Positions 1 through 63,511 of a stretch of 63,511 nucleotides of DNA are shown in pieces. The notes below the pieces were generated by a model. It worked only from the letters and a program-made list of their open reading frames with translations. It searched no databases and had not been told where the DNA came from. How positions within the stretch are numbered: position 1 is the stretch's first letter; every line of letters starts with the position of its first letter. The stretch spans positions 1 through 63,511 of the forward strand of contig CALWDJ010000011.1 of NCBI GenBank assembly GCA_944376655.1, read 5' to 3'. This DNA is from an uncultured Clostridia bacterium (GTDB lineage Bacteria; Bacillota; Clostridia; Oscillospirales; Acutalibacteraceae). A program made the translations under genes and the position numbers.

Positions 1-72
1 TCGGCTAACAGTTCCTACTGCCAAGCCTGTAGCGGACTTTCACCGCCAAGTTATTACGCGTGCCGAGCACAC
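1..72 (-). mobile_element. Group II intron, 5' end of domain I (partial)
   Basis: Read on the minus strand, the segment begins with GTGTGC at position 72, matching the GUGYG 5' end of group II introns. It continues with the domain I signature of bacterial introns, including GGTGAAAGTCCGCTACAGG, then GCTTGGCAGTAGGAACTG and TTAGCCGA, before leaving the window. The intron body and any reverse transcriptase lie beyond position 1. It starts directly after a hairpin and T-run, the usual target of class C introns (established knowledge). Recognition is from memory of the domain I consensus, not a covariance search. Confidence 0.75.
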
Positions 73-73
73 T

Positions 74-106
74 AAAAAACGCCACAACTTCTTTGAAGCT
101 GTGGCG
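74..106 (-). terminator. Rho-independent terminator that is the intron target
   Basis: On the minus strand an ACGCCACAGCTTC / GAAGTTGTGGCGT stem (one G-U pair, 3-nt loop) is followed by six T residues (79-74). One base later the group II intron begins. It could end transcription coming from fba. Confidence 0.8.
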
Positions 107-115
107 TAGTATGCA

Positions 116-148
116 GAAAAGGACGCTATCTCTCGATAACGTCCCTTT
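116..148. terminator. Bidirectional terminator hairpin
   Basis: The stem ggacgctatc / gataacgtcc with loop tctc (121-144) has T4 runs on both sides depending on strand. It is the second of two tandem terminators downstream of fba. Confidence 0.6.
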
Positions 149-394
149 TGCTTGGTTATTCACTTGTAACCTGTTTGCCCGCTGTCCTTAAAACGCGATG
201 ATATAAGGGTTTTTGCTTGTTTTCTTATCTCACCGCGCTTAGGGCGTAATTTTTTTTGGTACCGCAAGAGTAGGGAGTGCAGTCCGAAAATCTTTGATTT
301 TCTAGCGAACGGCATCCTCACGGGGGAGAGTGTCGACTTTTTGACACTCTCAAGTAAGGCATACACGGTATTCCTTACACTGTTTCTTATTGAA
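149..394. other. Non-coding region downstream of fba with hairpin repeat
   Basis: No credible gene. The open frame on the minus strand at 160-366 has no ribosome site and shares its middle part with a non-coding repeat at 48458-48538, so I read it as repeat sequence. Positions 275-354 are repeat copy A. The rest is AT-rich with a T8 run at about 250-257. Confidence 0.6.
275..354 (-). repeat. Dispersed ~80-bp hairpin repeat, copy A
   Basis: Nearly identical to 48458-48538. Shared parts are gagtgcagtccgaaaatc, a gaaaatc-ttt-gattttc palindrome, agcgaacgg, atcctc, and a gagagtgtcga / gacactctc hairpin. Both copies lie just 3' of a minus-strand sugar-catabolism gene (fba here, rhaB at the other copy). 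Confidence 0.8.
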
Positions 395-1258
395 TTAAGC
401 CTTGCCTACCGAACCGAAAAGCTCCATCTTTTCCTTGACGGTTGCCTTTATAGCGGCTGTACCGTCGGCGAGCAGCTTTCTCGGGTCAAAGCCCTTGCCC
501 TCAAGATCCTTGCCTGCCTCGATATACTTACGTGTTGCCTCTGCAAAAGCGAGCTGGCACTCGGTATTTACGTTTATCTTTGAAACGCCGAGAGAAATGG
601 CTTTCTTTATCATATCAGCCGGTATGCCTGTACCGCCGTGAAGAACAAGCGGCATGGTTCCAGTGAGCTTCTGAATTTCCTCAAGGGTATCAAAACGAAG
701 TCCCGGCCAATTTGCGGGATATTTTCCGTGAATGTTGCCTATTCCGGCCGCGAGCATGGTAATGCCTAAATCGGCTATCATCTTGCACTCTTTTGGATCT
801 GCGACCTCACCGCCGCCTACAACGCCGTCCTCTTCGCCGCCTATTGCGCCGACCTCGGCCTCAAGCGAAAGACCGAGCTTATTGCAGGTCTCTACAAGCT
901 CCTTTGTCTTGGCGATATTTTCCTCAATCGGGTAATGAGAACCGTCAAACATTACAGAAGAAAATCCCGCCTCAATGCACTTTTTCGCGCCTTCATAGCT
1001 GCCGTGGTCAAGGTGAAGTGCAACCGGAACGGTTATTCCCATCTCCTCAAGCATTCCGTTAACCATTCCTACAACGGTCTTATAGCCGCACATATATTTT
1101 CCCGCGCCCTCTGAAACTCCGAGAATTACGGGAGATTTCAGCTCCTCGGCTGTCTGGAGAATAGCCTTTGTCCATTCAAGATTGTTGATATTGAACTGGC
1201 CTACGGCATATTTGCCGGCCTTTGCCTTTGTGAGCATTTCCTTTGCAGATACTAACAT
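395..1258 (-). CDS. fba: Class II fructose-1,6-bisphosphate aldolase
   Basis: Cleaves fructose 1,6-bisphosphate to glyceraldehyde 3-phosphate and dihydroxyacetone phosphate in the cytosol, using a divalent metal. The 287-aa product has the class II landmarks in order: VALHLDHG (catalytic Asp and metal His), VMFDGSHYP, AEVGAIGGEEDGV, GIGNIHGKYP (metal His), VLHGGTGIP and KINVNTE. Length fits the family (about 285-310 aa). I chose the ATG at 1258 because GGAGG sits 8 nt upstream; an in-frame ATG 27 nt earlier lacks a site. It is monocistronic, with its own promoter and terminators. Related tagatose-bisphosphate aldolases cannot be wholly excluded. Confidence 0.93.
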   Translation of the reverse strand: MLVSAKEMLTKAKAGKYAVGQFNINNLEWTKAILQTAEELKSPVILGVSEGAGKYMCGYKTVVGMVNGMLEEMGITVPVALHLDHGSYEGAKKCIEAGFSSVMFDGSHYPIEENIAKTKELVETCNKLGLSLEAEVGAIGGEEDGVVGGGEVADPKECKMIADLGITMLAAGIGNIHGKYPANWPGLRFDTLEEIQKLTGTMPLVLHGGTGIPADMIKKAISLGVSKINVNTECQLAFAEATRKYIEAGKDLEGKGFDPRKLLADGTAAIKATVKEKMELFGSVGKA

Positions 1259-1293
1259 TCCTATTCCTCCGTTAATAAAAATCATATGTATAT

Positions 1294-1322
1294 ATTGTAT
1301 ATCAATTTCCCGTTAAAATCAA
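1294..1322 (-). promoter_or_regulatory. SigA-type promoter of fba
   Basis: Minus strand TTGATT (1322-1317), 17-bp spacer, TACAAT (1299-1294), about 35 nt upstream of the fba start. Confidence 0.75.
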
Positions 1323-1326
1323 GCCT

Positions 1327-2169
1327 TTATTTACCGGGATCCTCATTCACGGTCTCGGGAGGAAGCTCAAGCTGAGCAGGGTCGCGCAGATACTGCTTGA
1401 TACGTCTGAACGCCATGGCAAAATAGCTTCCCGAGCATATGCGCTCGTCCATTACCACGCCTAAAGGGATACAGCGCTCAAATACTATCTCTTTCCCGCG
1501 GCGCTTCGGCACCTCGCGCAGGTTCCCCATGGTTATGAAAACGCTGGTCGTGCCGAACTCATAGCAGTGGTGATATATATGATTTGTTCTTATAGAGGCA
1601 AGGTTTGAAATACACAGGCTGTTATGAAACGGCGACATATCTATCAGCTTTTTCGGAAGCAGGCCGTGCTTATCCATGAACCTGAAAAGTCCCACGCCTA
1701 TTCTGAGCACGCCGGGAGCACCCAAAAGTATCTTTATCATTTTTTCGGTACCGTTTTTTTCGGGCGCGGCGCGGTTTTCGGTTACGTACTTGTCGATTTT
1801 GCCGTTCACGTCGAATATCGTATCGGTCATATCAAAAAACATTTTCGACATTGTGCCGTTATCCATTTCGCCGGATTTCAGCACCACCATAGCGACAGTA
1901 AACTCATTTCTGGCATACGGCTTGCAGTTCATAATAAAGCGGTTAAGCAGCGGAAATTCGGCGGCGGTCCTCAGATACGCCGCTATTATCACACCCATAT
2001 GACTGAGTGCTATTCCCTGCTTGCGCTTTTCGTTGAGATAATTCTGTATCGGGTCGTAAGGTATATCAAGCGTTATCATGTTCATCGAATCCACACGCTT
2101 GTTCATTATATATGACGCCACGGTATACATGGGGTCTGTATTTCTGAGGCGTTTTCCGTCTGCTCTCAT
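1327..2169 (-). CDS. 2-oxoacid dehydrogenase E2 / chloramphenicol acetyltransferase-like protein
   Basis: A 280-aa protein starting MRADGKRLRNTDP and carrying a late segment PLGVVMDERICSGSYFA, which aligns in position with the DHRVVDG active-site region of E2 acyltransferases and CAT. The usual His is absent (DERICSG instead of DHRxxDG), so classical acyl transfer is doubtful. There is no lipoyl domain and no E1/E3 neighbour, so it is not part of a dehydrogenase complex here. The start at 2169 is preferred because ggag lies about 9 nt upstream; an upstream ATG adds 16 residues. It is read from the strand of fba but separated from it by the fba promoter. Function unknown. Confidence 0.65.
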   Translation of the reverse strand: MRADGKRLRNTDPMYTVASYIMNKRVDSMNMITLDIPYDPIQNYLNEKRKQGIALSHMGVIIAAYLRTAAEFPLLNRFIMNCKPYARNEFTVAMVVLKSGEMDNGTMSKMFFDMTDTIFDVNGKIDKYVTENRAAPEKNGTEKMIKILLGAPGVLRIGVGLFRFMDKHGLLPKKLIDMSPFHNSLCISNLASIRTNHIYHHCYEFGTTSVFITMGNLREVPKRRGKEIVFERCIPLGVVMDERICSGSYFAMAFRRIKQYLRDPAQLELPPETVNEDPGK

Positions 2170-2310
2170 TCTAAACTCCGTTTCCGCGTATTTTATCTGA
2201 AGTATTTTTAAATACACTGTTTGTTTTTTTTATGCCAAAAGAATAATATCACATTTCCGCCCGAAACACAACACTTTTTTTAACAAACTGTGAACAAGGG
2301 AATATTATGC

Positions 2311-2339
2311 AAAAAAGCCGGACCTCGAAAAGGTCCGGC
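2311..2339. terminator. Terminator of the MFS gene
   Basis: Stem gccggacct / aggtccggc with T6 on the minus strand, 20 nt after the stop of the permease gene at 2362. Confidence 0.85.
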
Positions 2340-2361
2340 AACGCGTAAAAAATATTTTGAA

Positions 2362-3648
2362 TCAGACGGTTTTTTCCGTTGCCTTAACCCCGCTTATCCG
2401 CGCGGCGCGCTTTTTATCGGGTGAAAAGTATTTTCTCATATACAGCAGAAGCAGCACGCCGAGTATCGGGAATACGGCGGTAAATACTATTCCGGTTTTC
2501 ATTCCTATCTGTTCCGCCGTGAGCGAAAGCCGCGGAGCAAGCTCTGCCGCCCATCCGCTCTCGGTCACCTTATCCACTATTATTCCGAGCGCCTGAGGAG
2601 CGACCGAGCCGCCGAAATCGCCGCCCGCCGCCATAAGCGCGTAAGCCGCCACGCCTATACGAGGAAATTTTTCCTCCATAAGTATAAGCGTTCCCGGCCA
2701 GAGCATGGAGGTGCAGAAGCCGGTCATAACGCAGGCGATAAGCGAAACGGCGGCATTCGGGGAAAGTCCGGCGGTAAGGTAGCATACTACCGAGCCGCAC
2801 ATTCCAAGCAGCAGCACGCGGCTTATATTTTTGCCGTATTTGGTGTAAAGCGTCCTTCCGAGCCCCAGAAGCACCGCGAAAAGCGCCATACCGAGAATAT
2901 CTCCCGCCGCCTTGGGAAGCTTAAGCGCGCTTTCGGCAAATCCCGAAACCCAGTTGGTCATGGCGTTTTCGGTCGCTCCGCCTAAAAATATGCAGATAAC
3001 GCAGAGCGCGAGCCCGAGCCTCCTGCCGCTTTCAGTTTTCCCTCCGCCGTGTTCGGAAATATTCATTTCGGGTATCGGAGAGACAGAAAACATCACAAAC
3101 GAGAAAATCGGGAGTAAAGCCAGAAAAACGGTAAGATACTGCCAGTTTTCAGTGCCGAAGAGCTTGAAATACACCGTGCTTATTACCACCACGGTCAATA
3201 CGCCGTAGGCATAAAGCGAATGCAGCCGGCTCATATCACGATCCGGATTATCTGACGGAATAGCGGCTATCATGGGACTTAAAAGCACTTCACTGAGTCC
3301 TGACGAAACAGAAAACAGCACTGTTCCCGCAAGCAGACCAGCGTAAACATGCTCACCGAAAAGCAGAGGTGAAAGAGCGTACAGAAGCAGTCCGGCCGAG
3401 GTCAGCAACGGCATAATTTTAACTGTTTTTCCGATATTAAAATGTTTAGAGAAAAATGTAAATATAAGGTCTATACAAAGCTGTGTGACAAAATTGACCA
3501 ACACCAGAGTACCTGAAAGCGTATATGAAATACCGTACAGCTCCTTAAAAGTCACAAACAGCATCGGAGGCAGACTGAATACCGACGACATAGCAAGATA
3601 TGTATAGTAGCATGTACGTTTTGTTCTGCCGTAATTGGGTGTCCCCAT
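2362..3648 (-). CDS. Major facilitator superfamily permease
   Basis: A 428-aa hydrophobic protein with about 12 predicted membrane segments and the central soluble loop (around residues 190-210, rich in Glu, Gly and Ser) typical of MFS carriers. It begins after AAGGGG 9 nt upstream. The N-terminal half resembles sugar-type MFS proteins (for example FILVNFVTQLCIDL-like TM2), but no substrate motif is decisive. It ends at a strong terminator and has no co-transcribed enzyme, so the substrate cannot be inferred from context. Confidence 0.8.
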   Translation of the reverse strand: MGTPNYGRTKRTCYYTYLAMSSVFSLPPMLFVTFKELYGISYTLSGTLVLVNFVTQLCIDLIFTFFSKHFNIGKTVKIMPLLTSAGLLLYALSPLLFGEHVYAGLLAGTVLFSVSSGLSEVLLSPMIAAIPSDNPDRDMSRLHSLYAYGVLTVVVISTVYFKLFGTENWQYLTVFLALLPIFSFVMFSVSPIPEMNISEHGGGKTESGRRLGLALCVICIFLGGATENAMTNWVSGFAESALKLPKAAGDILGMALFAVLLGLGRTLYTKYGKNISRVLLLGMCGSVVCYLTAGLSPNAAVSLIACVMTGFCTSMLWPGTLILMEEKFPRIGVAAYALMAAGGDFGGSVAPQALGIIVDKVTESGWAAELAPRLSLTAEQIGMKTGIVFTAVFPILGVLLLLYMRKYFSPDKKRAARISGVKATEKTV

Positions 3649-3702
3649 TGATATTTCCCCTTTTATTGCGCCGTTCCGGCGCGGAATCTTTAAAATAATT
3701 CA

Positions 3703-3729
3703 GCGGCGCATTTTAGCGCCGCGTTTTTT
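3703..3729. terminator. Bidirectional terminator after the CNNM pair
   Basis: Stem gcggcgc / gcgccgc with loop attttag (3703-3722) and T6 on the plus strand. On the minus strand it follows the stop of the CNNM/CBS gene at 3744; a shorter gcgcc-ttcc-ggcgc hairpin lies beside it at 3668-3682. Confidence 0.65.
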
Positions 3730-3743
3730 ACCCTGAATACAGG

Positions 3744-5024
3744 TCATTCATCTTGGTTTTCCTCTTCGGGCAGCTTTTCTACCGCAACCCGCCACACACG
3801 GTGCTCCTCCGCCTTTATAACCGTTATTTTAAGGTTCTTATAGGTAAAGGAATCACCCTTTGAGGCTTCGCCGTCAAGCATGGTCATTGTCCAGCCGCCG
3901 ACCGTCGAGTCGTCGTACTCAAAATTTTCGTCCTCGTCGATATCTATATCAAACTCGTCGAAAAAGTCGTATATGCGCATATCGCCGTCCGTCTCAAAAT
4001 GAGTATCGTCAATGCAGACAAACTCGCGCTCTATTTCGTCGGTCTCGTCCCATATCTCGCCGACAAGCTGCTCAAGCACGTCCTCCATTGTGAGTATGCC
4101 CATTGTGCCGCCGTACTCGTCAAGCACAACCACCATATGCGATTTTGAGTCCTTCATTTTCTCAAGCACATCGGGCAGCGGCATTGTTTTATGCACATAA
4201 GTTACGGGCAGCAGAAGACTGCGGATATTGACCCTGTCGTTTGAGACGTACTCCTTATAGAAATGATTTAGGTGAAGTATGCCTATGATATTGTCGGGCG
4301 TGTCCTCAAATACGGGCAGCCTCGAATATGTGGAATCAAGTATCTTTTTAACGTTTTTCTCGTACGGGTCGTGGATATCAATCGCTTCCATATCAACCCT
4401 CGGGGTGACGACCTCGTACGCCAGCACCGTATCAAAATCAAGCGCGTTCTGCAGAAGGTCGCACTGCTCCTCGTCAAGTACCCCCTCATCCTCCACTATA
4501 TCGATTATATTCTCAAAATCGTCCTCTGAAACGGCGTCATGGTCGGCGACGCTTGACTGCCACAGTTTAGAAACAAGATTGATAAACGCCATCATTATAA
4601 TTGTTATGGGTCTTAAAATAACCGAAATCACATATATCGGTATCGCCACAGCGACAGAAAAGCTCTCGGCAAACTGCTTTGCCAGCACCTTCGGAATAAT
4701 CTCGCCGAAAGTGAGCACTAAAAGGGTCATAACAAGTGTCGCGACCCACGCGTATCCGGCGCCGAGATAATCCATAACTATAAGCGTAGCTATTGAGGAA
4801 GCGGCGATATTGACAAGGTTATTACCTATCAGCACCGCGCCGAGCATATTCTCGTAATCGTCCGCTATTTTTGCCGCGAGCGACAAAGCAAGCGTGTCTT
4901 TTTTCTGCCTCATCGCCTTAAGGCGTGCTGAATTGACGCTCGCAAAAGCGATTTCGGTCGCCGAGAAGAAAGCCGAAAGCAGTATGAGGAGGACTATCGC
5001 CAAATAACGGAGTGATTCATTCAT
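3744..5024 (-). CDS. CNNM/CorC-type membrane protein with DUF21, CBS pair and CorC_HlyC domain
   Basis: A 426-aa protein with an N-terminal DUF21 membrane domain (about residues 1-180, FFSATEIAFASVNSARLKAM), two CBS motifs (about 205-330, ending GGTMGILTMEDVLEQLVGEI) and a C-terminal CorC_HlyC domain (about 340-425, TVGGWTMTMLDG). Homologues are linked to Mg2+ or other divalent-cation efflux and are often misnamed hemolysins. The ATG at 5024 overlaps the stop of the upstream paralogue by 8 nt (ATGAATGA), which indicates translational coupling. The pair probably works as a heteromer. Confidence 0.9.
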   Translation of the reverse strand: MNESLRYLAIVLLILLSAFFSATEIAFASVNSARLKAMRQKKDTLALSLAAKIADDYENMLGAVLIGNNLVNIAASSIATLIVMDYLGAGYAWVATLVMTLLVLTFGEIIPKVLAKQFAESFSVAVAIPIYVISVILRPITIIMMAFINLVSKLWQSSVADHDAVSEDDFENIIDIVEDEGVLDEEQCDLLQNALDFDTVLAYEVVTPRVDMEAIDIHDPYEKNVKKILDSTYSRLPVFEDTPDNIIGILHLNHFYKEYVSNDRVNIRSLLLPVTYVHKTMPLPDVLEKMKDSKSHMVVVLDEYGGTMGILTMEDVLEQLVGEIWDETDEIEREFVCIDDTHFETDGDMRIYDFFDEFDIDIDEDENFEYDDSTVGGWTMTMLDGEASKGDSFTYKNLKITVIKAEEHRVWRVAVEKLPEEENQDE

Positions 5025-6030
5025 CGGAGTCACCCCCCGCGTCGTCCTCATCGTATATCTCGCCGACAAGCTCCTCCATTATATCCTCTACCGTGATTAT
5101 ACCGAGCACCGTGCCGTCATTATCTTTAACTACCGCAAGATTGCGCCGGTGATTGCTCATTTCGGTAAGAAGCTCGTCTATCGGAGTGTCAGCGCTTACA
5201 TAATAAGGATAATCGATAACCGAAGCCAGTATTACATTGTGCTTCTGTTTTATGTATGCCTTTAAAAATTTCCTTATCTGGAGAATACCCTTTATATTGC
5301 CGTCACGGTCGGTAACAGGTATCCTCGAATGGGGTGAGCCGTTTATAACCTCAAGAATCTGCGCCGTTTTAAGGCTCGTGCTTATTTTGAGCACCTGCTC
5401 CCACGGCACCATTACCTCCCTCGCGGAGGAATTGGAAAATTTCATAGCCGATTTCACAAGACGGCCGGTCTCCCCGTCAAAGCCGTCCTCCTCGGATATG
5501 TTCTCAACTATGCTGTTGAGCTCGTCTTCGGTCATTGTGACCTGATTTTCCGCGTGCTTTCTGAAAGGCCTTGACACCGCCGATGAAAGCGCGGTGAAGA
5601 AAAACGAAAGGGGCTTTATTACCTTCATAAGCACGGTAAGTATTGCCGATGCTGTCTCGGCAAAGCGTTCGTTGCAGGAACGCGCAAAGCATTTCGGCAG
5701 CATTTCGCCGAAAATGAAAATTACCACCGTGGTGATAACTGCGGAGGCGGAAACCGCTGCCGGTCCCCAGATTTGCGCGGCTATTACGGCTGAAAGCGTA
5801 GCGCAGCCTATGTTAACGACATTGTTGCCTATAAGCAGTACCGAAAGCGCCTCGTCGAAATTATCGAGAATTTTAAGCACTCTCTTAGCACCCTTATTGC
5901 CCTTTGAAGCACGGCTCATCATATGTATCCTGTTTACCGAGGCCAAGGATATCTCCGTGCCTGAAAAATAAGCGCTCGCAAGAATCAGCAGTAAAAAGAG
6001 TATAATACTCCCCGCAGGACTGTCGTCCAC
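5017..6030 (-). CDS. CNNM-type membrane protein with DUF21 and CBS pair, no CorC domain
   Basis: A 337-aa paralogue of the next gene. DUF21 (about 1-180, YFSGTEISLASVNRIHMM) is followed by a CBS pair (about 205-325, LGIITVEDIMEELVGEIYDED), then it stops. The CorC_HlyC domain of its partner is missing, which is a natural shorter form and not an obvious truncation, because the acidic tail ends cleanly at the overlap with the partner gene. Start GTG with GGAG 8 nt upstream. A consensus promoter lies at 6142-6170. Confidence 0.88.
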   Translation of the reverse strand: MDDSPAGSIILFLLLILASAYFSGTEISLASVNRIHMMSRASKGNKGAKRVLKILDNFDEALSVLLIGNNVVNIGCATLSAVIAAQIWGPAAVSASAVITTVVIFIFGEMLPKCFARSCNERFAETASAILTVLMKVIKPLSFFFTALSSAVSRPFRKHAENQVTMTEDELNSIVENISEEDGFDGETGRLVKSAMKFSNSSAREVMVPWEQVLKISTSLKTAQILEVINGSPHSRIPVTDRDGNIKGILQIRKFLKAYIKQKHNVILASVIDYPYYVSADTPIDELLTEMSNHRRNLAVVKDNDGTVLGIITVEDIMEELVGEIYDEDDAGGDSDE

Positions 6031-6141
6031 AAAACCGTCTCCTGTTTTTCAAAAATTTAAAACCCGAATATCAGCGGCGAAACTGCCGCGCCGGCTCTGA
6101 CGCTTTTACGTTTCCGACCGCGAAATCCGGATTTAATACAT

Positions 6142-6170
6142 ATATTACAATATACTTTACGTTTTGTCAA
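6142..6170 (-). promoter_or_regulatory. SigA promoter of the CNNM operon
   Basis: Minus strand TTGACA (6170-6165), 17-bp spacer, TAATAT (6147-6142). The -35 box overlaps the stop codon of the YgjP-type gene. Confidence 0.85.
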
Positions 6171-6694
6171 ACAATTTTAAGCATTTTCCGTCTTCTTCTG
6201 TAATCAGGCATATATTTTTCTACAAGCTCGTAAAAAGCACGGCTGTGATTGTGGTGCTTTATATGCGCAAGCTCATGCAGCACCACATATTCCACCGCCT
6301 CCGGCGGGTACGCCATAAGCCGCCACGAAAAGCAGACGGCATTTTCAGCGCTGCACGAGCCGAACCTTGTTTTAGCCGAGGTTATTTTTACCGATGACGG
6401 AACAAGTCCCGTGACAGCCGAATATTTTTCAACCAGTCCCGGCAGTATTTTTTCAGCCGCCGCGCGAAGCTCCCGCTCCCTTGACACTATGTCCTTTTCT
6501 TTTTCAAGCCGTTTCTTAGCGCAGGGCAGCTTTTTTTCAATCCAGCCGCTGTATCTTGCGACAAATTCTGCTATCTGCCTGTCTCTTACAGAAAAAGGCG
6601 CGCGCACAAGCACACCGCCTCCCGGCAGTATTTCAAGACTCAATGTTCTGCGTGAGGAACGCTTTACCGTATATTCCAAAATTTCACCCCGCAT
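6167..6694 (-). CDS. YgjP-type zinc metallopeptidase (M48/DUF45)
   Basis: A 175-aa protein with the gluzincin motif VVLHELAHIKHHNHS: two His and Glu of HExxH, then the family-specific HNHS downstream, as in YgjP/SprT-like proteins. The upstream RFGSCSAENAVCFSWRLM segment is also typical (R-x-G-S-C). Likely a cytosolic metalloprotease-like protein. The ATG at 6694 lies directly at the T-run of an upstream terminator. A TTG 15 nt further in, preceded by GGGGTGA, could be the true start. Confidence 0.82.
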   Translation of the reverse strand: MRGEILEYTVKRSSRRTLSLEILPGGGVLVRAPFSVRDRQIAEFVARYSGWIEKKLPCAKKRLEKEKDIVSRERELRAAAEKILPGLVEKYSAVTGLVPSSVKITSAKTRFGSCSAENAVCFSWRLMAYPPEAVEYVVLHELAHIKHHNHSRAFYELVEKYMPDYRRRRKMLKIV

Positions 6695-6722
6695 AAAAGC
6701 GGCGCCTGATACCAGACGCCGC
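6695..6722. terminator. Terminator of the TM2-domain gene
   Basis: Stem gcggcg(c/t)ctg around loop ata, T4 on the minus strand, 30 nt after the stop of the TM2 gene and abutting the start of the peptidase gene. Confidence 0.65.
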
Positions 6723-6752
6723 ACGTTTTAATCTACGCTTTACCGTATTGAT

Positions 6753-7088
6753 TTAAAGCAATGTCATAATATTTGTAAAGTTAAGCTCTTTGGTTCTCTT
6801 CATACAGGTAAACCAGTCAATAATGGTAAGTATACCGCAACAGCCTCCGGTAAGCAGCTTAAGAACTCCCATTCCGGTATCTCCGAGCATAAATCTGTCT
6901 ATTCCGAGACCGCCGAGGAAAATGGAGATAAGCAAAATTGTTGTAGGGTCTTTCATTTCAACAGTAGACACCATAGCAAACTTGTTCTCATCCATTGCCG
7001 CAAGCTTCTCTTTTATGTACATAATCTTTTCAGCCGGAAAATACTTCTGATTTGTCATAATGTACATATCAATTTTATTCTGATCCAT
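6753..7088 (-). CDS. TM2-domain membrane protein
   Basis: A 111-aa protein with a TM2 domain from about residue 47: KDPTTILLISIFLGGLGIDRFMLGDTGMG then a Gly-rich second helix LLTGGCCGILTIIDWF. The N-terminal 45 residues (KYFPAEKIMYIKEKL) are a soluble lead often seen in clostridial TM2 proteins. AGGGGAG sits 9 nt before the ATG and a near-consensus promoter lies at 7121-7149. The molecular role is unknown. Confidence 0.85.
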   Translation of the reverse strand: MDQNKIDMYIMTNQKYFPAEKIMYIKEKLAAMDENKFAMVSTVEMKDPTTILLISIFLGGLGIDRFMLGDTGMGVLKLLTGGCCGILTIIDWFTCMKRTKELNFTNIMTLL

Positions 7089-7120
7089 AATAAACTCCCC
7101 TTATTTATTATTATGGTATC

Positions 7121-7149
7121 ATTATACAATATATTGTATAAAAACTCAA
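7121..7149 (-). promoter_or_regulatory. SigA promoter of the TM2 gene
   Basis: Minus strand TTGAGT (7149-7144), 17-bp spacer, TATAAT (7126-7121). Confidence 0.8.
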
Positions 7150-7178
7150 TAATAAATTATTCAATTTCAGTGTATGAT

Positions 7179-7514
7179 TTACACAAAAATAATTTCAAAA
7201 ATATATACAATGACTACACAAATAGTTCCGGTAATAATTATTGCGTTTTTTATACGTTTGTCAATAGGAAACAATTTGCTGTGAAGCGCAAAAAGAACAA
7301 CCAGCACAAACGGAAGCGCTGCCGGATTAAATTCAAGATAAGCCGGAAAATCTCCTCTTGCCAGCGCAAGCATAGCGCGAGTCATCCCGCAGGTGGGACA
7401 TTCAAAGCCTAAAAAATATTTTATCGGGCATTTTATCGGCAGGACAAGATAAACAGCGATAGCGGCAAGCGCCGCAATATGGATTCCGAGAAATTTCTTA
7501 ATATTTACTTTCAT
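7179..7514 (-). CDS. DUF2752 membrane protein
   Basis: A 111-aa protein with three predicted helices and the DUF2752 signature FECPTCGMTRA (CPxCGxTR), followed by a LEFNPAALPF loop. Its ATG overlaps the stop of the preceding zinc-ribbon gene by one base (TAATG), so the two are coupled. Members of this family often neighbour TM2 genes, as here; function is unknown. An in-frame upstream start inside the preceding gene was rejected for lack of a ribosome site. Confidence 0.85.
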   Translation of the reverse strand: MKVNIKKFLGIHIAALAAIAVYLVLPIKCPIKYFLGFECPTCGMTRAMLALARGDFPAYLEFNPAALPFVLVVLFALHSKLFPIDKRIKNAIIITGTICVVIVYIFEIIFV

Positions 7515-7918
7515 TATTTTCTTACCCTGACGGTAAATTCCTTTCCGCATTTCGGGCATACGGTCTTATGAACGCCGATACGCCTCGGCAGACGAAGAAT
7601 AGCCTTGCAGGAAGGACATTTTTTATAAATATGGCATTTGTCGTTTTTTCTGCGCTCGTGCAGCTCTTTTTTTCTTTTAATAAAACCGAGCTTTTCAAAA
7701 ACCCACGCGTCCTCACGGCTGCGCTGAGCGGTATTTCTCGAAAACACCCTGAAAATCGCGTAAAGCATCAGCGCGTAGACCACACACTGAAGTATAATCG
7801 AACGGATAAAAATATTTGCTACCGAAAGGACGGCGGAAACGGCGAAAATGACAAAAAACAGCCTGTCTGCCCCGTAACGTCCGGATAAAAAACGCATCAG
7901 CCTGTATCTGAAATCCAT
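7514..7918 (-). CDS. Two-helix membrane protein with C-terminal zinc ribbon
   Basis: A 134-aa protein. Residues about 17-55 form two membrane helices (LFFVIFAVSAVLSVANIFI and ILQCVVYALMLYAIF). The C-terminal third carries CPSCKAILRLPRR and CPKCGKEF, a four-cysteine zinc ribbon. AAGGAGC lies 8 nt before the ATG at 7918; longer readings upstream lack a site. It forms a two-gene unit with the DUF2752 gene. I know no function for it. Confidence 0.8.
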   Translation of the reverse strand: MDFRYRLMRFLSGRYGADRLFFVIFAVSAVLSVANIFIRSIILQCVVYALMLYAIFRVFSRNTAQRSREDAWVFEKLGFIKRKKELHERRKNDKCHIYKKCPSCKAILRLPRRIGVHKTVCPKCGKEFTVRVRK

Positions 7919-8072
7919 AATACCGCTCCTTCCTTTCTTTATTGCATTATTATTATATTTCATACGCGCCATGATTTTGTTAAGAAAGAATAAATAAAAT
8001 TGATATATTTATTTACAGTGTTTACATTTATTCCCTTTTTCACTTTCTTATCTCCGAAAGGGGACGAAAACA

Positions 8073-8462
8073 ATGTATTACTGCAAGGAATGCGGTCGGG
8101 AATTCGAGTCCGCCGAAACAATTACCCAGACCCACGGACTTTTAAGTCCTCCGTTTGAGGAAATATATGTCTGCCCGTTCTGTTCAGGCACGGATATTTC
8201 CGCTGTTCAGTCGCTCCACTGCCGCTGCTGCGGAGCGAAACTGCCCGCCGGCGCCTCGTCCTACTGCGATGAAAACTGCCGCTCAAAGGGTGAGAAAATG
8301 CGGCGCAGGGAGGCTTCTCGCAGAAAAAGAGAGCGCAGTCTGCCGCTTAACATCATAATAAGGCAGCTTGAGGAGTACAACCGTATGAACGGAACCTCGT
8401 ACAGCTACGGTCAGTATGTGGCGCTGGTTCTCGTAAAAAGCAAAAGGGGCGGAAAAAGATGA
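8073..8462 (+). CDS. Phage-like zinc-ribbon protein
   Basis: A 129-aa protein with at least five Cys pairs: YCKECG, CPFCSG, CRCCGAKL, YCDENCR. It ends in a basic RREASRRKRERS stretch and a tail EYNRMNGTSYSYGQYVALV of the kind seen in small proteins of Clostridia prophages. AAAGGGG lies upstream of the ATG. The stop overlaps the next start (ATGA). The pair resembles the late-regulator end of a prophage early region, but no capsid, terminase or integrase is near, so this is either a relic or a domesticated pair. Confidence 0.65.
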   Translation: MYYCKECGREFESAETITQTHGLLSPPFEEIYVCPFCSGTDISAVQSLHCRCCGAKLPAGASSYCDENCRSKGEKMRRREASRRKRERSLPLNIIIRQLEEYNRMNGTSYSYGQYVALVLVKSKRGGKR

Positions 8463-8767
8463 ACGAAAAGAAAAAATATCTTTCTCTTTATATGCTCCAG
8501 CACGCGCGGATAGAACGCCTCGTCGGTATGCTTGAGACGGGCACCGGAAATCAGGCGGAATGTCTCGCCGGAATAAGAAAGGCAAACGAGCTGAGAAATG
8601 AAATCGAAAGGAAAATAAAGGAAGTTGACGGCGGGGTTTTAAGCGAGCTGCTCTATCTCAAATACGTATGCGGAAAGCCGCTGCTTGAAATCAGCTTTAT
8701 TCTCAATTACAGCGTCCGGCATACCGAAAGGCTGCACAAGAAGGCGCTTGAAAAACTGAAGCTCTGA
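8459..8767 (+). CDS. Phage-type sigma-70 region-4-like transcription regulator
   Basis: A 102-aa protein: a helical N-terminal half (RIERLVGMLETGTG, NELRNEIERKIKEV) and a C-terminal segment LYLKYVCGKPLLEISFILNYSVRHTERLHKKALEKL that reads as a sigma-70 region 4 helix-turn-helix, as in DUF1492/ArpU-like phage regulators. It overlaps the zinc-ribbon gene by 4 nt and ends 12 nt before the -35 box of the Crp/Fnr gene. A role in late phage transcription is family-based inference. Confidence 0.6.
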   Translation: MNEKKKYLSLYMLQHARIERLVGMLETGTGNQAECLAGIRKANELRNEIERKIKEVDGGVLSELLYLKYVCGKPLLEISFILNYSVRHTERLHKKALEKLKL

Positions 8768-8779
8768 TGCTCCGCGCAC

Positions 8780-8808
8780 TTGACAGGCTTTTTTAGCAGA
8801 GGTATAAT
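8780..8808 (+). promoter_or_regulatory. Perfect consensus SigA promoter of the Crp/Fnr gene
   Basis: TTGACA (8780-8785), 17-bp spacer, TATAAT (8803-8808). Its presence inside the longest open frame shows that the protein must start downstream, at the TTG at 8843. Confidence 0.92.
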
Positions 8809-8842
8809 AATATTACTTTCAGTGCGAAAGGCGGTTTTTAAA

Positions 8843-9508
8843 TTGAGCGGCAAGGAAAGCCTTTTAAAGAATCTGCCCTTCTTTGAGCATCTCTCTGATG
8901 ACGAAAAAAAGCAGGCGGACTCATATTCGTCGGTGAGGGAATATAAAAAAGGCAGCCTTATTCATTCGGGCGGCAGCGAATGCCTCGGAATGATAATGCT
9001 GATTTCCGGCGAAATACGTACATATATTTTATCCGAGGAAGGCAGGGAAATAACCCTTTTCCGTCTTTACCCGAAGGACACCTGCGTGCTTTCCGCCTCC
9101 TGCGTCATAAGCCAGATAACCTTTGACACGCATATGACCGCCGAGGCGGACTGCTCGGTGCTTGTGTTAAGCTCCGGATTTTTTTCCGCCCTCTGCGAAA
9201 AGAACATTTACGCGCGCTGCTATATGTACGAGCTGCTTACCGAACGCTTTTCGTCAGTTATGTGGACAATGCAGCAGATACTTTTCAAGGGCTTTGACCG
9301 CCGTCTCGCGGCGTTTTTGATATCGGAATACGAGCGCACGGGGCTTAAACAGATAAAAATGACCCACGAGCAGATAGCGCAGCACACAAGCTCGGCACGC
9401 GAGGTTGTGGCGCGTATGCTCAAGCGCTTTGCGGCGGACGGGCTTGTGGAGGTAAAGCGCGGCTTAATAACACTTAAAGACACGGACGCTTTAAAAAGAA
9501 TGATTTAG
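8843..9508 (+). CDS. Crp/Fnr family transcription regulator
   Basis: A 221-aa regulator with an N-terminal cyclic-nucleotide-binding-fold sensor (FFEHLSDDEKKQADSYSS, KKGSLIHSGG, LISGEIRTYIL) and a C-terminal winged helix-turn-helix HEQIAQHTSSAREVVARMLKRF. No N-terminal cluster of Fe-S cysteines is seen, although Cys residues occur in the sensor (near CLGM, TCVLSASCVI, DCSVLVL), so redox or thiol sensing is possible. The TTG start at 8843 follows AAAGGCGG and lies about 30 nt after the predicted transcript start. It sits directly before the thiol-redox operon and probably controls it. Confidence 0.9.
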   Translation: MSGKESLLKNLPFFEHLSDDEKKQADSYSSVREYKKGSLIHSGGSECLGMIMLISGEIRTYILSEEGREITLFRLYPKDTCVLSASCVISQITFDTHMTAEADCSVLVLSSGFFSALCEKNIYARCYMYELLTERFSSVMWTMQQILFKGFDRRLAAFLISEYERTGLKQIKMTHEQIAQHTSSAREVVARMLKRFAADGLVEVKRGLITLKDTDALKRMI

Positions 9509-9509
9509 A

Positions 9510-9544
9510 AATTACGCGGATTTTCACTCCGCGTAATTTTTTTT
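9510..9544 (+). terminator. Terminator of the Crp/Fnr gene
   Basis: Perfect stem aattacgcgga / tccgcgtaatt with a 7-nt loop, followed by T8. Confidence 0.93.
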
Positions 9545-9587
9545 CGAGAAATGAGACCCGGTCACGGTTCTGGCGCTTAAAAACAGG

Positions 9588-9593
9588 TAAAAT
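9588..9593 (+). promoter_or_regulatory. Possible activator-dependent -10 box of the redox operon
   Basis: TAAAAT lies 33 nt before the ccdA start but no -35 match is found 16-18 bp upstream (cggttc region). A lone -10 next to a Crp/Fnr gene suggests class II activation; this is inference. Confidence 0.4.
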
Positions 9594-9625
9594 ACATATG
9601 TAAACCGCCAAAGGAGGATAAAACC

Positions 9626-10279
9626 TTGCAGTATATCATAACATTTTTAGAGGGCGTAATATCTTTTATTTCTCCCTGTATGCTGCCCATGCTTCCGCTC
9701 TACATCTCATATTTCGCCGGCGGAGCCGATAAAAAGCACCGTACACTAATGCGCGCTGCGGCATTCGTGCTCGGTTTTACTGCTGTATTCACACTTCTCG
9801 GACTTTTCGCAGGAACGCTCGGCTCATTTCTGACAAAATACCATACAGCGGTCGGAATAGTCTGCGGAGCGGTCGTGATAGTTTTCGGGCTCAGCTATCT
9901 TGAGGTTATACGCCTGCCTTTTTTCAAAGGTATGTCAGGCGGGAAAAGCGTTACCGGAGTTGTTTCGGCGTTTTTATTCGGAGCGATATATTCGGTAAGC
10001 CTTACACCCTGCGTCGGAGCGTTTTTAGGCTCGGCGATAATGCTCGCCTCGGCTTCGGGAGAAGCGCTCAGGGGCACGCTGCTGCTGCTTGCCTATTCTT
10101 TGGGACTCGGCGTCCCGTTCCTTTTCTCTGCGGTGCTTATCGACCGGCTGTCATCCGTTTTCTCGGCGATAAAGAAGCATTACCGTGTTATAAACATTGT
10201 CTGCGGGATATTCCTTATAATCGTGGGCGTGCTTATGATGACAGGGCTTATGAATTCCCTGCTCGCACTTTTTTCCTGA
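9626..10279 (+). CDS. ccdA: CcdA-type transmembrane thiol-disulfide electron carrier
   Basis: A 217-aa, six-helix membrane protein of the CcdA/DsbD-beta family that moves reducing equivalents from cytosolic thioredoxin across the membrane. The two redox cysteines lie in FISPCMLPMLPLY (helix 1) and SLTPCVGAFLG (helix 4). TTG start with AAAGGAGG 8 nt upstream. It is first of a six-gene plus-strand operon whose next gene encodes the extracytoplasmic TlpA partner. Confidence 0.93.
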   Translation: MQYIITFLEGVISFISPCMLPMLPLYISYFAGGADKKHRTLMRAAAFVLGFTAVFTLLGLFAGTLGSFLTKYHTAVGIVCGAVVIVFGLSYLEVIRLPFFKGMSGGKSVTGVVSAFLFGAIYSVSLTPCVGAFLGSAIMLASASGEALRGTLLLLAYSLGLGVPFLFSAVLIDRLSSVFSAIKKHYRVINIVCGIFLIIVGVLMMTGLMNSLLALFS

Positions 10280-10288
10280 GGTGATTTT

Positions 10289-10843
10289 ATGAAAAAAAGC
10301 ACAAAATATATTATTATAGCGGCTGTTTTCGCCGCGGTAATGGCAGGCGCGGTTCTCGGCTACAATTTTCTTTCCGATAGGTTTTCGCCCGAAAGTAATT
10401 CGGACTCAACAGGCGGTTCCTCTGCAAAAGCCTACGACTTCACCGTGCTTGACCGGAACGGCAAAGAGGTAAAGCTCTCAGACTTTTTCGGAAAACCGGT
10501 TGTGGTAAACTTCTGGGCGACCTGGTGCGGCCCCTGCAAATCGGAGCTTCCGGCGTTTGACAGCGTATATGACGAGTTAGGCGATGAGGTTGAATTTCTT
10601 ATGGTCAACCTTACCGACGGCTTCAGGGAAACCGAACAAAGCGTAAAAGAATTCATTTCGGACGAGGGCTACAAGTTTCCGGTATACTTTGACACACAGT
10701 ACAGCGCCGCCTACGCTTACGGGGTGAGCGGCATTCCGATGTCGGTATTCATAAAAGCCGACGGCACCGTTTCGGACGCCCACGTGGGAGCTATGAGCGA
10801 GGAAGCGCTCAGAAATTACATTGACGGAATTACAGGAGGCTGA
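10289..10843 (+). CDS. TlpA/ResA-like membrane-anchored thioredoxin
   Basis: A 184-aa protein with an N-terminal signal anchor (about residues 6-24), a Ser-rich linker, and a redoxin domain holding [13 protein letters not shown] (active-site Cys80 and Cys83) and the cis-Pro region SGIPMSVFIK. It would reduce extracytoplasmic disulfides using electrons from CcdA. Nine bases separate it from ccdA. The substrate is unknown; there is no cytochrome c gene here, so a role in cytochrome maturation is unlikely. Confidence 0.9.
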   Translation: MKKSTKYIIIAAVFAAVMAGAVLGYNFLSDRFSPESNSDSTGGSSAKAYDFTVLDRNGKEVKLSDFFGKPVVVNFWATWCGPCKSELPAFDSVYDELGDEVEFLMVNLTDGFRETEQSVKEFISDEGYKFPVYFDTQYSAAYAYGVSGIPMSVFIKADGTVSDAHVGAMSEEALRNYIDGITGG

Positions 10844-10847
10844 AAAA

Positions 10848-11048
10848 ATGAAAATCACATATAATCCAGACAAAGAGGTTGTAAAAACCGTAAAGGAAGG
10901 TCTTGAGCGCACCGGCGGCTACTGCCCCTGCGTACTTGAAAGAAGCGAGGACACCAAATGTATGTGCAAGCAGTTCAGGGAGCAGATAAAGGACCCGGAT
11001 TTTGAGGGCTTCTGCCACTGTATGCTGTATTATAAATCAAAAGACTGA
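10848..11048 (+). CDS. Ferredoxin-thioredoxin reductase beta-like Fe-S protein
   Basis: A 66-aa protein with all six cysteines of the FTR catalytic subunit as three C-x-C pairs: CPC (26-28), CMC (38-40) and CHC (56-58). In plant and cyanobacterial FTR these hold a [4Fe-4S] cluster and the adjacent active-site disulfide that reduces thioredoxin with electrons from ferredoxin. The spacing differs from chloroplast FTR (short first gap, long second). GGAGG sits before the ATG at 10848. It lies immediately upstream of thioredoxin, its expected partner; no FTR alpha chain is seen. A 2[4Fe-4S] ferredoxin gene occurs 5 kb away. Confidence 0.82.
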
Positions 11049-11064
11049 AAAGGAGATAATAAAA

Positions 11065-11376
11065 ATGAACGAAGTAAGACTTACAAAAAACAATTTCCGC
11101 GATGAGGTACTGAATTCCGATATTCCCGTACTGGTGGATTTCTGGGCGACATGGTGCGGCCCCTGCCGTATGGTAGCGCCTATCGTTGAGGAAATAGCCG
11201 ACGAATACGACGGCAGGATAAAGGTCGGCAAGGTAAATGTGGACGAGGAGCCCGAGCTTGCTATGCAGTTCCGCGTGGCGAGCATACCGACCCTTATGGT
11301 ATTCAAGAACGGACAGCTTGTAAATACCGCGGTAGGCTACCGCCCGAAGGCCGACATACTCGCGCTGTTTGAATAA
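11065..11376 (+). CDS. trxA: Thioredoxin
   Basis: A 103-aa cytosolic thioredoxin with [12 protein letters not shown] (Cys31, Cys34), the buried Asp in VDFWA, and the cis-Pro loop [20 protein letters not shown] lies 8 nt before the ATG. Placed between the FTR-like protein, its probable reductant, and a rhodanese. No NADPH thioredoxin reductase is encoded in the operon. Confidence 0.95.
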
Positions 11377-11389
11377 GGACGGTTCGGTT

Positions 11390-11713
11390 ATGAGCTTATT
11401 CGGACTGCTTAAACGCCCCGATATAAACGCCGGCGTAGAGACCGCGCGCGCCGAAAAAGGAGCGGTTATACTTGATGTCCGGACCCGGCAGGAATATCGG
11501 CAGGAGAGAATCCCCGGAAGCATAAATATTCCGCTTGACGAGCTGGGTAAAATCAGCGAAAAAATCCCCGATAAATCCACGCCGGTTTTCGTGCACTGCT
11601 TAAGCGGCGCGAGAAGCAGTTCCGCCGCTAAAATATTGAAAAATGCGGGTTATACAAATGTGACCGACATAGGCGGGATTTCAAATTACAGAGGAAAAAC
11701 CGAAAGAGGATAA
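11390..11713 (+). CDS. Single-domain rhodanese
   Basis: A 107-aa rhodanese-fold protein with ILDVRTRQEY (CH2A-like) and the active-site loop VHCLSGARSS, whose Cys would carry a persulfide. It starts 13 nt after trxA and ends 3 nt before the CoA-disulfide reductase gene. A sulfur-transfer or persulfide-relay role with the neighbouring fused rhodanese is inferred. Confidence 0.9.
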   Translation: MSLFGLLKRPDINAGVETARAEKGAVILDVRTRQEYRQERIPGSINIPLDELGKISEKIPDKSTPVFVHCLSGARSSSAAKILKNAGYTNVTDIGGISNYRGKTERG

Positions 11714-11716
11714 AAT

Positions 11717-13405
11717 ATGAAGATCGTAATAGTAGGCGGCGTCGCGGGGGGAGCCTCCGCCGCCGCGAGAATAAGGCGGCTTGACGAAAGCGCGCAGATA
11801 ATAATGTTCGAGCGTTCGGGATTTGTCTCCTACGCCAACTGCGGACTGCCGTATTATATAGGCGGGGTCATAACCGACAGCGACGACCTGACCTTACAGA
11901 CCCCCGAGAGCTTCTGGGAGCGTTTCAGGATAGACGTCCGCGTCCGCCACGAGGTGACCGACATCGATACCGCCGCGAAAGCGGTGACGGTGCACGGTCT
12001 TGACACCGGAAAAATCTACACCGAAAGCTATGACAGGCTGATACTCTCTCCAGGGGCGAGACCGACCGCGCCGGATATGCCGGGACTTGACAGCGACAGG
12101 GTCTTCACCCTGCGCACGGTTGAGGATACGCTTAAAATCCGTTCCTTCATTGATGAGAAAAAGCCGTCTTCAGCCGTTGTGATAGGCGGCGGCTTTATTG
12201 GAATAGAGATGGCGGAAAACCTTTCGGCACAGGGCGCCGGGGTTACGCTTGTCGAGTACGCCGACCACATTTTGGCGCCCTTTGACGCCGATATGGCGGC
12301 ACAGCTCCACATTCTTATGGAAAAGCACGGCATAAGGCTGATGCTCCGCACAGCCGTTACCGGCTTTGAGAAAAACGGCGGCAGGGTGACCGTCAAAACC
12401 TCCTCGGGCGACATTACGGCGGATATGGCGCTGCTCGCGATAGGCGTTACCCCCGATACTTCCCTTGCCGAAAAAGCAGGACTGAAGCTCGGAATAAAGG
12501 GCGCTATCGAAGTAAATGAAAAAATGGAGACCTCCGCTCCTGACGTATATGCCGTAGGCGACGCTGTTGCAGTAAAGCATTTTGTAACAGGCGGCAGCAC
12601 ACTTATCTCGCTGGCTGGTCCGGCAAACAGGCAGGGACGCATAGCGGCGGACAATGTATGCGGCGGAAACAGCCTATACAAGGGCTCGCAGGGCTCATCG
12701 GTAATAAAGCTGTTTGATATAACCGCGGCGGCGACCGGAATAAATGAATCGGCGGCAAAGGCGGCGGGCATTGATTACGATTATGTAATACTCTCCCCCG
12801 CCTCTCACGCGACCTATTATCCGGGCGGAAAAGTAATGACCCTCAAGGTGCTTTTTGAAAACGGCACCGGAAGACTGCTCGGCGCGCAGGCGGTAGGCTA
12901 TGAGGGGGTTGACAAGCGCATTGACGTTATAGCCACGGCGATACGCGCCGGAATGAGCGCGCCGGAGCTTTGCGGGCTTGACCTCGCCTACGCCCCGCCC
13001 TATTCGTCGGCGAAGGACCCTGTCAATATGGCAGGCTTTATGATAGAAAACGTAATGACCGGAAAGGTAAAGCAGTTCGGCCTTGAAACCGAGCAATCGC
13101 TTCCGAGAGACGGCAGCGTAACACTGCTTGATACCCGCACACCCGGAGAATACTCGAGAGGCCACGCCGACGGCTTTGTGAATATTCCGGTGGACGATTT
13201 AAGGGAGCGGATCGGCGAAATACCGTCCGGCAAAAAGGTATATGTTATGTGTCAGAGCGGGCTTCGCAGCTATATCGCCTGCCGCATACTTTCGCAGAAC
13301 GGCTATGACTGCTGCAATTTCAGGGGCGGCTACCGTTTCTACGATATTGTAAAGCGGGGCGCCGCGCCGGCGCAGACCGCCTACCCCTGCGGAATGGAAA
13401 AGTAG
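11717..13405 (+). CDS. cdr: CoA-disulfide reductase / NADH oxidase-rhodanese fusion
   Basis: A 562-aa flavoprotein. Residues 1-440 form a pyridine-nucleotide disulfide oxidoreductase: FAD motif VIVGGVAGGASAAARIRRL, single redox cysteine in NCGLPYY (Cys42), NADH motif VIGGGFIGIEMAENL, and second FAD motif DVYAVGDAV. Residues about 460-550 are a rhodanese domain with active site YVMCQSGLRS. Such fusions reduce CoA disulfide or CoA-persulfide, linking NADH to low-molecular-weight thiols and sulfane sulfur. Last gene of the redox operon, followed by a 16-bp-stem hairpin. Confidence 0.93.
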   Translation: MKIVIVGGVAGGASAAARIRRLDESAQIIMFERSGFVSYANCGLPYYIGGVITDSDDLTLQTPESFWERFRIDVRVRHEVTDIDTAAKAVTVHGLDTGKIYTESYDRLILSPGARPTAPDMPGLDSDRVFTLRTVEDTLKIRSFIDEKKPSSAVVIGGGFIGIEMAENLSAQGAGVTLVEYADHILAPFDADMAAQLHILMEKHGIRLMLRTAVTGFEKNGGRVTVKTSSGDITADMALLAIGVTPDTSLAEKAGLKLGIKGAIEVNEKMETSAPDVYAVGDAVAVKHFVTGGSTLISLAGPANRQGRIAADNVCGGNSLYKGSQGSSVIKLFDITAAATGINESAAKAAGIDYDYVILSPASHATYYPGGKVMTLKVLFENGTGRLLGAQAVGYEGVDKRIDVIATAIRAGMSAPELCGLDLAYAPPYSSAKDPVNMAGFMIENVMTGKVKQFGLETEQSLPRDGSVTLLDTRTPGEYSRGHADGFVNIPVDDLRERIGEIPSGKKVYVMCQSGLRSYIACRILSQNGYDCCNFRGGYRFYDIVKRGAAPAQTAYPCGMEK

Positions 13406-13498
13406 AACCGACCGACCAGCAAATATATACAGGAAATACCCCAGCTTGAAAAAGCGTAATATCATTAAGCGAGAAATCAAAGCAACCGAATAGGACGA

Positions 13499-13544
13499 AC
13501 ACATCCCGCAGATTTATTTGAATCTGCGGGATGTGTAATTTTAT
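13499..13544. terminator. Terminator after the redox operon
   Basis: Perfect 16-bp stem acacatcccgcagatt / aatctgcgggatgtgt, loop of 6, followed on the plus strand by aattttat. It also lies between convergent genes and may serve both. Confidence 0.8.
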
Positions 13545-13558
13545 CTCATGTTTTTGTT

Positions 13559-15169
13559 TTAATCATCTATTACAAATACCATAGGCGGTGTTCCGTCTTT
13601 AGCATCGAAATCTTCAGATGCGATAGCTTTTTTCATAAACGCCATCGGTACTGCATAGCAGGAATACTGCCTGAATTCAGCAACTCTTCCAACAAGGTGC
13701 GCAGGAATTTCAATTTTTAATTGAGGAAAAATCTCCCGAAGCCAAGGCTCAAGTATATCCGCCATGAAATGCATATGCTCAATTCGTATTTTATCGAGAA
13801 TCCTGTATTCATCCGGTGTTATCACCGGAAGATTGACAAACGGTTTGCCATCTATACTGCCTAATATTCCACATTCGGTTAGATGCGGAATATCTTTACA
13901 ATACATCAAATTAAACCCCGTATTTTCAAACGGAATTCCTCTTGAAATGATATATAGAAGTTTGGCAAGTTCATCATCTTGCATTTCAATTGGTCCATGC
14001 TGATATTTGTTTAAGTCAGGTTGGGTGTCATAAATCTTCAGATCAATCGACTCGGCATTAAGAAAACCTTCAAAATACGCTCCCCGAAAGCCACCGTAAG
14101 AATATTTTGCACAACGATAACTTTCAAAATCAAAATTCTGTGGATACTGTAAACCCATAGCAATCCACCTGCCGCCGTCCGGACGCTGCGGATAGTTTTC
14201 TTTTGACGGAACAATTCGCTGCGTAGCTGTATAAATTGCCGACGAAAATAAATGCAGGATAAAATAATACTCCAGCTTTTTTCTTTTTCCTTCCGTAAGC
14301 TGCGAAAGGAAATTAGGAGTCCGCAATTTTCCAAGATATTCGTTTACGCTGCGCAAAATATCCGTGTAATGCGTTTCTACAAGCGCAATCTCCACATCTA
14401 AGCCTTTAAGACGCTGCTCCGGTTTTGTAATCATAAAGTCAGTAAAATATCTATTTCCAACCGCTTTCATTAATTCCGATGCAACCAGATCATGAACAGC
14501 ATTTTCTATGTATGCAGTAGGAATACCCAATGCTTTTGCAATTTCTACACATGTTACAGGCTTTTCATAAGCCACAATTAAAATATTTTGTTTAATTAAG
14601 TCGTTTGCTACAAGAGACCATGGCTCATCGTGAAATCCTTGGCAGCCATGACAGCTGATATCAAGCCTTTCCGGCTGATAACTTTGTTTTTCGTAAGACT
14701 CCATTTCATCAAACCCTTTCCGCATTTGTTCTCTGCCGCATGAAAGGCGGGAAAGCACTGTGCCTTTGGGTACACCGAGGCTGTCGGCAATGTCCTTAAC
14801 TTTTTCACCGTTCAGATAATGGCGTATGATGACTGTACGATACTTCTCTGCAAGATAGGCTACTTCTCTGCGAATTGATACAGCATTCGGTCTGTCGTCT
14901 GTTTCGTTTGTTTCCCACGGTTCAAATTCCTCCGGGACAAGATCAATACTGACAGTTGGCAACTTGTACTTTTTTCTAAGCATATCAAAATATTTATTGT
15001 TCAGCGCACTGCTAAGCCATAGTTTCATATCCATAATTTCTTTTGGATATTGCAGGGCAGCAAGCAGCACTTCCTGTGTCAAATCCTCGGCATCGTTAAG
15101 ATTTCCGCATTTCTTCAGTGCGATACGGAACAAATACTCCATATAATTTTGAATTTCTGAAGACTGCAT
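13559..15169 (-). CDS. ECF-like sigma factor with ~350-aa C-terminal extension
   Basis: A 536-aa protein. Residues 1-165 are a sigma-70 family core: region 2 (LFRIALKKCGNLNDAEDLTQEVLLAALQYP) and region 4 (EKYRTVIIRHYLNGEKVKDIADSLGVPKGTVLSR). ECF factors normally end here. The remaining ~350 residues begin with a CHGCQGFH cysteine pair and a winged-helix-like VTCVEIAKALGIPTAYIENAV, then a large alpha/beta part I do not recognise. It is probably a ligand- or redox-sensing module. GAGGTG precedes the ATG. The gene is visibly more AT-rich than its neighbours. No anti-sigma gene adjoins it. Confidence 0.8.
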   Translation of the reverse strand: MQSSEIQNYMEYLFRIALKKCGNLNDAEDLTQEVLLAALQYPKEIMDMKLWLSSALNNKYFDMLRKKYKLPTVSIDLVPEEFEPWETNETDDRPNAVSIRREVAYLAEKYRTVIIRHYLNGEKVKDIADSLGVPKGTVLSRLSCGREQMRKGFDEMESYEKQSYQPERLDISCHGCQGFHDEPWSLVANDLIKQNILIVAYEKPVTCVEIAKALGIPTAYIENAVHDLVASELMKAVGNRYFTDFMITKPEQRLKGLDVEIALVETHYTDILRSVNEYLGKLRTPNFLSQLTEGKRKKLEYYFILHLFSSAIYTATQRIVPSKENYPQRPDGGRWIAMGLQYPQNFDFESYRCAKYSYGGFRGAYFEGFLNAESIDLKIYDTQPDLNKYQHGPIEMQDDELAKLLYIISRGIPFENTGFNLMYCKDIPHLTECGILGSIDGKPFVNLPVITPDEYRILDKIRIEHMHFMADILEPWLREIFPQLKIEIPAHLVGRVAEFRQYSCYAVPMAFMKKAIASEDFDAKDGTPPMVFVIDD

Positions 15170-15519
15170 TTGTTCACCTCGTTTGAAAGCTTTCACCTAT
15201 AAGTCGCAGATTTTGGATTTGATTCGGTCAATTTTTAAAGTATGGCTGCAAATATATACGCAAGCTCTGTATTAAACCGCTTTTCGAGTTTAAGCCTTGT
15301 CGCATTAAAATATGCGTTCCAACTGCCCTAACAAAACGGTGTTCCGCTCTCTGAAAATGCGATATTTCCCCTAACAGCAGACTGCCTAAAAAGCAGCAAC
15401 CGGAAGGTATTCCGCCTTCCGGTTACATATCGTCCCCTTCTCTGTTAAGAACATCACGAAAAAATCCGGGGGATTTCTTTATATCCGATTGCTTACGCAA
15501 ACATCATTTAAGCCTGATG
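15170..15519. other. Intergenic region between the sigma factor gene and folT
   Basis: Holds a terminator at 15391-15424 (stem aaccggaagg / ccttccggtt, T5 on the minus strand) that fits the end of the folT transcript. No ORF, tRNA or clear promoter is seen; the sigma gene promoter could not be identified with confidence. Confidence 0.55.
15391..15424 (-). terminator. Terminator of folT
   Basis: Stem aaccggaagg / ccttccggtt, loop tattccg, followed on the minus strand by gctgcttttt. Confidence 0.7.
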
Positions 15520-16056
15520 TCATGACACAGAAAGAGGCGCGCCGACTTTCGCAAGCCTCCGCCTGACCGCGCTTTTCTCGCCGCAGCAGATATATGTCAG
15601 CGTTATCTGAATGACGGTCATTATTATCGCCTGTGTTATTCTGCCCGGGATAAGCGCTATAAAGCCCTTGTCAAACAGAACGGCTATCCACAGCGAATTC
15701 ATAAGCACCGAACCGAAAATCTGATTGATAAGCACGCTCGCGGTTATTTTGATAAAGGTCGCGTTTTTCCTTATAAACAGCGCCGTGCAAAGCGCCGTAA
15801 GCACCGCTGTGAGCGTAAAGCCCGGAAAATACGGCGGCGAGAAAAGTATGGAACCGAGCATATCGGCGACGCCCGCCACTATCATCGCCCAGGGTGTCCC
15901 GAGCATCAGCGCGGCAAATGGTATCACGATAAACGAAAAACCGAACCGCTGGTTCCAGACGCTGTAAGACATAAGCCGCTCAAGTATTATCTTGAGCGCA
16001 ATAAACAGCGCCGCCATTGTGACCGTGTAAATGTACTGCTTGCTTTTTCTGTTCAT
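15520..16056 (-). CDS. folT: Folate ECF transporter S component
   Basis: A 178-aa, about six-helix membrane protein of the FolT family, the substrate-binding S component for folates that shares an energizing EcfA-A'-T module encoded elsewhere. Typical parts are the N-terminal AALFIALKIILERL helix, FGFSFIVIPFAALMLGTPWAM, VADMLGS and the PGRITQ motif near the C terminus. AAGGAGG lies 7 nt before the ATG. A THF riboswitch directly upstream confirms the folate link. Confidence 0.95.
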   Translation of the reverse strand: MNRKSKQYIYTVTMAALFIALKIILERLMSYSVWNQRFGFSFIVIPFAALMLGTPWAMIVAGVADMLGSILFSPPYFPGFTLTAVLTALCTALFIRKNATFIKITASVLINQIFGSVLMNSLWIAVLFDKGFIALIPGRITQAIIMTVIQITLTYICCGEKSAVRRRLAKVGAPLSVS

Positions 16057-16097
16057 AAAAAAACCTCCTTATTACCCGTTTTACCGATAATAAGGAG
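16057..16097 (-). promoter_or_regulatory. Riboswitch expression platform: SD-sequestering hairpin / terminator
   Basis: Minus strand perfect 10-bp inverted repeat CTCCTTATTA (16097-16088) / TAATAAGGAG (16074-16065) followed by seven T. The second arm contains the folT ribosome site, so the hairpin can hide AAGGAGG and also acts as a terminator-like structure. Confidence 0.85.
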
Positions 16098-16118
16098 ATT
16101 AAAATCTGCGATATTAGC

Positions 16119-16218
16119 CGGCAGCGGGATGCGACAGCCGGACCGCGGATATACCTTCGTCTGCCGGGCAACTCCCCGTCCCGACAGCACTTAACGCCTG
16201 ACCGTCTACTCTGCGTAT
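16119..16218 (-). ncRNA. Tetrahydrofolate (THF) riboswitch
   Basis: Read on the minus strand it shows the conserved THF aptamer segments in order: AGAGTAG, CGTTAAGTG, GACGGGGAGTTG, ACGAAG, GCGGT, GCATCCCGCTGC. The 5' GCAG pairs with the 3' CTGC to close P1. It lies between a consensus promoter (16225-16253) and the folT expression platform. THF binding is expected to lower folT expression. Confidence 0.95.
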
Positions 16219-16224
16219 ACGCTT

Positions 16225-16253
16225 ATTGTATATTATATTTCCCGTTTTGTCAA
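16225..16253 (-). promoter_or_regulatory. SigA promoter of the riboswitch-folT transcript
   Basis: Minus strand TTGACA (16253-16248), 17-bp spacer, TACAAT (16230-16225). The predicted start falls at about 16218, the beginning of the aptamer. Confidence 0.88.
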
Positions 16254-16291
16254 TACCGGACGGCAATACTTTTTATTTTTTCCGTAAAATC

Positions 16292-16330
16292 AAAAAACAG
16301 ACGCCTGCACAAAATATGTACAGACGTCTG
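16292..16330 (-). terminator. Terminator of the ferredoxin gene
   Basis: Stem cagacgtctg / caggcgtctg with a 13-nt loop, T6 on the minus strand, about 40 nt after the ferredoxin stop. Confidence 0.75.
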
Positions 16331-16368
16331 CATATTTCCAAAGCGCACGGTAAAACGCCGCGTTTTTA

Positions 16369-16539
16369 TTAGTCTTCGGAAATAGCCTCAACCGGGCAGC
16401 CGGCAGCGCAGGCACCGCAGCTGATGCACTTCTCCGGATCTATCTCGTAACGCTCTGCTCCCTCGGAGATAGCGTCGCACGGACAGCCGGCAGCACAGGC
16501 ACCACAGCTGATGCAAGCGTCGGAAATCTTATAAGCCAT
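16369..16539 (-). CDS. 2[4Fe-4S] ferredoxin
   Basis: A 56-aa clostridial-type ferredoxin with two complete cluster motifs: CISCGACAAGCPCDAI and CISCGACAAGCPVEAI (C-x2-C-x2-C-x3-C-P). The first motif has an extra Cys after CP. GGAGGTG lies 9 nt before the ATG. It is the low-potential electron carrier of anaerobic metabolism and a plausible electron donor for the FTR-like protein at 10848. Confidence 0.95.
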   Translation of the reverse strand: MAYKISDACISCGACAAGCPCDAISEGAERYEIDPEKCISCGACAAGCPVEAISED

Positions 16540-16636
16540 CTGAAAACACCTCCATAGACTGTTTTAATTATTGTAGCAACATTTGCTGCAAAAAGCAAGT
16601 AAAATATATTCCCATTCTCACAAAATCCGAGCTTTT

Positions 16637-17485
16637 TCACTGCTCCGGCTTTTTCTGCTCCTTCAGCCGTTTTTTCGAGCGGGAAATCAGCTTCACATCG
16701 TCCCTGTGGACCTTGAAGGGTATGCTGTCGCTGTCCACGAGCTTCACAAAAAGATTGCCGGTTATCACGTTCGCGTCGGTCACTACCGCAGGACCTTCGT
16801 CGGTCTGCACCGTAGCGCCTACATTTGGGGTAAAGGAATTGAGATACTCATACGCGTCCTGCTCGTATTTAAGGCAGCACATAAGCCTGCCGCAGCTCCC
16901 CGATATTTTTGTCGGGTTGAGCGACAGCCCCTGCTCCTTCGCCATTTTAATGGAAACCGGCTGGAAGTCGCTTAAAAACTGCTTGCAGCAGTAGGGCTGA
17001 CCGCATATTCCGAGACCGCCGAGCAGCTTCGCCTCGTCACGCACGCCTATCTGCCTTAACTCTATTCTCGTATGGAAGCGCGCCGCGAGATCCTTTACAA
17101 GCTCACGGAAATCCACCCTCCCGTCAGACGTGAAGAAAAAGACGATTTTATTTGAATCAAAGGAATATTCCACCTCGACCAGCTTCATATCAAGCTGATG
17201 CTGAGCGATAAGCTCCTCGCAGATGCCGAACGCCTCGTCCTGCTTTTTGCGGTTCTCTGCGACCTTTTTTATATCCTTTTCGGTTGCCCTGCGAAGCAGT
17301 TTTTTAAGCGGCTTTACTATCGTGCTGTCCTCAACCTCGCGATTCGCGGTGCTCACCGTGCCGAACTCAATTCCGTTCTGGGTTTCGACAATAACGTTTT
17401 CACCGGCGGTAAGGGTAATGCCGTCCGGGTCAAAATAATACTCCCTGCCCCCGTCCTTGAATTTTACAGATACGACCTCTGTCAT
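16637..17485 (-). CDS. ricT: RicT/YaaT PSP1-domain protein
   Basis: A 282-aa PSP1-family protein with the invariant cysteine pattern LGGLGICGQPYCCKQFL and KISGSCGRLMCCLKYE. In Bacillus, RicT (YaaT) works with RicA and RicF in an Fe-S complex needed for RNA processing by RNase Y, sporulation and competence. CGGAGG precedes the ATG. It follows holB in the same order as in many Firmicutes. Confidence 0.93.
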   Translation of the reverse strand: MTEVVSVKFKDGGREYYFDPDGITLTAGENVIVETQNGIEFGTVSTANREVEDSTIVKPLKKLLRRATEKDIKKVAENRKKQDEAFGICEELIAQHQLDMKLVEVEYSFDSNKIVFFFTSDGRVDFRELVKDLAARFHTRIELRQIGVRDEAKLLGGLGICGQPYCCKQFLSDFQPVSIKMAKEQGLSLNPTKISGSCGRLMCCLKYEQDAYEYLNSFTPNVGATVQTDEGPAVVTDANVITGNLFVKLVDSDSIPFKVHRDDVKLISRSKKRLKEQKKPEQ

Positions 17486-17498
17486 ATGTTCCTCCGAA

Positions 17499-18428
17499 TT
17501 ATCTTGAATATATTTCAGCCGCCCTGCACACTGCCGCGCAGAACAGCAGACCCAAATTTATATTTGTCGCAAGGCTCGCCTCAAACTCAGACAGGCTGTA
17601 ATAAAACTCCGACAGCTTCGCCGCCGTGTCTCCCGTCATGCCGATTTTCCTTATTCTGCGCGCCAGTCCCGCTTTGAGCTCTTTTATGAAAATCTCCGAG
17701 TCGATACGGCTCTTTTCAATATCCGCCGTAAGCGCGAGCATTTTTCCCTGATCGCCCGCAAGCATATAATCAATAAATTTCTCCACCGTGTCGCTTTTCT
17801 CTCCGCCGCCGTCCGACAGTATTCCGAGCGCGGCTCCGATATTTCCGCCGGTTTCTTCCGCTGCCGCGGCTATAAGCTCACTTCCATAGCCGGTGTTTTC
17901 CGCTATATAACTGACGGCGGTGTTTATATCGGGCGGCACAAGCGACAGTCTCGTACACCTTGATACGACGGTTTCAAGCAGCTCAGACGCCGACAGCGAA
18001 ACGAGAATGAAAATCACACCCTCCGGCGGCTCCTCGAGCACCTTTAAAAAGGCGTTCTGCGCCGACTCGTTCATAACCTCCGCCGTGTTTATCACAAAAA
18101 CTCTGCGTTTGCTCATATGGGGCTTGACAAACGCTTCGGCGCGCAGCGTTCTTATCTGTCCGACATTTATGAATTTTTTGCCTTCCTCCGGCGATATAAA
18201 GGTTATATCCGGGTGGGCGCCGCTTTTTGCCACACGGCAGCTGCGGCATTCGCCGCAGGGCGCGTTTTCACCGCCGCATACCGCCGCCTGCGCTATATAC
18301 CGTGCGAGCGTATGCCTGCCGGTGCCCTTATCCCCGTCTATCAGAATGGCATGGGGAATACGGCGCAGGCTTATCATAGAGGTGACCGCGTCTTTAACCC
18401 TAGCATTACCCGCAAGCGGAAAGCTCAT
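17499..18428 (-). CDS. holB: DNA polymerase III subunit delta'
   Basis: A 309-aa clamp-loader AAA+ subunit. The N-terminal part has a degenerate P-loop DGDKGTGRHTLARY, a zinc-binding cysteine set CGGENAPCGECRSC, and the SRC-like VVSRCTRL sensor 1/arginine finger region with EEPPEG before it. The C-terminal collar is shorter than in E. coli. The start overlaps the trpS stop by 4 nt (ATGA), giving an operon trpS-holB-ricT. Confidence 0.9.
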   Translation of the reverse strand: MSFPLAGNARVKDAVTSMISLRRIPHAILIDGDKGTGRHTLARYIAQAAVCGGENAPCGECRSCRVAKSGAHPDITFISPEEGKKFINVGQIRTLRAEAFVKPHMSKRRVFVINTAEVMNESAQNAFLKVLEEPPEGVIFILVSLSASELLETVVSRCTRLSLVPPDINTAVSYIAENTGYGSELIAAAAEETGGNIGAALGILSDGGGEKSDTVEKFIDYMLAGDQGKMLALTADIEKSRIDSEIFIKELKAGLARRIRKIGMTGDTAAKLSEFYYSLSEFEASLATNINLGLLFCAAVCRAAEIYSR

Positions 18429-19435
18429 AAAACAAAACCGACCTTTTTCATAGCCTTAAAGTATGTTTTTCTCGCGACGTATTCCGCCTTTTCGGCTCCA
18501 GCCTTATAAAGCTGTTCCATCGCTTTTTTATCCTTTATTATCTCATCGTGCTTCTGCTTTATGGGCGCGAGCGCATCGGCTACCGCCTCGCCCACCGCCA
18601 GCTTGAAGTCGCCGTAGCCCTTGCCCTCAAACTCGCGCTCCACATCAGCCGTGCTTTTGCCGGTGACCGCGGAATATATGGTTATAAGGTTTGATACACC
18701 CGGCTTATCTTCCGCCATACGGACCTCTGAACCGGAATCGGTCACGGCACGCTTGAATTTTCTTATTATATCGTCCCTGCCGTCAAGTATCGCAATCCAC
18801 GCATTGACATTATCGTCCGATTTCGACATTTTTTTCGACGGATCCTGAAGCGAGCGTATCCTTGCCCCAGCCTTCGGTATATACGCCTCAGGCACGGTGA
18901 AAACATCGCCGTAAATATTGTTGAAGCGCACGGCGATATCCCTCGCTATCTCAAGATGCTGCTTCTGGTCCTCGCCCACCGGCACAAGGTCGGATTTATA
19001 AAGCAGTATATCCGCCGCCATAAGCACCGGATACGAGAAAAGCCCCACATTTATATTGTCGGGGTGCTTCTTGCTCTTGTCCTTGAACTGGGTCATTCTG
19101 GACATTTCGCCGAACTGCGTATAGCAGGACAGAAGCCACGAAAGCGCCGTATGCTCAGGCACCTGCGACTGTATGAAAACGGTGTTTTTGTCGGGGTCAA
19201 TGCCAAGCGCCAGCAAAATAGCAAATGTTGAGTATATCTGACTGCGCAGCTTTGCCGGCTCCTGCCTTACGGTTATGGCGTGGAGGTCGGCGACCGCGTA
19301 GGTGCAGTCAAACTCATACTGCATTTCGGTCCAGTTTTTAAGCGCCCCGAGATAATTGCCGAGGGTGAGCAGTCCGCTCGGCTGGATACAGCTTAAAACC
19401 CTTTTTTTTGCCGTTTCTTCATTTGTATTGCACAT
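18425..19435 (-). CDS. trpS: Tryptophanyl-tRNA synthetase
   Basis: A 336-aa class I synthetase charging tRNA-Trp. Motifs: SCIQPSGLLTLGNYLGA (HIGH-like), DLVPVGEDQKQHLE, and KMSKSDDN (KMSKS). Length matches bacterial TrpRS. No T-box leader fits into the short gap upstream. The ribosome site is weak. First gene of the trpS-holB-ricT unit. Confidence 0.96.
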   Translation of the reverse strand: MCNTNEETAKKRVLSCIQPSGLLTLGNYLGALKNWTEMQYEFDCTYAVADLHAITVRQEPAKLRSQIYSTFAILLALGIDPDKNTVFIQSQVPEHTALSWLLSCYTQFGEMSRMTQFKDKSKKHPDNINVGLFSYPVLMAADILLYKSDLVPVGEDQKQHLEIARDIAVRFNNIYGDVFTVPEAYIPKAGARIRSLQDPSKKMSKSDDNVNAWIAILDGRDDIIRKFKRAVTDSGSEVRMAEDKPGVSNLITIYSAVTGKSTADVEREFEGKGYGDFKLAVGEAVADALAPIKQKHDEIIKDKKAMEQLYKAGAEKAEYVARKTYFKAMKKVGFVL

Positions 19436-19492
19436 AGCCGTTCATTCCTTTAAATTTACTGTCCTATTGATAATACCACATTTAAGTCAAAC

Positions 19493-20770
19493 TTACAAGT
19501 TTTTAATCAAACTTTCGGGGTGGCGCTTCGCGACGACCGAAAACGCGTCGAAGGCGATATCGGCGGCAAGCGCAATATCTTCGTCAGTAAGCGCGGCGTT
19601 GATGAAATGATTATGGTGGGAGGTTATGAACAGTCCTCTCGAAACACATTCGGCGACCCACTCCTGATGGAGCATAAGGCTGTCGTCATTGGCTATTCTC
19701 AAATAGAAGAGTGCCGGCTCGCCCGAAACTACAAGGTCAAACCCGTTTTCTGCCGCCGCCTTTTTGAGCGCGCCGGTAAATTTCAGACCCTTCTCACGGA
19801 AAAGCTCCGGCGTGTTGAGTCTTTTCATCTTTTCTATTGTGGCTATGCACGCCGCAAAGGGCACCGCGCTCATCCAGTAGGAGCCTGTAAACGAGAGCGA
19901 TGACGCCGCCGCCTTTAAAAAGTCCCTGCCGCAGGCGGCGGACATATTATAGCCGTTTGCAAGCGCCTTGCAGAAGCAGATTATATCTGCCTTTATGCCG
20001 TAGTAGCGGTCGCTTCCGCCTATATCGAGCCTGAAGCCGGTGCGGACATCGTCAAAAATAAGGACTATACCGTGCTCATCGCAGAATTTTCTTACCGCCT
20101 GCCATTTTTCCTTATCAGAGCAGACATTATCGTAAAAATTGCCGTGGTCATACGGCTGCGCGATAAGCGCCGCCACGTCTCCGCCGGTTTCCTGCCATAC
20201 CCGCTCAAGTCCCTCCATATCGAACCACGGAAGAATCACGTTGTTCTGCACGTCTTCGGGCAGAATCCCCGGATAATCGGCTTTCATTGCCCACGGGTCG
20301 TTTCCGTGGTAGTAGCCTTTAAAGAAAATAACCTTTTTCTTTCCGGTAAACGCCCTCGCGCAGAGCACCGAAAATGTAGTGGCGTCGGTACCGTTTTTCA
20401 TAAAATAAGCCCAGTCGGCGCTTTCGACCGTGTCGGTAAGAAGCTCGGCGCACTCTACCATTTTGTAGGACGGCGCCGTGACGCAGTTGCCCTTTTTAAG
20501 CTGTTCGGCTGCCGCGGCGTCCACCTCGGGGTCGTTATATCCTAACACATTCGGCCCGTAGGCGCACATCATATCTATGTACTTATTTCCGTCCATATCC
20601 CAGAAATAAGTTCCCTCCGCCCTTGAGCTTATAAGCGGCCATTTCTCAAGCGGCAGGAAAAGTCCCTCGGACGGTCCTAAATGCCCGTAAATTCCGGACG
20701 GTATTACCTTAAGCGCGCGGTCGAACCACTCGCGGCTTTTTGTATGTGAATATTCTGGATATTTGCTCAT
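19493..20770 (-). CDS. Class III PLP-dependent aminotransferase (GSA-aminomutase-like)
   Basis: A 425-aa fold-type I enzyme resembling glutamate-1-semialdehyde aminomutase. Seen are FWDMDGNKYIDMM, the NGTDATT phosphate loop (G-x-D-A-T), VIFFKGYYHG, LIFDDVRTGFR (Asp near the PLP ring N) and CKALANGY with the Schiff-base Lys. No haem synthesis genes are near, so GSA aminomutase itself is unlikely. AAGGAGG precedes the ATG. The SCP2-like gene lies 12 nt upstream in the operon, so they probably act together; substrate unknown. Confidence 0.85.
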   Translation of the reverse strand: MSKYPEYSHTKSREWFDRALKVIPSGIYGHLGPSEGLFLPLEKWPLISSRAEGTYFWDMDGNKYIDMMCAYGPNVLGYNDPEVDAAAAEQLKKGNCVTAPSYKMVECAELLTDTVESADWAYFMKNGTDATTFSVLCARAFTGKKKVIFFKGYYHGNDPWAMKADYPGILPEDVQNNVILPWFDMEGLERVWQETGGDVAALIAQPYDHGNFYDNVCSDKEKWQAVRKFCDEHGIVLIFDDVRTGFRLDIGGSDRYYGIKADIICFCKALANGYNMSAACGRDFLKAAASSLSFTGSYWMSAVPFAACIATIEKMKRLNTPELFREKGLKFTGALKKAAAENGFDLVVSGEPALFYLRIANDDSLMLHQEWVAECVSRGLFITSHHNHFINAALTDEDIALAADIAFDAFSVVAKRHPESLIKNL

Positions 20771-20782
20771 TATGTATCCTCC

Positions 20783-21547
20783 TTAAGCGAGATAAAGCGA
20801 AACGCGGTCAAGTATGCGGTTGATATTATCCACCATTGAAATCATGCCCGAAAGCCTTATATTTCCCCTGCACATCTCGTCAATGGTAGACACCTTGCCG
20901 GCGAACAGCCCGCTCGCGAGGTCTATATCCGAAAATTCCATAATCGCCCGTGGATTTTCCGCCCGCTCCTTTATTGTGGTGAAGTGATGGTCCTTAACCC
21001 TGACCGTAACGTAGACCCTGTCCCTTATTCCGAGGGAAACATCGCCGTCCACCGTGTTTGAGGCGGAGATTTCCGCTATCGGGTCGGAATTGGCAAGGCC
21101 GGATATCGCTCCGGCTATTGTATACAGCATGAGCAGAGTGTTCTCCTCGAAAAACGCCCGGTCTTTAAGGCTTTCCTCAGACGGGCGCAGGACCTCCTCA
21201 AGCCTGTCAGTAAGCGCGGTAAACGGACCGGTAAGGAACCTTATCAGCTTTACAGCTCCCTTTACCGGCAGCCCCGGCTTGCTCTCGTTTATCATCTGAT
21301 TGAACTTTTCGGGCGATGAAAAGTTCATTTTACAGTCAGCTCCTTCGCTGCCCTCGGTTATTTTGCAGCCTGACTGATCAAAATGAAAGGTACGGCAAGG
21401 GCCTTCCTTTACGTCAAAGCAGATTGAAACCGGCTTTTTTAACTGTTTTAAAATCTCCTTTGCCTTATTATCAAGCTCGCAGAGATTCTCAAGCGCGCCC
21501 AGCACGCCGTACATATTGGCATAAGCCAACGCTTTCTGGTCTTTCAT
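20783..21547 (-). CDS. SCP2-like sterol-transfer-fold protein
   Basis: A 254-aa protein. The N-terminal part has SICFDVKEGPCRTFHF and CKMNFSSPEKFNQMINESKPGLPV, the alternation of strands and a FxSPxxFxxM motif of SCP2/alkyl-sulfatase C-terminal folds; a second copy of the pattern (AIMEFSDIDLASGLFAGKV) lies near residues 200-220. It may bind a hydrophobic ligand. AAGGAGAG precedes the ATG. Co-transcribed with the class III aminotransferase. No specific function is known to me. Confidence 0.65.
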   Translation of the reverse strand: MKDQKALAYANMYGVLGALENLCELDNKAKEILKQLKKPVSICFDVKEGPCRTFHFDQSGCKITEGSEGADCKMNFSSPEKFNQMINESKPGLPVKGAVKLIRFLTGPFTALTDRLEEVLRPSEESLKDRAFFEENTLLMLYTIAGAISGLANSDPIAEISASNTVDGDVSLGIRDRVYVTVRVKDHHFTTIKERAENPRAIMEFSDIDLASGLFAGKVSTIDEMCRGNIRLSGMISMVDNINRILDRVSLYLA

Positions 21548-21559
21548 ATCAGTCTCTCC

Positions 21560-22141
21560 TTAATTCTGTTCGTCAAGCGACAGGCTGAAGCTCGGCATAA
21601 ACTCTTCCATAAAAATATCAGCCTCCGGGCAGCCGAGTCTTTGTATCGCTTCTCTTATGGTCTTTTCCGCCACGGCAAACTCCCGGTTGCCCATATTAAG
21701 CTCCTCGGTGCATTTTATAAGCGCCGATATCTTGTCCGCCGCCTTTACAAGCCTTTTGGTTTCTGCGTCCGGCGAGTAAATTTCCTTGAAATCCTCACGG
21801 AAATCCTCGGGCAGCATATTAAGAAGCCTTTCTTCGGCGTTCTTTTCTATCTGCTTATAAGCTGAGATAATATCGCTGTTATTGTACTTCACCGGCGTGG
21901 GCATATCTCCGGTTATTATTTCGGAGGTATCGTGAAACATAGCCGCAGCGGCGGTTTTGTCCGGGTCGGCTGTGCCGCCCAGTCTCCTCCTGTTTATAAC
22001 CGCGAGCGCGTGAGCTATCATAGCCGTTTCAAGCGAATGCTCGCTTAAGTTTTCGCTCCTTGTATTCCTCATAAGTCCCCAGCGGTAAATATTCTTCATA
22101 CGCGACATCATCGCATAAAAATGATTTTGCAAAATGTTCAC
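21560..22141 (-). CDS. YfbR-like HD-domain 5'-nucleotidase
   Basis: A 193-aa HD-domain phosphohydrolase resembling YfbR, which dephosphorylates deoxyribonucleoside monophosphates. Motifs are RSENLSEHSLETAMIAH (metal His), AAMFHDTSEIITGDMPTPVKY (HD pair and Glu) and LVKAADKISA (distal Asp). The start may be GTG at 22141 or TTG at 22132; AAAGGAT is better spaced for the TTG. First gene before the aminotransferase unit. Confidence 0.82.
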   Translation of the reverse strand: MNILQNHFYAMMSRMKNIYRWGLMRNTRSENLSEHSLETAMIAHALAVINRRRLGGTADPDKTAAAAMFHDTSEIITGDMPTPVKYNNSDIISAYKQIEKNAEERLLNMLPEDFREDFKEIYSPDAETKRLVKAADKISALIKCTEELNMGNREFAVAEKTIREAIQRLGCPEADIFMEEFMPSFSLSLDEQN

Positions 22142-22213
22142 ATCCTTTATTGAATATTATACCATTAACTGTTATAATATCAATAATGAAATTTTTTTCA
22201 AAGGATGAATCAA

Positions 22214-24841
22214 ATGAGATTTTCTTCAGCGAAGCTCACTGCGCTTCGTCCCCAAAAAGAAAAGTATATTTCCACCTTTTTCATAGCGCTCGCCACGGCG
22301 GCGGTTCTTTTTGTGCCGTATATGCTTATGAGCGAGGGCTATTTTACCTTTTACGGCGATTTCAACGTTCAGCAGATACCGTTTTACCAGCAGTGCCACA
22401 AGGCGATAAAGGAAGGCAATATCTTCTGGAGCTGGACTACCGACCTCGGCGCAAATTTCATAGGCTCGTACAGCTTTTACCTGCTCGGCAGCCCTTTTTT
22501 CTGGCTTACCATTCCTTTTCCGAACTGGTTTGTCCCCTATCTTATAGGGCCTCTGCTTATCCTTAAATTCGGCTGCGCCGCGTTTACCTCCTATTTCTAC
22601 ATCAGGCGCTTTACGAGGACCCCTCAGGCGGCGCGCCTCGGCGGTCTTCTCTACGCTTTTTCCGGCTTTTCGGTATACAATATTTTCTTCAACCATTTTC
22701 ACGAGGCTATAATTGTCTTTCCGCTGCTTCTGCTGGCGTTTGAACAGCTTATTACAGAAAACCGCCGTTTTGTCTTCGCGCTCGCAGTGGCGCTGTGCGC
22801 CGTTGTAAACTACTTTTTCTTTTTCGGAATGGTTGTTTTCACAGTAATATATTTCTTTGTCCGCCTTTTCTCAGGCGCGATAAAAGTAAAAATTTCAAGA
22901 TTTTTCGTTCTTATTTTCGAGGCTGTGCTCGGACTCGGAATAGCGGCATTTCTCCTCTATCCGTCAATACTTGCGATATTAAGCAACAGCCGCGTTTCAA
23001 GCCTTATGCTCACAAACGGCTGGAACGCCATCATGTACGGCAAGGAGCAGATTTACGCCAACGTCCTCCAATGCTTTTTCTTCCCGCCCGACATTCCGGC
23101 AAGACCGGTATTTTTCCCGGGTGCCGATGTAAAATGGTCTTCACTCGGCGGCTGGCTGCCGGTATTCAGTATGGTCGGCGTATTCACTTGGTTTTCTCAG
23201 CGCAAGGGTCACTGGCTTAAAAGAGTTATCGGGATATGTATATTTATGGCGCTTGTTCCGGTGCTCAACAGCGCGTTTTACGCTTTTAATACCGCTTATT
23301 ACGCCCGCTGGTTCTATATGCCGATACTTATGATGTGTCTCGCGACCGTTTCCCTTACCGAGGACGATACCGTAAACTGGTCGGTCGGCTACAAATGGGT
23401 AATGGGCATCACGGTAGCGGTCACGGCGGTCATAGGCTTTTTCCCGCAGAAAAACTCGGACGGCGAGCTTATCTTCGGCCTTTATTCCCAGAGCGAGGAC
23501 GGAATGTATGTCTTTCGGTTCTGGACAGCCTGCCTTATCGCGATAATGAGCCTTGTGATACTCGGTATGCTGCTTAAGGAGCTTAAAAAGGACCGCGCCG
23601 CCTTTTACAGGCTGGCCGTCATATGCGTCTGCATTGTTTCCGCGGTTTACGGAAACGTTTTTATCGCCTGCGGCCGCTCCCACTCCTATGAAATCAAGGA
23701 GGTTATGATAGACCAGCTTATCGAAGGCGAGGTTGACCTTGAGGACCCGGACAATTACAGGGTTGACGTATACGACGGTGTGGACAACACCTCTATGTAT
23801 CTGGGGCTTCCGGGAATCAACGCCTTCCATTCGGTAGTTCCGGCATCAATATTTGAGTTCTACGATTATATCGGCGTTGAGCGCAGCGTGGGAAGCCGTC
23901 CCGAAACCGATCAGGCGGCGATACGCCCCCTGCTTTCGGTAAAATATCTTCTCAACCGCAAGGACGGGGACAGTTTTCTCGATGAATACGACGAACCGCT
24001 TATGCCGGGATACGAGTACCTTAAAACAAGCGGCGGATATTATATTTACGAGAACAAGAACTATATACCGTACGGCTTTTCGTATGACTATTATATGAGC
24101 TATGATTTCTGCGACTCGTACAACCAGTCGAGCCGCGCGGCGCTTATGCTTAAGGCAATACTGCTCACCGACGAGCAGATAGAAAAATACGGCGATATGC
24201 TTGAAAACATTGAAAAGCTCGAGCTTCCGCCATATGATTTTGAGACAACGGGCACTACCCTCTCGCTTACGGACGACGCTATGGCGGCAGACTGTGAAAA
24301 CCGCCGTGAGACCGCGGCAGACTCATTCGAGACCGACAACCGCAGCTTTACCGCAAAGGTAACAAGGGACAAAGAAAACCTTGTCTTCTTCTCTGTTCCT
24401 TACGACGAGGGCTGGACAGCCTACGTCAACGGCGAGCAGACCGAGATTGAAAAGGTGAACGCCGGATTTATGGCGGTAAAGGTGGGCGCCGGAAGCAGTA
24501 CGATAAGGTTTGAGTATCTTACCCCCGGACTTGTTGACGGTCTTATAACAACCGGCGGCGCCTGCGTGGTGCTTCTCTGTTATATACTGATTTTTAATCT
24601 CTATGCAAAGCACCGCCCGGACGATACCCGCTATCCCGAGGGCGAGCAGCTTATTAAAAAATGGCGTGAGCAGGACCGCGAGGAGGCAAAGCGCATACTT
24701 GCCGAGCGGTTCCCGACAGATATTAAGCCGAGCCTTCTTGACGACGACAGCGATATATCGATTCCGCAGATAGATAACGGTTTTACCGGCGGTTTCAGCG
24801 TAACGCAGGATATTGACAGCGACAGCGACGGGGATAATTAA
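22214..24841 (+). CDS. YfhO family multi-spanning membrane protein
   Basis: An 875-aa protein of the YfhO/GT-C-like family. About 12 helices fill residues 15-450, with the extracytoplasmic loop YFTFYGDFNVQQIPFYQQC after the first helix. A large extracytoplasmic domain follows (about 480-770, ending FFSVPYDEGWTAYVNGEQTEI), then a last helix and an acidic cytosolic tail. Bacterial YfhO proteins are needed for glycosylation of lipoteichoic acid or similar polymers. AAAGGATG is better placed for the ATG at 22214 than for the one at 22205. Confidence 0.85.
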   Translation: MRFSSAKLTALRPQKEKYISTFFIALATAAVLFVPYMLMSEGYFTFYGDFNVQQIPFYQQCHKAIKEGNIFWSWTTDLGANFIGSYSFYLLGSPFFWLTIPFPNWFVPYLIGPLLILKFGCAAFTSYFYIRRFTRTPQAARLGGLLYAFSGFSVYNIFFNHFHEAIIVFPLLLLAFEQLITENRRFVFALAVALCAVVNYFFFFGMVVFTVIYFFVRLFSGAIKVKISRFFVLIFEAVLGLGIAAFLLYPSILAILSNSRVSSLMLTNGWNAIMYGKEQIYANVLQCFFFPPDIPARPVFFPGADVKWSSLGGWLPVFSMVGVFTWFSQRKGHWLKRVIGICIFMALVPVLNSAFYAFNTAYYARWFYMPILMMCLATVSLTEDDTVNWSVGYKWVMGITVAVTAVIGFFPQKNSDGELIFGLYSQSEDGMYVFRFWTACLIAIMSLVILGMLLKELKKDRAAFYRLAVICVCIVSAVYGNVFIACGRSHSYEIKEVMIDQLIEGEVDLEDPDNYRVDVYDGVDNTSMYLGLPGINAFHSVVPASIFEFYDYIGVERSVGSRPETDQAAIRPLLSVKYLLNRKDGDSFLDEYDEPLMPGYEYLKTSGGYYIYENKNYIPYGFSYDYYMSYDFCDSYNQSSRAALMLKAILLTDEQIEKYGDMLENIEKLELPPYDFETTGTTLSLTDDAMAADCENRRETAADSFETDNRSFTAKVTRDKENLVFFSVPYDEGWTAYVNGEQTEIEKVNAGFMAVKVGAGSSTIRFEYLTPGLVDGLITTGGACVVLLCYILIFNLYAKHRPDDTRYPEGEQLIKKWREQDREEAKRILAERFPTDIKPSLLDDDSDISIPQIDNGFTGGFSVTQDIDSDSDGDN

Positions 24842-24885
24842 AGCAGGCTTTTTTCCGTAATTTGCCGCATATCTGTTAAAAATAA

Positions 24886-24922
24886 CCCCGTCAGGAGCGA
24901 ATAAACGCTTCTGACGGGGTTT
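24886..24922 (+). terminator. Terminator of the YfhO gene
   Basis: Stem ccccgtcaggagcg / cgcttctgacgggg, 6-nt loop, with only a short T-run (ggggttt). Confidence 0.7.
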
Positions 24923-25162
24923 GAAATAATTATACTTGAATCTGATTTTAATATTAAAAATATAATTAAGTTATTAAGTTATTATTGTCTATCAACAAGA
25001 AATTTTTTTGACAGTCACTGACCGTATTTATAAGTAAACCGTCAATCCTTTTTGTGCTTATCTGCTTACTTTATAAACGCCGTACATTATTGCCGATAAT
25101 AACGCCAGTAACGCAATTTTCCATACTGAAGACCATATTTTATGCAAAATACTTCTTTTAGG
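24923..25162. other. AT-rich intergenic region with a possible short membrane peptide
   Basis: Mostly AT-rich sequence without promoter or RNA structure. On the minus strand 25147-25058 a TTG-started 29-codon frame reads as one membrane helix (KIALLALLSAIMYGVYKVSR). It has only a weak AAAGAAG site, and may be another fragment of the decayed membrane gene upstream. Confidence 0.35.
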
Positions 25163-25861
25163 CTACTCAAAAATCAGTCCCAAGGAAACTGTGTTTCCAG
25201 TCTCATCTTCTGTAATCGAATATTTAATACAAAAAAATATTTTGATAAGATTAAAGCATGTAATTACAGAAAATACAACCGATAAAGCGGTAAATAAAGC
25301 CATTACAATAACAGCCGCAATTGAAGGACTTATATAGGACAAACACATTTTTGCAAGATAATATCCTAAAAAAGCACCTGCTGAAACAATAGCTGTGTTT
25401 CACAAATATGCGGCGGTTTTTTTGTTTTTATAATGTCCCCATTTTATTTTACAAAAAGTAATGAGCATATATAAAACAGCTGCAGCGGCTTGCAGCGCTA
25501 TATTGATAAAAATATCCGACACTGAAATATATTTGCCGGCCAAAAGTACGGTATAAGCAAAAAGCTGAAGAGCAGCATTTAATGACAAAATGGTTAGAGC
25601 GTTTGTAAAAAATCGCATGACAAAAGACGGTTTAGGGCAGCTGATATGAAAAGTATAGACTATTATTGCATAAATCGTAACAATAAACAGCTGCAAAACA
25701 GGAAAGAACAGTATGTTGCCTGCGATTGCGGCTGCAAAAGTAATAAAAGTCAAAAACGCAAAACATCCGGGAACAAGCATTCGCATTATTTTCAAAGAAA
25801 TATAATTCTGTGCTCCGAAATAGACAAAGCTTCTGATGTTGTCAATATCCGCAAGAATCAC
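25163..25861 (-). pseudogene. Membrane protein gene interrupted by an in-frame TGA
   Basis: The minus frame runs 153 codons from GTG 25861, meets TGA at 25402-25400, and continues in the same frame without another stop for 78 codons to 25163. The bridge codons read NTAIVSAGAFLGYYLAK, then MCLSYISPSIAAVIVMALF. The whole would be a roughly 230-aa protein with 6-7 membrane helices; the stop removes the last two. The start is uncertain because GAGGTG overlaps the GTG. I do not recognise the family. A sequencing error would be an alternative explanation. Confidence 0.6.
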
Positions 25862-25949
25862 CTCTTTGTAAAATAATTATGATATCATAAATCATACACA
25901 GCCGCTTTTAAAAATATTATATTGTACGGTACAGACATTTTCAAGATTT

Positions 25950-26171
25950 TTAAAGCACAGATATTCCGGCGCAGTCCTCGGAGCGTATCGCTATCACGGC
26001 GCCTCTTACAAGAAACGCCTTAGGGTCGCCCGCCGGACTTTCCCCGACACACTCGACCGCCGTGCCCGGTATCATTCCGATATCAAGCAGCCGTCTCCTC
26101 ATACCGCCCTTTAAATTTATTTCGTCTATGACAGCCCCGTCACCGGGCTTAAGCGCAGCAAGATTCCGCAT
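25950..26171 (-). CDS. feoA: FeoA-domain protein
   Basis: A 73-aa SH3-like FeoA protein: LAALKPGDGAVIDEINLKGGMRRRLLDIGMIPGT followed by a second barrel strand FLVRGAVIAIRSEDC. FeoA partners the FeoB ferrous-iron permease, but no feoB is adjacent, so this is an orphan copy. The ATG at 26171 has AGGGAG 10 nt upstream; a GTG 9 nt earlier is too near the site. Confidence 0.88.
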   Translation of the reverse strand: MRNLAALKPGDGAVIDEINLKGGMRRRLLDIGMIPGTAVECVGESPAGDPKAFLVRGAVIAIRSEDCAGISVL

Positions 26172-26265
26172 TTTCAGCACGCTCCCTTTATATGTTAAGC
26201 GGCTTTTAAAGCCATGCTGTTATTATTATATTCCGGTCAGCGCGGTGCGGTTACGCATAAAACCG

Positions 26266-26294
26266 TTGCAAAAATCAAAGCTCTGTGTTATATT
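26266..26294 (+). promoter_or_regulatory. SigA promoter of the AraC-type gene
   Basis: TTGCAA (26266-26271), 17-bp spacer, TATATT (26289-26294), about 37 nt before the TTG start. Confidence 0.8.
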
Positions 26295-26330
26295 ACATTT
26301 AAAAATGAGCGAAAAGAGGTGCTGACTGTT

Positions 26331-27122
26331 TTGGATATTTTTTATGAAAACAAAATCTCTCCCATAAGCCGTATGCAGGAAAACTCCTTAAGCCGTCTGC
26401 CTCATTTGCATAAAGAGCTCGAGGCTATTTATGTTTTCAAAGGCAAAGCGGTTGCATACGCGGATAAAAACAGCTACCTTTTAAATGCCGGAGATACCTT
26501 TATAACCTTTCCTAACCAGATCCACTATTACGACACTCTTCAAAACGGAAAATATCTTGTAGTCATTTTCTCACCTGACATTCTTTACAGAATAAGCGGC
26601 GAAATATCAAAATGTATCCCCGACACTAATTTTATACCCGCCGGAAACCGGATAATTTCGCAGTCGTTCAAAAGCATTTCCGAGGCCGACGGAGAATATG
26701 CCGATGTGGCGATTAACGGATATCTTAACATTTTTATGAGCGCAATTCTTCCGGAACTTACGCTTAAAACCGTTTCGGCCGAAAGCACCTCGGCGTTTTA
26801 CAGCATTATAGATTTCTGCAGTCACAATTTTAAGGAGGAGCTCACGCTTGACCTTGTGGCGGACAGTCTTCATTTAAGCAAATATTATATTTCACACCTG
26901 ATAAACAAAAAGCTCAGCCAAAGCTTCAGCGAATACATAAACAACCTTCGCATCAGCGAGGCGTGCAATTTGCTCAGAAAAAGCGACATGAAAATAGCCG
27001 ACATCTCTGAAGATGTCGGCTTCGGAACGATAAGATCCTTCAACCGCTCATTCAAGCAGATAATGAAAGTCTCCCCCGCTGAGTACCGCAGCAATATCGC
27101 GGCGCTTAAAAAATCGATTTAA
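26331..27122 (+). CDS. AraC family regulator with N-terminal cupin
   Basis: A 263-aa regulator. Residues 1-100 form a cupin sensor (SRLPHLHKELEAIYVFKGKAVAYADKNSYLLNAGDTF). The C-terminal ~100 residues hold two helix-turn-helix units (LDLVADSLHLSKYYISHLINK and IADISEDVGFGTIRSFNRSFKQIMKVSPAEYR). TTG start chosen from GAGGTG 9 nt upstream and the promoter position; the longer open frame would begin upstream of the promoter. It is convergent with, and overlaps by 17 bp, the last gene of the sugar operon it probably regulates. Confidence 0.9.
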   Translation: MDIFYENKISPISRMQENSLSRLPHLHKELEAIYVFKGKAVAYADKNSYLLNAGDTFITFPNQIHYYDTLQNGKYLVVIFSPDILYRISGEISKCIPDTNFIPAGNRIISQSFKSISEADGEYADVAINGYLNIFMSAILPELTLKTVSAESTSAFYSIIDFCSHNFKEELTLDLVADSLHLSKYYISHLINKKLSQSFSEYINNLRISEACNLLRKSDMKIADISEDVGFGTIRSFNRSFKQIMKVSPAEYRSNIAALKKSI

Positions 27123-27921
27123 GGTACTTTATGCTCGCTTCGGCACATTCAATCGGAGTTTTGCCCATGCTCGGATTGTCCTGCTCGACTACTACCCACT
27201 TCGCGCCTACTTCCTTTGAAGCGTCAAGAATAGCCGGGAAATTCTGCACTCCGCTGCCTACCGGACGGAACTCAAAGCTGCCTGACGACTCTTTCTTCTT
27301 GTCATCATCAATGCCTATCAGAGCGTACATATTCTCGCTCTTGCCGCCTGTGAAATCCTTTAAATGAACGATTTCCACGCGTCCCGCGTACTTGCGGATA
27401 TACTCTGCCGGATTCTCACCGCCCACATTTACCCAGCAGGTATCTATCTGGGTCGAAAGCAGGTCGGCAGGAACCTCCTTGTAAAGAATATCAAGAGCGT
27501 ACTCGCCGTTTATCTTTACAAACTCAAAATCATGGTTATGGTAGCACAGCTTCATACCAAGCTCACTGGCTTTTTTGCCCAGCATTTTTGCTCCCTCGAT
27601 TACTTCGGCGAACTTATCCTGACCCGGACGGTATTCCTCGGTAAGATAAGGGATAACAACATATTCGCAGCCAATCTCGGCGTAAACCGAAAGAAGGTCG
27701 GGGTCGTTCATCATATCGACAAACGGAACGTGCGCGGAAATCGGTATAAGTCCTATTTCGCCGCACATTTTCTTTATCTCGGCGGCGCTTTTGCCGAAAA
27801 GTCCGGCAAACTCAACACCGTCATAACCGAGAGCCTTTACCTTTTTAAGAGTGCCCTCAAAATCGGCCTCCATATCGTCCCTTACAGAATAAAGCTGTAA
27901 AGCGATCGGAAAATCATACAT
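27106..27921 (-). CDS. Sugar phosphate isomerase/epimerase (AP-endonuclease-2-type TIM barrel) 1
   Basis: A 271-aa xylose-isomerase-like TIM barrel: LQLYSVRDDMEADFEGTLKKV, DGVEFAGLFG, ISAHVPF, LCYHNHDFEF (metal His), QIDTCWVNVGG (Asp), VHLKDF and WVVVEQDNP (Glu). Members isomerise, epimerise or cleave keto-sugars and inositol derivatives with Mn2+ or Mg2+. GAGGTG lies 8 nt before the ATG at 27921. Last gene of a six-gene operon with three Gfo/Idh/MocA dehydrogenases. Confidence 0.88.
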   Translation of the reverse strand: MYDFPIALQLYSVRDDMEADFEGTLKKVKALGYDGVEFAGLFGKSAAEIKKMCGEIGLIPISAHVPFVDMMNDPDLLSVYAEIGCEYVVIPYLTEEYRPGQDKFAEVIEGAKMLGKKASELGMKLCYHNHDFEFVKINGEYALDILYKEVPADLLSTQIDTCWVNVGGENPAEYIRKYAGRVEIVHLKDFTGGKSENMYALIGIDDDKKKESSGSFEFRPVGSGVQNFPAILDASKEVGAKWVVVEQDNPSMGKTPIECAEASIKYLKSIF

Positions 27922-27980
27922 AGCTTTCACCTCGTTTTATTATTACCGGCAGCCGTAAGCGGCTGCCGGCTTTGTTGTAA

Positions 27981-29138
27981 TTACATTTCGGGTATATTTA
28001 TCTCAACCTCATGGCCGCAGTCGCTTGACTTCTTTATACCGTCAAGTATAGCCTGGTTGTAGATTATCTGGCTGGTCGGAACCGGAGCCTCACCGCCGGT
28101 GATAACCGCGTCAAGGAATGAGCGTATCTTAAGGTCAAACAGATCCTTTGTAGCGGGCAGAAGCGGTATCTCGGTCTGAACAGGCTCGCCTGCAACATCG
28201 TGATAAATGGTCATCGGCTTATAGAAGGAGCCGTTCCAGCAATCGGTCGACGGAATACGCAAAGAGCCCTTTGTACCCATAATTATGGTATCTCCGGGAG
28301 TGTCAAGATGCATATACCACGCGATACGGAAATCGAGTATAATGCCGCCCTCAAGACGTATGTAAGCCGATGCGAAATCGTCAACGCCGAATTTCTTCGC
28401 GCACTCCGGCTTGCCTACCTGCGAGTAAGCCTCAGGTGTGGTGCCGAAGTAATCGGTAGCGGTTCCGCTTACGGTGAGCGGCTTAGGATTGCCGAGAGCG
28501 TTCATAACAAGGTCGATTGAGTAGCAGCCGATATCGCCGAGAGCGCCGAGTCCCGCTTTATCCTTTTCGATAAAGGTCTCGGACCAGCTTACCGGAATAC
28601 CGTGTCTGCGTCCGCCGCCGGTCTGAACATAGTATATTCTTCCAAGCTCGCCTGACTGAACGATTTTCTTTATCATCTGCATATTAGCGTCAAATCTCGG
28701 CTGGAAGCCTACCGAAACTATCTTTCCGCTTTTCTTCTCAGCCTCACGGATAGCGATAGCCTCCTCAAGTGTTACGGTCATCGGCTTCTCAAGCAGAACC
28801 GGAAGGCCATGCTCAAGAGCGTAAATGGTACACTCGGCGTGTGTGCAGTTATAGGTGCATACGCTTACCGCGTCAAGGTTCATGGTGTCGATCATTTCCT
28901 TGTAGTCGGTGAAGTCCTTCGCCTCTACCTCGTGAGACTTAAAGAATTCAGCCGCTTTTCCGGGAATTAGGTCTGCACCCGCGACCACCTCAACATCAGG
29001 CTGCTTTAAATAGCTTGCTATGTGAGAATTGGCTATTCCGCCTGTTCCGATTATTCCGATACGCAGCTTGCGGTCGCTTCTTACAACCTCTTTAGCGGTC
29101 ATATCGCTTGTGAAATTGTTCATGTCAATTTTTGCCAT
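27981..29138 (-). CDS. Gfo/Idh/MocA family oxidoreductase 1
   Basis: A 385-aa NAD(P)-dependent sugar oxidoreductase. N-terminal Rossmann fold KLRIGIIGTGGIANSHIASYL, the family motif LLEKPMTVTLEEA, and a catalytic region GDIGCYSIDLVMNALG. The C-terminal half is the alpha/beta substrate domain (DFRIAWYMHLDTPGDTIIMGTKGSLRI). A strong GGAGGT precedes the ATG. The sugar substrate cannot be read from sequence. Confidence 0.92.
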   Translation of the reverse strand: MAKIDMNNFTSDMTAKEVVRSDRKLRIGIIGTGGIANSHIASYLKQPDVEVVAGADLIPGKAAEFFKSHEVEAKDFTDYKEMIDTMNLDAVSVCTYNCTHAECTIYALEHGLPVLLEKPMTVTLEEAIAIREAEKKSGKIVSVGFQPRFDANMQMIKKIVQSGELGRIYYVQTGGGRRHGIPVSWSETFIEKDKAGLGALGDIGCYSIDLVMNALGNPKPLTVSGTATDYFGTTPEAYSQVGKPECAKKFGVDDFASAYIRLEGGIILDFRIAWYMHLDTPGDTIIMGTKGSLRIPSTDCWNGSFYKPMTIYHDVAGEPVQTEIPLLPATKDLFDLKIRSFLDAVITGGEAPVPTSQIIYNQAILDGIKKSSDCGHEVEINIPEM

Positions 29139-29157
29139 TTTTACTACCTCCAGTTAT

Positions 29158-30072
29158 TTATATAACGAACTGACGCATATAGCGGCAGCTCAAGGTTACC
29201 GAATCCTTAACCCGTTCTTTCGAGCCCTCAAACGCCTTATCCTCAACCTCAATACAGGCGTAGCCGTCATAGCCTATATCGGTAAGTGCTGAAACATACC
29301 TTCCCCAGTCGACATCACCAAGTCCCGGCAGCTTCGGGCTCATAAAATCAAGCGGATAGCCCATTATGCCGACATCGTTCAGCTTATCGGGATACAGCTT
29401 TATATCCTTGAAATGAACATGGAATATCCTGTCCTTAAATTCGTAAAGCGGCTTTATATAATCAATATGCTGCCAGATAAAATGGCTCGGATCATAGTTT
29501 ATACCGAAATTTTTGCTCGGTATAAGCTCGAACATCTTACGCCACAGAGCCGGTGTGGTAAAGAGGTTCTGTCCGCCCGGCCACTGGTCGGGACCGAAAA
29601 GCATCGGGCAGTTTTCAATCGCTATCTTTACACCCTTTTCCTCGGCAAGGGCGATTATCGGCGGCCAGATTTCCTTGAACAGCTCTATATTTTCCTCTAC
29701 GGTTTTATGCTGGTCACGGCCTATAAAGGTGGTAACCATATTGACGCCCAGCAGCGCGCTCATATTTATAACCTTTTTAAGATGCGCTATGTTCGCCGCT
29801 CTCTTTTCGGTGTCGCCGTCCATTGTATTGGGATAAAACGCGAGCGATGAAATTTCTATTCCCTTTTTCGCGCAGAAATCCTTTATGTAGGAAATATACT
29901 CGTCCGAGGTATTATCCACATCGATATGGCTTACCCCGGCGTATCTGCGCTCCGCCTTTCCCTGCGGCCAGCAGGCGACCTCAATGCACTCGCAACCGTT
30001 CGCGACCGCGTTCTCGACCGCTTCCTCAAATGTGAAACCGTCATAAATCGCACTTACAATTCCAAGCTTCAT
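29158..30072 (-). CDS. Sugar phosphate isomerase/epimerase (AP-endonuclease-2-type TIM barrel) 2
   Basis: A 304-aa TIM barrel related to IolE/IolH-like proteins: MKLGIVSAIYDGFTFEEAVE, IEVACWPQGKAERRYAG, VKIAIENCPMLFG (Glu), GINYDPSHFIWQ (Asp, His), FHVHFKDIKL and YACIEVEDKAF (Glu). ATG at 30072 with AAGGAG, overlapping the upstream oxidoreductase stop by 4 nt. An upstream in-frame ATG lacks a site. Confidence 0.9.
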   Translation of the reverse strand: MKLGIVSAIYDGFTFEEAVENAVANGCECIEVACWPQGKAERRYAGVSHIDVDNTSDEYISYIKDFCAKKGIEISSLAFYPNTMDGDTEKRAANIAHLKKVINMSALLGVNMVTTFIGRDQHKTVEENIELFKEIWPPIIALAEEKGVKIAIENCPMLFGPDQWPGGQNLFTTPALWRKMFELIPSKNFGINYDPSHFIWQHIDYIKPLYEFKDRIFHVHFKDIKLYPDKLNDVGIMGYPLDFMSPKLPGLGDVDWGRYVSALTDIGYDGYACIEVEDKAFEGSKERVKDSVTLSCRYMRQFVI

Positions 30073-31067
30073 AATCTGTACTCCTTTAACGGATATTTTA
30101 TTTTTGCATCTGATTTTATCATATCCATACATTTATGGACATTGTGCGTTAGCTTGCTAACCTCTTTGTAATCCTCCGCAAAGTCATTGGGATTTTCTAT
30201 CCAGCCGGCGAACTTTTCCGCCTCTCCACGCATTACTTCTTCTCTCGGAGGATAGCCGAGAAGCTGCTTTTCCTCTCCGTTTCTGACAAGAGATATTCCG
30301 GCGTACTGGGAAACCGAGCCGATTTTAACCGTACCGCGGTCTCCCGTTATTTCCGAGCCTGCCGCGCTTTGTCCGGTTTTGCTGTATGATAGCACCGCCG
30401 TAAAATCGCCGTAATCGAATACAGCGGCTCCCGCGCCGTCCGCACCCCCTTTAAGGAAGGAAGCGCCGGCCTTTATGCCGCGCGGCATACCGAAAAGGTC
30501 GACAGCCGCGTAAACACAGTAAACTCCCAAATCCATAAGCGTTCCGGCGCCAAGCGACATATCGAATATATTGACGCTCTCTCCCGCGGCAAAACGCTCA
30601 TATCTGCTTGAAAGCTGACCGAAATCAATTCTCGCAAGCGATATTTTTCCTATTTTCCCTACCGCGTCAAGCAATATATCCCTGCCAGCGCAGTGCCTTG
30701 ACATAATAGCCTCCGCATAAACAAGCCCGTTTTTGCGCGCGTATTCGCTCAGCCTGTCGTACTGTCCGCATTCCGTGACAATCGGCTTTTCACACAGTAC
30801 ATGCTTGCCGTTCTCAAGAAACAGCCTTGACTGCTCTGCGTGAAACACGTTAGGCGTGGCGATATACACCGCGTCAATTCCGCTGTCACACGCCAAAGCG
30901 ACAAGATCGTCGCAGCAGCCCGAAAAACCCTGCGCCGCCGCGAAGCTCTCCCCGCGCGATTTATCTCTTGAATATGCTGTCTTAAAAACATATCTTCCCG
31001 TAAGTCTGCATGCCGCGAGAAACTTCTCTGTAATCGCGCTTGTTCCCACCGTGGCAAGCCTTACCAT
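30069..31067 (-). CDS. Gfo/Idh/MocA family oxidoreductase 2
   Basis: A 332-aa member with a less regular dinucleotide loop (VRLATVGTSAITEKFLAA) and the core motif VLCEKPIVTECGQYD, then FDMSLGAGTLMDLGVYCVYAAVDLFG. The form resembles dimeric dihydrodiol / glucose-fructose oxidoreductase-like proteins. It shares one base with the upstream gene (TGATG) and 4 with the downstream one, so translation is coupled across three genes. Confidence 0.9.
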   Translation of the reverse strand: MVRLATVGTSAITEKFLAACRLTGRYVFKTAYSRDKSRGESFAAAQGFSGCCDDLVALACDSGIDAVYIATPNVFHAEQSRLFLENGKHVLCEKPIVTECGQYDRLSEYARKNGLVYAEAIMSRHCAGRDILLDAVGKIGKISLARIDFGQLSSRYERFAAGESVNIFDMSLGAGTLMDLGVYCVYAAVDLFGMPRGIKAGASFLKGGADGAGAAVFDYGDFTAVLSYSKTGQSAAGSEITGDRGTVKIGSVSQYAGISLVRNGEEKQLLGYPPREEVMRGEAEKFAGWIENPNDFAEDYKEVSKLTHNVHKCMDMIKSDAKIKYPLKEYRL

Positions 31068-32113
31068 CAGATATTTACCTCGGTCGCCTGCTTTTTGTCA
31101 GACGAGCAGAACGCCGCCTCCATCACCTGCATTACCCGACGCACCTGAGCGTGGGTTATAAGAGACTGCTCTTTTCCGTCAAGCGCGGCGCAGAAATTGC
31201 GGTAAAAATCATGCACGTCGCTCACCGGACGCTCCGCCTCGTACATGTCAAGCGTTACCTCGTCACGCGGCGCCATGGTTTTTGTGATGCCCGCCGCGGT
31301 CTGAACCGGCAGCACCTCTTTTTCGTTCCACGCCTTCATTCTGGCAACCTGAGCGTTTTTGCGCCAGTCCTCGATTATGGCGCTGCCTTTCTCGCACTGG
31401 AGATAAAAACGCGGCATAGCTATAAAGTTATATGTACCGACCTCAACATATGCGGTTTTTCCGCTCTCGAAATACATTGTGAGCTTAAAGCCGTCGTCAA
31501 CCTCTTTGTTTGTGATGTGGGTCTCAGTGCAGTATATCCTCACAATCTTTTCCTTTATTATCTGGAGAATCTGGTCGATAAGGTGCACACCCCAGTCAAG
31601 TATCATTCCGCCGCCCTGCTTTTTAGTGCAGCGCCAGTCGCTCGGGATACCTCTTGAACCGTGTATTCTTGACTCGATATTTATAAGCCCGCCTATTTCA
31701 CCTGACTCAACAATTTTTTTCATTGCGAGGAAATCAACGTCCCACCGTCTGTTCTGGTGAACGGTAAACAGCTTTCCCGTTCTGTCAGCCGCCGCCGTCA
31801 TCTCGTCAAACGCCGCCACAGACATCTCGACCGGCTTTTCACAGATGACGTTTTTGCCCGCCTCAAGCGACTTTATGACAAGCTCCTTATGGTCGTCGTT
31901 CGGAACAGCTATAACGACAGATTCCACGGCGCTGTCCGCCAGCAGTTCCTCAAGCGAGCCGTAGGCGTGAATACCGTTTTTTTCAGCCGCCGCGTTTTTT
32001 GCCGGATCAATATCGTAAACGCCGGCAAGCTCCGCCACGTCGCTCGCAAGTATCTGTCTTGTGTGCCACGCGCCCTGTCCGCCGTAGCCTATTACGGCAA
32101 AACTTTTTTTCAT
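31067..32113 (-). CDS. Gfo/Idh/MocA family oxidoreductase 3
   Basis: A 348-aa member: SFAVIGYGGQGAWHTRQIL (Rossmann), VICEKPVEMSVAAF, VHQNRRWDVDF and GGMILDWGVHLIDQIL. The HQNRRWD stretch is typical of the virulence-factor MviM-like branch. GGAGAG precedes the ATG. Second gene of the operon, after thuA. Confidence 0.92.
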   Translation of the reverse strand: MKKSFAVIGYGGQGAWHTRQILASDVAELAGVYDIDPAKNAAAEKNGIHAYGSLEELLADSAVESVVIAVPNDDHKELVIKSLEAGKNVICEKPVEMSVAAFDEMTAAADRTGKLFTVHQNRRWDVDFLAMKKIVESGEIGGLINIESRIHGSRGIPSDWRCTKKQGGGMILDWGVHLIDQILQIIKEKIVRIYCTETHITNKEVDDGFKLTMYFESGKTAYVEVGTYNFIAMPRFYLQCEKGSAIIEDWRKNAQVARMKAWNEKEVLPVQTAAGITKTMAPRDEVTLDMYEAERPVSDVHDFYRNFCAALDGKEQSLITHAQVRRVMQVMEAAFCSSDKKQATEVNI

Positions 32114-32177
32114 ACTTTTTTCTCTCCGTTCAGCGCGGAATTACGGTTCCGCATTTTTTACCGAGGTATATTCCGGA

Positions 32178-32885
32178 TTACTTTTCGATTTTCTTTACGT
32201 TCGGACATTCAATAACCTTGCGGTAATCCGAATATGTCCAGTAAACCGCGTTCTTTATTACCCTTATTACATCAGGGTTATGATAGGTCGGATATGTCTC
32301 GTGACCGGGCTGGAAATAGAATATCTTTCCGTAGCCGCGCCTGTAACAGCAGCCTGACCTGAATGCCTCGCCGCCTTCGTAGCTGCCTATGAATATCAGC
32401 TTGTCAGGCTCGGGTATGCTGAAAGGCTCAGTATAGGTTTCTTCGTGATCAAGCTTTATATAGCGGTCGATTCCCGTTGCTATCGGGTGGCTCGGATCGC
32501 ACGCCCACACATACTCATAGTCTCCGTCCTCTCTCCAGCCGAGTGAGCAGGGTGTTCCCATGAGCAGCCTGAACGGCTTTGAATGGTGAGCGGAGTGCAG
32601 GAATATCATTCCCATACCGGAAAGAACTGCGTTCTGTACCCTTGCTGCAACCTCGTCAGGCACGTCCCCGTGACACATATGACCCCACCATATCATAACG
32701 TCGGTGTCGGCAAGAAGCTCATCAGTTATATCGTTTACGGTATCCAGCGTTACGGTTCTTACCGTAATATCGCTGTCCTCCAGCTTCTCCTTAAGAGTGT
32801 TATGTATTCCTTCAGGATATATCGCCTTTACAGCCGGTTCGGTCTTTTCATGGACAAATTCGTTATAAATGGTTACTTTAATCAT
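32178..32885 (-). CDS. ThuA-like protein (trehalose utilization family)
   Basis: A 235-aa class I glutamine-amidotransferase-like fold: VTIYNEFVHEKTEPAV, DVMIWWGHMCHGDVPDEV, MGMIFLHSAHHSKPFRLLMG, and YGKIFYFQPGHETYPTYHNP. ThuA proteins accompany Gfo/Idh/MocA enzymes in 3-keto-disaccharide pathways. First gene of the operon, with a promoter at 32928-32956. GGTGAT lies before the ATG at 32885. Confidence 0.9.
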   Translation of the reverse strand: MIKVTIYNEFVHEKTEPAVKAIYPEGIHNTLKEKLEDSDITVRTVTLDTVNDITDELLADTDVMIWWGHMCHGDVPDEVAARVQNAVLSGMGMIFLHSAHHSKPFRLLMGTPCSLGWREDGDYEYVWACDPSHPIATGIDRYIKLDHEETYTEPFSIPEPDKLIFIGSYEGGEAFRSGCCYRRGYGKIFYFQPGHETYPTYHNPDVIRVIKNAVYWTYSDYRKVIECPNVKKIEK

Positions 32886-32927
32886 AAAATCACCCATCCC
32901 GCAAATAATTTATTATTTTATATTCTA

Positions 32928-32956
32928 ATTTTACAAATCTGTCCGATTCACTTCAA
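32928..32956 (-). promoter_or_regulatory. Promoter of the sugar-modification operon
   Basis: Minus strand TTGAAG (32956-32951), 17-bp spacer, TAAAAT (32933-32928), about 43 nt before the thuA start. Confidence 0.7.
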
Positions 32957-33064
32957 GTAAAATGTATTATATTTTATAGACAAATATTGCTATTGATTCC
33001 TTATTTCTCCTTAAAGGCTGCGTTTAATTGCTTCTTCGGCGGAAAAGCTATTAAAGGTGATATT

Positions 33065-33430
33065 ATGAAAGAAAAATCAAGAAAAAATCTGCTTACGGCG
33101 GCGTCGGGAATATGTATCGGCTTTATAAACGGTCTGCTCGGAGCGGGAGGCGGAATAATCGCGGTTCCGGTGCTCAGGCGCATGGGGCTTGAGCGCAAGC
33201 AGGCACACGCGAACGCCGTTGCGGTAATGCTGCCGATAAGTGTTATGAGTGCCGTACTATACCTTATGAACGGATATGTCGCCGTTTCCGACGCGCTCCC
33301 CTACATTCCCGGGGGAATAGCCGGAGCCGTTGCCGGAACATATATAATGAAAAAGATATCTCCGGTATGGCTCAAACGCATTTTCGGCGGCTTTATGGTC
33401 TACGCAGGCATACGCCTGCTGCTTAAATGA
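33065..33430 (+). CDS. TSUP/TauE-SafE family permease, N-terminal half protein
   Basis: A 121-aa protein with three to four helices that corresponds to one repeat of a TSUP carrier: ICIGFINGLLGAGGGIIAVPVL (signature GxxGGG) and ANAVAVMLPISVMSA. Full TSUP proteins are about 250 aa with two such repeats. The second repeat is encoded by the next gene, whose ATG overlaps this stop by 4 nt. AAAGGTG precedes the ATG. Substrate is perhaps a sulfur or organic anion; unknown. Confidence 0.85.
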   Translation: MKEKSRKNLLTAASGICIGFINGLLGAGGGIIAVPVLRRMGLERKQAHANAVAVMLPISVMSAVLYLMNGYVAVSDALPYIPGGIAGAVAGTYIMKKISPVWLKRIFGGFMVYAGIRLLLK

Positions 33431-33810
33431 AGTGGGCAGCCCTGATAGCGGGGCTTTTTGCAGGCACTGCGGGAGCGATGGGGCTCGGAGGCGGCGCGGT
33501 TCTTATAATACATCTCGCCCTTTTCACCGATACCCCGCAGCTTGAGTCACAGGGGATAAATCTGCTGTTTTTCATACCTATCGCTCTTGCAGCGGTCACG
33601 GTTTACGCCATAAAGAAAAATATCAGATGGCGGCTTGTGCTCAAAACCGCCGTCTGGGGACTCGTCGGCTCGGCAGCAGGGCTTATGCTTACGGACAGCA
33701 TAGGCGGCGATATAACGGGAAAAATTTTCGGCGGACTGCTCATAATTATGGGCGGCTTAGAAATATTCGGCAAAAAGGAAAAACCTCTTGATAAGAAAGC
33801 GGAAAAATGA
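33427..33810 (+). CDS. TSUP/TauE-SafE family permease, C-terminal half protein
   Basis: A 127-aa partner with the second repeat signature IAGLFAGTAGAMGLGGGAVLI and SQGINLLFFIPIALAAV. Overlap of ATGA with the first half suggests coupled synthesis and a heterodimer. The lexA promoter lies inside its 3' end. Confidence 0.85.
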   Translation: MKWAALIAGLFAGTAGAMGLGGGAVLIIHLALFTDTPQLESQGINLLFFIPIALAAVTVYAIKKNIRWRLVLKTAVWGLVGSAAGLMLTDSIGGDITGKIFGGLLIIMGGLEIFGKKEKPLDKKAEK

Positions 33811-33816
33811 TATAAT
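33788..33816 (+). promoter_or_regulatory. SigA promoter of lexA
   Basis: TTGATA (33788-33793), 17-bp spacer, TATAAT (33811-33816), within and just after the permease 3' end. Confidence 0.88.
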
Positions 33817-33821
33817 CTGAT

Positions 33822-33835
33822 AGAATAAATGTTCG
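33822..33835 (+). promoter_or_regulatory. LexA (SOS) box candidate
   Basis: aGAAtaaatGTTCG matches the Gram-positive box GAAC-N4-GTTC with one change (GAAT). It lies directly after the -10 box at the expected transcript start, where a repressor would autoregulate lexA. Confidence 0.65.
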
Positions 33836-33849
33836 ATGGAGGTTTTCAT

Positions 33850-34437
33850 ATGTCAAAAGCTCCGCTTACTGAAAAGCAGCAGAAGGTATACAGCTTCCTC
33901 GTAAGTCAGATGTCCTCGGGATTTCCGCCCACGGTAAGGGAAATATGCGCCGCGACCGGTATCAAATCCACCTCGACCGTTCATGCGATACTGAACGTGC
34001 TTGAGGAGGAAAGCTACATAGTAAGGGACGCGAAATTCTCAAGAGCCATACGGCTTGATACGGGTGCTGACTCGTCGATGGTTCCGCTTGTCGGGAAAAT
34101 AACCGCCGGAAAGCCTATTCTCGCCGTTGAAGAAATAGAGGATTATATTCCCTATCCTTCTAAAGACGCCGACGGTCTTTTCGCGCTTCGGGTGTCGGGG
34201 CTGAGTATGCGTGACGCCGGCATACTTGACGGCGATATTATAATAGCCGACAAAAATATATCCTGCAAAAGCGGCGATATAGTGATAGGAATGGACGGGG
34301 ACGAGGCTACCGTAAAGCGTCTGCTTATAAAGGAAGGACAGATAATTTTTATGCCCGAAAATCCCGATTTTTCACCTATTTACCCCACCGAGCCGCACGT
34401 GCTCGGAAAGGTTATCGGCTGTTTCAGAAGATACTGA
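33850..34437 (+). CDS. lexA: LexA repressor
   Basis: A 195-aa SOS repressor. Winged helix [12 protein letters not shown]...[22 protein letters not shown], self-cleavage site GKITAGKPI (Ala-Gly), catalytic Ser in [11 protein letters not shown] and Lys in [15 protein letters not shown] lies 8 nt before the ATG at 33850; the ATG at 33829 is inside the putative operator. RNase HI follows by 31 nt. Confidence 0.96.
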
Positions 34438-34468
34438 TAAAAACACTTTCTCCCGGAGTATTATACAT

Positions 34469-34915
34469 ATGAAAAAGCATATTGACATTTATACCGACGG
34501 CGCCTGTTCCGGAAATCCGGGGCCCGGCGGGTGGGGTGTTATTCTGCGCTACGGAGCCCACGAAAAGGAGCTTTCGGGCGGAGAAAAAAACACCACCAAC
34601 AACCGTATGGAGCTTACCGCGGTAATAAAAGGACTTGAGGCGCTCAAAGAGCCCTGCGCGGTGCGGCTCGTGACTGATTCAAAATACGTGGCGGACAGTC
34701 TCTCAAAAGGCTGGGCGAGGTCATGGCAGCGCAACGGCTGGAGAAAGGCGGACAAAAAGCCGGCGCTCAACGCAGACCTGTGGGAGCGTCTGCTTGAGCT
34801 TCTTGACACCCACGACGTAAAGATAGAGTGGGTAAAGGGGCACGCAGGACACAGCGAAAACGAGCGTTGCGACAGGCTCGCCGTGGAATTTTACAAATCG
34901 CTTTCACAAAAATAA
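34469..34915 (+). CDS. rnhA: Ribonuclease HI
   Basis: A 148-aa enzyme cutting RNA in RNA-DNA hybrids. The catalytic DEDD set is seen: Asp in [15 protein letters not shown], Glu in NNRMELTA, Asp in VTDSKYV, and Asp in ENERCDRLA; the basic handle [22 protein letters not shown] is present. Probably co-transcribed with lexA. Confidence 0.96.
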
Positions 34916-34944
34916 AACATCAGCAAGGCAGGTAAACGGAAATT

Positions 34945-35484
34945 ATGTCAGACAGCAGAAAAAGAACGGAATATGTAGTAACCGGAGCGCTTATCGCGGC
35001 GGCTTATGTGGCGCTTACCTTTTTGAGCAATGTTTTCTCGCTCGCCTACGGACCGGTTCAGTTCAGGATTTCAGAGGTGCTTACAATCCTTCCGATTTTT
35101 ACCCCTGCTGCCATTCCCGGAGTAACAATAGGCTGCTTTATAGCGAATATCGCATCGTTCAATATGCTCGATATGATATTCGGCACCGCGGCCACTCTTA
35201 TTGCCGCGATTCTTACATACCTGCTCAAGGGCATAAAATTCAAGGGTATTCCGCTGCTCGCGATGCTTCCCCCGGTAATAATAAACGCGCTGGTGATAGG
35301 CCTTGAAATCGCGTTCTTCTTCCTTCCGGAGGGTTATTCGTTCTGGGGCTTCATCATTTCGGGGCTTCAGGTAGGCCTCGGGGAACTTGGCGTATGCTAT
35401 ATACTCGGAATACCGTTTTATCTTTTATTAAGGAAATACAATATCTTCAAAGGGCAAACTATTCAAAAGCATGAAAATATATGA
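34945..35484 (+). CDS. queT: QueT family queuosine-precursor transporter
   Basis: A 179-aa, five- to six-helix membrane protein of the QueT family (ECF S component-like): ALIAAAYVALTFL, YGPVQFRISEVLTILPIF (FRxSE motif), PGVTIGCFIANI, LLPVINA-like APPVIINALVIG and GLGELGVCYILGIP. QueT takes up preQ1 or queuine. No preQ1 riboswitch is recognisable in the 29-nt gap upstream. The next gene starts inside its last 14 nt. Confidence 0.9.
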   Translation: MSDSRKRTEYVVTGALIAAAYVALTFLSNVFSLAYGPVQFRISEVLTILPIFTPAAIPGVTIGCFIANIASFNMLDMIFGTAATLIAAILTYLLKGIKFKGIPLLAMLPPVIINALVIGLEIAFFFLPEGYSFWGFIISGLQVGLGELGVCYILGIPFYLLLRKYNIFKGQTIQKHENI

Positions 35485-36904
35485 AAACTTAAAAATATCA
35501 ATCTGTCTGCTGCTTTGCTTTTTTATGGCGGCGGGCAGCAATCTCACGGCTGACAGCGAGCAGGCGTTTATCCCGTCCGGAGAAACGCTTTCATCGGAGC
35601 AGGACGGTACATACAGCGAGGAAAATTTTTCTATTCCCGATACCGGAACGCCGCCGGGAAACGCTTCGGCGTCAGATACATCAGACTCATCGGACACATC
35701 ACACTCAGCGGATACTGACGTAAATTCGCAGCAAACCTCCGCTTCGGAGGAGAAAACGCCATCGTCTTCCTCTCCGTCACAGCAAAGCGGCACATCGGGC
35801 GGTTCTTCTTCCGCGAAGCCGGAAGCGGCGCCTTCAAAGCCCTCTCAGGTAAAGCCGGCGGAAAAAACCGAAATGAGAGCGGTCTGGATATCATTTTTAG
35901 AATACCGGAGCATACTTAAAAACAAAAGCGAGAGTCAGTTCAGAAGCTCGGTAAAAAAGTATTTTGACAACTGTGTTTCTCTAGGGCTCAACACCGTAAT
36001 AGTACACGCGCGCAGCCACGGGGACGCTTTTTACAAAAGCGGTTATTTTCCGGCGTCGGTCGATTTTACCGGAAAAAGACAGGACAGCTTTCCGTTCGAC
36101 CCGCTTGAAATAATGGTAAAGGAAGCCCACGCGAGGGGGCTTAAAATCGAGGCGTGGGTTAATCCCTACCGCGCGAACAGGCTGACCGAGCAGTTTTCCG
36201 AAAACGACCCGGTAAAAAAGTGGCTCGGCACCGATAAGGTTTTCACGAACGGTGAATACTACTACTTCAACCCCGGTGAGCCGGAGGTGAGACGGCTCGT
36301 GCTTAACGGCATTATTGAGCTTGTAGAAAACTACGACATAGACGGAATACATTTCGACGATTATTTTTATCCGACGACCGACAGCTCGGTTGATAAAAAC
36401 ACCTACGCGAAATACGGTGCCGGAAGAACGCTTAAAAAGTTCAGAACAGACTCGGTAAACGAGCTTGTGAAAACGGTTTACAGCGAGATAAAGAAACGGA
36501 AAAATATCACCTTCGGCATCTCGCCGCAGGGCAACATAGACAACTGCCTTAACTTCAATTACGCCGATGTAAAGCTGTGGGGCAGCACCGCGGGATATGT
36601 CGATTATCTGGCTCCGCAGCTCTACTGGGATTACGGGCAGGGTTCGCTGCCTTACGAAACGGCGCTCGCCAACTGGAAAAAAACCGTGACGAGCCCCTCG
36701 GTGAAGCTGATAACCGGCCACGCGGCATACAGGGTGGCTGAAAACGGCACCGGCGGCTGGGCGTCGGGCGATATTCTGAAAAGACAGGTGTCAGACGCGA
36801 GAGGCGCCGCGAATTACGGCGGATTTATTATGTTCAGATACGACCATCTTTTCAGCGACGCGCTTGAAACCGAGCGCAGGAACCTTAAAAGCATACTGAC
36901 CTGA
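35471..36904 (+). CDS. Secreted GHL10/DUF187-type glycosyl hydrolase-like protein
   Basis: A 477-aa protein with a signal peptide (about 1-25, ISICLLLCFFMAAG), a low-complexity Ser/Thr/Pro linker (about 35-130), and a GHL10 (FenI-like, DUF187) TIM-barrel: MRAVWISFLEY, GLNTVIVHARSHGDAFY, GLKIEAWVNPYRAN, YDIDGIHFDDYFYP (acidic pair), FGISPQGNIDN and YLAPQLYWDYG. Family members act on or near the cell wall; substrates are poorly defined. It overlaps queT by 14 nt. Confidence 0.88.
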   Translation: MKIYENLKISICLLLCFFMAAGSNLTADSEQAFIPSGETLSSEQDGTYSEENFSIPDTGTPPGNASASDTSDSSDTSHSADTDVNSQQTSASEEKTPSSSSPSQQSGTSGGSSSAKPEAAPSKPSQVKPAEKTEMRAVWISFLEYRSILKNKSESQFRSSVKKYFDNCVSLGLNTVIVHARSHGDAFYKSGYFPASVDFTGKRQDSFPFDPLEIMVKEAHARGLKIEAWVNPYRANRLTEQFSENDPVKKWLGTDKVFTNGEYYYFNPGEPEVRRLVLNGIIELVENYDIDGIHFDDYFYPTTDSSVDKNTYAKYGAGRTLKKFRTDSVNELVKTVYSEIKKRKNITFGISPQGNIDNCLNFNYADVKLWGSTAGYVDYLAPQLYWDYGQGSLPYETALANWKKTVTSPSVKLITGHAAYRVAENGTGGWASGDILKRQVSDARGAANYGGFIMFRYDHLFSDALETERRNLKSILT

Positions 36905-36921
36905 CGGACGGAGTGTGGAAA

Positions 36922-37887
36922 ATGGACCAACAGCTTTTAAAGCAGCTATCCAGAATAACCGACGAGGAAAGAAACATTCTTAACGGCGGCAAGCTCGACA
37001 TGAGCGTTTATTCGGACAATATGCCCTCTATTGTGGACAGCCGCAAGCTGCTTGAGGCGGGCAAGCTGTTTACTATCCGCCCGAACACACGCTTTATCTC
37101 CTTTCCGAAGCACAGTCACAACTATGTGGAAATAATATATATGTGCTCCGGCTCACAGCGTCATATAATAAACGACAGTACGGAAATCATACTCAAAAAG
37201 GGCGAGCTTCTGCTGCTCAACCGCCACGCGAGCCACCAGACCGACCGTACCGGCATAGACGATATCGCGATAAATCTCATAGTTCTTCCGCAGTTTTTCG
37301 ATATTGCGATAGATATGATAGGCTCCGACAATAAAATAAGCGAATTCATATTTTCGGGACTTGCCGGCAGCGGTCACGAAATAGCCTATATGCACTTTGA
37401 CGTGGCCGACGTGCTGCCGGTGCAGAATTTAATAGAAAATCTCATATGGAGCGTAGTAAATAAACAGCCCAACCGACGCAACATAAACCAGGTCACTATG
37501 GGGCTTTTGTTTCTTCAGCTTCTCGGTCTGTCTGACAGACTGGTGGCGGGAGAGCCGGATACCGCGGCAAACGCCATTGTAATAGCGGCGCTTACCGAAA
37601 TAGAGCAGAACTACGCCGCGGCGTCGCTTAGCAGCGTGGCGAAGCGCTGCAACGTGTCGGCGGCATACGTAAGCAACACGGTCAAAGCCGCGACCGGAAA
37701 GACCTTCAAGGAGCATCTTATGGAAAAAAGGCTCTCAAAAGCCGAGACGCTGCTTAAAACCACGGCGCTTTCCGTAGGCGATATAATAGTTATGGTAGGT
37801 TATGAAAACACAAGCTATTTTTACCGCATTTTTACTCAGAAATACGGTGTGAGCCCGCGCGGATACCGGCAAAAAATCAAAGGATAA
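36922..37887 (+). CDS. AraC family regulator, probable rhamnose regulator
   Basis: A 321-aa regulator with an N-terminal cupin (ISFPKHSHNYVEIIYMCSG, HIINDSTEIILKKGELLLLN) and a C-terminal AraC domain (SLSSVAKRCNVSAAYVSNTVKAATG; VGDIIVMVGYENTSYFYRIFTQKYGVSPRGYRQ). The ATG at 36922 with GGAG 9 nt upstream is preferred to the GTG at 36913. It lies directly upstream of rhaA-rhaD, from which a terminator separates it, so control of rhamnose genes is inferred from position. Confidence 0.85.
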   Translation: MDQQLLKQLSRITDEERNILNGGKLDMSVYSDNMPSIVDSRKLLEAGKLFTIRPNTRFISFPKHSHNYVEIIYMCSGSQRHIINDSTEIILKKGELLLLNRHASHQTDRTGIDDIAINLIVLPQFFDIAIDMIGSDNKISEFIFSGLAGSGHEIAYMHFDVADVLPVQNLIENLIWSVVNKQPNRRNINQVTMGLLFLQLLGLSDRLVAGEPDTAANAIVIAALTEIEQNYAAASLSSVAKRCNVSAAYVSNTVKAATGKTFKEHLMEKRLSKAETLLKTTALSVGDIIVMVGYENTSYFYRIFTQKYGVSPRGYRQKIKG

Positions 37888-37915
37888 TTTTTCGCGCCGT
37901 TTTGCGGCGGTTAAA

Positions 37916-37954
37916 TAAGGACATTATTTTAAAAAGTAATGTCCTTAAATTTTT
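37916..37954 (+). terminator. Terminator of the AraC gene
   Basis: Stem taaggacatta / taatgtcctta, loop ttttaaaaag, followed by aaattttt. Confidence 0.88.
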
Positions 37955-37967
37955 ATATTGCAGGCTG

Positions 37968-37973
37968 TATAAT
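37968..37973 (+). promoter_or_regulatory. -10 box of rhaAD, -35 lacking
   Basis: TATAAT 37 nt before the rhaA start. The -35 position (about 37945-37950) falls in the terminator T-run and does not match consensus, as expected for a promoter needing an AraC-type activator. Confidence 0.55.
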
Positions 37974-38009
37974 GTTTACGGAAAATATAAAAAACGGAGG
38001 TAATACCCT

Positions 38010-39263
38010 ATGTCTACTTATGAACAGGCTAAAAAGCGTTACGCCGAAATCGGCGTTGACACCGACGCGGCTATCGAAAAGCTGAAAAGCATACCGGTAG
38101 CTCTCCACTGCTGGCAGGGCGACGATGTCGGAGGCTTCGACAGCAAGGACGCCTTGAGCGGCGGAATTTTAACCACAGGAAACTATCCCGGAAAGGCAAC
38201 CACACCCGAGCAGCTTATGCAGGACATCGATAAAGCGATGTCTCTCTGCCCCGGAAAGAAAAAGCTCAACCTTCACGCGAGCTACGCGATTTTTGAGCCG
38301 GGCGAGTTTGTCGACCGTGACAAATTAGAGCCAAAGCATTTCAAAAAGTGGGTTGAATATGCAAAGGAAAGAAATATGGGTATCGACTTCAACCCCACCT
38401 TCTTCTCGCACCCGATGGTAAAGGACGGGCTTACCCTTTCAAGCCCCGACGAAAAAGTGCGCCGCTTCTGGATTGAGCACGGCAAGGCCTGCATACGCAT
38501 TTCGCAGTATTTTGCCGAGGAGACCGGCGTTCCCTGCGTTATGAACATCTGGGCGGGCGACGGCTTCAAGGACGTTCCCGCAGACCGTATGGGCCCGAGA
38601 CAGCGCTATAAGGAAGCGTTTGAGGAAATCATCAGCGAGCCGCATGACCCCGCGCTTGTAAAGCCCTGCGTTGAGTCAAAGGTGTTCGGTATCGGCGTTG
38701 AGTCGTTTACCGCCGGCAGCGCCGAATTTACATTAAGTTTTGCCGCCACCCACCCCGGCTGCCTGCCGCTTATGGACAACGGCCACTATCACCCGCAGGA
38801 GTTTGTATCCGACAAGATTCCGGCGCTGCTTTGCTTCTTCCCCGAGCTTGCGCTCCACATTACAAGAGGCGTGCGCTGGGATTCCGACCACGTGGTGCTC
38901 TTTGAAGATGAGACAAAGGAAATGGCAAAGGAAGTTGTCCGCAACAACGCGCTTGACAGGGTTTATATGGCGCTTGACTTCTTTGACGCGAGCATAAACC
39001 GCATTTCCGCGTGGACTGTCGGCTTCCGCAGCTGGCAGAAGGCTCTGCTCAACGCCATGTGTTTGCCTAATGAGCAGCTCAAAAAGCTCCAGGACGAAGG
39101 AAAGTTTACCGAGCTTATGGTAATGCAGGAGGAAGCTAAGATGCTTCCCTTCTCAGCCGTATGGGAGCGTTACTGTGAGACCGAGGGCGTGCCAGCAGGT
39201 GCAGAGTGGTTCGATGAGGTAAAGAAATACGAAGCAGAAGTTTTAAGCAAGAGAGGTCAGTAA
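38010..39263 (+). CDS. rhaA: L-rhamnose isomerase
   Basis: A 417-aa enzyme converting L-rhamnose to L-rhamnulose with Mn2+. Seen are CWQGDDVGGFD, LNLHASYAIFEPGEFVDRD, GIDFNPTFFSHPMVKDG, NIWAGDGFKDVPADRMGPRQRY and GVRWDSDHVVLF, the metal His/Asp/Glu regions of RhaA. Good GGAGG upstream. rhaD follows after 2 nt. Confidence 0.96.
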   Translation: MSTYEQAKKRYAEIGVDTDAAIEKLKSIPVALHCWQGDDVGGFDSKDALSGGILTTGNYPGKATTPEQLMQDIDKAMSLCPGKKKLNLHASYAIFEPGEFVDRDKLEPKHFKKWVEYAKERNMGIDFNPTFFSHPMVKDGLTLSSPDEKVRRFWIEHGKACIRISQYFAEETGVPCVMNIWAGDGFKDVPADRMGPRQRYKEAFEEIISEPHDPALVKPCVESKVFGIGVESFTAGSAEFTLSFAATHPGCLPLMDNGHYHPQEFVSDKIPALLCFFPELALHITRGVRWDSDHVVLFEDETKEMAKEVVRNNALDRVYMALDFFDASINRISAWTVGFRSWQKALLNAMCLPNEQLKKLQDEGKFTELMVMQEEAKMLPFSAVWERYCETEGVPAGAEWFDEVKKYEAEVLSKRGQ

Positions 39264-39265
39264 AA

Positions 39266-40087
39266 ATGAGCATACTTGACGTTCAGATTATAAAAGACTA
39301 TATCCGTATGTGTTCGGACGGCTGGGAGCAGGGCTGGCACGAGCGCAACGGCGGCAACCTTACATACCGCATGAAGCCTGAAGAGGTTGAGGAGTGCCGT
39401 CCGTATTTCAGCTTTGAGCGTCCGTGGGTCAATATGGGCGTACAGGCTGACAATTTAAAGGGCGAATACTTTATCGCCACCGGTTCGGGCAAATTTTTCC
39501 GCAATGTTCCCCTTGCCCCGCAGGACAATATCTGCATTGTTGAGATAAACGAAGCCGGCGACAGCTACCGTATCGTATGGGGACTTGAGAAGGGCGGCAG
39601 ACCCACAAGCGAGTTCCCTAGCCACTTTATGAACCACAGTGTCAGAAAAGCGGCTACAAACGGTGAGTACCGTGTTATTTACCACGCGCACCCCGCCAAT
39701 ATAATTGCGCTTACCTATGTTATGCCGCTGACCGCCAAGGACATAACAAGAGCCTTATGGCAGAGCGCCACCGAATGCCCCGTTGTATTCCCCGGCGGCG
39801 TGGGTGTTGTTCAGTGGATGGTGCCGGGCGGCGCCGATATAGCGCTTGCCACCAGCGAGATTATGAAAAAGTTTGACGCGGCGGTTTGGGCGCATCACGG
39901 ACTTTTCTGCTCCGGTCCTGATTTTGACATCACTTTCGGACTTATGCACACGATAGAGAAGGCCGCCGAGATATATGTCAAGGTGCTTTCCTGCGGAAAA
40001 GGCATACGCCAGACCATAACAGACGCCAACCTCCGCGCGATAGCAAAGGAATTCGGCGTAACGCTTAACGAGGATTTCCTCGACTGA
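39266..40087 (+). CDS. rhaD: Rhamnulose-1-phosphate aldolase
   Basis: A 273-aa class II aldolase splitting L-rhamnulose 1-phosphate into dihydroxyacetone phosphate and L-lactaldehyde. Seen are WHERNGGNLTYRM (phosphate site), GSGKFFRNV, EFPSHFMNH (catalytic Glu region), YHAHPANIIAL (zinc His pair) and WAHHGLFCSGPDFDI (third zinc His). Two bases after rhaA. The kinase for the middle step, rhaB, is at 48594 on the other strand. Confidence 0.95.
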   Translation: MSILDVQIIKDYIRMCSDGWEQGWHERNGGNLTYRMKPEEVEECRPYFSFERPWVNMGVQADNLKGEYFIATGSGKFFRNVPLAPQDNICIVEINEAGDSYRIVWGLEKGGRPTSEFPSHFMNHSVRKAATNGEYRVIYHAHPANIIALTYVMPLTAKDITRALWQSATECPVVFPGGVGVVQWMVPGGADIALATSEIMKKFDAAVWAHHGLFCSGPDFDITFGLMHTIEKAAEIYVKVLSCGKGIRQTITDANLRAIAKEFGVTLNEDFLD

Positions 40088-40094
40088 TAATTGT

Positions 40095-40123
40095 AGACAA
40101 AACAAAAAGAGTATGATATAATC
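40095..40123 (+). promoter_or_regulatory. SigA promoter after rhaD
   Basis: TAGACA, 17-bp spacer, TATAAT, starting 8-9 nt after the rhaD stop. The transcript would begin near 40130 and meet the hairpin at 40199. Confidence 0.75.
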
Positions 40124-40129
40124 TGTTCG

Positions 40130-40258
40130 GACAGAAAAGTGTTTTTGTGAGCGTATAAAAAGCCTTTGCGTAAAACACCCGTTTCCGTTTGACAGCATAA
40201 ACGCATAAGACTTTTTATTTAAAGGGTCTTATGCGTTTTTATTTTAAGGAGGCGCCGT
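40130..40258 (+). ncRNA. Putative leader RNA / attenuator upstream of the lipoprotein gene
   Basis: Between the promoter and the gene the transcript can form a GTGTTTT / AAAACAC hairpin (about 40139-40178) and then a full terminator (40199-40240), 20 nt before the ribosome site AAGGAGG. The layout is that of an attenuator or of a separate ~110-nt RNA. It matches no riboswitch class I know. Confidence 0.4.
40199..40240 (+). terminator. Strong terminator before the lipoprotein gene
   Basis: Stem aaacgcataagac / gtcttatgcgttt, 14-nt loop, followed by further T residues. It may end both rhaAD and the leader transcript. Confidence 0.88.
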
Positions 40259-40879
40259 ATGAGAAAAATTCTGCCGGTTATTATTGCTTTATTCGTCCTC
40301 ACAGCCTGCACTGCGGATAAGGCGGACGTTTTTTCGGAGCCTGCCAGCGGTTCGGTTCCCGCAGATACGTCTGATTCAGCAAAATCGCAGATTTCCGGTG
40401 ACGCGGCGGAGCAGGATATTTCCGAAGCGGCTGACGGCACGGATAAGCCTGACGGGAGCCAGAACAGTGAAAGCGGAAAAACGCCCGGGGAAAATCAGAG
40501 CCGGAACGAACCGACCGGTACCGCCGAAAACACGGGCGGTGACGGTGACACGGCGGCGTTTGAAAAATATTTTAAAGCCGAGCTTAACGCCGCGGACATA
40601 AAGGTAAGCGAAAGCAGTCTTCAGTATTACGGCGAGTCTCAAGGCTTCAGGATATACAGCGCGGCTTATGACGGTCAGCTTCATATGGAAGCGCTTTGCT
40701 CTGAAACGATAGGCGGGTATACTTTTTGCAAAAACGTTCAGTACCTTCCCTATCCGTTAGCGATTTACGCGGTAAAGGACGGCGAGGTCTATACGCTTAA
40801 CGAGGCATATGAAAAAAATCTGATAAAAATAGAAGAGGTTTACGGTTTTGTGCCCGATTCGGTAAAATCGGAGCAGTAA
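40259..40879 (+). CDS. Lipoprotein of unknown function
   Basis: A 206-aa protein with a lipoprotein signal (MRKILPVIIALFVLTAC, lipobox LTAC, Cys17), a long Asp/Ser/Gly/Thr-rich linker (about 20-100) and a compact C-terminal domain (about 105-206) containing AADIKVSESSLQYYGESQGF and YTFCKNVQYLPYP. AAGGAGG precedes the ATG. I do not recognise the domain. It follows the leader described at 40130-40258. Confidence 0.75.
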   Translation: MRKILPVIIALFVLTACTADKADVFSEPASGSVPADTSDSAKSQISGDAAEQDISEAADGTDKPDGSQNSESGKTPGENQSRNEPTGTAENTGGDGDTAAFEKYFKAELNAADIKVSESSLQYYGESQGFRIYSAAYDGQLHMEALCSETIGGYTFCKNVQYLPYPLAIYAVKDGEVYTLNEAYEKNLIKIEEVYGFVPDSVKSEQ

Positions 40880-40915
40880 AAGCCTTTTAATTGAAATAAA
40901 GGCAATAAAAAACAC

Positions 40916-40944
40916 TTGACAGCGGCGGAAAATGGTTGTATATT
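40916..40944 (+). promoter_or_regulatory. SigA promoter of thrS
   Basis: TTGACA (40916-40921), 17-bp spacer, TATATT (40939-40944). Confidence 0.9.
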
Positions 40945-40951
40945 TAATTCG

Positions 40952-41192
40952 TTAAAGCGATGAAAAGGACAGTAGCTTTTTAATATCGGTTTTAAAGAGA
41001 GTGCGTACCGCCGGCTGAAAGCCGCACAGACCGTAAAAAAGCGAACACCGCCTTGGAGCGCCGTGTGCAGCAACACGGACGGTCGGTCGCCGTTAAAGGA
41101 CTGTAAAGCGCCGTTTTATAACGGAATACGGGTGGAACCGCGGAGATTTTTAATGCTTCGTCCCTTTTTTTGAGGGACGGAGCTTATTTTTT
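40952..41192 (+). ncRNA. T-box leader of thrS
   Basis: A classic T-box leader. It has a Stem I region with GATGAAAAGGACAGTAG and AGAGAGTGCG, a specifier ACC (threonine) in gaacACCgcc at 41047-41049, the T-box core TGGAACCGCGG at 41133-41143 in the antiterminator, and the terminator at 41155-41192. Uncharged tRNA-Thr would favour the antiterminator and permit thrS transcription. Confidence 0.94.
41155..41192 (+). terminator. T-box regulated terminator
   Basis: Stem gcttcgtccct / agggacggagc, T-rich loop, followed by ttatttttt. The ribosome site ggagg begins 2 nt later. Confidence 0.92.
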
Positions 41193-41208
41193 CGGAGGAA
41201 TGATATTT

Positions 41209-43155
41209 ATGATTAAAGCAACGCTTAAAGACAATTCGGTAAAGGAATTTGAAAAGGGCATTACCGTATACGAGGCTGCAAAGCAGATAAGCGCGGGACT
41301 GGCGCGTGCCGCCTGCGCCGCTAAAATCAACGGCGAAAATGCCGACCTGCGTGATACTCTGGAGGAAGACTGCACGCTTGAGATTCTCACCTTTGAGGAC
41401 GATTACGGCAGACGCACCTTCCGTCACACCGCCTCTCACATAATGGCTCAGGCGGTAAAAAGGCTTTATCCCGATGTAAAGCTGGCGATAGGCCCCGCCG
41501 TTGACGACGGTTTCTACTACGATTTTGACCTTGACGCCAAATTCACGCCTGACGACCTTGAGAAAATTGAGGCGGAGATGAAGAAAATCGTCAAGGAAGA
41601 CATTAAAATAGAGCGTTTCCTTATGACCCGCGAGGAAGCGGTGAAATACTTTGAGGAAAAGGGCGAGCCCTATAAGACCGAGCTTGTGGCAGACATTCCC
41701 GAGGGCGAGAAAATCAGCTTTTACACACAGGACGACTTTACAGACCTCTGCGCCGGAGCGCACTTAATGAGCACAGGCGCGGTAAAGGCGTTCAAGCTGA
41801 CCTCGGCTACCGGCGCTTACTGGCGCGGCGACTCTGACAAGAAAATGCTCTGCCGCGTTTACGGCACGGCTTTTCCTAAGGCAAGTGAGCTTGAGGCCCA
41901 CCTTAATATGCTTGAAGAAGCTAAAAAACGCGACCACAATAAGCTCGGCAGAGAGCTTGAGCTATTTACCACGGTTGATATTATCGGTCAGGGACTGCCG
42001 ATACTTCTGCCGAAGGGCGCCAAAATAATACAGATACTCCAGCGCTTTGTAGAGGACGAGGAGGCGCGCCGCGGCTGGCAGCTTACCAAAACCCCGTATA
42101 TGGCAAAGAGGGAGCTTTACAAGCTGTCCGGTCACTGGGACCATTATCTTGACGGAATGTTTGTTTTAGGCGACCCGAACGACGAGACCAAGGAGTGCTT
42201 CGCGCTGCGCCCGATGACCTGCCCGTTCCAGTATCAGGCGTATCTGAACCGCGCCCGCTCCTACCGTGACCTGCCGCTGCGCTATGACGAGACCTCTACC
42301 CTTTTCCGCAACGAGGACAGCGGCGAAATGCACGGCCTTATAAGAGTACGTCAGTTCACCATTTCCGAGGGTCACCTTATGTGCACCCCCGAGCAGCTTG
42401 AGCAGGAGTTCAAGAGCTGCCTTGAGCTCGCGATATTCATGCTCAAGACAGTAGGTCTTTACGAGGACGTTTCCTACCGCTTCTCGCAGTGGGACCCGAA
42501 CAACCGTGAAAAGTACATCGGAACCGACGAGCAGTGGGAAGAAGCGCAGGGCATTATGGCGAAAATACTCGACCACCTCGGAATAGACTACAAGATAGGC
42601 ATTGACGAGGCGGCGTTCTACGGACCCAAGCTCGACATTCAGATCAAGAACGTTCACGGCAAGGAAGACACCCTTATCACCATTCAGATAGACCAGATGC
42701 TCGCCGAGAAATTCGGAATGGAATACGTTGACCGCGACGGTCAGAAGAAAAACCCGTATATCATTCACCGCACCTCTATCGGCTGCTACGAGAGAACCCT
42801 CGCGCTGCTTATCGAGAAATACGCCGGCGCCTTCCCGCTCTGGCTCGCTCCGGTGCAGATAAAGCTGCTGCCGATTGCCGACCGTCACCTCGATTACGCT
42901 TACGAGGTCAAAAAGCTGCTTGAGGAAAACGGACTTCGCGCCGAGCTTGACGACCGCAATGAGAAAATCGGTTACAAGATCCGCGAGGCAAGGCTCCAGA
43001 AGGTTCCCTATATGCTCATAATAGGCGATAACGAGGTTGAGAACCGCACCCTTTCTGTAAGGGAGCGCGGCGAAAACGGCGACCTCGGCGCTATGAGCAT
43101 TGACGAATTTTTGAACCGTGCCGTCAGTGAGGATAGAAATAAGACTATAAAATAA
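41209..43155 (+). CDS. thrS: Threonyl-tRNA synthetase
   Basis: A 648-aa class II synthetase with an N-terminal TGS domain (IKATLKDNSVKEFEKGITVYE), the HxxxH editing-domain site (FRHTASHIMAQ with YTQDDFTDLCAGAHL), and the catalytic core (RPMTCPFQYQAY, the zinc Cys in motif 2 region; RNEDSGEMHGLIRVRQF; GCYERTLALLIEKYAG motif 3). The C-terminal anticodon-binding domain ends at GDNEVENRTLSVRERG. Controlled by the T-box upstream. Confidence 0.97.
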   Translation: MIKATLKDNSVKEFEKGITVYEAAKQISAGLARAACAAKINGENADLRDTLEEDCTLEILTFEDDYGRRTFRHTASHIMAQAVKRLYPDVKLAIGPAVDDGFYYDFDLDAKFTPDDLEKIEAEMKKIVKEDIKIERFLMTREEAVKYFEEKGEPYKTELVADIPEGEKISFYTQDDFTDLCAGAHLMSTGAVKAFKLTSATGAYWRGDSDKKMLCRVYGTAFPKASELEAHLNMLEEAKKRDHNKLGRELELFTTVDIIGQGLPILLPKGAKIIQILQRFVEDEEARRGWQLTKTPYMAKRELYKLSGHWDHYLDGMFVLGDPNDETKECFALRPMTCPFQYQAYLNRARSYRDLPLRYDETSTLFRNEDSGEMHGLIRVRQFTISEGHLMCTPEQLEQEFKSCLELAIFMLKTVGLYEDVSYRFSQWDPNNREKYIGTDEQWEEAQGIMAKILDHLGIDYKIGIDEAAFYGPKLDIQIKNVHGKEDTLITIQIDQMLAEKFGMEYVDRDGQKKNPYIIHRTSIGCYERTLALLIEKYAGAFPLWLAPVQIKLLPIADRHLDYAYEVKKLLEENGLRAELDDRNEKIGYKIREARLQKVPYMLIIGDNEVENRTLSVRERGENGDLGAMSIDEFLNRAVSEDRNKTIK

Positions 43156-43175
43156 AAACCTATAAAACAAACGCA

Positions 43176-43217
43176 AAAAGTGCCGAGTCACGCTTTTACC
43201 CGTGAGTCGGCACTTTT
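43176..43217. terminator. Bidirectional terminator between thrS and azlD
   Basis: Stem aaaagtgccgagtcacg / cgtgagtcggcactttt, T-runs on both strands, between convergent genes. Confidence 0.9.
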
Positions 43218-43230
43218 TACATATCTATAT

Positions 43231-43557
43231 TCAGAAAACAAACTGCACCAGCAGCATATAAGCGACAGTGCCGCCGGCTATTGAAATAAGCATATTGCGT
43301 TTCCACAGATGCAGAACAGCCGTAAGCGCTATTCCTATAAGCTCGGGAATACCGTGGCTGCCGCCAAGAATATCAACGTCTTTAAGACAGTAAACTACAA
43401 GCATGCCGAAGATCGCCGCCGGGAGCGCCTGCCCGAGATAGCCTATGTATTTAGGCAGCGGCTTTTTGGAGGAAAAAACCAGAAAGGGCAGAAATCTTGT
43501 GAGCATGGTGGCGGCGGCGCAGAGCCCGATGGTGATAACCCGCTGCAAAAGTGTCAT
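43231..43557 (-). CDS. azlD: AzlD family branched-chain amino acid exporter subunit
   Basis: A 108-aa, four-helix protein: [22 protein letters not shown] and [22 protein letters not shown]. AzlD is the small partner of AzlC in branched-chain amino acid (and azaleucine) efflux. The ATG at 43557 overlaps the azlC stop (ATGA); the much longer open frame upstream is the azlC sequence in another frame. Confidence 0.9.
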
Positions 43558-44255
43558 TTCCTGCCCACCGACCTTTCGACCGGCTTTCTGAGCAGGGTTA
43601 TAAAGCAGAGAATACACACCATTGTCGGTATCATAAACGACTCCGAGCCGAAAATCAAAAGACACGCCGCCGAGGACAGCACTCCGACCAGCGCCGTATA
43701 ATGCTTTTTCTCCTTGAGCCACTGCTCAAGAAAAATCACTGTGAACATGGCGGTCATCACAAATTCAAGCCCCTCGGTATTGAAGGTTATAAGCGAACCG
43801 GCTATGCCGCCGAGCGTGGCGCCCGCCACCCAGTAAAAGTGATTTAGCAGCATTACCGCGAACATGAACCAGCCGCGGTCGGTGTCAGCCGGAATATCGG
43901 CGGTGTAATTTATTGAAAAGCTCTCGTCGCACATGCCGAATATCAGGTACAGCTTTTTAAGCCCCGTGCCCTTGTACCTGTCAAGCATGGCTATTCCGTA
44001 AAACAGGTGCCTTGCCTGTATAAGCAGCGCCATAAGAAAGGTCTGAAGCGGGGCGAAGCTGCCCAGCAGCATGGCTGCCGCGACAAACTCAAGCGAGCCT
44101 CCGAAAATCGTAAGGCTCATTAGCATCGGGTAAACAAAGCTGAAGCCCGAAACATTCATATAAACGCCGTAGGAAAAGCCTAAAAACGAAAACCCCGCTA
44201 AAATCGGCAGGGTTTTCGGGAAAGCGGCGGCAAACGCTTTTTTAATCATCAGCAT
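43554..44255 (-). CDS. azlC: AzlC family branched-chain amino acid exporter subunit
   Basis: A 233-aa membrane protein with the AzlC landmarks [49 protein letters not shown] and [10 protein letters not shown]. It forms an exporter with AzlD. GGAG precedes the ATG. capA lies 18 nt away on the same strand upstream, so read-through is possible. Confidence 0.92.
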
Positions 44256-44273
44256 TACATCTCCGCTTCGGTA

Positions 44274-45614
44274 TCATTTAAAGGTGATTTCACAGCCTAT
44301 CGCCTGCTGACATTCGGTAAGTCCCGCCGCGACAATTTCCTTTGTGCGCTCGTAGGATTTTTTGGCTTTCGCCGCTGCCGTGGAGTCAAGTGAATATTTT
44401 GTGCTGCCGTCGTCCGGATTTTCAAGCGGATAAACCGTGTACTGGTAGCCGCTGCCGCCCCTGTACTTGTTTACCCATGTGGGGATAAGGTCGAGATCCG
44501 AAAGCACTGTGCCGTCGGCATTCTTGGTAAGCGTAAAGCTGAAAAGCAGGCCGTCCTCGGTGTGACCTGAAGGGCAGCTGTCCATCAGCTCCTGACGCTG
44601 GTTCGAGACGTAGTTTCCGGTGGAATAAAGGCAGACGGTGGTGCTTTCCCCGTCCTCCGAATGAATAAGCTCAACCGGCTGGATAACATGAGGATGGCTG
44701 CCTATTATCATATTGACGCCGAGGTTCGAGAGCTTCTGCGCTATTGTTTTCTGCCATGTGTTGGGGCTTGTCTGATACTCGTTGCCCCAGTGCATATAGA
44801 AAACAACATAATCCGCTCCCGCCTCCTTCATTCCGGTTATAACCTCTGCGGCGTCGGCATAGAAATCATCGATATGCTCATAGGAAAAGCTGTTTATAAG
44901 GTTGTTCGCCTCTTCCGCGATTATAGCGCCATTGAGATATTTCCTGCCGGGGGTCTGTCCCGTGGTCTCATAGGTGTAGTCGGCTATTCCGATTTTTATG
45001 CCGTTTATTTCCTTTACAAGATATGCGGGGTCGCTCTCGGTCTCCCTTGTGCCGGTAAACTCAATGCCCTTCTGCTTTAAAACCTGCGCCGTGCGCTTAA
45101 GACCGAAAAGACCGGTATCGTAGCTGTGGTTGTTTGAGGTTATGAGCAGGCTTAAGCCCGAAGCCTTTATCGCGTCGGCAAGGCTGTCCGGCGTGTTGAA
45201 TACCGGATATCCGCCGTAGCTGCCCGATTCTGTGCCTCCGAAGGTGACCTCAAGGTTTGCAACCGAAAGGTCTGCAGCCGCGAAATACGAGGCTGTCTCC
45301 TTGAAAAAGGCGCTGAAATCATAGTCGCCAGAGGAGGTTTTCGCCCCGTCAAGCTGGGTGGAGTGCACCATTATATCTCCGGTGCTTAATACCGTGGCGG
45401 TGGTTTCCTTTACTGTCTCCGATGAGTTTTCCGAGGAGGATAAAATGCTGCTCTGACCCGAGCTTTCGTTTTCCGATTCTCTGTCAGGCGAGAGCAGCGA
45501 ATTGACCGAAAAAACGACAAGCGCCACAACCGCGGCAATCAAAACCACACAGCAGGAAAGGAATATCCTGCGGCGCACTATCGCCTTTTGTCTTTTACTT
45601 CTTTTATTTGCCAT
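44274..45614 (-). CDS. CapA family metallophosphatase-fold protein
   Basis: A 446-aa membrane-anchored protein: basic N terminus, one helix (about 18-38), a Ser-rich linker, then a PGA_cap domain (about 70-425): VLSTGDIMVHSTQLDG, DLSVANLEVTFGG, LLITSNNHSYDTGLFGLKRT, VVFYMHWGNEYQTSP and MIIGSHPHVIQPVELI. The Asp/His/Asn set matches calcineurin-like metallophosphatases. CapA proteins take part in poly-gamma-glutamate or other envelope polymer export. No capBC is here. Confidence 0.88.
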   Translation of the reverse strand: MANKRSKRQKAIVRRRIFLSCCVVLIAAVVALVVFSVNSLLSPDRESENESSGQSSILSSSENSSETVKETTATVLSTGDIMVHSTQLDGAKTSSGDYDFSAFFKETASYFAAADLSVANLEVTFGGTESGSYGGYPVFNTPDSLADAIKASGLSLLITSNNHSYDTGLFGLKRTAQVLKQKGIEFTGTRETESDPAYLVKEINGIKIGIADYTYETTGQTPGRKYLNGAIIAEEANNLINSFSYEHIDDFYADAAEVITGMKEAGADYVVFYMHWGNEYQTSPNTWQKTIAQKLSNLGVNMIIGSHPHVIQPVELIHSEDGESTTVCLYSTGNYVSNQRQELMDSCPSGHTEDGLLFSFTLTKNADGTVLSDLDLIPTWVNKYRGGSGYQYTVYPLENPDDGSTKYSLDSTAAAKAKKSYERTKEIVAAGLTECQQAIGCEITFK

Positions 45615-45730
45615 TTCCTTCACCTTTTCGCTTTGAATAAACTGTATTCACACAGATTTTCCGACTTAACGGTAATTCTGATTTTTACCGAACAATACTA
45701 ATATATACTAAAACGGCGAAAAAAGCAACA

Positions 45731-45766
45731 AAAAAAGCGGCTGTCACGGTACAGCCGCAGTTTTTT
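45731..45766. terminator. Terminator of serCA
   Basis: Stem gcggctgt / acagccgc with loop cacggt and T runs on both strands (45737-45758 stem); directly after the serA stop on the minus strand. Confidence 0.88.
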
Positions 45767-45773
45767 CCGGATT

Positions 45774-46934
45774 TTAAATTACGCGGACGCGTATTACACC
45801 GTCGATAGCGCCTATCTTATCGGCGACGGCGGAGGTATCCGCCTCGTCAATGTCAAGCATTGAGTAAGCGTAGTTGCCGCGTGATTTATTAAGCAGGTTC
45901 TCAATGTTCACGTTATCCCCGGCGAAAATTCCGGTTATAGCGGTAAGCATATTCGGTATGTTCCTGTGGATAATACATACACGGTGCTTTCCGCTTCTCG
46001 GCATGGTGATTTCGGGAAGATTTACGGAATTTACTATGTTGCCGTTCTCGATGTAATCGATAAGCTCCCTCGCCGCCATGGAAGCGCAGTTGTCCTCAGA
46101 CTCGGGCGTGGAAGCGCCCAGATGCGGCACGGCGATAACACCGTCCACTCCGATAATATCGTCTGACGGGAAGTCGGTCACATAAGCCGCCACCTTGCCG
46201 GACTCAAGCGCTGCCTTGATGTCGTCTGTATTCACAAGCTCGCCGCGGGCGAAATTGAGGATACGCACGCCGTCCTTCATTTTCGCGATAGTGTCCTTAT
46301 TTATAAGACCTTTTGTATCGTCCGTAAGCGGAACATGAACGGTTATATAATCGCATTTCTCGAATATCTCGTTTATATCGTAAATATGAACCGCGTTGTG
46401 GGTAAGGTTCCACGCGGATTTTACGGAAAGATACGGGTCATAGCCGTAAACCGTCATTCCGAGAGCGTTGGCGGCGTTGGCTACCATAACGCCTATCGCG
46501 CCTAAGCCTACTACGCCTATTGTTTTGCCCTTGATTTCAGGACCCGCAAAGGCGCTCTTGCCCTTTTCCACCATTTTGCCGACCTCTTTGCCGTTGCCCT
46601 TTAAGGTCTTTACCCACTCAATGCCGGATATGACGCGGCGTGAGGAAATAAGCATAGCGGCAATGACCAGCTCCTTGACCGCGTTTGCGTTGGCTCCGGG
46701 GGTGTTGAAAACAACTATTCCCTGCTCCGAGCAGCGGTCAATCGGGATATTGTTGGTACCGGCGCCGGCTCTGGCTATCGCCTTAAGGCTTTCCGGAAAT
46801 TCCACATCATGCAGAGCGGCGGAGCGCACTATCGCGCCGTCGGCGTTCTCCACTTCATCGCCTATTGTATATTTATCGTCAAAAGCGGCAAGACCGGTTT
46901 TTGAAATCTTGTTATAGGTTTTAATCTTATACAT
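45774..46934 (-). CDS. serA: D-3-phosphoglycerate dehydrogenase
   Basis: A 386-aa NAD-dependent dehydrogenase for the first step of serine synthesis. Seen are the Rossmann motif GVVGLGAIGVMVANAA, ARAGAGTNNIPIDRC, LNFARGELVN (substrate Arg), and VPHLGASTPESEDNCA with the catalytic His. A short C-terminal ACT domain follows (HRNIPNMLTAITGIF). It shares one base with serC (TAATG). Confidence 0.95.
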   Translation of the reverse strand: MYKIKTYNKISKTGLAAFDDKYTIGDEVENADGAIVRSAALHDVEFPESLKAIARAGAGTNNIPIDRCSEQGIVVFNTPGANANAVKELVIAAMLISSRRVISGIEWVKTLKGNGKEVGKMVEKGKSAFAGPEIKGKTIGVVGLGAIGVMVANAANALGMTVYGYDPYLSVKSAWNLTHNAVHIYDINEIFEKCDYITVHVPLTDDTKGLINKDTIAKMKDGVRILNFARGELVNTDDIKAALESGKVAAYVTDFPSDDIIGVDGVIAVPHLGASTPESEDNCASMAARELIDYIENGNIVNSVNLPEITMPRSGKHRVCIIHRNIPNMLTAITGIFAGDNVNIENLLNKSRGNYAYSMLDIDEADTSAVADKIGAIDGVIRVRVI

Positions 46935-48016
46935 TACGCGTTCTCCTCCTCAAACTTCTTCATGAACTCTACCAGCTTCTGTACGCCCTCTGTCGGCATG
47001 GCGTTGTATATGGAAGCTCTCATTCCGCCTACCGAACGGTGGCCCTTTATGTTTACAAAGCCGGCTTTCTTCGCCTCGGAAACAAACTTGGCATCAAGCT
47101 CATCGCTGCCGGTAACAAACGGCACATTCATAAGCGAACGGTCCTCAGGCACCACAGTACCCTTAAACAGCCTGCTCGAATCGAGGAAATCGTAAAGTAT
47201 CTTGGCTTTATTCTCGTTGTACTTCTTCATTTCCTCAAGTCCGCCCATCTTCTTTATCCACTTAAAGGTAAGTCCGGCAATATAAATAGCGTAGCAGGGC
47301 GGAGTATTGAACATAGATCCGTTTTCAGAATGTGTAGCATAGTTGAGCATAGTTGGAGTTATATCCATCGCCTTGCCTATAAGGTCCTTGCGGATTATAA
47401 CTATCGTGACTCCGGCGGGAGCGACATTCTTCTGCGCGCCGGCGTAAAGCACACCGAACCTTGAAACATCGATAGGCTCTGAAAGTATGCAGCTTGAAAT
47501 ATCGGCCACAAGCGGCACGTCTCCCGTGTCGGGCAGCTCGTGATACTTTGTGCCGTAGATAGTGTTGTTCATGCAGATATGGACATAGTCAGCCTCGGGG
47601 TCGAAATCCTCTCTCTTTGTCTTCGGGATATACGAATAGGTCTTGTCGGCAGAAGATGCGACCGCTCTTGCCTTTCCGTATCTCGCCGCTTCCTTGTAGG
47701 CCTTGTTCGCCCACTGACCGGTGATAATATAATCCGCCTTGCCGCTGCCGGTCATAAGGTTGAGCGGAACCATGGCGAACTGGGTGGAGGCGCCGCCCTG
47801 AAGGAACAGGACCTCGTAATTATCGGGTATGTTCATTATCTCGCGGAGATCGGCCTCTGTCTGATCAAAAATCGCCTGATACTCCTTTGAGCGGTGGGAC
47901 ATCTCCATTACCGACTGACCGGTCTCACCGTATTCGAGCATTTCCGCGGCTGCGGTTTTAAGTACCTCTTCAGGAAGCATGGAAGGACCTGCGCTGAAAT
48001 TATAAACTCTTGCCAT
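46934..48016 (-). CDS. serC: Phosphoserine aminotransferase
   Basis: A 360-aa PLP enzyme making O-phosphoserine from phosphohydroxypyruvate: VYNFSAGPSMLPEEVL, LFLQGGASTQFAMVP, VADISSCILSEPIDV and GVLYAGAQKNVAPAGV with the Schiff-base Lys. GGGGGT precedes the ATG. First gene of serC-serA; serB is not in the window. Confidence 0.96.
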   Translation of the reverse strand: MARVYNFSAGPSMLPEEVLKTAAAEMLEYGETGQSVMEMSHRSKEYQAIFDQTEADLREIMNIPDNYEVLFLQGGASTQFAMVPLNLMTGSGKADYIITGQWANKAYKEAARYGKARAVASSADKTYSYIPKTKREDFDPEADYVHICMNNTIYGTKYHELPDTGDVPLVADISSCILSEPIDVSRFGVLYAGAQKNVAPAGVTIVIIRKDLIGKAMDITPTMLNYATHSENGSMFNTPPCYAIYIAGLTFKWIKKMGGLEEMKKYNENKAKILYDFLDSSRLFKGTVVPEDRSLMNVPFVTGSDELDAKFVSEAKKAGFVNIKGHRSVGGMRASIYNAMPTEGVQKLVEFMKKFEEENA

Positions 48017-48077
48017 TTATTTTACCCCCATAATTTTTCAGGACACATAAGCCTGATTTATTCAACAGATGTACTAC

Positions 48078-48106
48078 ATTATATTCTTCCGGCAATGATT
48101 TGTCAA
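48078..48106 (-). promoter_or_regulatory. Perfect SigA promoter of serCA
   Basis: Minus strand TTGACA (48106-48101), 17-bp spacer, TATAAT (48083-48078), about 62 nt before the serC start. Confidence 0.93.
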
Positions 48107-48164
48107 TGGGATTGTTAAAATGTTGTCAATGTTTTTGCAAAAAATTTAAAATATGCGAGAATGT

Positions 48165-48182
48165 TTGTTAAATATTTAACAA
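48165..48182. promoter_or_regulatory. Rex-type operator (perfect palindrome)
   Basis: TTGTTAAATATTTAACAA is an 18-bp perfect palindrome equal to the clostridial Rex consensus TTGTTAANNNNTTAACAA. Rex senses NADH/NAD+. The site lies 59 bp upstream of the serC -35 box, unusually far for direct repression; no other gene starts next to it. Confidence 0.6.
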
Positions 48183-48274
48183 TTACTTTAAAATAAGCGT
48201 ATCCCGCACCTGTGTTTTTACATTATATTTGCGGCGGGTGCCTGATATGCCGCTCAGTAAACACACAAGCAAAG

Positions 48275-48566
48275 AAGCTCCCCTCAAGTATCTGAGGTGA
48301 GCTTCAGCCTGTCGATAAACCCAAAATTTAATTTTTTAGCGGCGAAGAGCCGCTTTTTGTTTTTCCGGCGACAGGTGCGTCGAAAAAACTCCTTGTAAGC
48401 GAAAACCCGCTTAATAAGCGGGTTTTCAAGGGCACAGGGGTGGTATTGGCGGGGATAGAGTGCAGTCCGAAAATCTTTGATTTTCGAGCGAACGGAATCC
48501 TCGTCCAAGAGAGTGTCGACTTTTTCGACACTCTCAAGCTCCCCTCAAGTATCTGAGGTGAGCTTC
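48275..48566 (-). repeat. Hairpin-array element bounded by 31-bp direct repeats
   Basis: Two identical 31-bp copies (48275-48305 and 48536-48566), each an imperfect palindrome aagctcccctca / tgaggtgagctt, bound about 230 bp that hold further hairpins: agcgg-cgaaga-gccgct (about 48338), aaaacccgctt / aagcgggtttt (about 48404-48428) and repeat copy B. The open frames across it lack ribosome sites. It lies between the rhaB stop and the serC promoter region; the right copy, followed by ctttt on the plus strand, can act as a terminator. Confidence 0.65.
48458..48538 (-). repeat. Dispersed ~80-bp hairpin repeat, copy B
   Basis: Same unit as 275-354 in the same orientation relative to the upstream gene. 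The gagagtgtcga / tcgacactctc stem is perfect here (11 bp). Confidence 0.8.
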
Positions 48567-48593
48567 TTTTTATGTCTTGCGGTAAACTTATTA

Positions 48594-50060
48594 TCAGACG
48601 GAAAGGATTTTGATATAATCGGCGTATGCCTTCTCCCATAGGTCGTTTTCCGCAGGTACGTACCGTTTAAGCTCGGTCGAATCGGAAACGACCTTTCTGA
48701 TTCCGGCGAAATCTGCTATCTCACCGAGAGCTTCAAAGCATACGGCTATATTGCCCATCACGGTAGCCTCGGACGGACCGGCAAGCACCTCGGCGTTGCA
48801 GGCGTCCGCCGCCATCTGACAGAGCAGTCTGTCCTTTATTCCGCCGCCTAAAATATTTATGCGGCTGTATTTTTTGTCGCCCAGCTTTGAGAGCATATTG
48901 AAGGTATACTTGTACTTCATGGCAAGGCTTTGGTATATGCAGCGCATAACCTCGCCGCGGGTCTTCGGCACATACTGACCTGTACGCTCGCAGAATTCCT
49001 TTACCCTGCGCGGAAGATTTCCGGCGGTCTCAAACGCCGCGTTGTCAACATCTATGAAGCATTTGAACGGCTCGGACGCCAGCGCCTCTTTCTCAAGCTG
49101 GTCAAAGCCGACCTCCTCACCCTCACGTCTGAACTGACGGCGGGATTCCTGAATAAGCCAGAGACCCATTATGTTTTTAAGGAAACGCACGGTATCCCTG
49201 TACCCGCCCTCGTTTGTAAAGTTGAGCTGAGCCGCCTCGTCAGTGAGCACAGGCTCTTTGAGCTCTATTCCGAAAAGGCTCCATGTGCCGCAGCTTATGT
49301 ATACAAAATCGTCGCTCTCGCTCGGCGTAGCCACTACCGCGGAGGCGGTGTCGTGCTCGTTTACGGCAATTACCGGAACCTTTTTGCAGCCGAGCTCCTC
49401 GCATATCTCGTCGGACAGCATGCCGTAAATCTCTCCCGCCTTTATAACCGGCGGAAAGATTTTTTCAGGCAGACCGAGCCGGTTTATAAGCTCAAAATTC
49501 CAGCCTCTCTTTACAGGGTCGTAAAGGTTGGTGGTAGACGCTATACTCGCCTCTGCCTTAACCTCGCCTGTCAGCATATAGGCGAAAAGGTCGGGAGAAA
49601 GCAGCATTTTCTCGGCGTTTTCAAGCTGCTCCGGCTCGTGATTTTTAAGGTACATAAGCTGATAAACGGTGTTGAAGCGCATAAACTGCGTACCGGTGAG
49701 GCTGTAAAGCTCCTCTTTGGAAATTATCTGTTCAACCTCTTTATCAATACCCTCTGTGCGGGTATCACGGTAGTGAACCGGATTGCCGATGAGCTTTCCG
49801 CGCTTATCGATAAGTCCGAAATCGACGCCCCATGTGTCAATTCCTATCGCGTCAAAGCCGCCGTCGTTTACCGCCTTGGTTATACCTGTTTTAATCTCGA
49901 AAAACAGCCGCAGTATATCCCAGTACATAGTACCGCCCACTGTAACCGGATCATTGCTGAAACGGTGTATTTCACGCATATCGATTTTTCCGTCCTTAAG
50001 CTCTGCCAGCATCGCCCTTCCGCTTGACGCGCCGAAATCAAAAGCCAAAACTCTCTTCAT
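48594..50060 (-). CDS. rhaB: L-rhamnulokinase
   Basis: A 488-aa FGGY-family kinase phosphorylating L-rhamnulose. Seen are LAFDFGASSGRAMLAEL (phosphate 1), GIDTWGVDFGLID, NPVHYRDTRTEG, NEHDTASAVVATPS and RINILGGGIKDRLLCQMAADACN (adenosine site). It completes the rhaA-rhaD pathway from a separate locus. GGAGG precedes the ATG. A TATAAT without a matching -35 lies about 38 nt upstream, as in front of rhaA. Confidence 0.94.
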   Translation of the reverse strand: MKRVLAFDFGASSGRAMLAELKDGKIDMREIHRFSNDPVTVGGTMYWDILRLFFEIKTGITKAVNDGGFDAIGIDTWGVDFGLIDKRGKLIGNPVHYRDTRTEGIDKEVEQIISKEELYSLTGTQFMRFNTVYQLMYLKNHEPEQLENAEKMLLSPDLFAYMLTGEVKAEASIASTTNLYDPVKRGWNFELINRLGLPEKIFPPVIKAGEIYGMLSDEICEELGCKKVPVIAVNEHDTASAVVATPSESDDFVYISCGTWSLFGIELKEPVLTDEAAQLNFTNEGGYRDTVRFLKNIMGLWLIQESRRQFRREGEEVGFDQLEKEALASEPFKCFIDVDNAAFETAGNLPRRVKEFCERTGQYVPKTRGEVMRCIYQSLAMKYKYTFNMLSKLGDKKYSRINILGGGIKDRLLCQMAADACNAEVLAGPSEATVMGNIAVCFEALGEIADFAGIRKVVSDSTELKRYVPAENDLWEKAYADYIKILSV

Positions 50061-50160
50061 TTTGCTGCCTCCGTTTTAAAAGATATAAATACATTTTGAT
50101 TATATCAAAACGCGTGTCTAAAATCTATACTCTTAATTTACTTAAAATATGTCCTTAATA

Positions 50161-50189
50161 TTGTAAAATTTGCGTAAAACCGTTATAAT
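50161..50189 (+). promoter_or_regulatory. SigA promoter of the FkbM gene
   Basis: TTGTAA (50161-50166), 17-bp spacer, TATAAT (50184-50189), 28 nt before the start. Confidence 0.82.
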
Positions 50190-50216
50190 ATAAAAAACCT
50201 GAAAACAGAGGATATT

Positions 50217-51251
50217 ATGGAACAGAGTCTTTGGAAGTATCTTGAAAAATCGCGTAAGCCCGTGGTGCTTTACGGCATGGGCGACGGAGCAGACAAAATA
50301 ATAAAGGTGCTTGAGAGCCGCGGCATAGAATACCGCGGTGTTTTCGCTACCGACGGCTTTGTGCGCGATAAATATTTTCACGGCTTGAAGCTGTCCTCTT
50401 ATGCTGCGCTCAAAGAAAAATTCGGTGATATGACGGTGCTGCTCTGCTTCGGCAGCGCGAGACCCGAGGTATTGGAGAACATAAAGCGTATTTCAGCCGA
50501 GCAGGAGCTTTACGCGCCCGACGTGCCGGTCTTCGGCGACGGAATTTTTACGGAGGAGTATTACACCGAACACGAAAAGGATTTTGAATATGTTTTTTCC
50601 CGTCTTGCCGACGAAAAATCGAGAGAAACTCTTGAATGTTTAATAAACTACAAGCTGTCGGGGAAGCCGGAATATCTTTACCGGTGCGAGGTAAGCCCCA
50701 TTGAACCGCTCGGATTTCTCGGTCTTTCGGGACATGAAAACTACTTTGATCTCGGGGCATACAACGGAGATACCGTGACGGAATTTGTTACCCGTTTTCC
50801 GGATTATAATAGCATAACCGCCGTAGAGCCGGACGGCAGGAATTTTAGAAAGCTGTCTGCCGCGGCAGAAAAGCTCAGAAGCATCAGAACGGTAAACGCC
50901 TGCGTATCGGACACTGACGGTACAGCTGCCTTTTCCATGCGCGGCGGCAGAAATTCAAGCGCCGGAGGCGCTGATACCATAACATCAGTAACGGTGGACA
51001 GCCTTACGGAAAACACCGATGTGTCATTTATCAAAATGGATATAGAAGGCGCGGAATGCGCCGCCATAGCCGGAGCCGCCAAAACCCTGACGCTTAAAAA
51101 GCCGAAAATGCAGATTGCCTGCTATCACCGCACCGGAGACCTTACTGATATTCCTATGGCGGTAGACCGGATAAATCCGGACTATAAAATATATCTGCGC
51201 CACTTTCCCTGCCTGCCTGCGTGGGATACGAATTATTATTTTATTCCATGA
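50217..51251 (+). CDS. FkbM family methyltransferase with N-terminal nucleotide-sugar-like domain
   Basis: A 344-aa protein. Residues 1-110 resemble the Rossmann-like leader found in glycan-modifying proteins (PVVLYGMGDGADKIIKVL, VLLCFGSARPEVLENI). Residues about 165-330 are an FkbM-type SAM methyltransferase: NYFDLGAYNGDTVTEFV (SAM motif I), AVEPDGRNFRKL, FIKMDIEGAECAAIAGA and IACYHRTGDLTDI. Likely methylates a surface glycan or similar small molecule. Good GAGG upstream; monocistronic. Confidence 0.87.
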   Translation: MEQSLWKYLEKSRKPVVLYGMGDGADKIIKVLESRGIEYRGVFATDGFVRDKYFHGLKLSSYAALKEKFGDMTVLLCFGSARPEVLENIKRISAEQELYAPDVPVFGDGIFTEEYYTEHEKDFEYVFSRLADEKSRETLECLINYKLSGKPEYLYRCEVSPIEPLGFLGLSGHENYFDLGAYNGDTVTEFVTRFPDYNSITAVEPDGRNFRKLSAAAEKLRSIRTVNACVSDTDGTAAFSMRGGRNSSAGGADTITSVTVDSLTENTDVSFIKMDIEGAECAAIAGAAKTLTLKKPKMQIACYHRTGDLTDIPMAVDRINPDYKIYLRHFPCLPAWDTNYYFIP

Positions 51252-51279
51252 CATTCCACCTTTATTCTATGTAATAACA

Positions 51280-51510
51280 TTACCGTCTCAAACTGATCAT
51301 ATGTGCTTTCGCGAGCATTTCTGTAAGACCGCATAAATTCTCGTAATCCTGCTTGAGCGCGCATGCCCTGCGCTCCCGTCTTTTTATACGCTCCCTGACT
51401 GACGGCGCGTAGTTTTTTCCGCTTTTCGCCTTTCTTCTGAATCTCATTATCCACAGCCACTGCCATTCTATCCGCAAAGCCAGAAGCTTTAATTTTATTT
51501 TTTGTATCAT
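51280..51510 (-). CDS. Small basic protein
   Basis: A 76-aa Lys/Arg-rich protein with an N-terminal MIQKIKLKLLALRIEWQWLW amphipathic stretch and RFRRKAK, RERIKRRERR. AAAGGCAG lies about 10 nt before the ATG. No domain recognised; it could bind membrane or nucleic acid. The sequence composition is protein-like but this remains a moderate call. Confidence 0.5.
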   Translation of the reverse strand: MIQKIKLKLLALRIEWQWLWIMRFRRKAKSGKNYAPSVRERIKRRERRACALKQDYENLCGLTEMLAKAHMISLRR

Positions 51511-51607
51511 ATGTTTCACTGCCTTTATTTTTTTTGTGAGTTTTTCATACTCTTTACAGGAATTATAACAAATACAAAGTGTCGAAAAAAAGTAAAACGG
51601 GTCGGAT

Positions 51608-51636
51608 ATAAAAAAAATCCGCGGAAAATCCGCGGA
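51608..51636 (-). terminator. Terminator of the XRE gene
   Basis: Two tccgcgga palindromes 3 nt apart form a stem on the minus strand followed by T8, 18 nt after the XRE stop. Confidence 0.75.
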
Positions 51637-51653
51637 AATAGTTTAAACAGGGA

Positions 51654-51995
51654 TTATTTTGTCCTGCAATCGGCAATCATTGTTTTCATCACATTTAAAA
51701 TACGCCTTTGCTCACCGTTTGATAATTCGGAGAGCTTTTCATATAAATCCGAAGCAACATACCGGCTTCCTGCTATCAGAACATCTGCCAAAAGTCTGTC
51801 AGACGATACCTGAAGTGTATTGGCTATTCTGATAAATGCCTCCAAACTCGGAATTTTTTCTCCGCGCTCAACCGCTCCCGTATAGCTCAGACTCAAATCA
51901 CTTAACTCCGCAAGCTTTTCCTGCGTAAGCTTTAATTCTTTTCTGCGCTCTCTGATCCTTTTGCCTATATATGAATAATCCAATTCCGTCACCAT
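51654..51995 (-). CDS. XRE family transcription regulator
   Basis: A 113-aa protein with an N-terminal Cro/C1 helix-turn-helix (IGKRIRERRKELKLTQEKLAELSDLSLSYTGAVERG) and a C-terminal helical tail (ELSNGEQRRILNVMKTMI) common in small clostridial XRE proteins. The ATG at 51995 is chosen because the fold begins 11 residues later; the long open frame upstream reads into the operator region. Alternating GAGTA/TACTC half sites lie just upstream. Confidence 0.87.
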   Translation of the reverse strand: MVTELDYSYIGKRIRERRKELKLTQEKLAELSDLSLSYTGAVERGEKIPSLEAFIRIANTLQVSSDRLLADVLIAGSRYVASDLYEKLSELSNGEQRRILNVMKTMIADCRTK

Positions 51996-52016
51996 CTTTG
52001 CTGCAGGAATATATAA

Positions 52017-52090
52017 TACTCTAATTAGTATAAATAAAAAAGCAAAAGCAATACAGAATTTATCAGAGTAGATTATACTCAAACAGAGTA
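52017..52090 (-). promoter_or_regulatory. Operator region of the XRE gene
   Basis: GAGTA (52066-52070) - 5 bp - TACTC (52076-52080) - 5 bp - GAGTA (52086-52090), plus TACTC at 52017-52021 followed by an AGTA half 5 bp on. The evenly spaced alternating half sites suggest autoregulation by the XRE dimer. Confidence 0.6.
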
Positions 52091-52185
52091 TAAAAATTAT
52101 TTAGCCGTCAGTATTTTTCATATAGAAAACGCCCGATAAAGTTTAAACCGTAAAAATTTATTTTGCCGGAGAAAGGTGTAAAAAA

Positions 52186-52226
52186 ATCACCGTACAGGCA
52201 TTAAATGCCACACGGTGATTTTTTTA
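52186..52226 (-). terminator. Terminator of rnpB
   Basis: Stem atcaccgt / acggtgat with inner ggcatt / aatgcc stem; T7 on the minus strand (52180-52186). Confidence 0.9.
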
Positions 52227-52227
52227 T

Positions 52228-52593
52228 GAGCCGGTCGGTAAGCCGAGTTCTGTCGTGGACGGTTATCTATCTCGACGCGGGATTGCTCCCTGCGCTCAAG
52301 CCGCTTTTCGCAGCACACCGGGCAGGTGTATAGCTGCAGTCAGCGTTGCTCCGAATAGGGTTTACAGGGTCTTGACGTCTCCGTAAGACCGGTGAGCTCT
52401 TACCTCGCCTTTCCACCCTTACCGCGGACGGGCGGCGCTTCCGCGCGCTCTCCGGCAAGCCGGAGCCTTCCGCGGCGGTATATCTCTGTTGCACTTTCCC
52501 TAAGGTCACCCTCGGCGGCCGTTAGCCGCTATTCTGCCCTGCGGGGCTCGGACTTTCCTCAGATATTTCTATCCGCAACCGTCTGACCGGCTC
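52228..52593 (-). ncRNA. rnpB: RNase P RNA, class A
   Basis: The catalytic RNA of RNase P, which trims tRNA 5' ends. On the minus strand the conserved elements are in order: GAGGAAAGTCCGAGC (P4/J region), AGGGTGACCTTAGGGAAAG with GTGCAACAGAGA, GGTAAGAGCTCACCGG, and the 3' part AACTCGGCTTACCGACCGGC. A consensus promoter stands directly upstream and a terminator downstream. Open frames across it are spurious. Confidence 0.96.
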
Positions 52594-52599
52594 ACCGAT

Positions 52600-52628
52600 A
52601 TTCTATCATATTTTACTGTCAGTGTCAA
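52600..52628 (-). promoter_or_regulatory. SigA promoter of rnpB
   Basis: Minus strand TTGACA (52628-52623), 17-bp spacer, TAGAAT (52605-52600). Start expected near 52593. Confidence 0.9.
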
Positions 52629-52671
52629 AATGATTTTTCCGGAATAAAATGTAGTGTTTGGAGGGTGATTT

Positions 52672-53745
52672 ATGGAAAACTTTAAATTAAAATATTTTTT
52701 GGGCGCGAACTCCTGCGAAGGCTTCTGTTCCTTCTTTGACAAATGCTATATCCCCGACGGCGAATGGCGCGTTTACATTATCAAGGGCGGCCCCGGCACC
52801 GGAAAATCCTCGTTTATGAAATATTTTGCCGCCAAGGCTTCGGACAGAGGATATAAAACGGTTCTCTGCCCCTGCAGCTCCGACCCGGATTCCCTTGACG
52901 CCGTTATTCTGCCCGACAGGAAAATCGCCGTAATGGACGGTACCGCTCCCCATACCGTCGATCCGGCGTTTCCCGGAGCCTGCGAAAAAATACTTGATTT
53001 CGGCAGCTTCTGGGACGACGAAGCATTCAAAAACTCTGAAATCAACATAATCGAAACCACACTTTTAAATAAAGCTCTTCACAAAACCGCCTCACGTTAT
53101 ATGCAGGCGGCGGGTCAGCTTATGGCGGACAGCTACAAAACCGCTCTCGCATGCACCGACAGGCTCAAAACCGTGAAATTCGCGCGCGGGCTCTGCCGGA
53201 AGCTTATCCCCGAGTCTTCAGGCGCCGGAAACGAATGGGTGAGATTTATACAGGGCATAACTCCCCTCGGGGTCGTCTCCTACGCCGGCACCGTTTCCGC
53301 CGAGGCTGACAAAACGGTTGTAATAGAGGACGAATACGGCAGCGCCTCGGGTATAATCATAAATTATGTATGCGAATACGCTTTAAGGAACGGATACGAT
53401 GTAATAACCCTTAAAAATCCGTTTCTGCCGTCGCTCATCACCGACCATATTATAATACCGCAGCTTTCTCTCGCCTTTGTCACCGAAAACGAGTATATGC
53501 GCTTCCCCGAGGGCATAAGGCGGATACACGCGAGACGCTTTGTCCCCTCTTCGCAGCTGCATCTTAGCCGCGAACGTATGAAATTCAACCGGAAAGCGGT
53601 AAAACAGCTTCTCCTGTCGGCCGCCGAGACCCTCTCCCGCGCAAAAAAAACGCACGACGACCTTGAGCGCCACTATATAAAGGCAATGGATTTCGACGCG
53701 CTTACCGCATTCGCCGTCAAGTTTACAGATGACGTCCTCGGCTGA
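52672..53745 (+). CDS. PRK06851-type P-loop ATPase
   Basis: A 357-aa protein with Walker A VYIIKGGPGTGKSSFMKYFA at about residues 34-53 and a second, degenerate half, as in the PRK06851 family of Firmicutes ATPases found in spore formers. CPCSSDPDSLDAVILPDRKIAVMDGTAPH follows, a conserved family stretch. GGAGGGTG precedes the ATG. Biochemical function is unknown to me. Confidence 0.8.
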   Translation: MENFKLKYFLGANSCEGFCSFFDKCYIPDGEWRVYIIKGGPGTGKSSFMKYFAAKASDRGYKTVLCPCSSDPDSLDAVILPDRKIAVMDGTAPHTVDPAFPGACEKILDFGSFWDDEAFKNSEINIIETTLLNKALHKTASRYMQAAGQLMADSYKTALACTDRLKTVKFARGLCRKLIPESSGAGNEWVRFIQGITPLGVVSYAGTVSAEADKTVVIEDEYGSASGIIINYVCEYALRNGYDVITLKNPFLPSLITDHIIIPQLSLAFVTENEYMRFPEGIRRIHARRFVPSSQLHLSRERMKFNRKAVKQLLLSAAETLSRAKKTHDDLERHYIKAMDFDALTAFAVKFTDDVLG

Positions 53746-53788
53746 ACGCCGCCGAAAATTAAATTTGAGGTATTTCGGCAGACTGCCG

Positions 53789-53813
53789 CCCCGCTTAAAG
53801 CGGGGCATTTTTT
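53789..53813 (+). terminator. Terminator of the PRK06851 gene
   Basis: Stem ccccgc / gcgggg with loop ttaaa, followed by cattttttat. Confidence 0.85.
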
Positions 53814-53819
53814 ATCGTC

Positions 53820-53848
53820 TTGCATTAAAAGGAATATTCTATTATAAT
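53820..53848 (+). promoter_or_regulatory. SigA promoter of the SDR gene
   Basis: TTGCAT (53820-53825), 17-bp spacer, TATAAT (53843-53848). Confidence 0.88.
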
Positions 53849-53877
53849 AGTAACAACACAGAAAGGACGTGTTTGAA

Positions 53878-54636
53878 TTGAAAATCGCGGTTATAACCGG
53901 CGCTTCCTCCGGAATAGGACGGGAATACGCGCTTGAGGTTTCCCGCACGGGAACCGGCATTGACGAAATATGGCTTATCGCGCGCAGGGAGGACAAGCTG
54001 CGCGAGACCGCCTCTGGCATAAGCAGGAAAGTACGCATACTGCCGCTTGACATAACAGACAGCGGCTGTCTTGAGCGGTACGCCGCGCTGCTTAAGGAAA
54101 CCGGCGCCGAAGTTTCTCTGCTGATAAACAACGCCGGCTACGGCAAGCTGGGCGATTTTGACAGCCTTGCGGTGTCTGACAACACCGGAATGGTACGTCT
54201 CAACTGCGAGGCGCTGACCGCCGTAACCGCCCTGACACTTCCCTTTATGAAAAACGGCGGAGAAATAATAAACGTCTGCTCTATCGCCGCATTCGCTCCC
54301 AACACCAGAATGGCGGTATACTGCTCGACAAAGGCGTATGTGCTGAGCCTTTCAAAGGCGCTGCGCGGAGAGCTTAAAAAGCGCGGAATAAACGTGCTGG
54401 CGGTCTGCCCCGGACCTATGGACACCGAGTTTCTTCCGACCGCCGGAATCGCCCCCGGCTCAAGCCACACCTTTGACACTCTGCCGAGGGTAAACCCCTC
54501 TGTTATGGCAAGAAAATCGCTTGCCGCCTCGAAAAAGAAGAAGGGTGTATACACAAACCGTCTTTTTTATAAATTTTACCGTATTATTGCAAAGCTGCTT
54601 CCGCATAGTATAGTAATGAAAATGTGCGGAACCTGA
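53878..54636 (+). CDS. Short-chain dehydrogenase/reductase
   Basis: A 252-aa classical SDR: IAVITGASSGIGREYALE (cofactor TGxxxGIG), LLINNAGYGKLG (NNAG), a catalytic Ser region VCSIAAFAP and YCSTKAYVLSLSKAL (YxxxK). It resembles the DltE/YqjQ group of NADP-linked reductases acting on lipids. TTG start at 53878 has AAAGGA 10 nt upstream; the GTG at 53869 is too close to that site. Followed by the cation exchanger after 31 nt. Confidence 0.9.
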   Translation: MKIAVITGASSGIGREYALEVSRTGTGIDEIWLIARREDKLRETASGISRKVRILPLDITDSGCLERYAALLKETGAEVSLLINNAGYGKLGDFDSLAVSDNTGMVRLNCEALTAVTALTLPFMKNGGEIINVCSIAAFAPNTRMAVYCSTKAYVLSLSKALRGELKKRGINVLAVCPGPMDTEFLPTAGIAPGSSHTFDTLPRVNPSVMARKSLAASKKKKGVYTNRLFYKFYRIIAKLLPHSIVMKMCGT

Positions 54637-54667
54637 TTTTCCGCACGGAAAAGCGGAGGTATTTATT

Positions 54668-55639
54668 ATGATTTCAGCGGCAGGCTGGCCCCTGTGGGCG
54701 GTCGGAATACTTTTTATATGCGGACTTGTGCTTATAGTAAAGGGCGGAGACCTTTTTGTGGATTCCGCCGTATGGATAGCCGAAGTCTCCGGAATACCGA
54801 AATTTATAATCGGTGCCACGGTAGTCAGCTTCGCGACAACCCTGCCTGAGCTGCTGGTCTCGGCAATAGGGGCCGCGCGCGGCTCGAACGCTATCGCAAT
54901 AGGCAATGCGGTCGGCTCTGTGACCGCCAACACGGGACTTATTATGGCGGTCAGCATTATATGTATCCCCGCCGCTGTAAGCCGGAAGACATATTCGGTC
55001 AAATCGGTTCTTCTGCTTGCGGCAACCGTGATACTTTTCGCCGCTTCCGCCTGCGGCAGATTTCCGGTATGGGGAAGCTCGCTGCTGCTCGGGATTTTTG
55101 CCGCTTCGGTCTACGAAAGCGTAACAAGCGCAAAGGCGGCTGCCGGCGCGACCGACAAAGCCGAAATCGAAAAAGGCGGCATACCTGCGAATATTTTGAA
55201 ATTCATTTTCGGAGCAGCCGGAATCGTGATAGGCGCTGATTTTCTCGTAAGCTCCGCCACAGAGGGAGCGTCGGCTTTAGGCGTTTCTGAAGCGGTCATT
55301 TCGGCCACGATAGTGGCGGTAGGCACCTCGCTGCCGGAGCTTGTGACAACCGTCACCGCTATTGTCAAGCGTCAGTCGTCGCTTTCGGTCGGAAATATAA
55401 TAGGAGCTAACCTTATAGACATCGCCGTGATACTCCCGGTATGCTCGTTTATATCGGGTCAGAAGCTCTATTCCTGTCCGCAGAACGTCTTTCTTGATTT
55501 GCCGGTATGCCTCGCGGTGCTGCTTATAGCTATAATTCCTATGCTTATTAAAGGCAGGTTTTACCGTGTACAGGGCGCGGCGCTGCTTGCGGTTTATTTG
55601 TCCTATGTAATATTCATATCTTTTTTCAATCCATTTTAA
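54668..55639 (+). CDS. Calcium/sodium antiporter (CaCA family)
   Basis: A 323-aa, 10-helix exchanger with both alpha repeats: FIIGATVVSFATTLPELLVS followed by GNAVGSVTANTGLI, and VISATIVAVGTSLPELVTTVTA followed by GNIIGANLIDIAVIL (G-T-S-L-P-E and N-x-x-G-x-N motifs). Exchanges Ca2+ for Na+ or K+. GGAGG precedes the ATG. Confidence 0.94.
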   Translation: MISAAGWPLWAVGILFICGLVLIVKGGDLFVDSAVWIAEVSGIPKFIIGATVVSFATTLPELLVSAIGAARGSNAIAIGNAVGSVTANTGLIMAVSIICIPAAVSRKTYSVKSVLLLAATVILFAASACGRFPVWGSSLLLGIFAASVYESVTSAKAAAGATDKAEIEKGGIPANILKFIFGAAGIVIGADFLVSSATEGASALGVSEAVISATIVAVGTSLPELVTTVTAIVKRQSSLSVGNIIGANLIDIAVILPVCSFISGQKLYSCPQNVFLDLPVCLAVLLIAIIPMLIKGRFYRVQGAALLAVYLSYVIFISFFNPF

Positions 55640-55688
55640 ATACGAAAAAACAAAGGACCGGTGCTTTAGTACCGGTCATTCTTTATAT

Positions 55689-56747
55689 TTACTCCATAAG
55701 CACTGCCGGCTTGATGAGGTCTGCTGGCTTCTGCCGCATAAGCTCAAGCGCCTCGGGAATTTTATCAAAGCCCCTGAACACATGGGTCACAAGCAGCGAC
55801 GGGTCTATTCTTCCGGCGGTGATAAGCGAAATCAGCTTTTCGGTACGCAGTCTGCCGCCCGGCATAAGTCCTCCGGCTATCAGCTTATGCGCCATTCCGT
55901 TGCCCCAATCGGGGATAGGTATTCCGGCATCACCCGATTCGCCGAAATAATTTACATTGCCTATCCTGCCGCCCGGCTTTACCATTTTTACCGCCTGTCC
56001 CACCGTTTCGGCGCCGCCGCCGGCGATTATCACGCGGTCAACACCTTTTCCGCCTGTAAGTTCCGCAATCTGTGCGACTATATCCCCGTGCTTATAATTT
56101 ATAATATCGGTAGCGCCGTATTTTTTCGCGGCGTCCACGCATACCGGACGCGAGCCGACGGCGAAAACTCTCGAAGCGCCGCGCAGAACCGCTCCCGCGA
56201 CCGACATAAGCCCGACTGGGCCTATACCTATAACGCACACGCTGTCGCCGAACTGTATGTCCGCAAGCTCGGTGCCGTGAAGACCCGTAGGCATCATATC
56301 GCAGAGCATAAGCGCAGTTTCCGGCTTGATTTCCGGCGGAAGATGCGCCATATTCGCGTCCGCCTCGTTCACGTGGCAGTATTCGGCGAACACGCCGTCC
56401 TTGAAATTTGAAAATTTCCAGCCTGACAGCATTCCGCCTGAATGCATGGCGTAACCGCCCTGCGCCTCGAGAGAGCCCCAATCGGGCGTTATGGCAGGTG
56501 TCACGACACGGTCGCCCTTTTTGAAATCCTTTACAAGCGAGCCTACTTCGTCGACAATTCCAACCGATTCGTGTCCGAGTATCATATTGCTCCGCTCACC
56601 CAGAGCGCCCTCCCACACCGTATGAATATCCGAGGTGCAGGGGGACACTGCAATGGGCCGTACTATCGCGTCAAGCGGACCGCATACCGGCCTCTCTTTT
56701 TCTATCCAGCCGGTTTTTCCTATCCCGAGCATTGCGTATCCCTTCAT
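55689..56747 (-). CDS. adh: NADP-dependent zinc alcohol dehydrogenase (CbADH/isopropanol type)
   Basis: A 352-aa medium-chain dehydrogenase very close to the secondary alcohol dehydrogenase of Clostridium beijerinckii: MKGYAMLGIGKTGWIEKERP, zinc ligands in SPCTSDIHTV (Cys37), GHESVG (His59, Glu60) and the catalytic Asp in LMLCDMMPTG; VGSRPVCVDAAKKYGATDI includes the NADP-selecting GSRP loop. Interconverts acetone/isopropanol-type pairs. The ATG at 56747 matches the CbADH N terminus; the longer frame is spurious. Confidence 0.95.
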   Translation of the reverse strand: MKGYAMLGIGKTGWIEKERPVCGPLDAIVRPIAVSPCTSDIHTVWEGALGERSNMILGHESVGIVDEVGSLVKDFKKGDRVVTPAITPDWGSLEAQGGYAMHSGGMLSGWKFSNFKDGVFAEYCHVNEADANMAHLPPEIKPETALMLCDMMPTGLHGTELADIQFGDSVCVIGIGPVGLMSVAGAVLRGASRVFAVGSRPVCVDAAKKYGATDIINYKHGDIVAQIAELTGGKGVDRVIIAGGGAETVGQAVKMVKPGGRIGNVNYFGESGDAGIPIPDWGNGMAHKLIAGGLMPGGRLRTEKLISLITAGRIDPSLLVTHVFRGFDKIPEALELMRQKPADLIKPAVLME

Positions 56748-56783
56748 AAAAACACTTCTTTCCTGTATAAATATAAAAATATT

Positions 56784-56797
56784 ATTTCCGCGGAAAT
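56784..56797. promoter_or_regulatory. 14-bp palindrome in front of adh
   Basis: ATTTCCGCGGAAAT, perfect palindrome 37 bp upstream of the adh start and next to a TAATAT -10-like box (minus strand). Candidate operator. Confidence 0.45.
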
Positions 56798-56849
56798 CGG
56801 TTTTATTTAATTGCCGGGTATAAAAAATGCAATTACTCAAAAATAGGGA

Positions 56850-56877
56850 TTGCAAATTTTTGAAATTGTGATAAAAT
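56850..56877 (+). promoter_or_regulatory. Promoter of tRNA-Val
   Basis: TTGCAA (56850-56855), 16-bp spacer, TAAAAT (56872-56877), ending 10 nt before the tRNA. Confidence 0.75.
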
Positions 56878-56887
56878 ATATTTATTC

Positions 56888-56964
56888 GGGGGTTTAGCTC
56901 AGCTGGTCAGAGTGCCTGCTTCACACGCAGGAGGTCGGCGGTTCGAGCCCGCCAGTCCCCACCA
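56888..56964 (+). tRNA. tRNA-Val (anticodon CAC)
   Basis: 77 nt including an encoded CCA. The anticodon stem is cctgc / gcagg with loop TTCACAC, anticodon CAC at 56922-56924; T loop GTTCGAG; D-loop AGCTGGTCAGA; acceptor GGGGGTT / AGTCCCC. It reads GUG. Its 3' end is the likely attachment site of the element that follows. Confidence 0.95.
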
Positions 56965-56972
56965 GGTTAGTG

Positions 56973-57004
56973 CCCGGAGCCAAACGCGCTCCGGGTCTTT
57001 TTTT
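56973..57004 (+). terminator. Terminator of tRNA-Val
   Basis: Stem cccggagc / gctccggg, 7-nt loop, T-rich tail (tcttttttttg). Confidence 0.9.
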
Positions 57005-57098
57005 GTTTATTTAAGGCTTTAAAACCCGCGTTTTATGCCTTTTCCGTTCAATGAATATTTAAATTTTCACCGTTCGGAAAAATGCCTTCAAAAACCTG

Positions 57099-57118
57099 TG
57101 ACCACATATCTGACCATA
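57099..57118. promoter_or_regulatory. Candidate integrase arm-type sites
   Basis: Two direct copies of TGACCAyATA-like sequence (TGACCACATA and TGACCATA), 12 bp apart, in the gap between tRNA-Val and the integrase genes, where arm sites of tRNA-integrating elements lie. Confidence 0.35.
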
Positions 57119-57126
57119 GACAGAAA

Positions 57127-57163
57127 AAAACCGCGCTCAAAGTGTTATAACTTCGGACGCGGT
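57127..57163 (-). terminator. Terminator of the integrase operon
   Basis: Stem accgcg / cgcggt enclosing an inner aagt/actt pair, T7 on the minus strand, 20 nt after the integrase stop. Confidence 0.75.
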
Positions 57164-57181
57164 ATTCTTTGTTTATGCGGC

Positions 57182-58564
57182 TCATTTTTTGAACTCTTTT
57201 TTCATCTGTTTAATAAGCTCCGTAAGCTTTCCCTCGCACTCCTCACGTGTTTTTGCGTATACGTTCCGGCTTATTCGTTTTCCGTCTACCCGCGGCGAAT
57301 ATCTTCCTTCGTACAAATGCTCATTAAGCTTGGATATACACCCTGTTCCTGCTCTGCGTATTTTGGGCTTGTACGGCTCAAACGGCGGTTTTTCTGTTCT
57401 TTCCGGCTTACTTCCCGTACTTGGTATACGGGCGTCCGTACCGCCGATACTGCGGTCAATTTTTACTGCTGCCTGTTCTCTCATAGTGTCGGTTATATGG
57501 CTGTATACGTTAAGGGTTGTTTTTGCCGACATATGTCCTATCGCTGCCGAAAGGGTTTTTACGTCCATTCCGTATTCAATCGCCATTGTAGCGAATGTGT
57601 GCCGCAGATCGTGAAAGCGCACCCGCTTACAGCCAGCCCTGTCGAGTATTATCTGCAGTCTTTTTCTTACCGCCGACGGGTCACGGGTTTTACTGCTGTC
57701 TTTCGGCGACGGAAATATCCACTCGGAATTTACCGTTTCCTTATACTCCGAAAGAATGTTTAATAATGATTGCGGTAATATAACAGTCCTTATTGAAGAT
57801 TTTGTTTTAGGAACGGATATCACTCCTCCGCGCACCTGACGCTCAATTTTCAGCTCACCCGTTTTTAAATCAAGGTCGCTCCATTTAAGAGCAAGTATTT
57901 CTCCGCGCCTCATACCTGTCATCAATTCGAGCAGGAAGAGCTCATAGTATCCCTCTTCTTTAGCTTGGTACAGGAACCTCACTATCTCGTCGCTCTTTAA
58001 AATTTTCATTTCCTTTTGAGTATCTTTAGGAAGCTTTGTGCCGTCAGCTGGATTTATATTTATAAGTCCGTCATCTACCGCACGTTCAAGCGCCGACCGA
58101 CAGCTCTGGTGTATCATATGAACCGTTCTGTCGGATAAACCTTTTCCGTAAATCTCTGCCCGTATTTTTCTTCCGCTCTGTTTCTCGCGGTTGTAGAATT
58201 GCTGTAAGTCTGCGGTTTTCAGACTTTTTAACGGTATCCTGCCGACTGCGGGAATTATATGATTATATATACAGTTCTCCTGCTGTTCCTGCGTAGCTTT
58301 GCGAATTGTATTTTTACAGTATGTCCTGTACCAGAAATCTATCCATTCTCCGAAGGTTATATCCGCCGTAATTTTTTCGGTCGGTTTAATATATTGCTCC
58401 TTTAGTTGGCTGAGCTTTTCGGAGCATTCGGTTTTTGTTTTTGCGGTTACACTTTTTGTTACGGGATATTTATTTTCGTTATAACCTATAACGATTCTGC
58501 CTTCCCATCTGCCGTCCTTTCTGAGTCTTAATGTTCCATCACCGTTTTTTCTTCTCTTAGGCAT
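57182..58564 (-). CDS. Tyrosine recombinase/integrase 1, with terminal duplicated AP2-like domain
   Basis: A 460-aa tyrosine recombinase. N-terminal AP2-like arm-binding domain (about 1-55, GDGTLRLRKDGRWEGRIVIG), SAM-like core-binding domain (65-165) and catalytic domain with GMRRGEILALKW (Arg I), HDLRHTFA (His-x-x-Arg) and a GHMSAKTTLNVYSH box holding the last His and the Tyr. Beyond it, residues about 408-455 (CISKLNEHLYEGRYSPRVDG, then VYAKTREECEGKLTEL) repeat the AP2-like pattern. GGAGG lies 8 nt before the ATG, which overlaps the stop of integrase 2 by 8 nt. Confidence 0.9.
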   Translation of the reverse strand: MPKRRKNGDGTLRLRKDGRWEGRIVIGYNENKYPVTKSVTAKTKTECSEKLSQLKEQYIKPTEKITADITFGEWIDFWYRTYCKNTIRKATQEQQENCIYNHIIPAVGRIPLKSLKTADLQQFYNREKQSGRKIRAEIYGKGLSDRTVHMIHQSCRSALERAVDDGLININPADGTKLPKDTQKEMKILKSDEIVRFLYQAKEEGYYELFLLELMTGMRRGEILALKWSDLDLKTGELKIERQVRGGVISVPKTKSSIRTVILPQSLLNILSEYKETVNSEWIFPSPKDSSKTRDPSAVRKRLQIILDRAGCKRVRFHDLRHTFATMAIEYGMDVKTLSAAIGHMSAKTTLNVYSHITDTMREQAAVKIDRSIGGTDARIPSTGSKPERTEKPPFEPYKPKIRRAGTGCISKLNEHLYEGRYSPRVDGKRISRNVYAKTREECEGKLTELIKQMKKEFKK

Positions 58565-59765
58565 CTGTTCTGCCTCCGGTTATTTCATTCATCATATTAC
58601 CGATTATATCGGCGGCGTTTCGCTGCATATCCTTTGTGACGTGAGTATAAGTGTCAAGTGTGAAGCTGGCGTTTGTGTGACCGAGAATTCCCGACAGTGT
58701 TTTCGCGTCTACTCCTCCCGCAAGTGCGTGTGTCGCGAAGGTGTGACGAAGATCGTGAAAGCGTACCGACGGAAGTCCTGCTTGTTTTAACAGAGTCTTA
58801 AGACGTCCGTATGCTATGTAAGGTGCAATCGGTTTTTCAGGCTCGTAAAAATTCGGGAATATCCAGTCGCCGTATGAGCTTTGCTTTCTTGCTTTAAGCA
58901 GTTCTGCGGTACTCGGCGGAAGTATTATCGTCCGTGTTCCGGTTTCGGTTTTGGTTTCTCCCGTGCCAAGGCCGCCGCCTTTCTGTACTGTTACGGTTCG
59001 CCTGATTTTAAGGCTTCCGCTCTGTTCATCAAAATCCTCCCACTTAAGTCCGCAGATTTCACCGCGCCTCAGTCCCGTGGTAAGCTCGGTATAGAAGAAA
59101 TCATACCACAGCTCATCTTCTTTTATAACGCTCATAAACTTATCCAGCTGTTCATCGTTAAGCACCTGCTTGGGAGCGTAATTGGTTTTAGGTATTACCG
59201 TGCGGTAAGTAGGATTTTTTACAATGATTCTATCCCTTACCGCCGCGTCCAGAGCTTCGTGCAGCAGCATATGTATGCCGCGCACTACGCTGTCCGAAAG
59301 CTGTGTGCCGTGTTTCTTATCCGGTCTTACTCTGCCTTTTTCCTTTACGGTGTTATAAAATTTCTGAATATCCTGCGTGGTAATTGATGACAGCGGCTTA
59401 TCTCCGAGATACGGTTTTATCTGATTTTTAATTAAACCTTTGTAACTGTCAAGTGTGCTTTCTCTTACCGTTAAGGACATATAATCTTTAATCCACCTGT
59501 CCAGCCACTCTCCGAGAGTCATACTGCTTTCTTCAGTCAAATCCGAATTTTTGTGGGTTTCAATAAGAGCGTGGAGTTTTTGAGTCAGCTCCTTTTGAGT
59601 TTTGGCGAGCACAGAACGGTAGATAGGCTTGCCGTTATTCTTATGTCCTGCAACAATTCTGCCCTCCCATCTGCCGTCTGTACGCTTTCGTATCATACCG
59701 TCTCCGTTCGGTCTGCGTTTTGCCGTATTACCACTTCCTTTCTTCAGCACAATACAATACCACAT
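58557..59765 (-). CDS. Tyrosine recombinase/integrase 2
   Basis: A 402-aa tyrosine recombinase. AP2-like domain (NGDGMIRKRTDGRWEGRIVAG), core-binding domain and catalytic domain with GLRRGEICGLKW, HDLRHTFATHAL, and GHTNASFTLDTYTHV (His and Tyr). All catalytic residues are present, so both recombinases may be active. The start is uncertain: an ATG at 59765, a GTG five codons later, and AAAGGAAG further in. It overlaps integrase 1 by 8 nt, so both are made from one message. Confidence 0.88.
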   Translation of the reverse strand: MWYCIVLKKGSGNTAKRRPNGDGMIRKRTDGRWEGRIVAGHKNNGKPIYRSVLAKTQKELTQKLHALIETHKNSDLTEESSMTLGEWLDRWIKDYMSLTVRESTLDSYKGLIKNQIKPYLGDKPLSSITTQDIQKFYNTVKEKGRVRPDKKHGTQLSDSVVRGIHMLLHEALDAAVRDRIIVKNPTYRTVIPKTNYAPKQVLNDEQLDKFMSVIKEDELWYDFFYTELTTGLRRGEICGLKWEDFDEQSGSLKIRRTVTVQKGGGLGTGETKTETGTRTIILPPSTAELLKARKQSSYGDWIFPNFYEPEKPIAPYIAYGRLKTLLKQAGLPSVRFHDLRHTFATHALAGGVDAKTLSGILGHTNASFTLDTYTHVTKDMQRNAADIIGNMMNEITGGRTDA

Positions 59766-59810
59766 AACTTTTACAATATCCAGACTATATTTACCGATGG
59801 TTCAAGTATT

Positions 59811-61142
59811 TCACATACTTTGCTCGTAATGGTTTTCGTAATCGCTTTGCTCGGGACGGATACCGTGCGCCGCTTTCTTCTGTGCAATTTTTGATCGGAG
59901 CTTGCTGTCTGCCTGACTGCGCAATTTCTTGTCTTTGTCGTTATAACTCTGACTTATTGCACTGAGCAGAGTACATATAATGTTTCGTAATGCAAAGGCG
60001 GCTTGAGTACTTTCAGCATAGCTTTGCGTTTGCGGCGTGTTATTAAATTCCGCCGCCGCTTTTACAATAACATTTTTAATACTGCGAAACTCTTTATTGT
60101 CTTCAAGCGGAATATCCGGTGTTTTCTTTTCGTGATAGAGAGATAACTTTTCACGGTTAATCTCATTCCACCTTGAATACAGGTCGGCTATGTTTTCATC
60201 TTTCGCAAGCTCACGCACGATACTGTCTACCGTGTCTTTAATATCTTTTGGCAGGTATCCGTAAACTTTTTTGCCTTTTACAGATTTTAATTGGACGGTA
60301 AGTTTTAAGAATAAATTATCAAGCTGTGGTGTTAAGGTATAACCGTTTTCTTCAAAGTGTTTTATCCGTTCCTTGAATTTTTCCTTAACCAATTCGCGCT
60401 GTTGCGTTTGCATTTCAAATAAGCGGTACTGCTCGCCGCGGAATATTTCGTTTCCGAACATACTCCGCATATCATCAATGGAACGCTTTGTAATCCAGCC
60501 TTGTTTTGCGTCGGCGGCGTAAAACAATAGATGTACATGCGGATGATGGTCTTTGTTATGAAACGCCCCGTACCAACGCAGGTTGTCAAGATCAATATTA
60601 TGCGCGTCGGCAATCTCTGCGACGTTACTGCGAATCAGATCACGCCAGCGATACGCATTGTTATACTGCAGGCGCTCCGCGTCCTCTCGGCGAAGGCTTA
60701 TAACGTGAGTCCATATAATTCCTTTGTGATTTGAAATTTGTTCTGCTGCTTTATCAAGGTCTATCCTATCATCGCTTTGAGAAAACAGACCGTGCGAAGA
60801 AAATTTTTCAACACCCGGACGTTCCGCATAATACTTTACAAGATTTTTAATATCTCCTATGCGGTCAATGTTCCGTTCCATAACCGCGTCAATAAATTCC
60901 GAGGCATTTGTTTTTGAAGAGTCTTCCATATAATCTTCATACTCTAAATAATCTTTTGTTTCGGGGAATACTTCAAGAATATTTTTGATCAGCCTCTGCT
61001 GTCTGACGGTTGACGGTGAACGGTCGACTCCGACCGCTACCTTTTCCACACTCTCACGTGTTCCCATATACCGTAAGAGCTTACCCGCATTTGAAGATTT
61101 CGGATTTCGAATATATCTGCTTGTGAATATTATTTTAGGCAT
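59811..61142 (-). CDS. mobL: MobL/MobP3-family relaxase
   Basis: A 443-aa relaxase that would nick oriT and lead DNA transfer. N-terminal KIIFTSRYIRNPKSSNAGKL, YMGTRESVEKV (catalytic Tyr region) and the metal-binding histidine motif HNKDHHPHVHLLFY. The C-terminal half is helical. The start shares one base with the stop of the mobC-like gene (TGATG). Confidence 0.88.
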   Translation of the reverse strand: MPKIIFTSRYIRNPKSSNAGKLLRYMGTRESVEKVAVGVDRSPSTVRQQRLIKNILEVFPETKDYLEYEDYMEDSSKTNASEFIDAVMERNIDRIGDIKNLVKYYAERPGVEKFSSHGLFSQSDDRIDLDKAAEQISNHKGIIWTHVISLRREDAERLQYNNAYRWRDLIRSNVAEIADAHNIDLDNLRWYGAFHNKDHHPHVHLLFYAADAKQGWITKRSIDDMRSMFGNEIFRGEQYRLFEMQTQQRELVKEKFKERIKHFEENGYTLTPQLDNLFLKLTVQLKSVKGKKVYGYLPKDIKDTVDSIVRELAKDENIADLYSRWNEINREKLSLYHEKKTPDIPLEDNKEFRSIKNVIVKAAAEFNNTPQTQSYAESTQAAFALRNIICTLLSAISQSYNDKDKKLRSQADSKLRSKIAQKKAAHGIRPEQSDYENHYEQSM

Positions 61143-61591
61143 CAGTAATCATCTCCGCTGTTACTTAGAAAATCGTATTCCGTATATACATTTTCTCTTG
61201 ACTGCATATCCTCAAGAGAAATAATACCGTTGGTTGAAGCAACCTTTTCGGAGCACCAGCGATAAAGCTCTTCAAGATATTCCGGACGGAATTCTTTTTC
61301 ATCAGCCACAACCTGTGTGAGCATAGATATCTGTACCGCCATTTTAAAAATAATTTCCGAGAGGTTCCGCTCAATATTATTCATTTCACTCTTTACGGCA
61401 GATGCTAATATAGGTGAAATGAAATTCAAGTTTTTGCCTTGCTTAAGATAACCGAGATAGAATTTTATTGCTTTAATAATAAAAGCGTTGACAGATTTTA
61501 CGTGCGCGTCATCCATTGTCTCGCGCATTTCCTTCTCGGTTTTACCGTCCATACGAACGGTGATTTTATACTTTTTATCGTTTTTACTGTC
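61142..61591 (-). CDS. MobC-like ribbon-helix-helix accessory protein
   Basis: A 149-aa protein with an N-terminal RHH-like segment (YKITVRMDGKTEKEMRETMDDAHVKSVNAFIIKAIKFYL) and a helical C-terminal part. Such proteins sit directly upstream of MobL relaxases and probably bind oriT. AAAGGATC lies 9 nt before the ATG at 61591; a TTG-type start 10 codons earlier lacks a site. Confidence 0.75.
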   Translation of the reverse strand, partial: DSKNDKKYKITVRMDGKTEKEMRETMDDAHVKSVNAFIIKAIKFYLGYLKQGKNLNFISPILASAVKSEMNNIERNLSEIIFKMAVQISMLTQVVADEKEFRPEYLEELYRWCSEKVASTNGIISLEDMQSRENVYTEYDFLSNSGDDY

Positions 61592-61753
61592 CATATTCTG
61601 ATCCTTTCGCAAAGAGGTCATATTTTTGCGGTTACGACCCCTGTAAAAATCCCCTAACGGTCGGCTCTGCCGTCCGATGTAGGCGGTGCGGGAAGACCCC
61701 GCATTTTAACCTGCTTCCCATAATGACGGTAAATTAAGCCACTGAACTGTCTG
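61592..61753 (-). other. Candidate oriT region
   Basis: Non-coding gap upstream of mobC-mobL. On the minus strand it has a TGCGGG-gtctt-CCCGCA hairpin, an imperfect cgg-acggc-aga-gccga-ccg hairpin and TTAGGGGATTTTTACAGGGG. The position and hairpins are those of an oriT; the nick site is not identified. Confidence 0.45.
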
Positions 61754-62182
61754 TTACTGTTGCTTAATATCCGGCTCAACAATCCGTTTTTGAAACTGCT
61801 CTGCCGCTATAATTTTTGCATTCCTTTGCATCTGCAATTCATAGTTTTGCCTGACAGCTTCCTCAATAGGGAGGATCGTATATAGAAGACTGCCGTTGCG
61901 TTTTCTTCCGTCTCTGCTCCGTATTTTTGTAGGCTCGACCGTAATAAGCTTTTTATCTATAAGTCCGGAAACATATTTCCGCACGGTGTTCTGACTCATC
62001 TTCAGCGCTTTTCCGATTGTTTTATAGCTCGGGTGACACTGAAATGTTTTTCGGTCTTCACATCTCATAAGGAAACTGTAAACTGCAATCTCACCTGACG
62101 AAAGATTGAGATTGAAAATTTCGTTCGGCAGAGGAAAATAATTTTTAATTGCGTCCCGTTTCGGATAGCGGTTATACTTCAT
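61754..62182 (-). CDS. Winged-helix DNA-binding protein of the mobile element
   Basis: A 142-aa protein with LPNEIFNLNLSSGEIAVYSFLMRCED followed by a winged helix YKTIGKALKMSQNTVRKYVSGLIDKKLI and a basic wing RSRDGRKRNG. This form is common in MobL-type elements, where it acts as a replication-initiator-like or regulatory protein. The ATG at 62182 follows GTGAGTGAGG. Its start lies 9 nt downstream of the xis stop. Confidence 0.7.
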   Translation of the reverse strand: MKYNRYPKRDAIKNYFPLPNEIFNLNLSSGEIAVYSFLMRCEDRKTFQCHPSYKTIGKALKMSQNTVRKYVSGLIDKKLITVEPTKIRSRDGRKRNGSLLYTILPIEEAVRQNYELQMQRNAKIIAAEQFQKRIVEPDIKQQ

Positions 62183-62190
62183 AGCCTCAC

Positions 62191-62394
62191 TCACTTTCCT
62201 GTGTTTTCTTCTACCCACTTCCGGAACTTTTCTTTAGGCACAACCATACGGTTTCCGATTCTAAGAACCGGAAAACCTTTTTCGTGCATCAGTTCGTAAC
62301 CGCTGGACGGAGATATGCCAAGCAGTTTCGCAACCGTTTCAGCATTCAGGAACAGCGGCAGTTCATCATAAGATTTGTAAACTGATTCTTTCAT
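62191..62394 (-). CDS. xis: Excisionase-like MerR-fold DNA-binding protein
   Basis: A 67-aa protein: LFLNAETVAKLLGISPSSGYELMHEKGFPVLRIGNRMVVPKEKFRKWVEE, the winged-helix excisionase pattern. AGGAGG lies 8 nt before the ATG. It would direct excision with the integrases downstream. Confidence 0.87.
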   Translation of the reverse strand: MKESVYKSYDELPLFLNAETVAKLLGISPSSGYELMHEKGFPVLRIGNRMVVPKEKFRKWVEENTGK

Positions 62395-62506
62395 TTCTAT
62401 GCCTCCTGTATTTTTTGTGCAAAGTTTTAATCATCAACGTGAGAATTATTTTCAGTTTTAAAATTCATCAGGCAGTTAAAGTTAATAGATGTTATTCTTC
62501 TGACTT

Positions 62507-62548
62507 AAATTATCTATCTTGATTTTAAAATTATCTATCTTGATTTTA
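62507..62548 (+). repeat. Two perfect tandem 21-bp repeats (iteron-like)
   Basis: 62507-62527 and 62528-62548 are identical (aaattatctatc-ttgatttta, 21 bp). A partial tatctattttt recurs at 62619-62629. Likely binding sites for an element-encoded protein. Confidence 0.85.
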
Positions 62549-62557
62549 ACAAACATA

Positions 62558-62586
62558 TTGCATTCTGTAAATAGATTTTGTATAAT
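62558..62586 (+). promoter_or_regulatory. SigA promoter of the 54-aa ORF
   Basis: TTGCAT (62558-62563), 17-bp spacer, TATAAT (62581-62586); a second TATAAT lies at 62607. Confidence 0.82.
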
Positions 62587-62652
62587 TAAATTATATTCTC
62601 TATTTGTATAATACTCATTATCTATTTTTCAAAAAAATTTTTGGAGGTTTTT

Positions 62653-62817
62653 ATGTTTTCATTCAAAGCATATTTTTGGAATAATGATGTTTATATCAAT
62701 GAAAAAAATAAATACGCCGCCAATGAAATACTGACAGCGTATCTTAATACGAATTATTTATCTAAGGCAGGGGATTATCTTTACGAACTAAAAAATCTCC
62801 GCCGCAAATTACGGTAG
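62653..62817 (+). CDS. Small ORF of the mobile element, probably truncated by the IS
   Basis: A 54-aa product starting MFSFKAYFWNNDVYINEKNK and ending NLRRKLR. TTGGAGG lies 7 nt before the ATG and a consensus promoter is upstream, so it is probably expressed. The stop codon TAG (62815-62817) falls exactly at the terminal sequence of the IS256-family element, so the natural C terminus may have been lost. No function known. Confidence 0.6.
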   Translation: MFSFKAYFWNNDVYINEKNKYAANEILTAYLNTNYLSKAGDYLYELKNLRRKLR

Positions 62818-63511
62818 TGTCAAGAGTTTTGCGCAAATTTGGTTTGCAGACCTTGATATGAATGAAGTCAGCCAGCAATAGGGGCATCCTCAAGGGCTGC
62901 CTCCAGGTGCTTCATATTCATGTACTTTTTGTTGCCCCACTGAGAGCCGGCTACATGGCGCAGCCGTGCACAGACCAGCATAAGGGCAGAGTTACCATCC
63001 GGGAAGCTGCCCACCACACGGGTGCGGCGGCGGATCTCCCGGTTCAGTCTCTCAATCACATTATTGGTGCGGATGCGAGTCCAGTGCTCGCCGGGAAAAT
63101 CACAGTAGGTCAGTGTCTCTTCAATGCCGTCCTCCACTTTCTTGGCAGCCTCTTTCAGTTTCATAAAACGCAGTTCTTCTACCACGGCTTTGGCCTTTTC
63201 GCGAGCGGCTTTCTTGCTCTCCTGAGCGTGGATTGCCTTGAGCATCTTGGCTACCAGCTTCACCTTGGAGCGAGGTGTGACAGAGAATACATTGCGGTAA
63301 AAGTGGACGGTACAGCGCTGGTATTTGGCATTAGGGAACACTTCGCCAACAGCTTCCAGCATACCAAGACACTTGTCACCAACGATAAGTTTTACTCCTT
63401 CCAGACCCCGGCTGCGGAGCCACTGGAAGAAACTGACCCAGCTGGCCTTGTCCTCTTTCATACCTTCGGCGGCACCTAAAACTTCACGGTATCCATCCTC
63501 ATTGACCGCAA
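62815..63511 (-). mobile_element. IS256-family insertion sequence (partial, runs off the edge)
   Basis: The left end reads gtgtcaagagttttgcgcaa, typical of IS256-group inverted repeats, followed 50 nt later by the transposase stop. The other end is outside the window. Confidence 0.8.
62868..63511 (-). CDS. IS256 family (mutator-type) transposase, C-terminal part
   Basis: Open to the window edge, so only the C-terminal ~214 residues are seen, beginning AVNEDGYREVLGAAEGMKED. Features of mutator-type DDE transposases are GVKLIVGDKCLGMLEAV (second Asp), YQRCTVHFYRNVFS and RTNNVIERLNREIRRRTRVVG with the catalytic Glu. No frameshift is visible in the part present. Confidence 0.92.
   Translation of the reverse strand, partial: AVNEDGYREVLGAAEGMKEDKASWVSFFQWLRSRGLEGVKLIVGDKCLGMLEAVGEVFPNAKYQRCTVHFYRNVFSVTPRSKVKLVAKMLKAIHAQESKKAAREKAKAVVEELRFMKLKEAAKKVEDGIEETLTYCDFPGEHWTRIRTNNVIERLNREIRRRTRVVGSFPDGNSALMLVCARLRHVAGSQWGNKKYMNMKHLEAALEDAPIAG

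What the first reader, a model, noticed from the sequence alone, without database searches (positions are those of the whole stretch)
8843..13405. A Crp/Fnr-linked thiol-redox operon joining ferredoxin, thioredoxin and CoA persulfide chemistry
The operon combines CcdA, TlpA, an FTR-beta-like protein, thioredoxin, a rhodanese and a CoA-disulfide reductase-rhodanese. It suggests a route ferredoxin -> FTR-like -> thioredoxin -> CcdA -> TlpA outside the cell, coupled to sulfane-sulfur handling inside. No NADPH thioredoxin reductase is present. The combination is the most system-like set in the window.
Basis: partly seen in the sequence, partly recalled or inferred. Interest (0 to 1): 0.75.

Follow-up and report, generated by a model that had tools for sequence, protein, structure and literature searches.

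The report
Ferredoxin-type thioredoxin reductase operon
A Clostridia genome in which no ordinary NADPH thioredoxin reductase was found carries a tiny protein of the iron-sulfur reductase kind next to its thioredoxin, and in related genomes this protein is more frequent where the ordinary enzyme is missing, so it probably does that job using ferredoxin instead.

Summary
In detail: a Crp/Fnr gene is followed by a tight six-gene run, ccdA-tlpA-FTR-like-trx-rhodanese-CoADR/rhodanese. The key part is a 66-aa protein that passes Pfam's FTR catalytic-chain model; six cysteines and the active-site His align with Synechocystis FTRC, but the middle CxC is shifted by seven residues. No FTR alpha chain and no TrxB above cut-off were found in the genome; PF00085 finds only the operon's Trx and TlpA. 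In 297 genomes of the order the FTR-like gene is in 28 of 45 lacking a TrxB-like hit and in 61 of 252 having one; the excess survives family-stratified permutation and recurs in the own family. Trx lies within about 1 kb in 62 of 87 loci. Crp, CcdA-TlpA and CoADR recur there in 3-6 loci from two or three families; other window ORFs do not. Two related loci place a ferredoxin gene directly behind it. Best reading: ferredoxin -> FTR-like -> Trx, feeding CcdA/TlpA and sulfur/oxygen defence. The core rests on genomics alone; the branches are inferred; the complete operon was seen only here and in a sister species. New variant of a known kind.

The parts
8780..8808 (+). sigma-70-like promoter TTGACA-17-TATAAT ahead of crp
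   Evidence: 12 of 12 consensus positions; consensus match only
8843..9508 (+). Crp/Fnr-family regulator; three cysteines invariant in 9 aligned regulators from FTR-like loci (this one and its sister included)
   Evidence: Pfam; alignment A3, C47, C81, C87
9509..9545 (+). hairpin + U run between crp and ccdA (terminator or attenuator)
   Evidence: fold of 9501-9550 -18.1 kcal/mol, arms kept and loop changed in sister L019
9626..10279 (+). CcdA (DsbD_TM), cysteines in ISPCMLPML and LTPCVGAF
   Evidence: PF02683 73 bits; sequence
10289..10843 (+). TlpA/ResA-like thioredoxin-fold protein with N-terminal hydrophobic stretch, WCGPC
   Evidence: NF002854 ResA 124.9 bits, under its cut-off of 170; sequence
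10848..11048 (+). FTR-like protein, 66 aa, CPC-x9-CMC-x15-CHC
   Evidence: PF02943 over gathering; hhalign with a Synechocystis FTRC segment; AF2 pLDDT 94.7
11065..11376 (+). thioredoxin, WCGPC; the only PF00085 hit in the genome besides TlpA
   Evidence: TIGR01068 131.6 bits
11390..11713 (+). single-domain rhodanese, loop Cys in HCLSGARS
   Evidence: PF00581 63.5 bits; ORF from 11369, first ATG 11390
11717..13405 (+). CoA-disulfide/CoA-persulfide reductase-rhodanese fusion; Cys in ANCGLPYY and CQSGLRS
   Evidence: closest PDB chains 3icr, 3nta, 4ocg; 8a56 (CoA-persulfide reductase) sixth
13499..13536 (+). terminator-like hairpin after the operon
   Evidence: 17-bp stem

Best explanation
The 66-aa protein is a stand-alone ferredoxin:thioredoxin reductase of the FTRC/FDR type, a short subfamily with a shifted middle CxC. 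It takes electrons one at a time from reduced ferredoxin through a cysteine-bound [4Fe-4S] cluster and reduces the thioredoxin encoded next to it. In this genome it is the only reductase I could find for the only thioredoxin I could find, standing in for NADPH-dependent TrxB. In this operon reduced Trx would pass electrons through CcdA to TlpA outside the membrane and would reduce (per)sulfides from the rhodanese, while CoADR-rhodanese reduces CoA persulfide/disulfide with NAD(P)H. The Crp/Fnr protein would switch the set on under oxygen or reactive sulfur. SHOWN: gene content and order, family membership by profile, no TrxB or FTR alpha found, association with absence of TrxB, recurrent neighbours. 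INFERRED: cluster, electron donor, Trx as substrate, direction of flow, membrane and sulfur branches, regulation.
For: Profile: PF02943 above E 0.001 in 38 of 38 scanned members and over gathering for this protein; hhalign A2 against a Synechocystis FTRC segment 91.5% probability, E 8.6e-7, six Cys and the CHC His aligned. Spacing 9/15 in 93 of 93 loci, 91 distinct sequences (found with patterns around the first and last motif), and in 86 of 87 loci of the even draw. Genome: no TrxB-like hit at E<=1e-40, none over cut-off, one Trx besides TlpA. Order, 297 genomes: FTR+ 28 of 89 lack a TIGR01292 hit at E<=1e-40, FTR- 17 of 208 (Fisher 1.6e-6); permuting within families, 28 observed against 15.0-17.8 expected, 0 of 20000 reach it under each of four placements of the 9 genomes whose family was not listed. 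Own family, 297 genomes: FTR+ 29 of 76, FTR- 21 of 221 (p 6.8e-8, no correction for relatedness; shares genomes with the order sample). Remaining TrxB-like sequences carry the NADPH motif HRRxxxR in 14 of 30 from FTR+ genomes and 18 of 20 from FTR- genomes (chosen sets). Neighbours in the even draw: Trx in 62 of 87 loci; a dicluster ferredoxin gene starting 13 nt after the FTR-like gene in L110 and L119, and behind FTR-trx in L124; Crp in 6, CoADR in 4, CcdA+TlpA in 3 of 87 loci, while the other 58 of 62 window ORFs have 0 or 1 locus on the same strand.
Against: No experiment. Foldseek finds no FTR chain for the AF2 model, weak evidence for a 66-residue protein. Plant-type spacing is not kept and no alpha chain was found. 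61 of 89 FTR+ genomes of the order and 47 of 76 of the family keep a TrxB-like protein; 17 and 21 genomes lack both. In 25 of 87 loci no Trx lies near (some are cut by contig ends, and L183, counted as having Trx, is ambiguous because the same ORF also matches a DUF134/NifX query). L110 and L119 are from one family, with other genes between FTR and Trx. The recurrent partners come from few families: Crp from three (f13, f14, f16), CoADR from two (f14 three times, f21), CcdA-TlpA from two (f16, f20). Two weak hits counted as FTR+ in the order table (G051, G111) lack the cysteine motif.
Confidence: 0.65

Rival explanations
1. The FTR-like protein is a ferredoxin:disulfide reductase with another main client (a glutaredoxin-like protein, class III ribonucleotide reductase, or a persulfide), and Trx is only an auxiliary neighbour.
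For: In Methanosarcina FDR reduces an atypical Trx, not canonical ones (PMC6262447, passages; delivery to class III RNR seen only as a title in its reference list). 25 of 87 loci have no Trx near.
Against: Trx is by far the commonest neighbour cluster (69 of 92 loci within about 6 kb; 62 of 87); absence of TrxB goes with the FTR-like gene.
Confidence: 0.17
2. The protein is mainly an oxygen/ROS or sulfur stress protein (an Fe-S sensor, or a rescue reductase for stress enzymes) in a Crp-controlled regulon, and housekeeping Trx reduction runs through an unrecognised enzyme.
For: Rubrerythrin in 5 and superoxide reductase-like proteins in 3 of 87 loci within about 4.5 kb, Crp in 6; 17 genomes of the order sample have neither TrxB-like nor FTR-like hits, so another route may exist somewhere.
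Against: Three conserved CxC motifs with His as in FTRC; pairing with Trx; association with TrxB absence. Not exclusive with the best reading.
Confidence: 0.13
3. The run is a chance assembly of common thiol genes without shared function.
For: Among the loci inspected the complete set is in two sister genomes only.
Against: Gaps of 3-16 nt; CcdA-TlpA-FTR-trx also in L015, L047, L087, L112, L125, L141; Crp + FTR + trx + CoADR in L110, L119, L176; 58 other ORFs of the window do not recur.
Confidence: 0.05

Closest known systems
Plant/cyanobacterial ferredoxin:thioredoxin reductase (FTRC+FTRV; PDB 1dj7, 2pu9, 7bzk)
   Same: six cysteines in three CxC motifs, CHC with the active-site His, the stretch before the first CPC aligned
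   Different: 66 aa, middle CxC shifted by 7 residues with the total span kept, no variable chain found
Ferredoxin:disulfide reductase (FDR) of Methanosarcina and bacterial FTRC homologues
   Same: stand-alone FTRC-type proteins outside oxygenic phototrophs; [quoted passage not shown]
   Different: M. acetivorans FDR carries a rubredoxin centre (recalled); the present group is 66 aa and mostly found with Trx; its sequence was not compared with FDR here
[quoted passage not shown]
   Same: same proposed reaction, ferredoxin to Trx, in Clostridia (PMC10880999, passages)
   Different: a TrxB-type flavoprotein; the 66-aa protein matches only FTR models
CcdA-ResA/TlpA thiol relay
   Same: CcdA with one Cys in each half, TlpA with a hydrophobic N-terminus
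   Different: electron source would be ferredoxin, not NADPH; ResB and MsrA clients not found
CoADR-rhodanese / CoA-persulfide reductase (3icr, 3nta, 8a56)
   Same: nearly full-length match including the rhodanese
   Different: linked to FTR-like and Trx genes; under the TIGR03385 equivalog cut-off (513.6 of 578.8)

Membership tests
FTRC/FDR superfamily (PF02943) | score over Pfam gathering | tested here: met
   27.6 of 22 bits; 38 of 38 relatives match at E<=0.001
FTRC/FDR superfamily (PF02943) | three CxC motifs with His in the last | tested here: met
FTRC/FDR superfamily (PF02943) | FTRC fold | tested here: inconclusive
   confident AF2 model but no Foldseek match with E<=0.001
FTRC/FDR superfamily (PF02943) | active-site [4Fe-4S] cluster and ferredoxin-dependent disulfide reduction | not testable with these tools
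   needs protein
plant-type heterodimeric FTR | CPC-x16-CPC-x8-CHC spacing | tested here: not met
   x9 and x15
plant-type heterodimeric FTR | variable (alpha) chain PF02941 | tested here: not met
   0 hits at E<=0.001 in own genome; control rang in Synechococcus
NADPH thioredoxin reductase (TrxB/NTR) | TIGR01292 cut-off in this genome | tested here: not met
   75.6 of 343.45 bits
CcdA | DsbD_TM domain with one Cys in each half | tested here: met
   PF02683 73 bits; Cys in ISPCM and LTPCV
CoA-disulfide reductase (equivalog TIGR03385) | equivalog cut-off | tested here: not met
   513.6 of 578.8; nearest PDB chains are CoADR-rhodanese-length proteins
Crp/Fnr family | cNMP-binding and HTH_Crp domains | tested here: met
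   ligand and targets not testable

The most novel reading that the evidence does not exclude
A distinct, minimal FTR family with a shifted Fe-S motif has repeatedly replaced NADPH thioredoxin reductase across many families of gut-type Clostridia, so that their thioredoxin, and here also the thiols outside the membrane, run on ferredoxin instead of NADPH.
Probability: 0.55. Interest if true: 0.75.

Novelty: new variant of a known kind. Interest (0 to 1): 0.62.

Why it matters
The 2024 survey of thioredoxin systems that I looked into (PMC10880999; abstract, passages, sections 6 and 16) searched for reductases by BLASTP with TrxB sequences, which would not find an FTR-type reductase; no word beginning with 'FTR' occurs in its main text. 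If the reading holds, a number of uncultured Clostridia do not need NADPH to keep Trx reduced, thiol homeostasis there is tied directly to the ferredoxin pool of fermentation, and the question of how TrxB-less anaerobes reduce thioredoxin becomes testable with a 66-residue protein. The shifted CxC would also give a minimal natural variant for the FTR mechanism.

Tried and rejected
Fusions: 13 long FTR-containing frames or stretches were translated. Most looked like chance upstream open frames; L052 and L057 run on from a preceding protein and are noted below; none was a fusion to Trx or ferredoxin. TrxB candidates in the own genome: L003 is a gltA-type protein; L002 passes no model and by eye lacks the TrxB CxxC; of the other three hits one is the operon's CoADR and two are flavoproteins read by eye only. 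Rfam: no hit in 8000-14000. First small test in 40 relatives: by my reading, 5 of 13 FTR+ and 6 of 27 FTR- genomes lacked a strong TrxB-like hit (no test run); PF02943 is not sensitive enough there: G011, negative, is positive with A2. Trx counted by regex gave 59 downstream and 2 upstream of 92 (29 none, 2 without room), by clustering 69 of 92; the regex missed Trx proteins. In one search two of 89 fetched loci (L190, L191, weak hits) had no cysteine motif and were dropped, leaving 87 loci (86 genomes; G320 gives two). In the control the ORFs are greedy and some are surely not genes; the operon's Trx, rhodanese and FTR-like genes are not in the set (length limit or displaced by a longer antisense ORF); one other ORF reaches 2 loci if both strands are counted. 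The TrxB motif test used 30 sequences from FTR+ genomes, to my count those whose positions were listed (29, one), while most FTR+ genomes with a TrxB-like hit had none listed, and 20 chosen FTR- sequences (10 over, 10 under the cut-off) of more than 100 listed; its p of 0.0023 ignores relatedness. L204 was read on the wrong strand and mended.
Full report
OBSERVATION. The seven genes are there. Crp/Fnr (8843-9508) has a perfect promoter-like match ahead of it and is separated from the rest by a hairpin with a U run; the sister genome (L019, whose contig has the length of G023:C22, 39958) keeps the hairpin arms and changes the loop. From 9626 to 13405 six genes follow with gaps of 9, 4, 16, 13 and 3 nt, and a terminator-like hairpin lies behind them. 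CcdA keeps a Cys in each half, TlpA and Trx have WCGPC, both rhodanese domains have the loop Cys, CoADR has its NCGLPY Cys (sequence; roles of these residues recalled).

THE CENTRAL PROTEIN. The 66-aa protein matches Pfam FeThRed_B at 27.6 bits (cut-off 22) and NCBIfam FtrB_double_U at 26.7 bits, under that model's cut-off of 160. All 38 members of alignment A2 match PF02943 at E<=0.001. Solved plant and cyanobacterial FTRC chains read CPC-x16-CPC-x8-CHC; this family reads CPC-x9-CxC-x15-CHC in 93 of 93 loci (91 distinct sequences) and in 86 of 87 loci of the even draw, the exception being L189 with 9/14. The sum is the same, so the middle pair moves by seven residues while the outer motifs keep their distance. 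hhalign places all six cysteines and the His together by a 7-residue deletion followed by a 7-residue insertion, besides a 5-residue gap before the first CPC (91.5%, E 8.6e-7). AF2 gives a confident model (pLDDT 94.7) that Foldseek does not match to any PDB chain at E<=0.001, so the fold is not confirmed. An alpha chain was not found; PMC9025218 states that the variable subunit is exclusive to oxygenic phototrophs while FTRC is found in a variety of bacteria (passage).

WHAT IT REPLACES. The genome (1.99 Mb, 96% complete) has no TrxB over cut-off, and PF00085 finds only the operon's Trx and TlpA. In an even draw of 297 genomes of the order (300 asked for, completeness 90 or more), A2 hits 89 (E<=0.001, two of them weak and without the motif) and TIGR01292 at E<=1e-40 hits 252. 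Cross-table: FTR+ 61 with and 28 without a TrxB-like hit; FTR- 191 with and 17 without. With labels permuted inside families the expectation is 15.0-17.8 and none of 20000 permutations reaches 28, for four placements of the nine genomes whose family was not listed. FTR+/TrxB- genomes occur in 11 families. In the own family (297 genomes, partly the same ones) the table is 47, 29, 200, 21 (no correction for relatedness). TrxB-like proteins that remain in FTR+ genomes carry the NADPH motif HRRxxxR in 14 of 30 and a QNLxxLTG variant in 12 of 30, against 18 and 0 of 20 from FTR- genomes (chosen sets). Against a simple swap: 61 of 89 FTR+ genomes keep a TrxB-like protein, and 17 genomes have neither.

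COMPANY. Among the 87 loci from the even draw, Trx lies within about 1.1 kb on the same strand in 62, Crp (>150 bits, same strand, within about 5 kb) in 6, CoADR-rhodanese in 4, CcdA with TlpA in 3. These come from few families: Crp f13, f14, f16; CoADR f14 (three loci) and f21; CcdA-TlpA f16 and f20. As a control, 62 greedy window ORFs of >=100 aa were run against the same loci (>=100 bits, same strand): the four operon proteins in that set score 6, 4, 3 and 3 loci, the other 58 score 0 or 1. L110 and L119 (one family) read crp - rubrerythrin - superoxide reductase-like - small membrane protein - FTR-like - dicluster ferredoxin - Fe-S membrane protein (by eye; no NCBIfam match) - Trx - CoADR-rhodanese (rubrerythrin is over its cut-off, desulfoferrodoxin and ferredoxin scores are under theirs). 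L124 has FTR-like - Trx - ferredoxin (NF058577 over cut-off). L111 has superoxide reductase-like - FTR-like - rubrerythrin. L176 has crp - Trx - a long CoADR fusion - FTR-like. L141 has crp - ccdA - tlpA - FTR-like - Trx; L015 (same genus) has a superoxide reductase-like frame cut by the locus end - ccdA - tlpA - FTR-like - Trx. Nine regulators from such loci, two of them sisters, share three invariant cysteines, which suits a redox or Fe-S sensor but proves none.

MECHANISM. Shown by sequence: parts, order, no alternative found. Inferred from FTR biochemistry (recalled): ferredoxin gives electrons singly to a [4Fe-4S] cluster next to a disulfide, which reduces Trx. Inferred from CcdA biology (recalled): Trx -> CcdA -> TlpA. 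The usual clients, ResB (cytochrome c) and MsrA, were not found, so the outer client is unknown. Inferred for sulfur: the fusion is closest to CoADR-rhodanese structures, with a CoA-persulfide reductase among the best six; these use NAD(P)H (recalled); Trx may clear persulfide from the rhodanese.

LITERATURE. Searches listed no paper that, by title and start of abstract, treats an FTR-type reductase paired with Trx in Clostridia; searches returned nothing, lists 20, 60 and 82 were cut (20 of 42, 12 of 44, 15 of 18,854), and the library lacks most subscription papers. PMC10880999 (abstract, passages, sections 6 and 16) surveyed 349 bacteria and 67 Firmicutes with TrxB queries and reports NTR and non-NTR, probably FFTR, enzymes. 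PMC6262447, PMC7278568 and PMC5627308 (passages) describe FDR/FTR and atypical TrxB; PMC13188914 (one passage) lists a selenoprotein FTR family, NF041072. Prakash 2018 and Balsera 2013 were seen only as references; that FDR homologues are widespread in Bacteria is recalled from the former. So bacterial FTRC homologues are known; the shifted-motif family as a likely Trx reductase of TrxB-less Clostridia, and its operons, I did not find in these searches.

VERDICT. New variant of a known kind.

Noticed in passing
L192, L195, L198-L200, L202-L205, L208, L210, L211: TrxB-like proteins in FTR+ genomes with QNLxxLTG in place of the NADPH motif HRRxxxR; GGGN(S/T)A is kept in the 11 of 12 that were read on the right strand. 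Possibly another non-NADPH TrxB type.
   Followed up: partly
L110 and L119, about 2.7 kb up- to 2.8 kb downstream of the FTR-like gene: Crp-led cluster with rubrerythrin, superoxide reductase-like protein, ferredoxin, Fe-S membrane protein, Trx and CoADR-rhodanese around the FTR-like gene.
   Followed up: partly
L176, directly upstream of the FTR-like gene: 820-aa CoADR-rhodanese with further C-terminal parts that look like TusA and DsrE (by eye).
   Followed up: no
L052 6987-8204 and L057 6582-8195: The FTR-like sequence continues in frame from a preceding protein (methyltransferase-like in L052, where no Met stands at the usual start; glycosyltransferase-like in L057; both by eye): fusions or sequencing faults.
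   Followed up: no
window 13559-15196 (-): 545-aa protein that begins like a sigma-70 factor and has a long C-terminal part, convergent with the operon; a relative lies in one FTR-like locus on the other strand (L152 by eye).
   Followed up: no
L189 (G055): FTR-like protein with spacing 9/14, a more divergent branch.
   Followed up: no
G320; G373, G421, G473, G565: Two or three FTR-like copies in one genome.
   Followed up: no
G321:C6 234190-237148: TrxB-like gene (L198, QNL type) about 2 kb from the FTR-like gene on the same contig and strand.
   Followed up: no
window 57182-59765 (-): Two tandem similar proteins of 460 and 402 aa with NGDGxxRxRxDGRWEGRIV near the start, probably phage-type integrases (by eye).
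   Followed up: no
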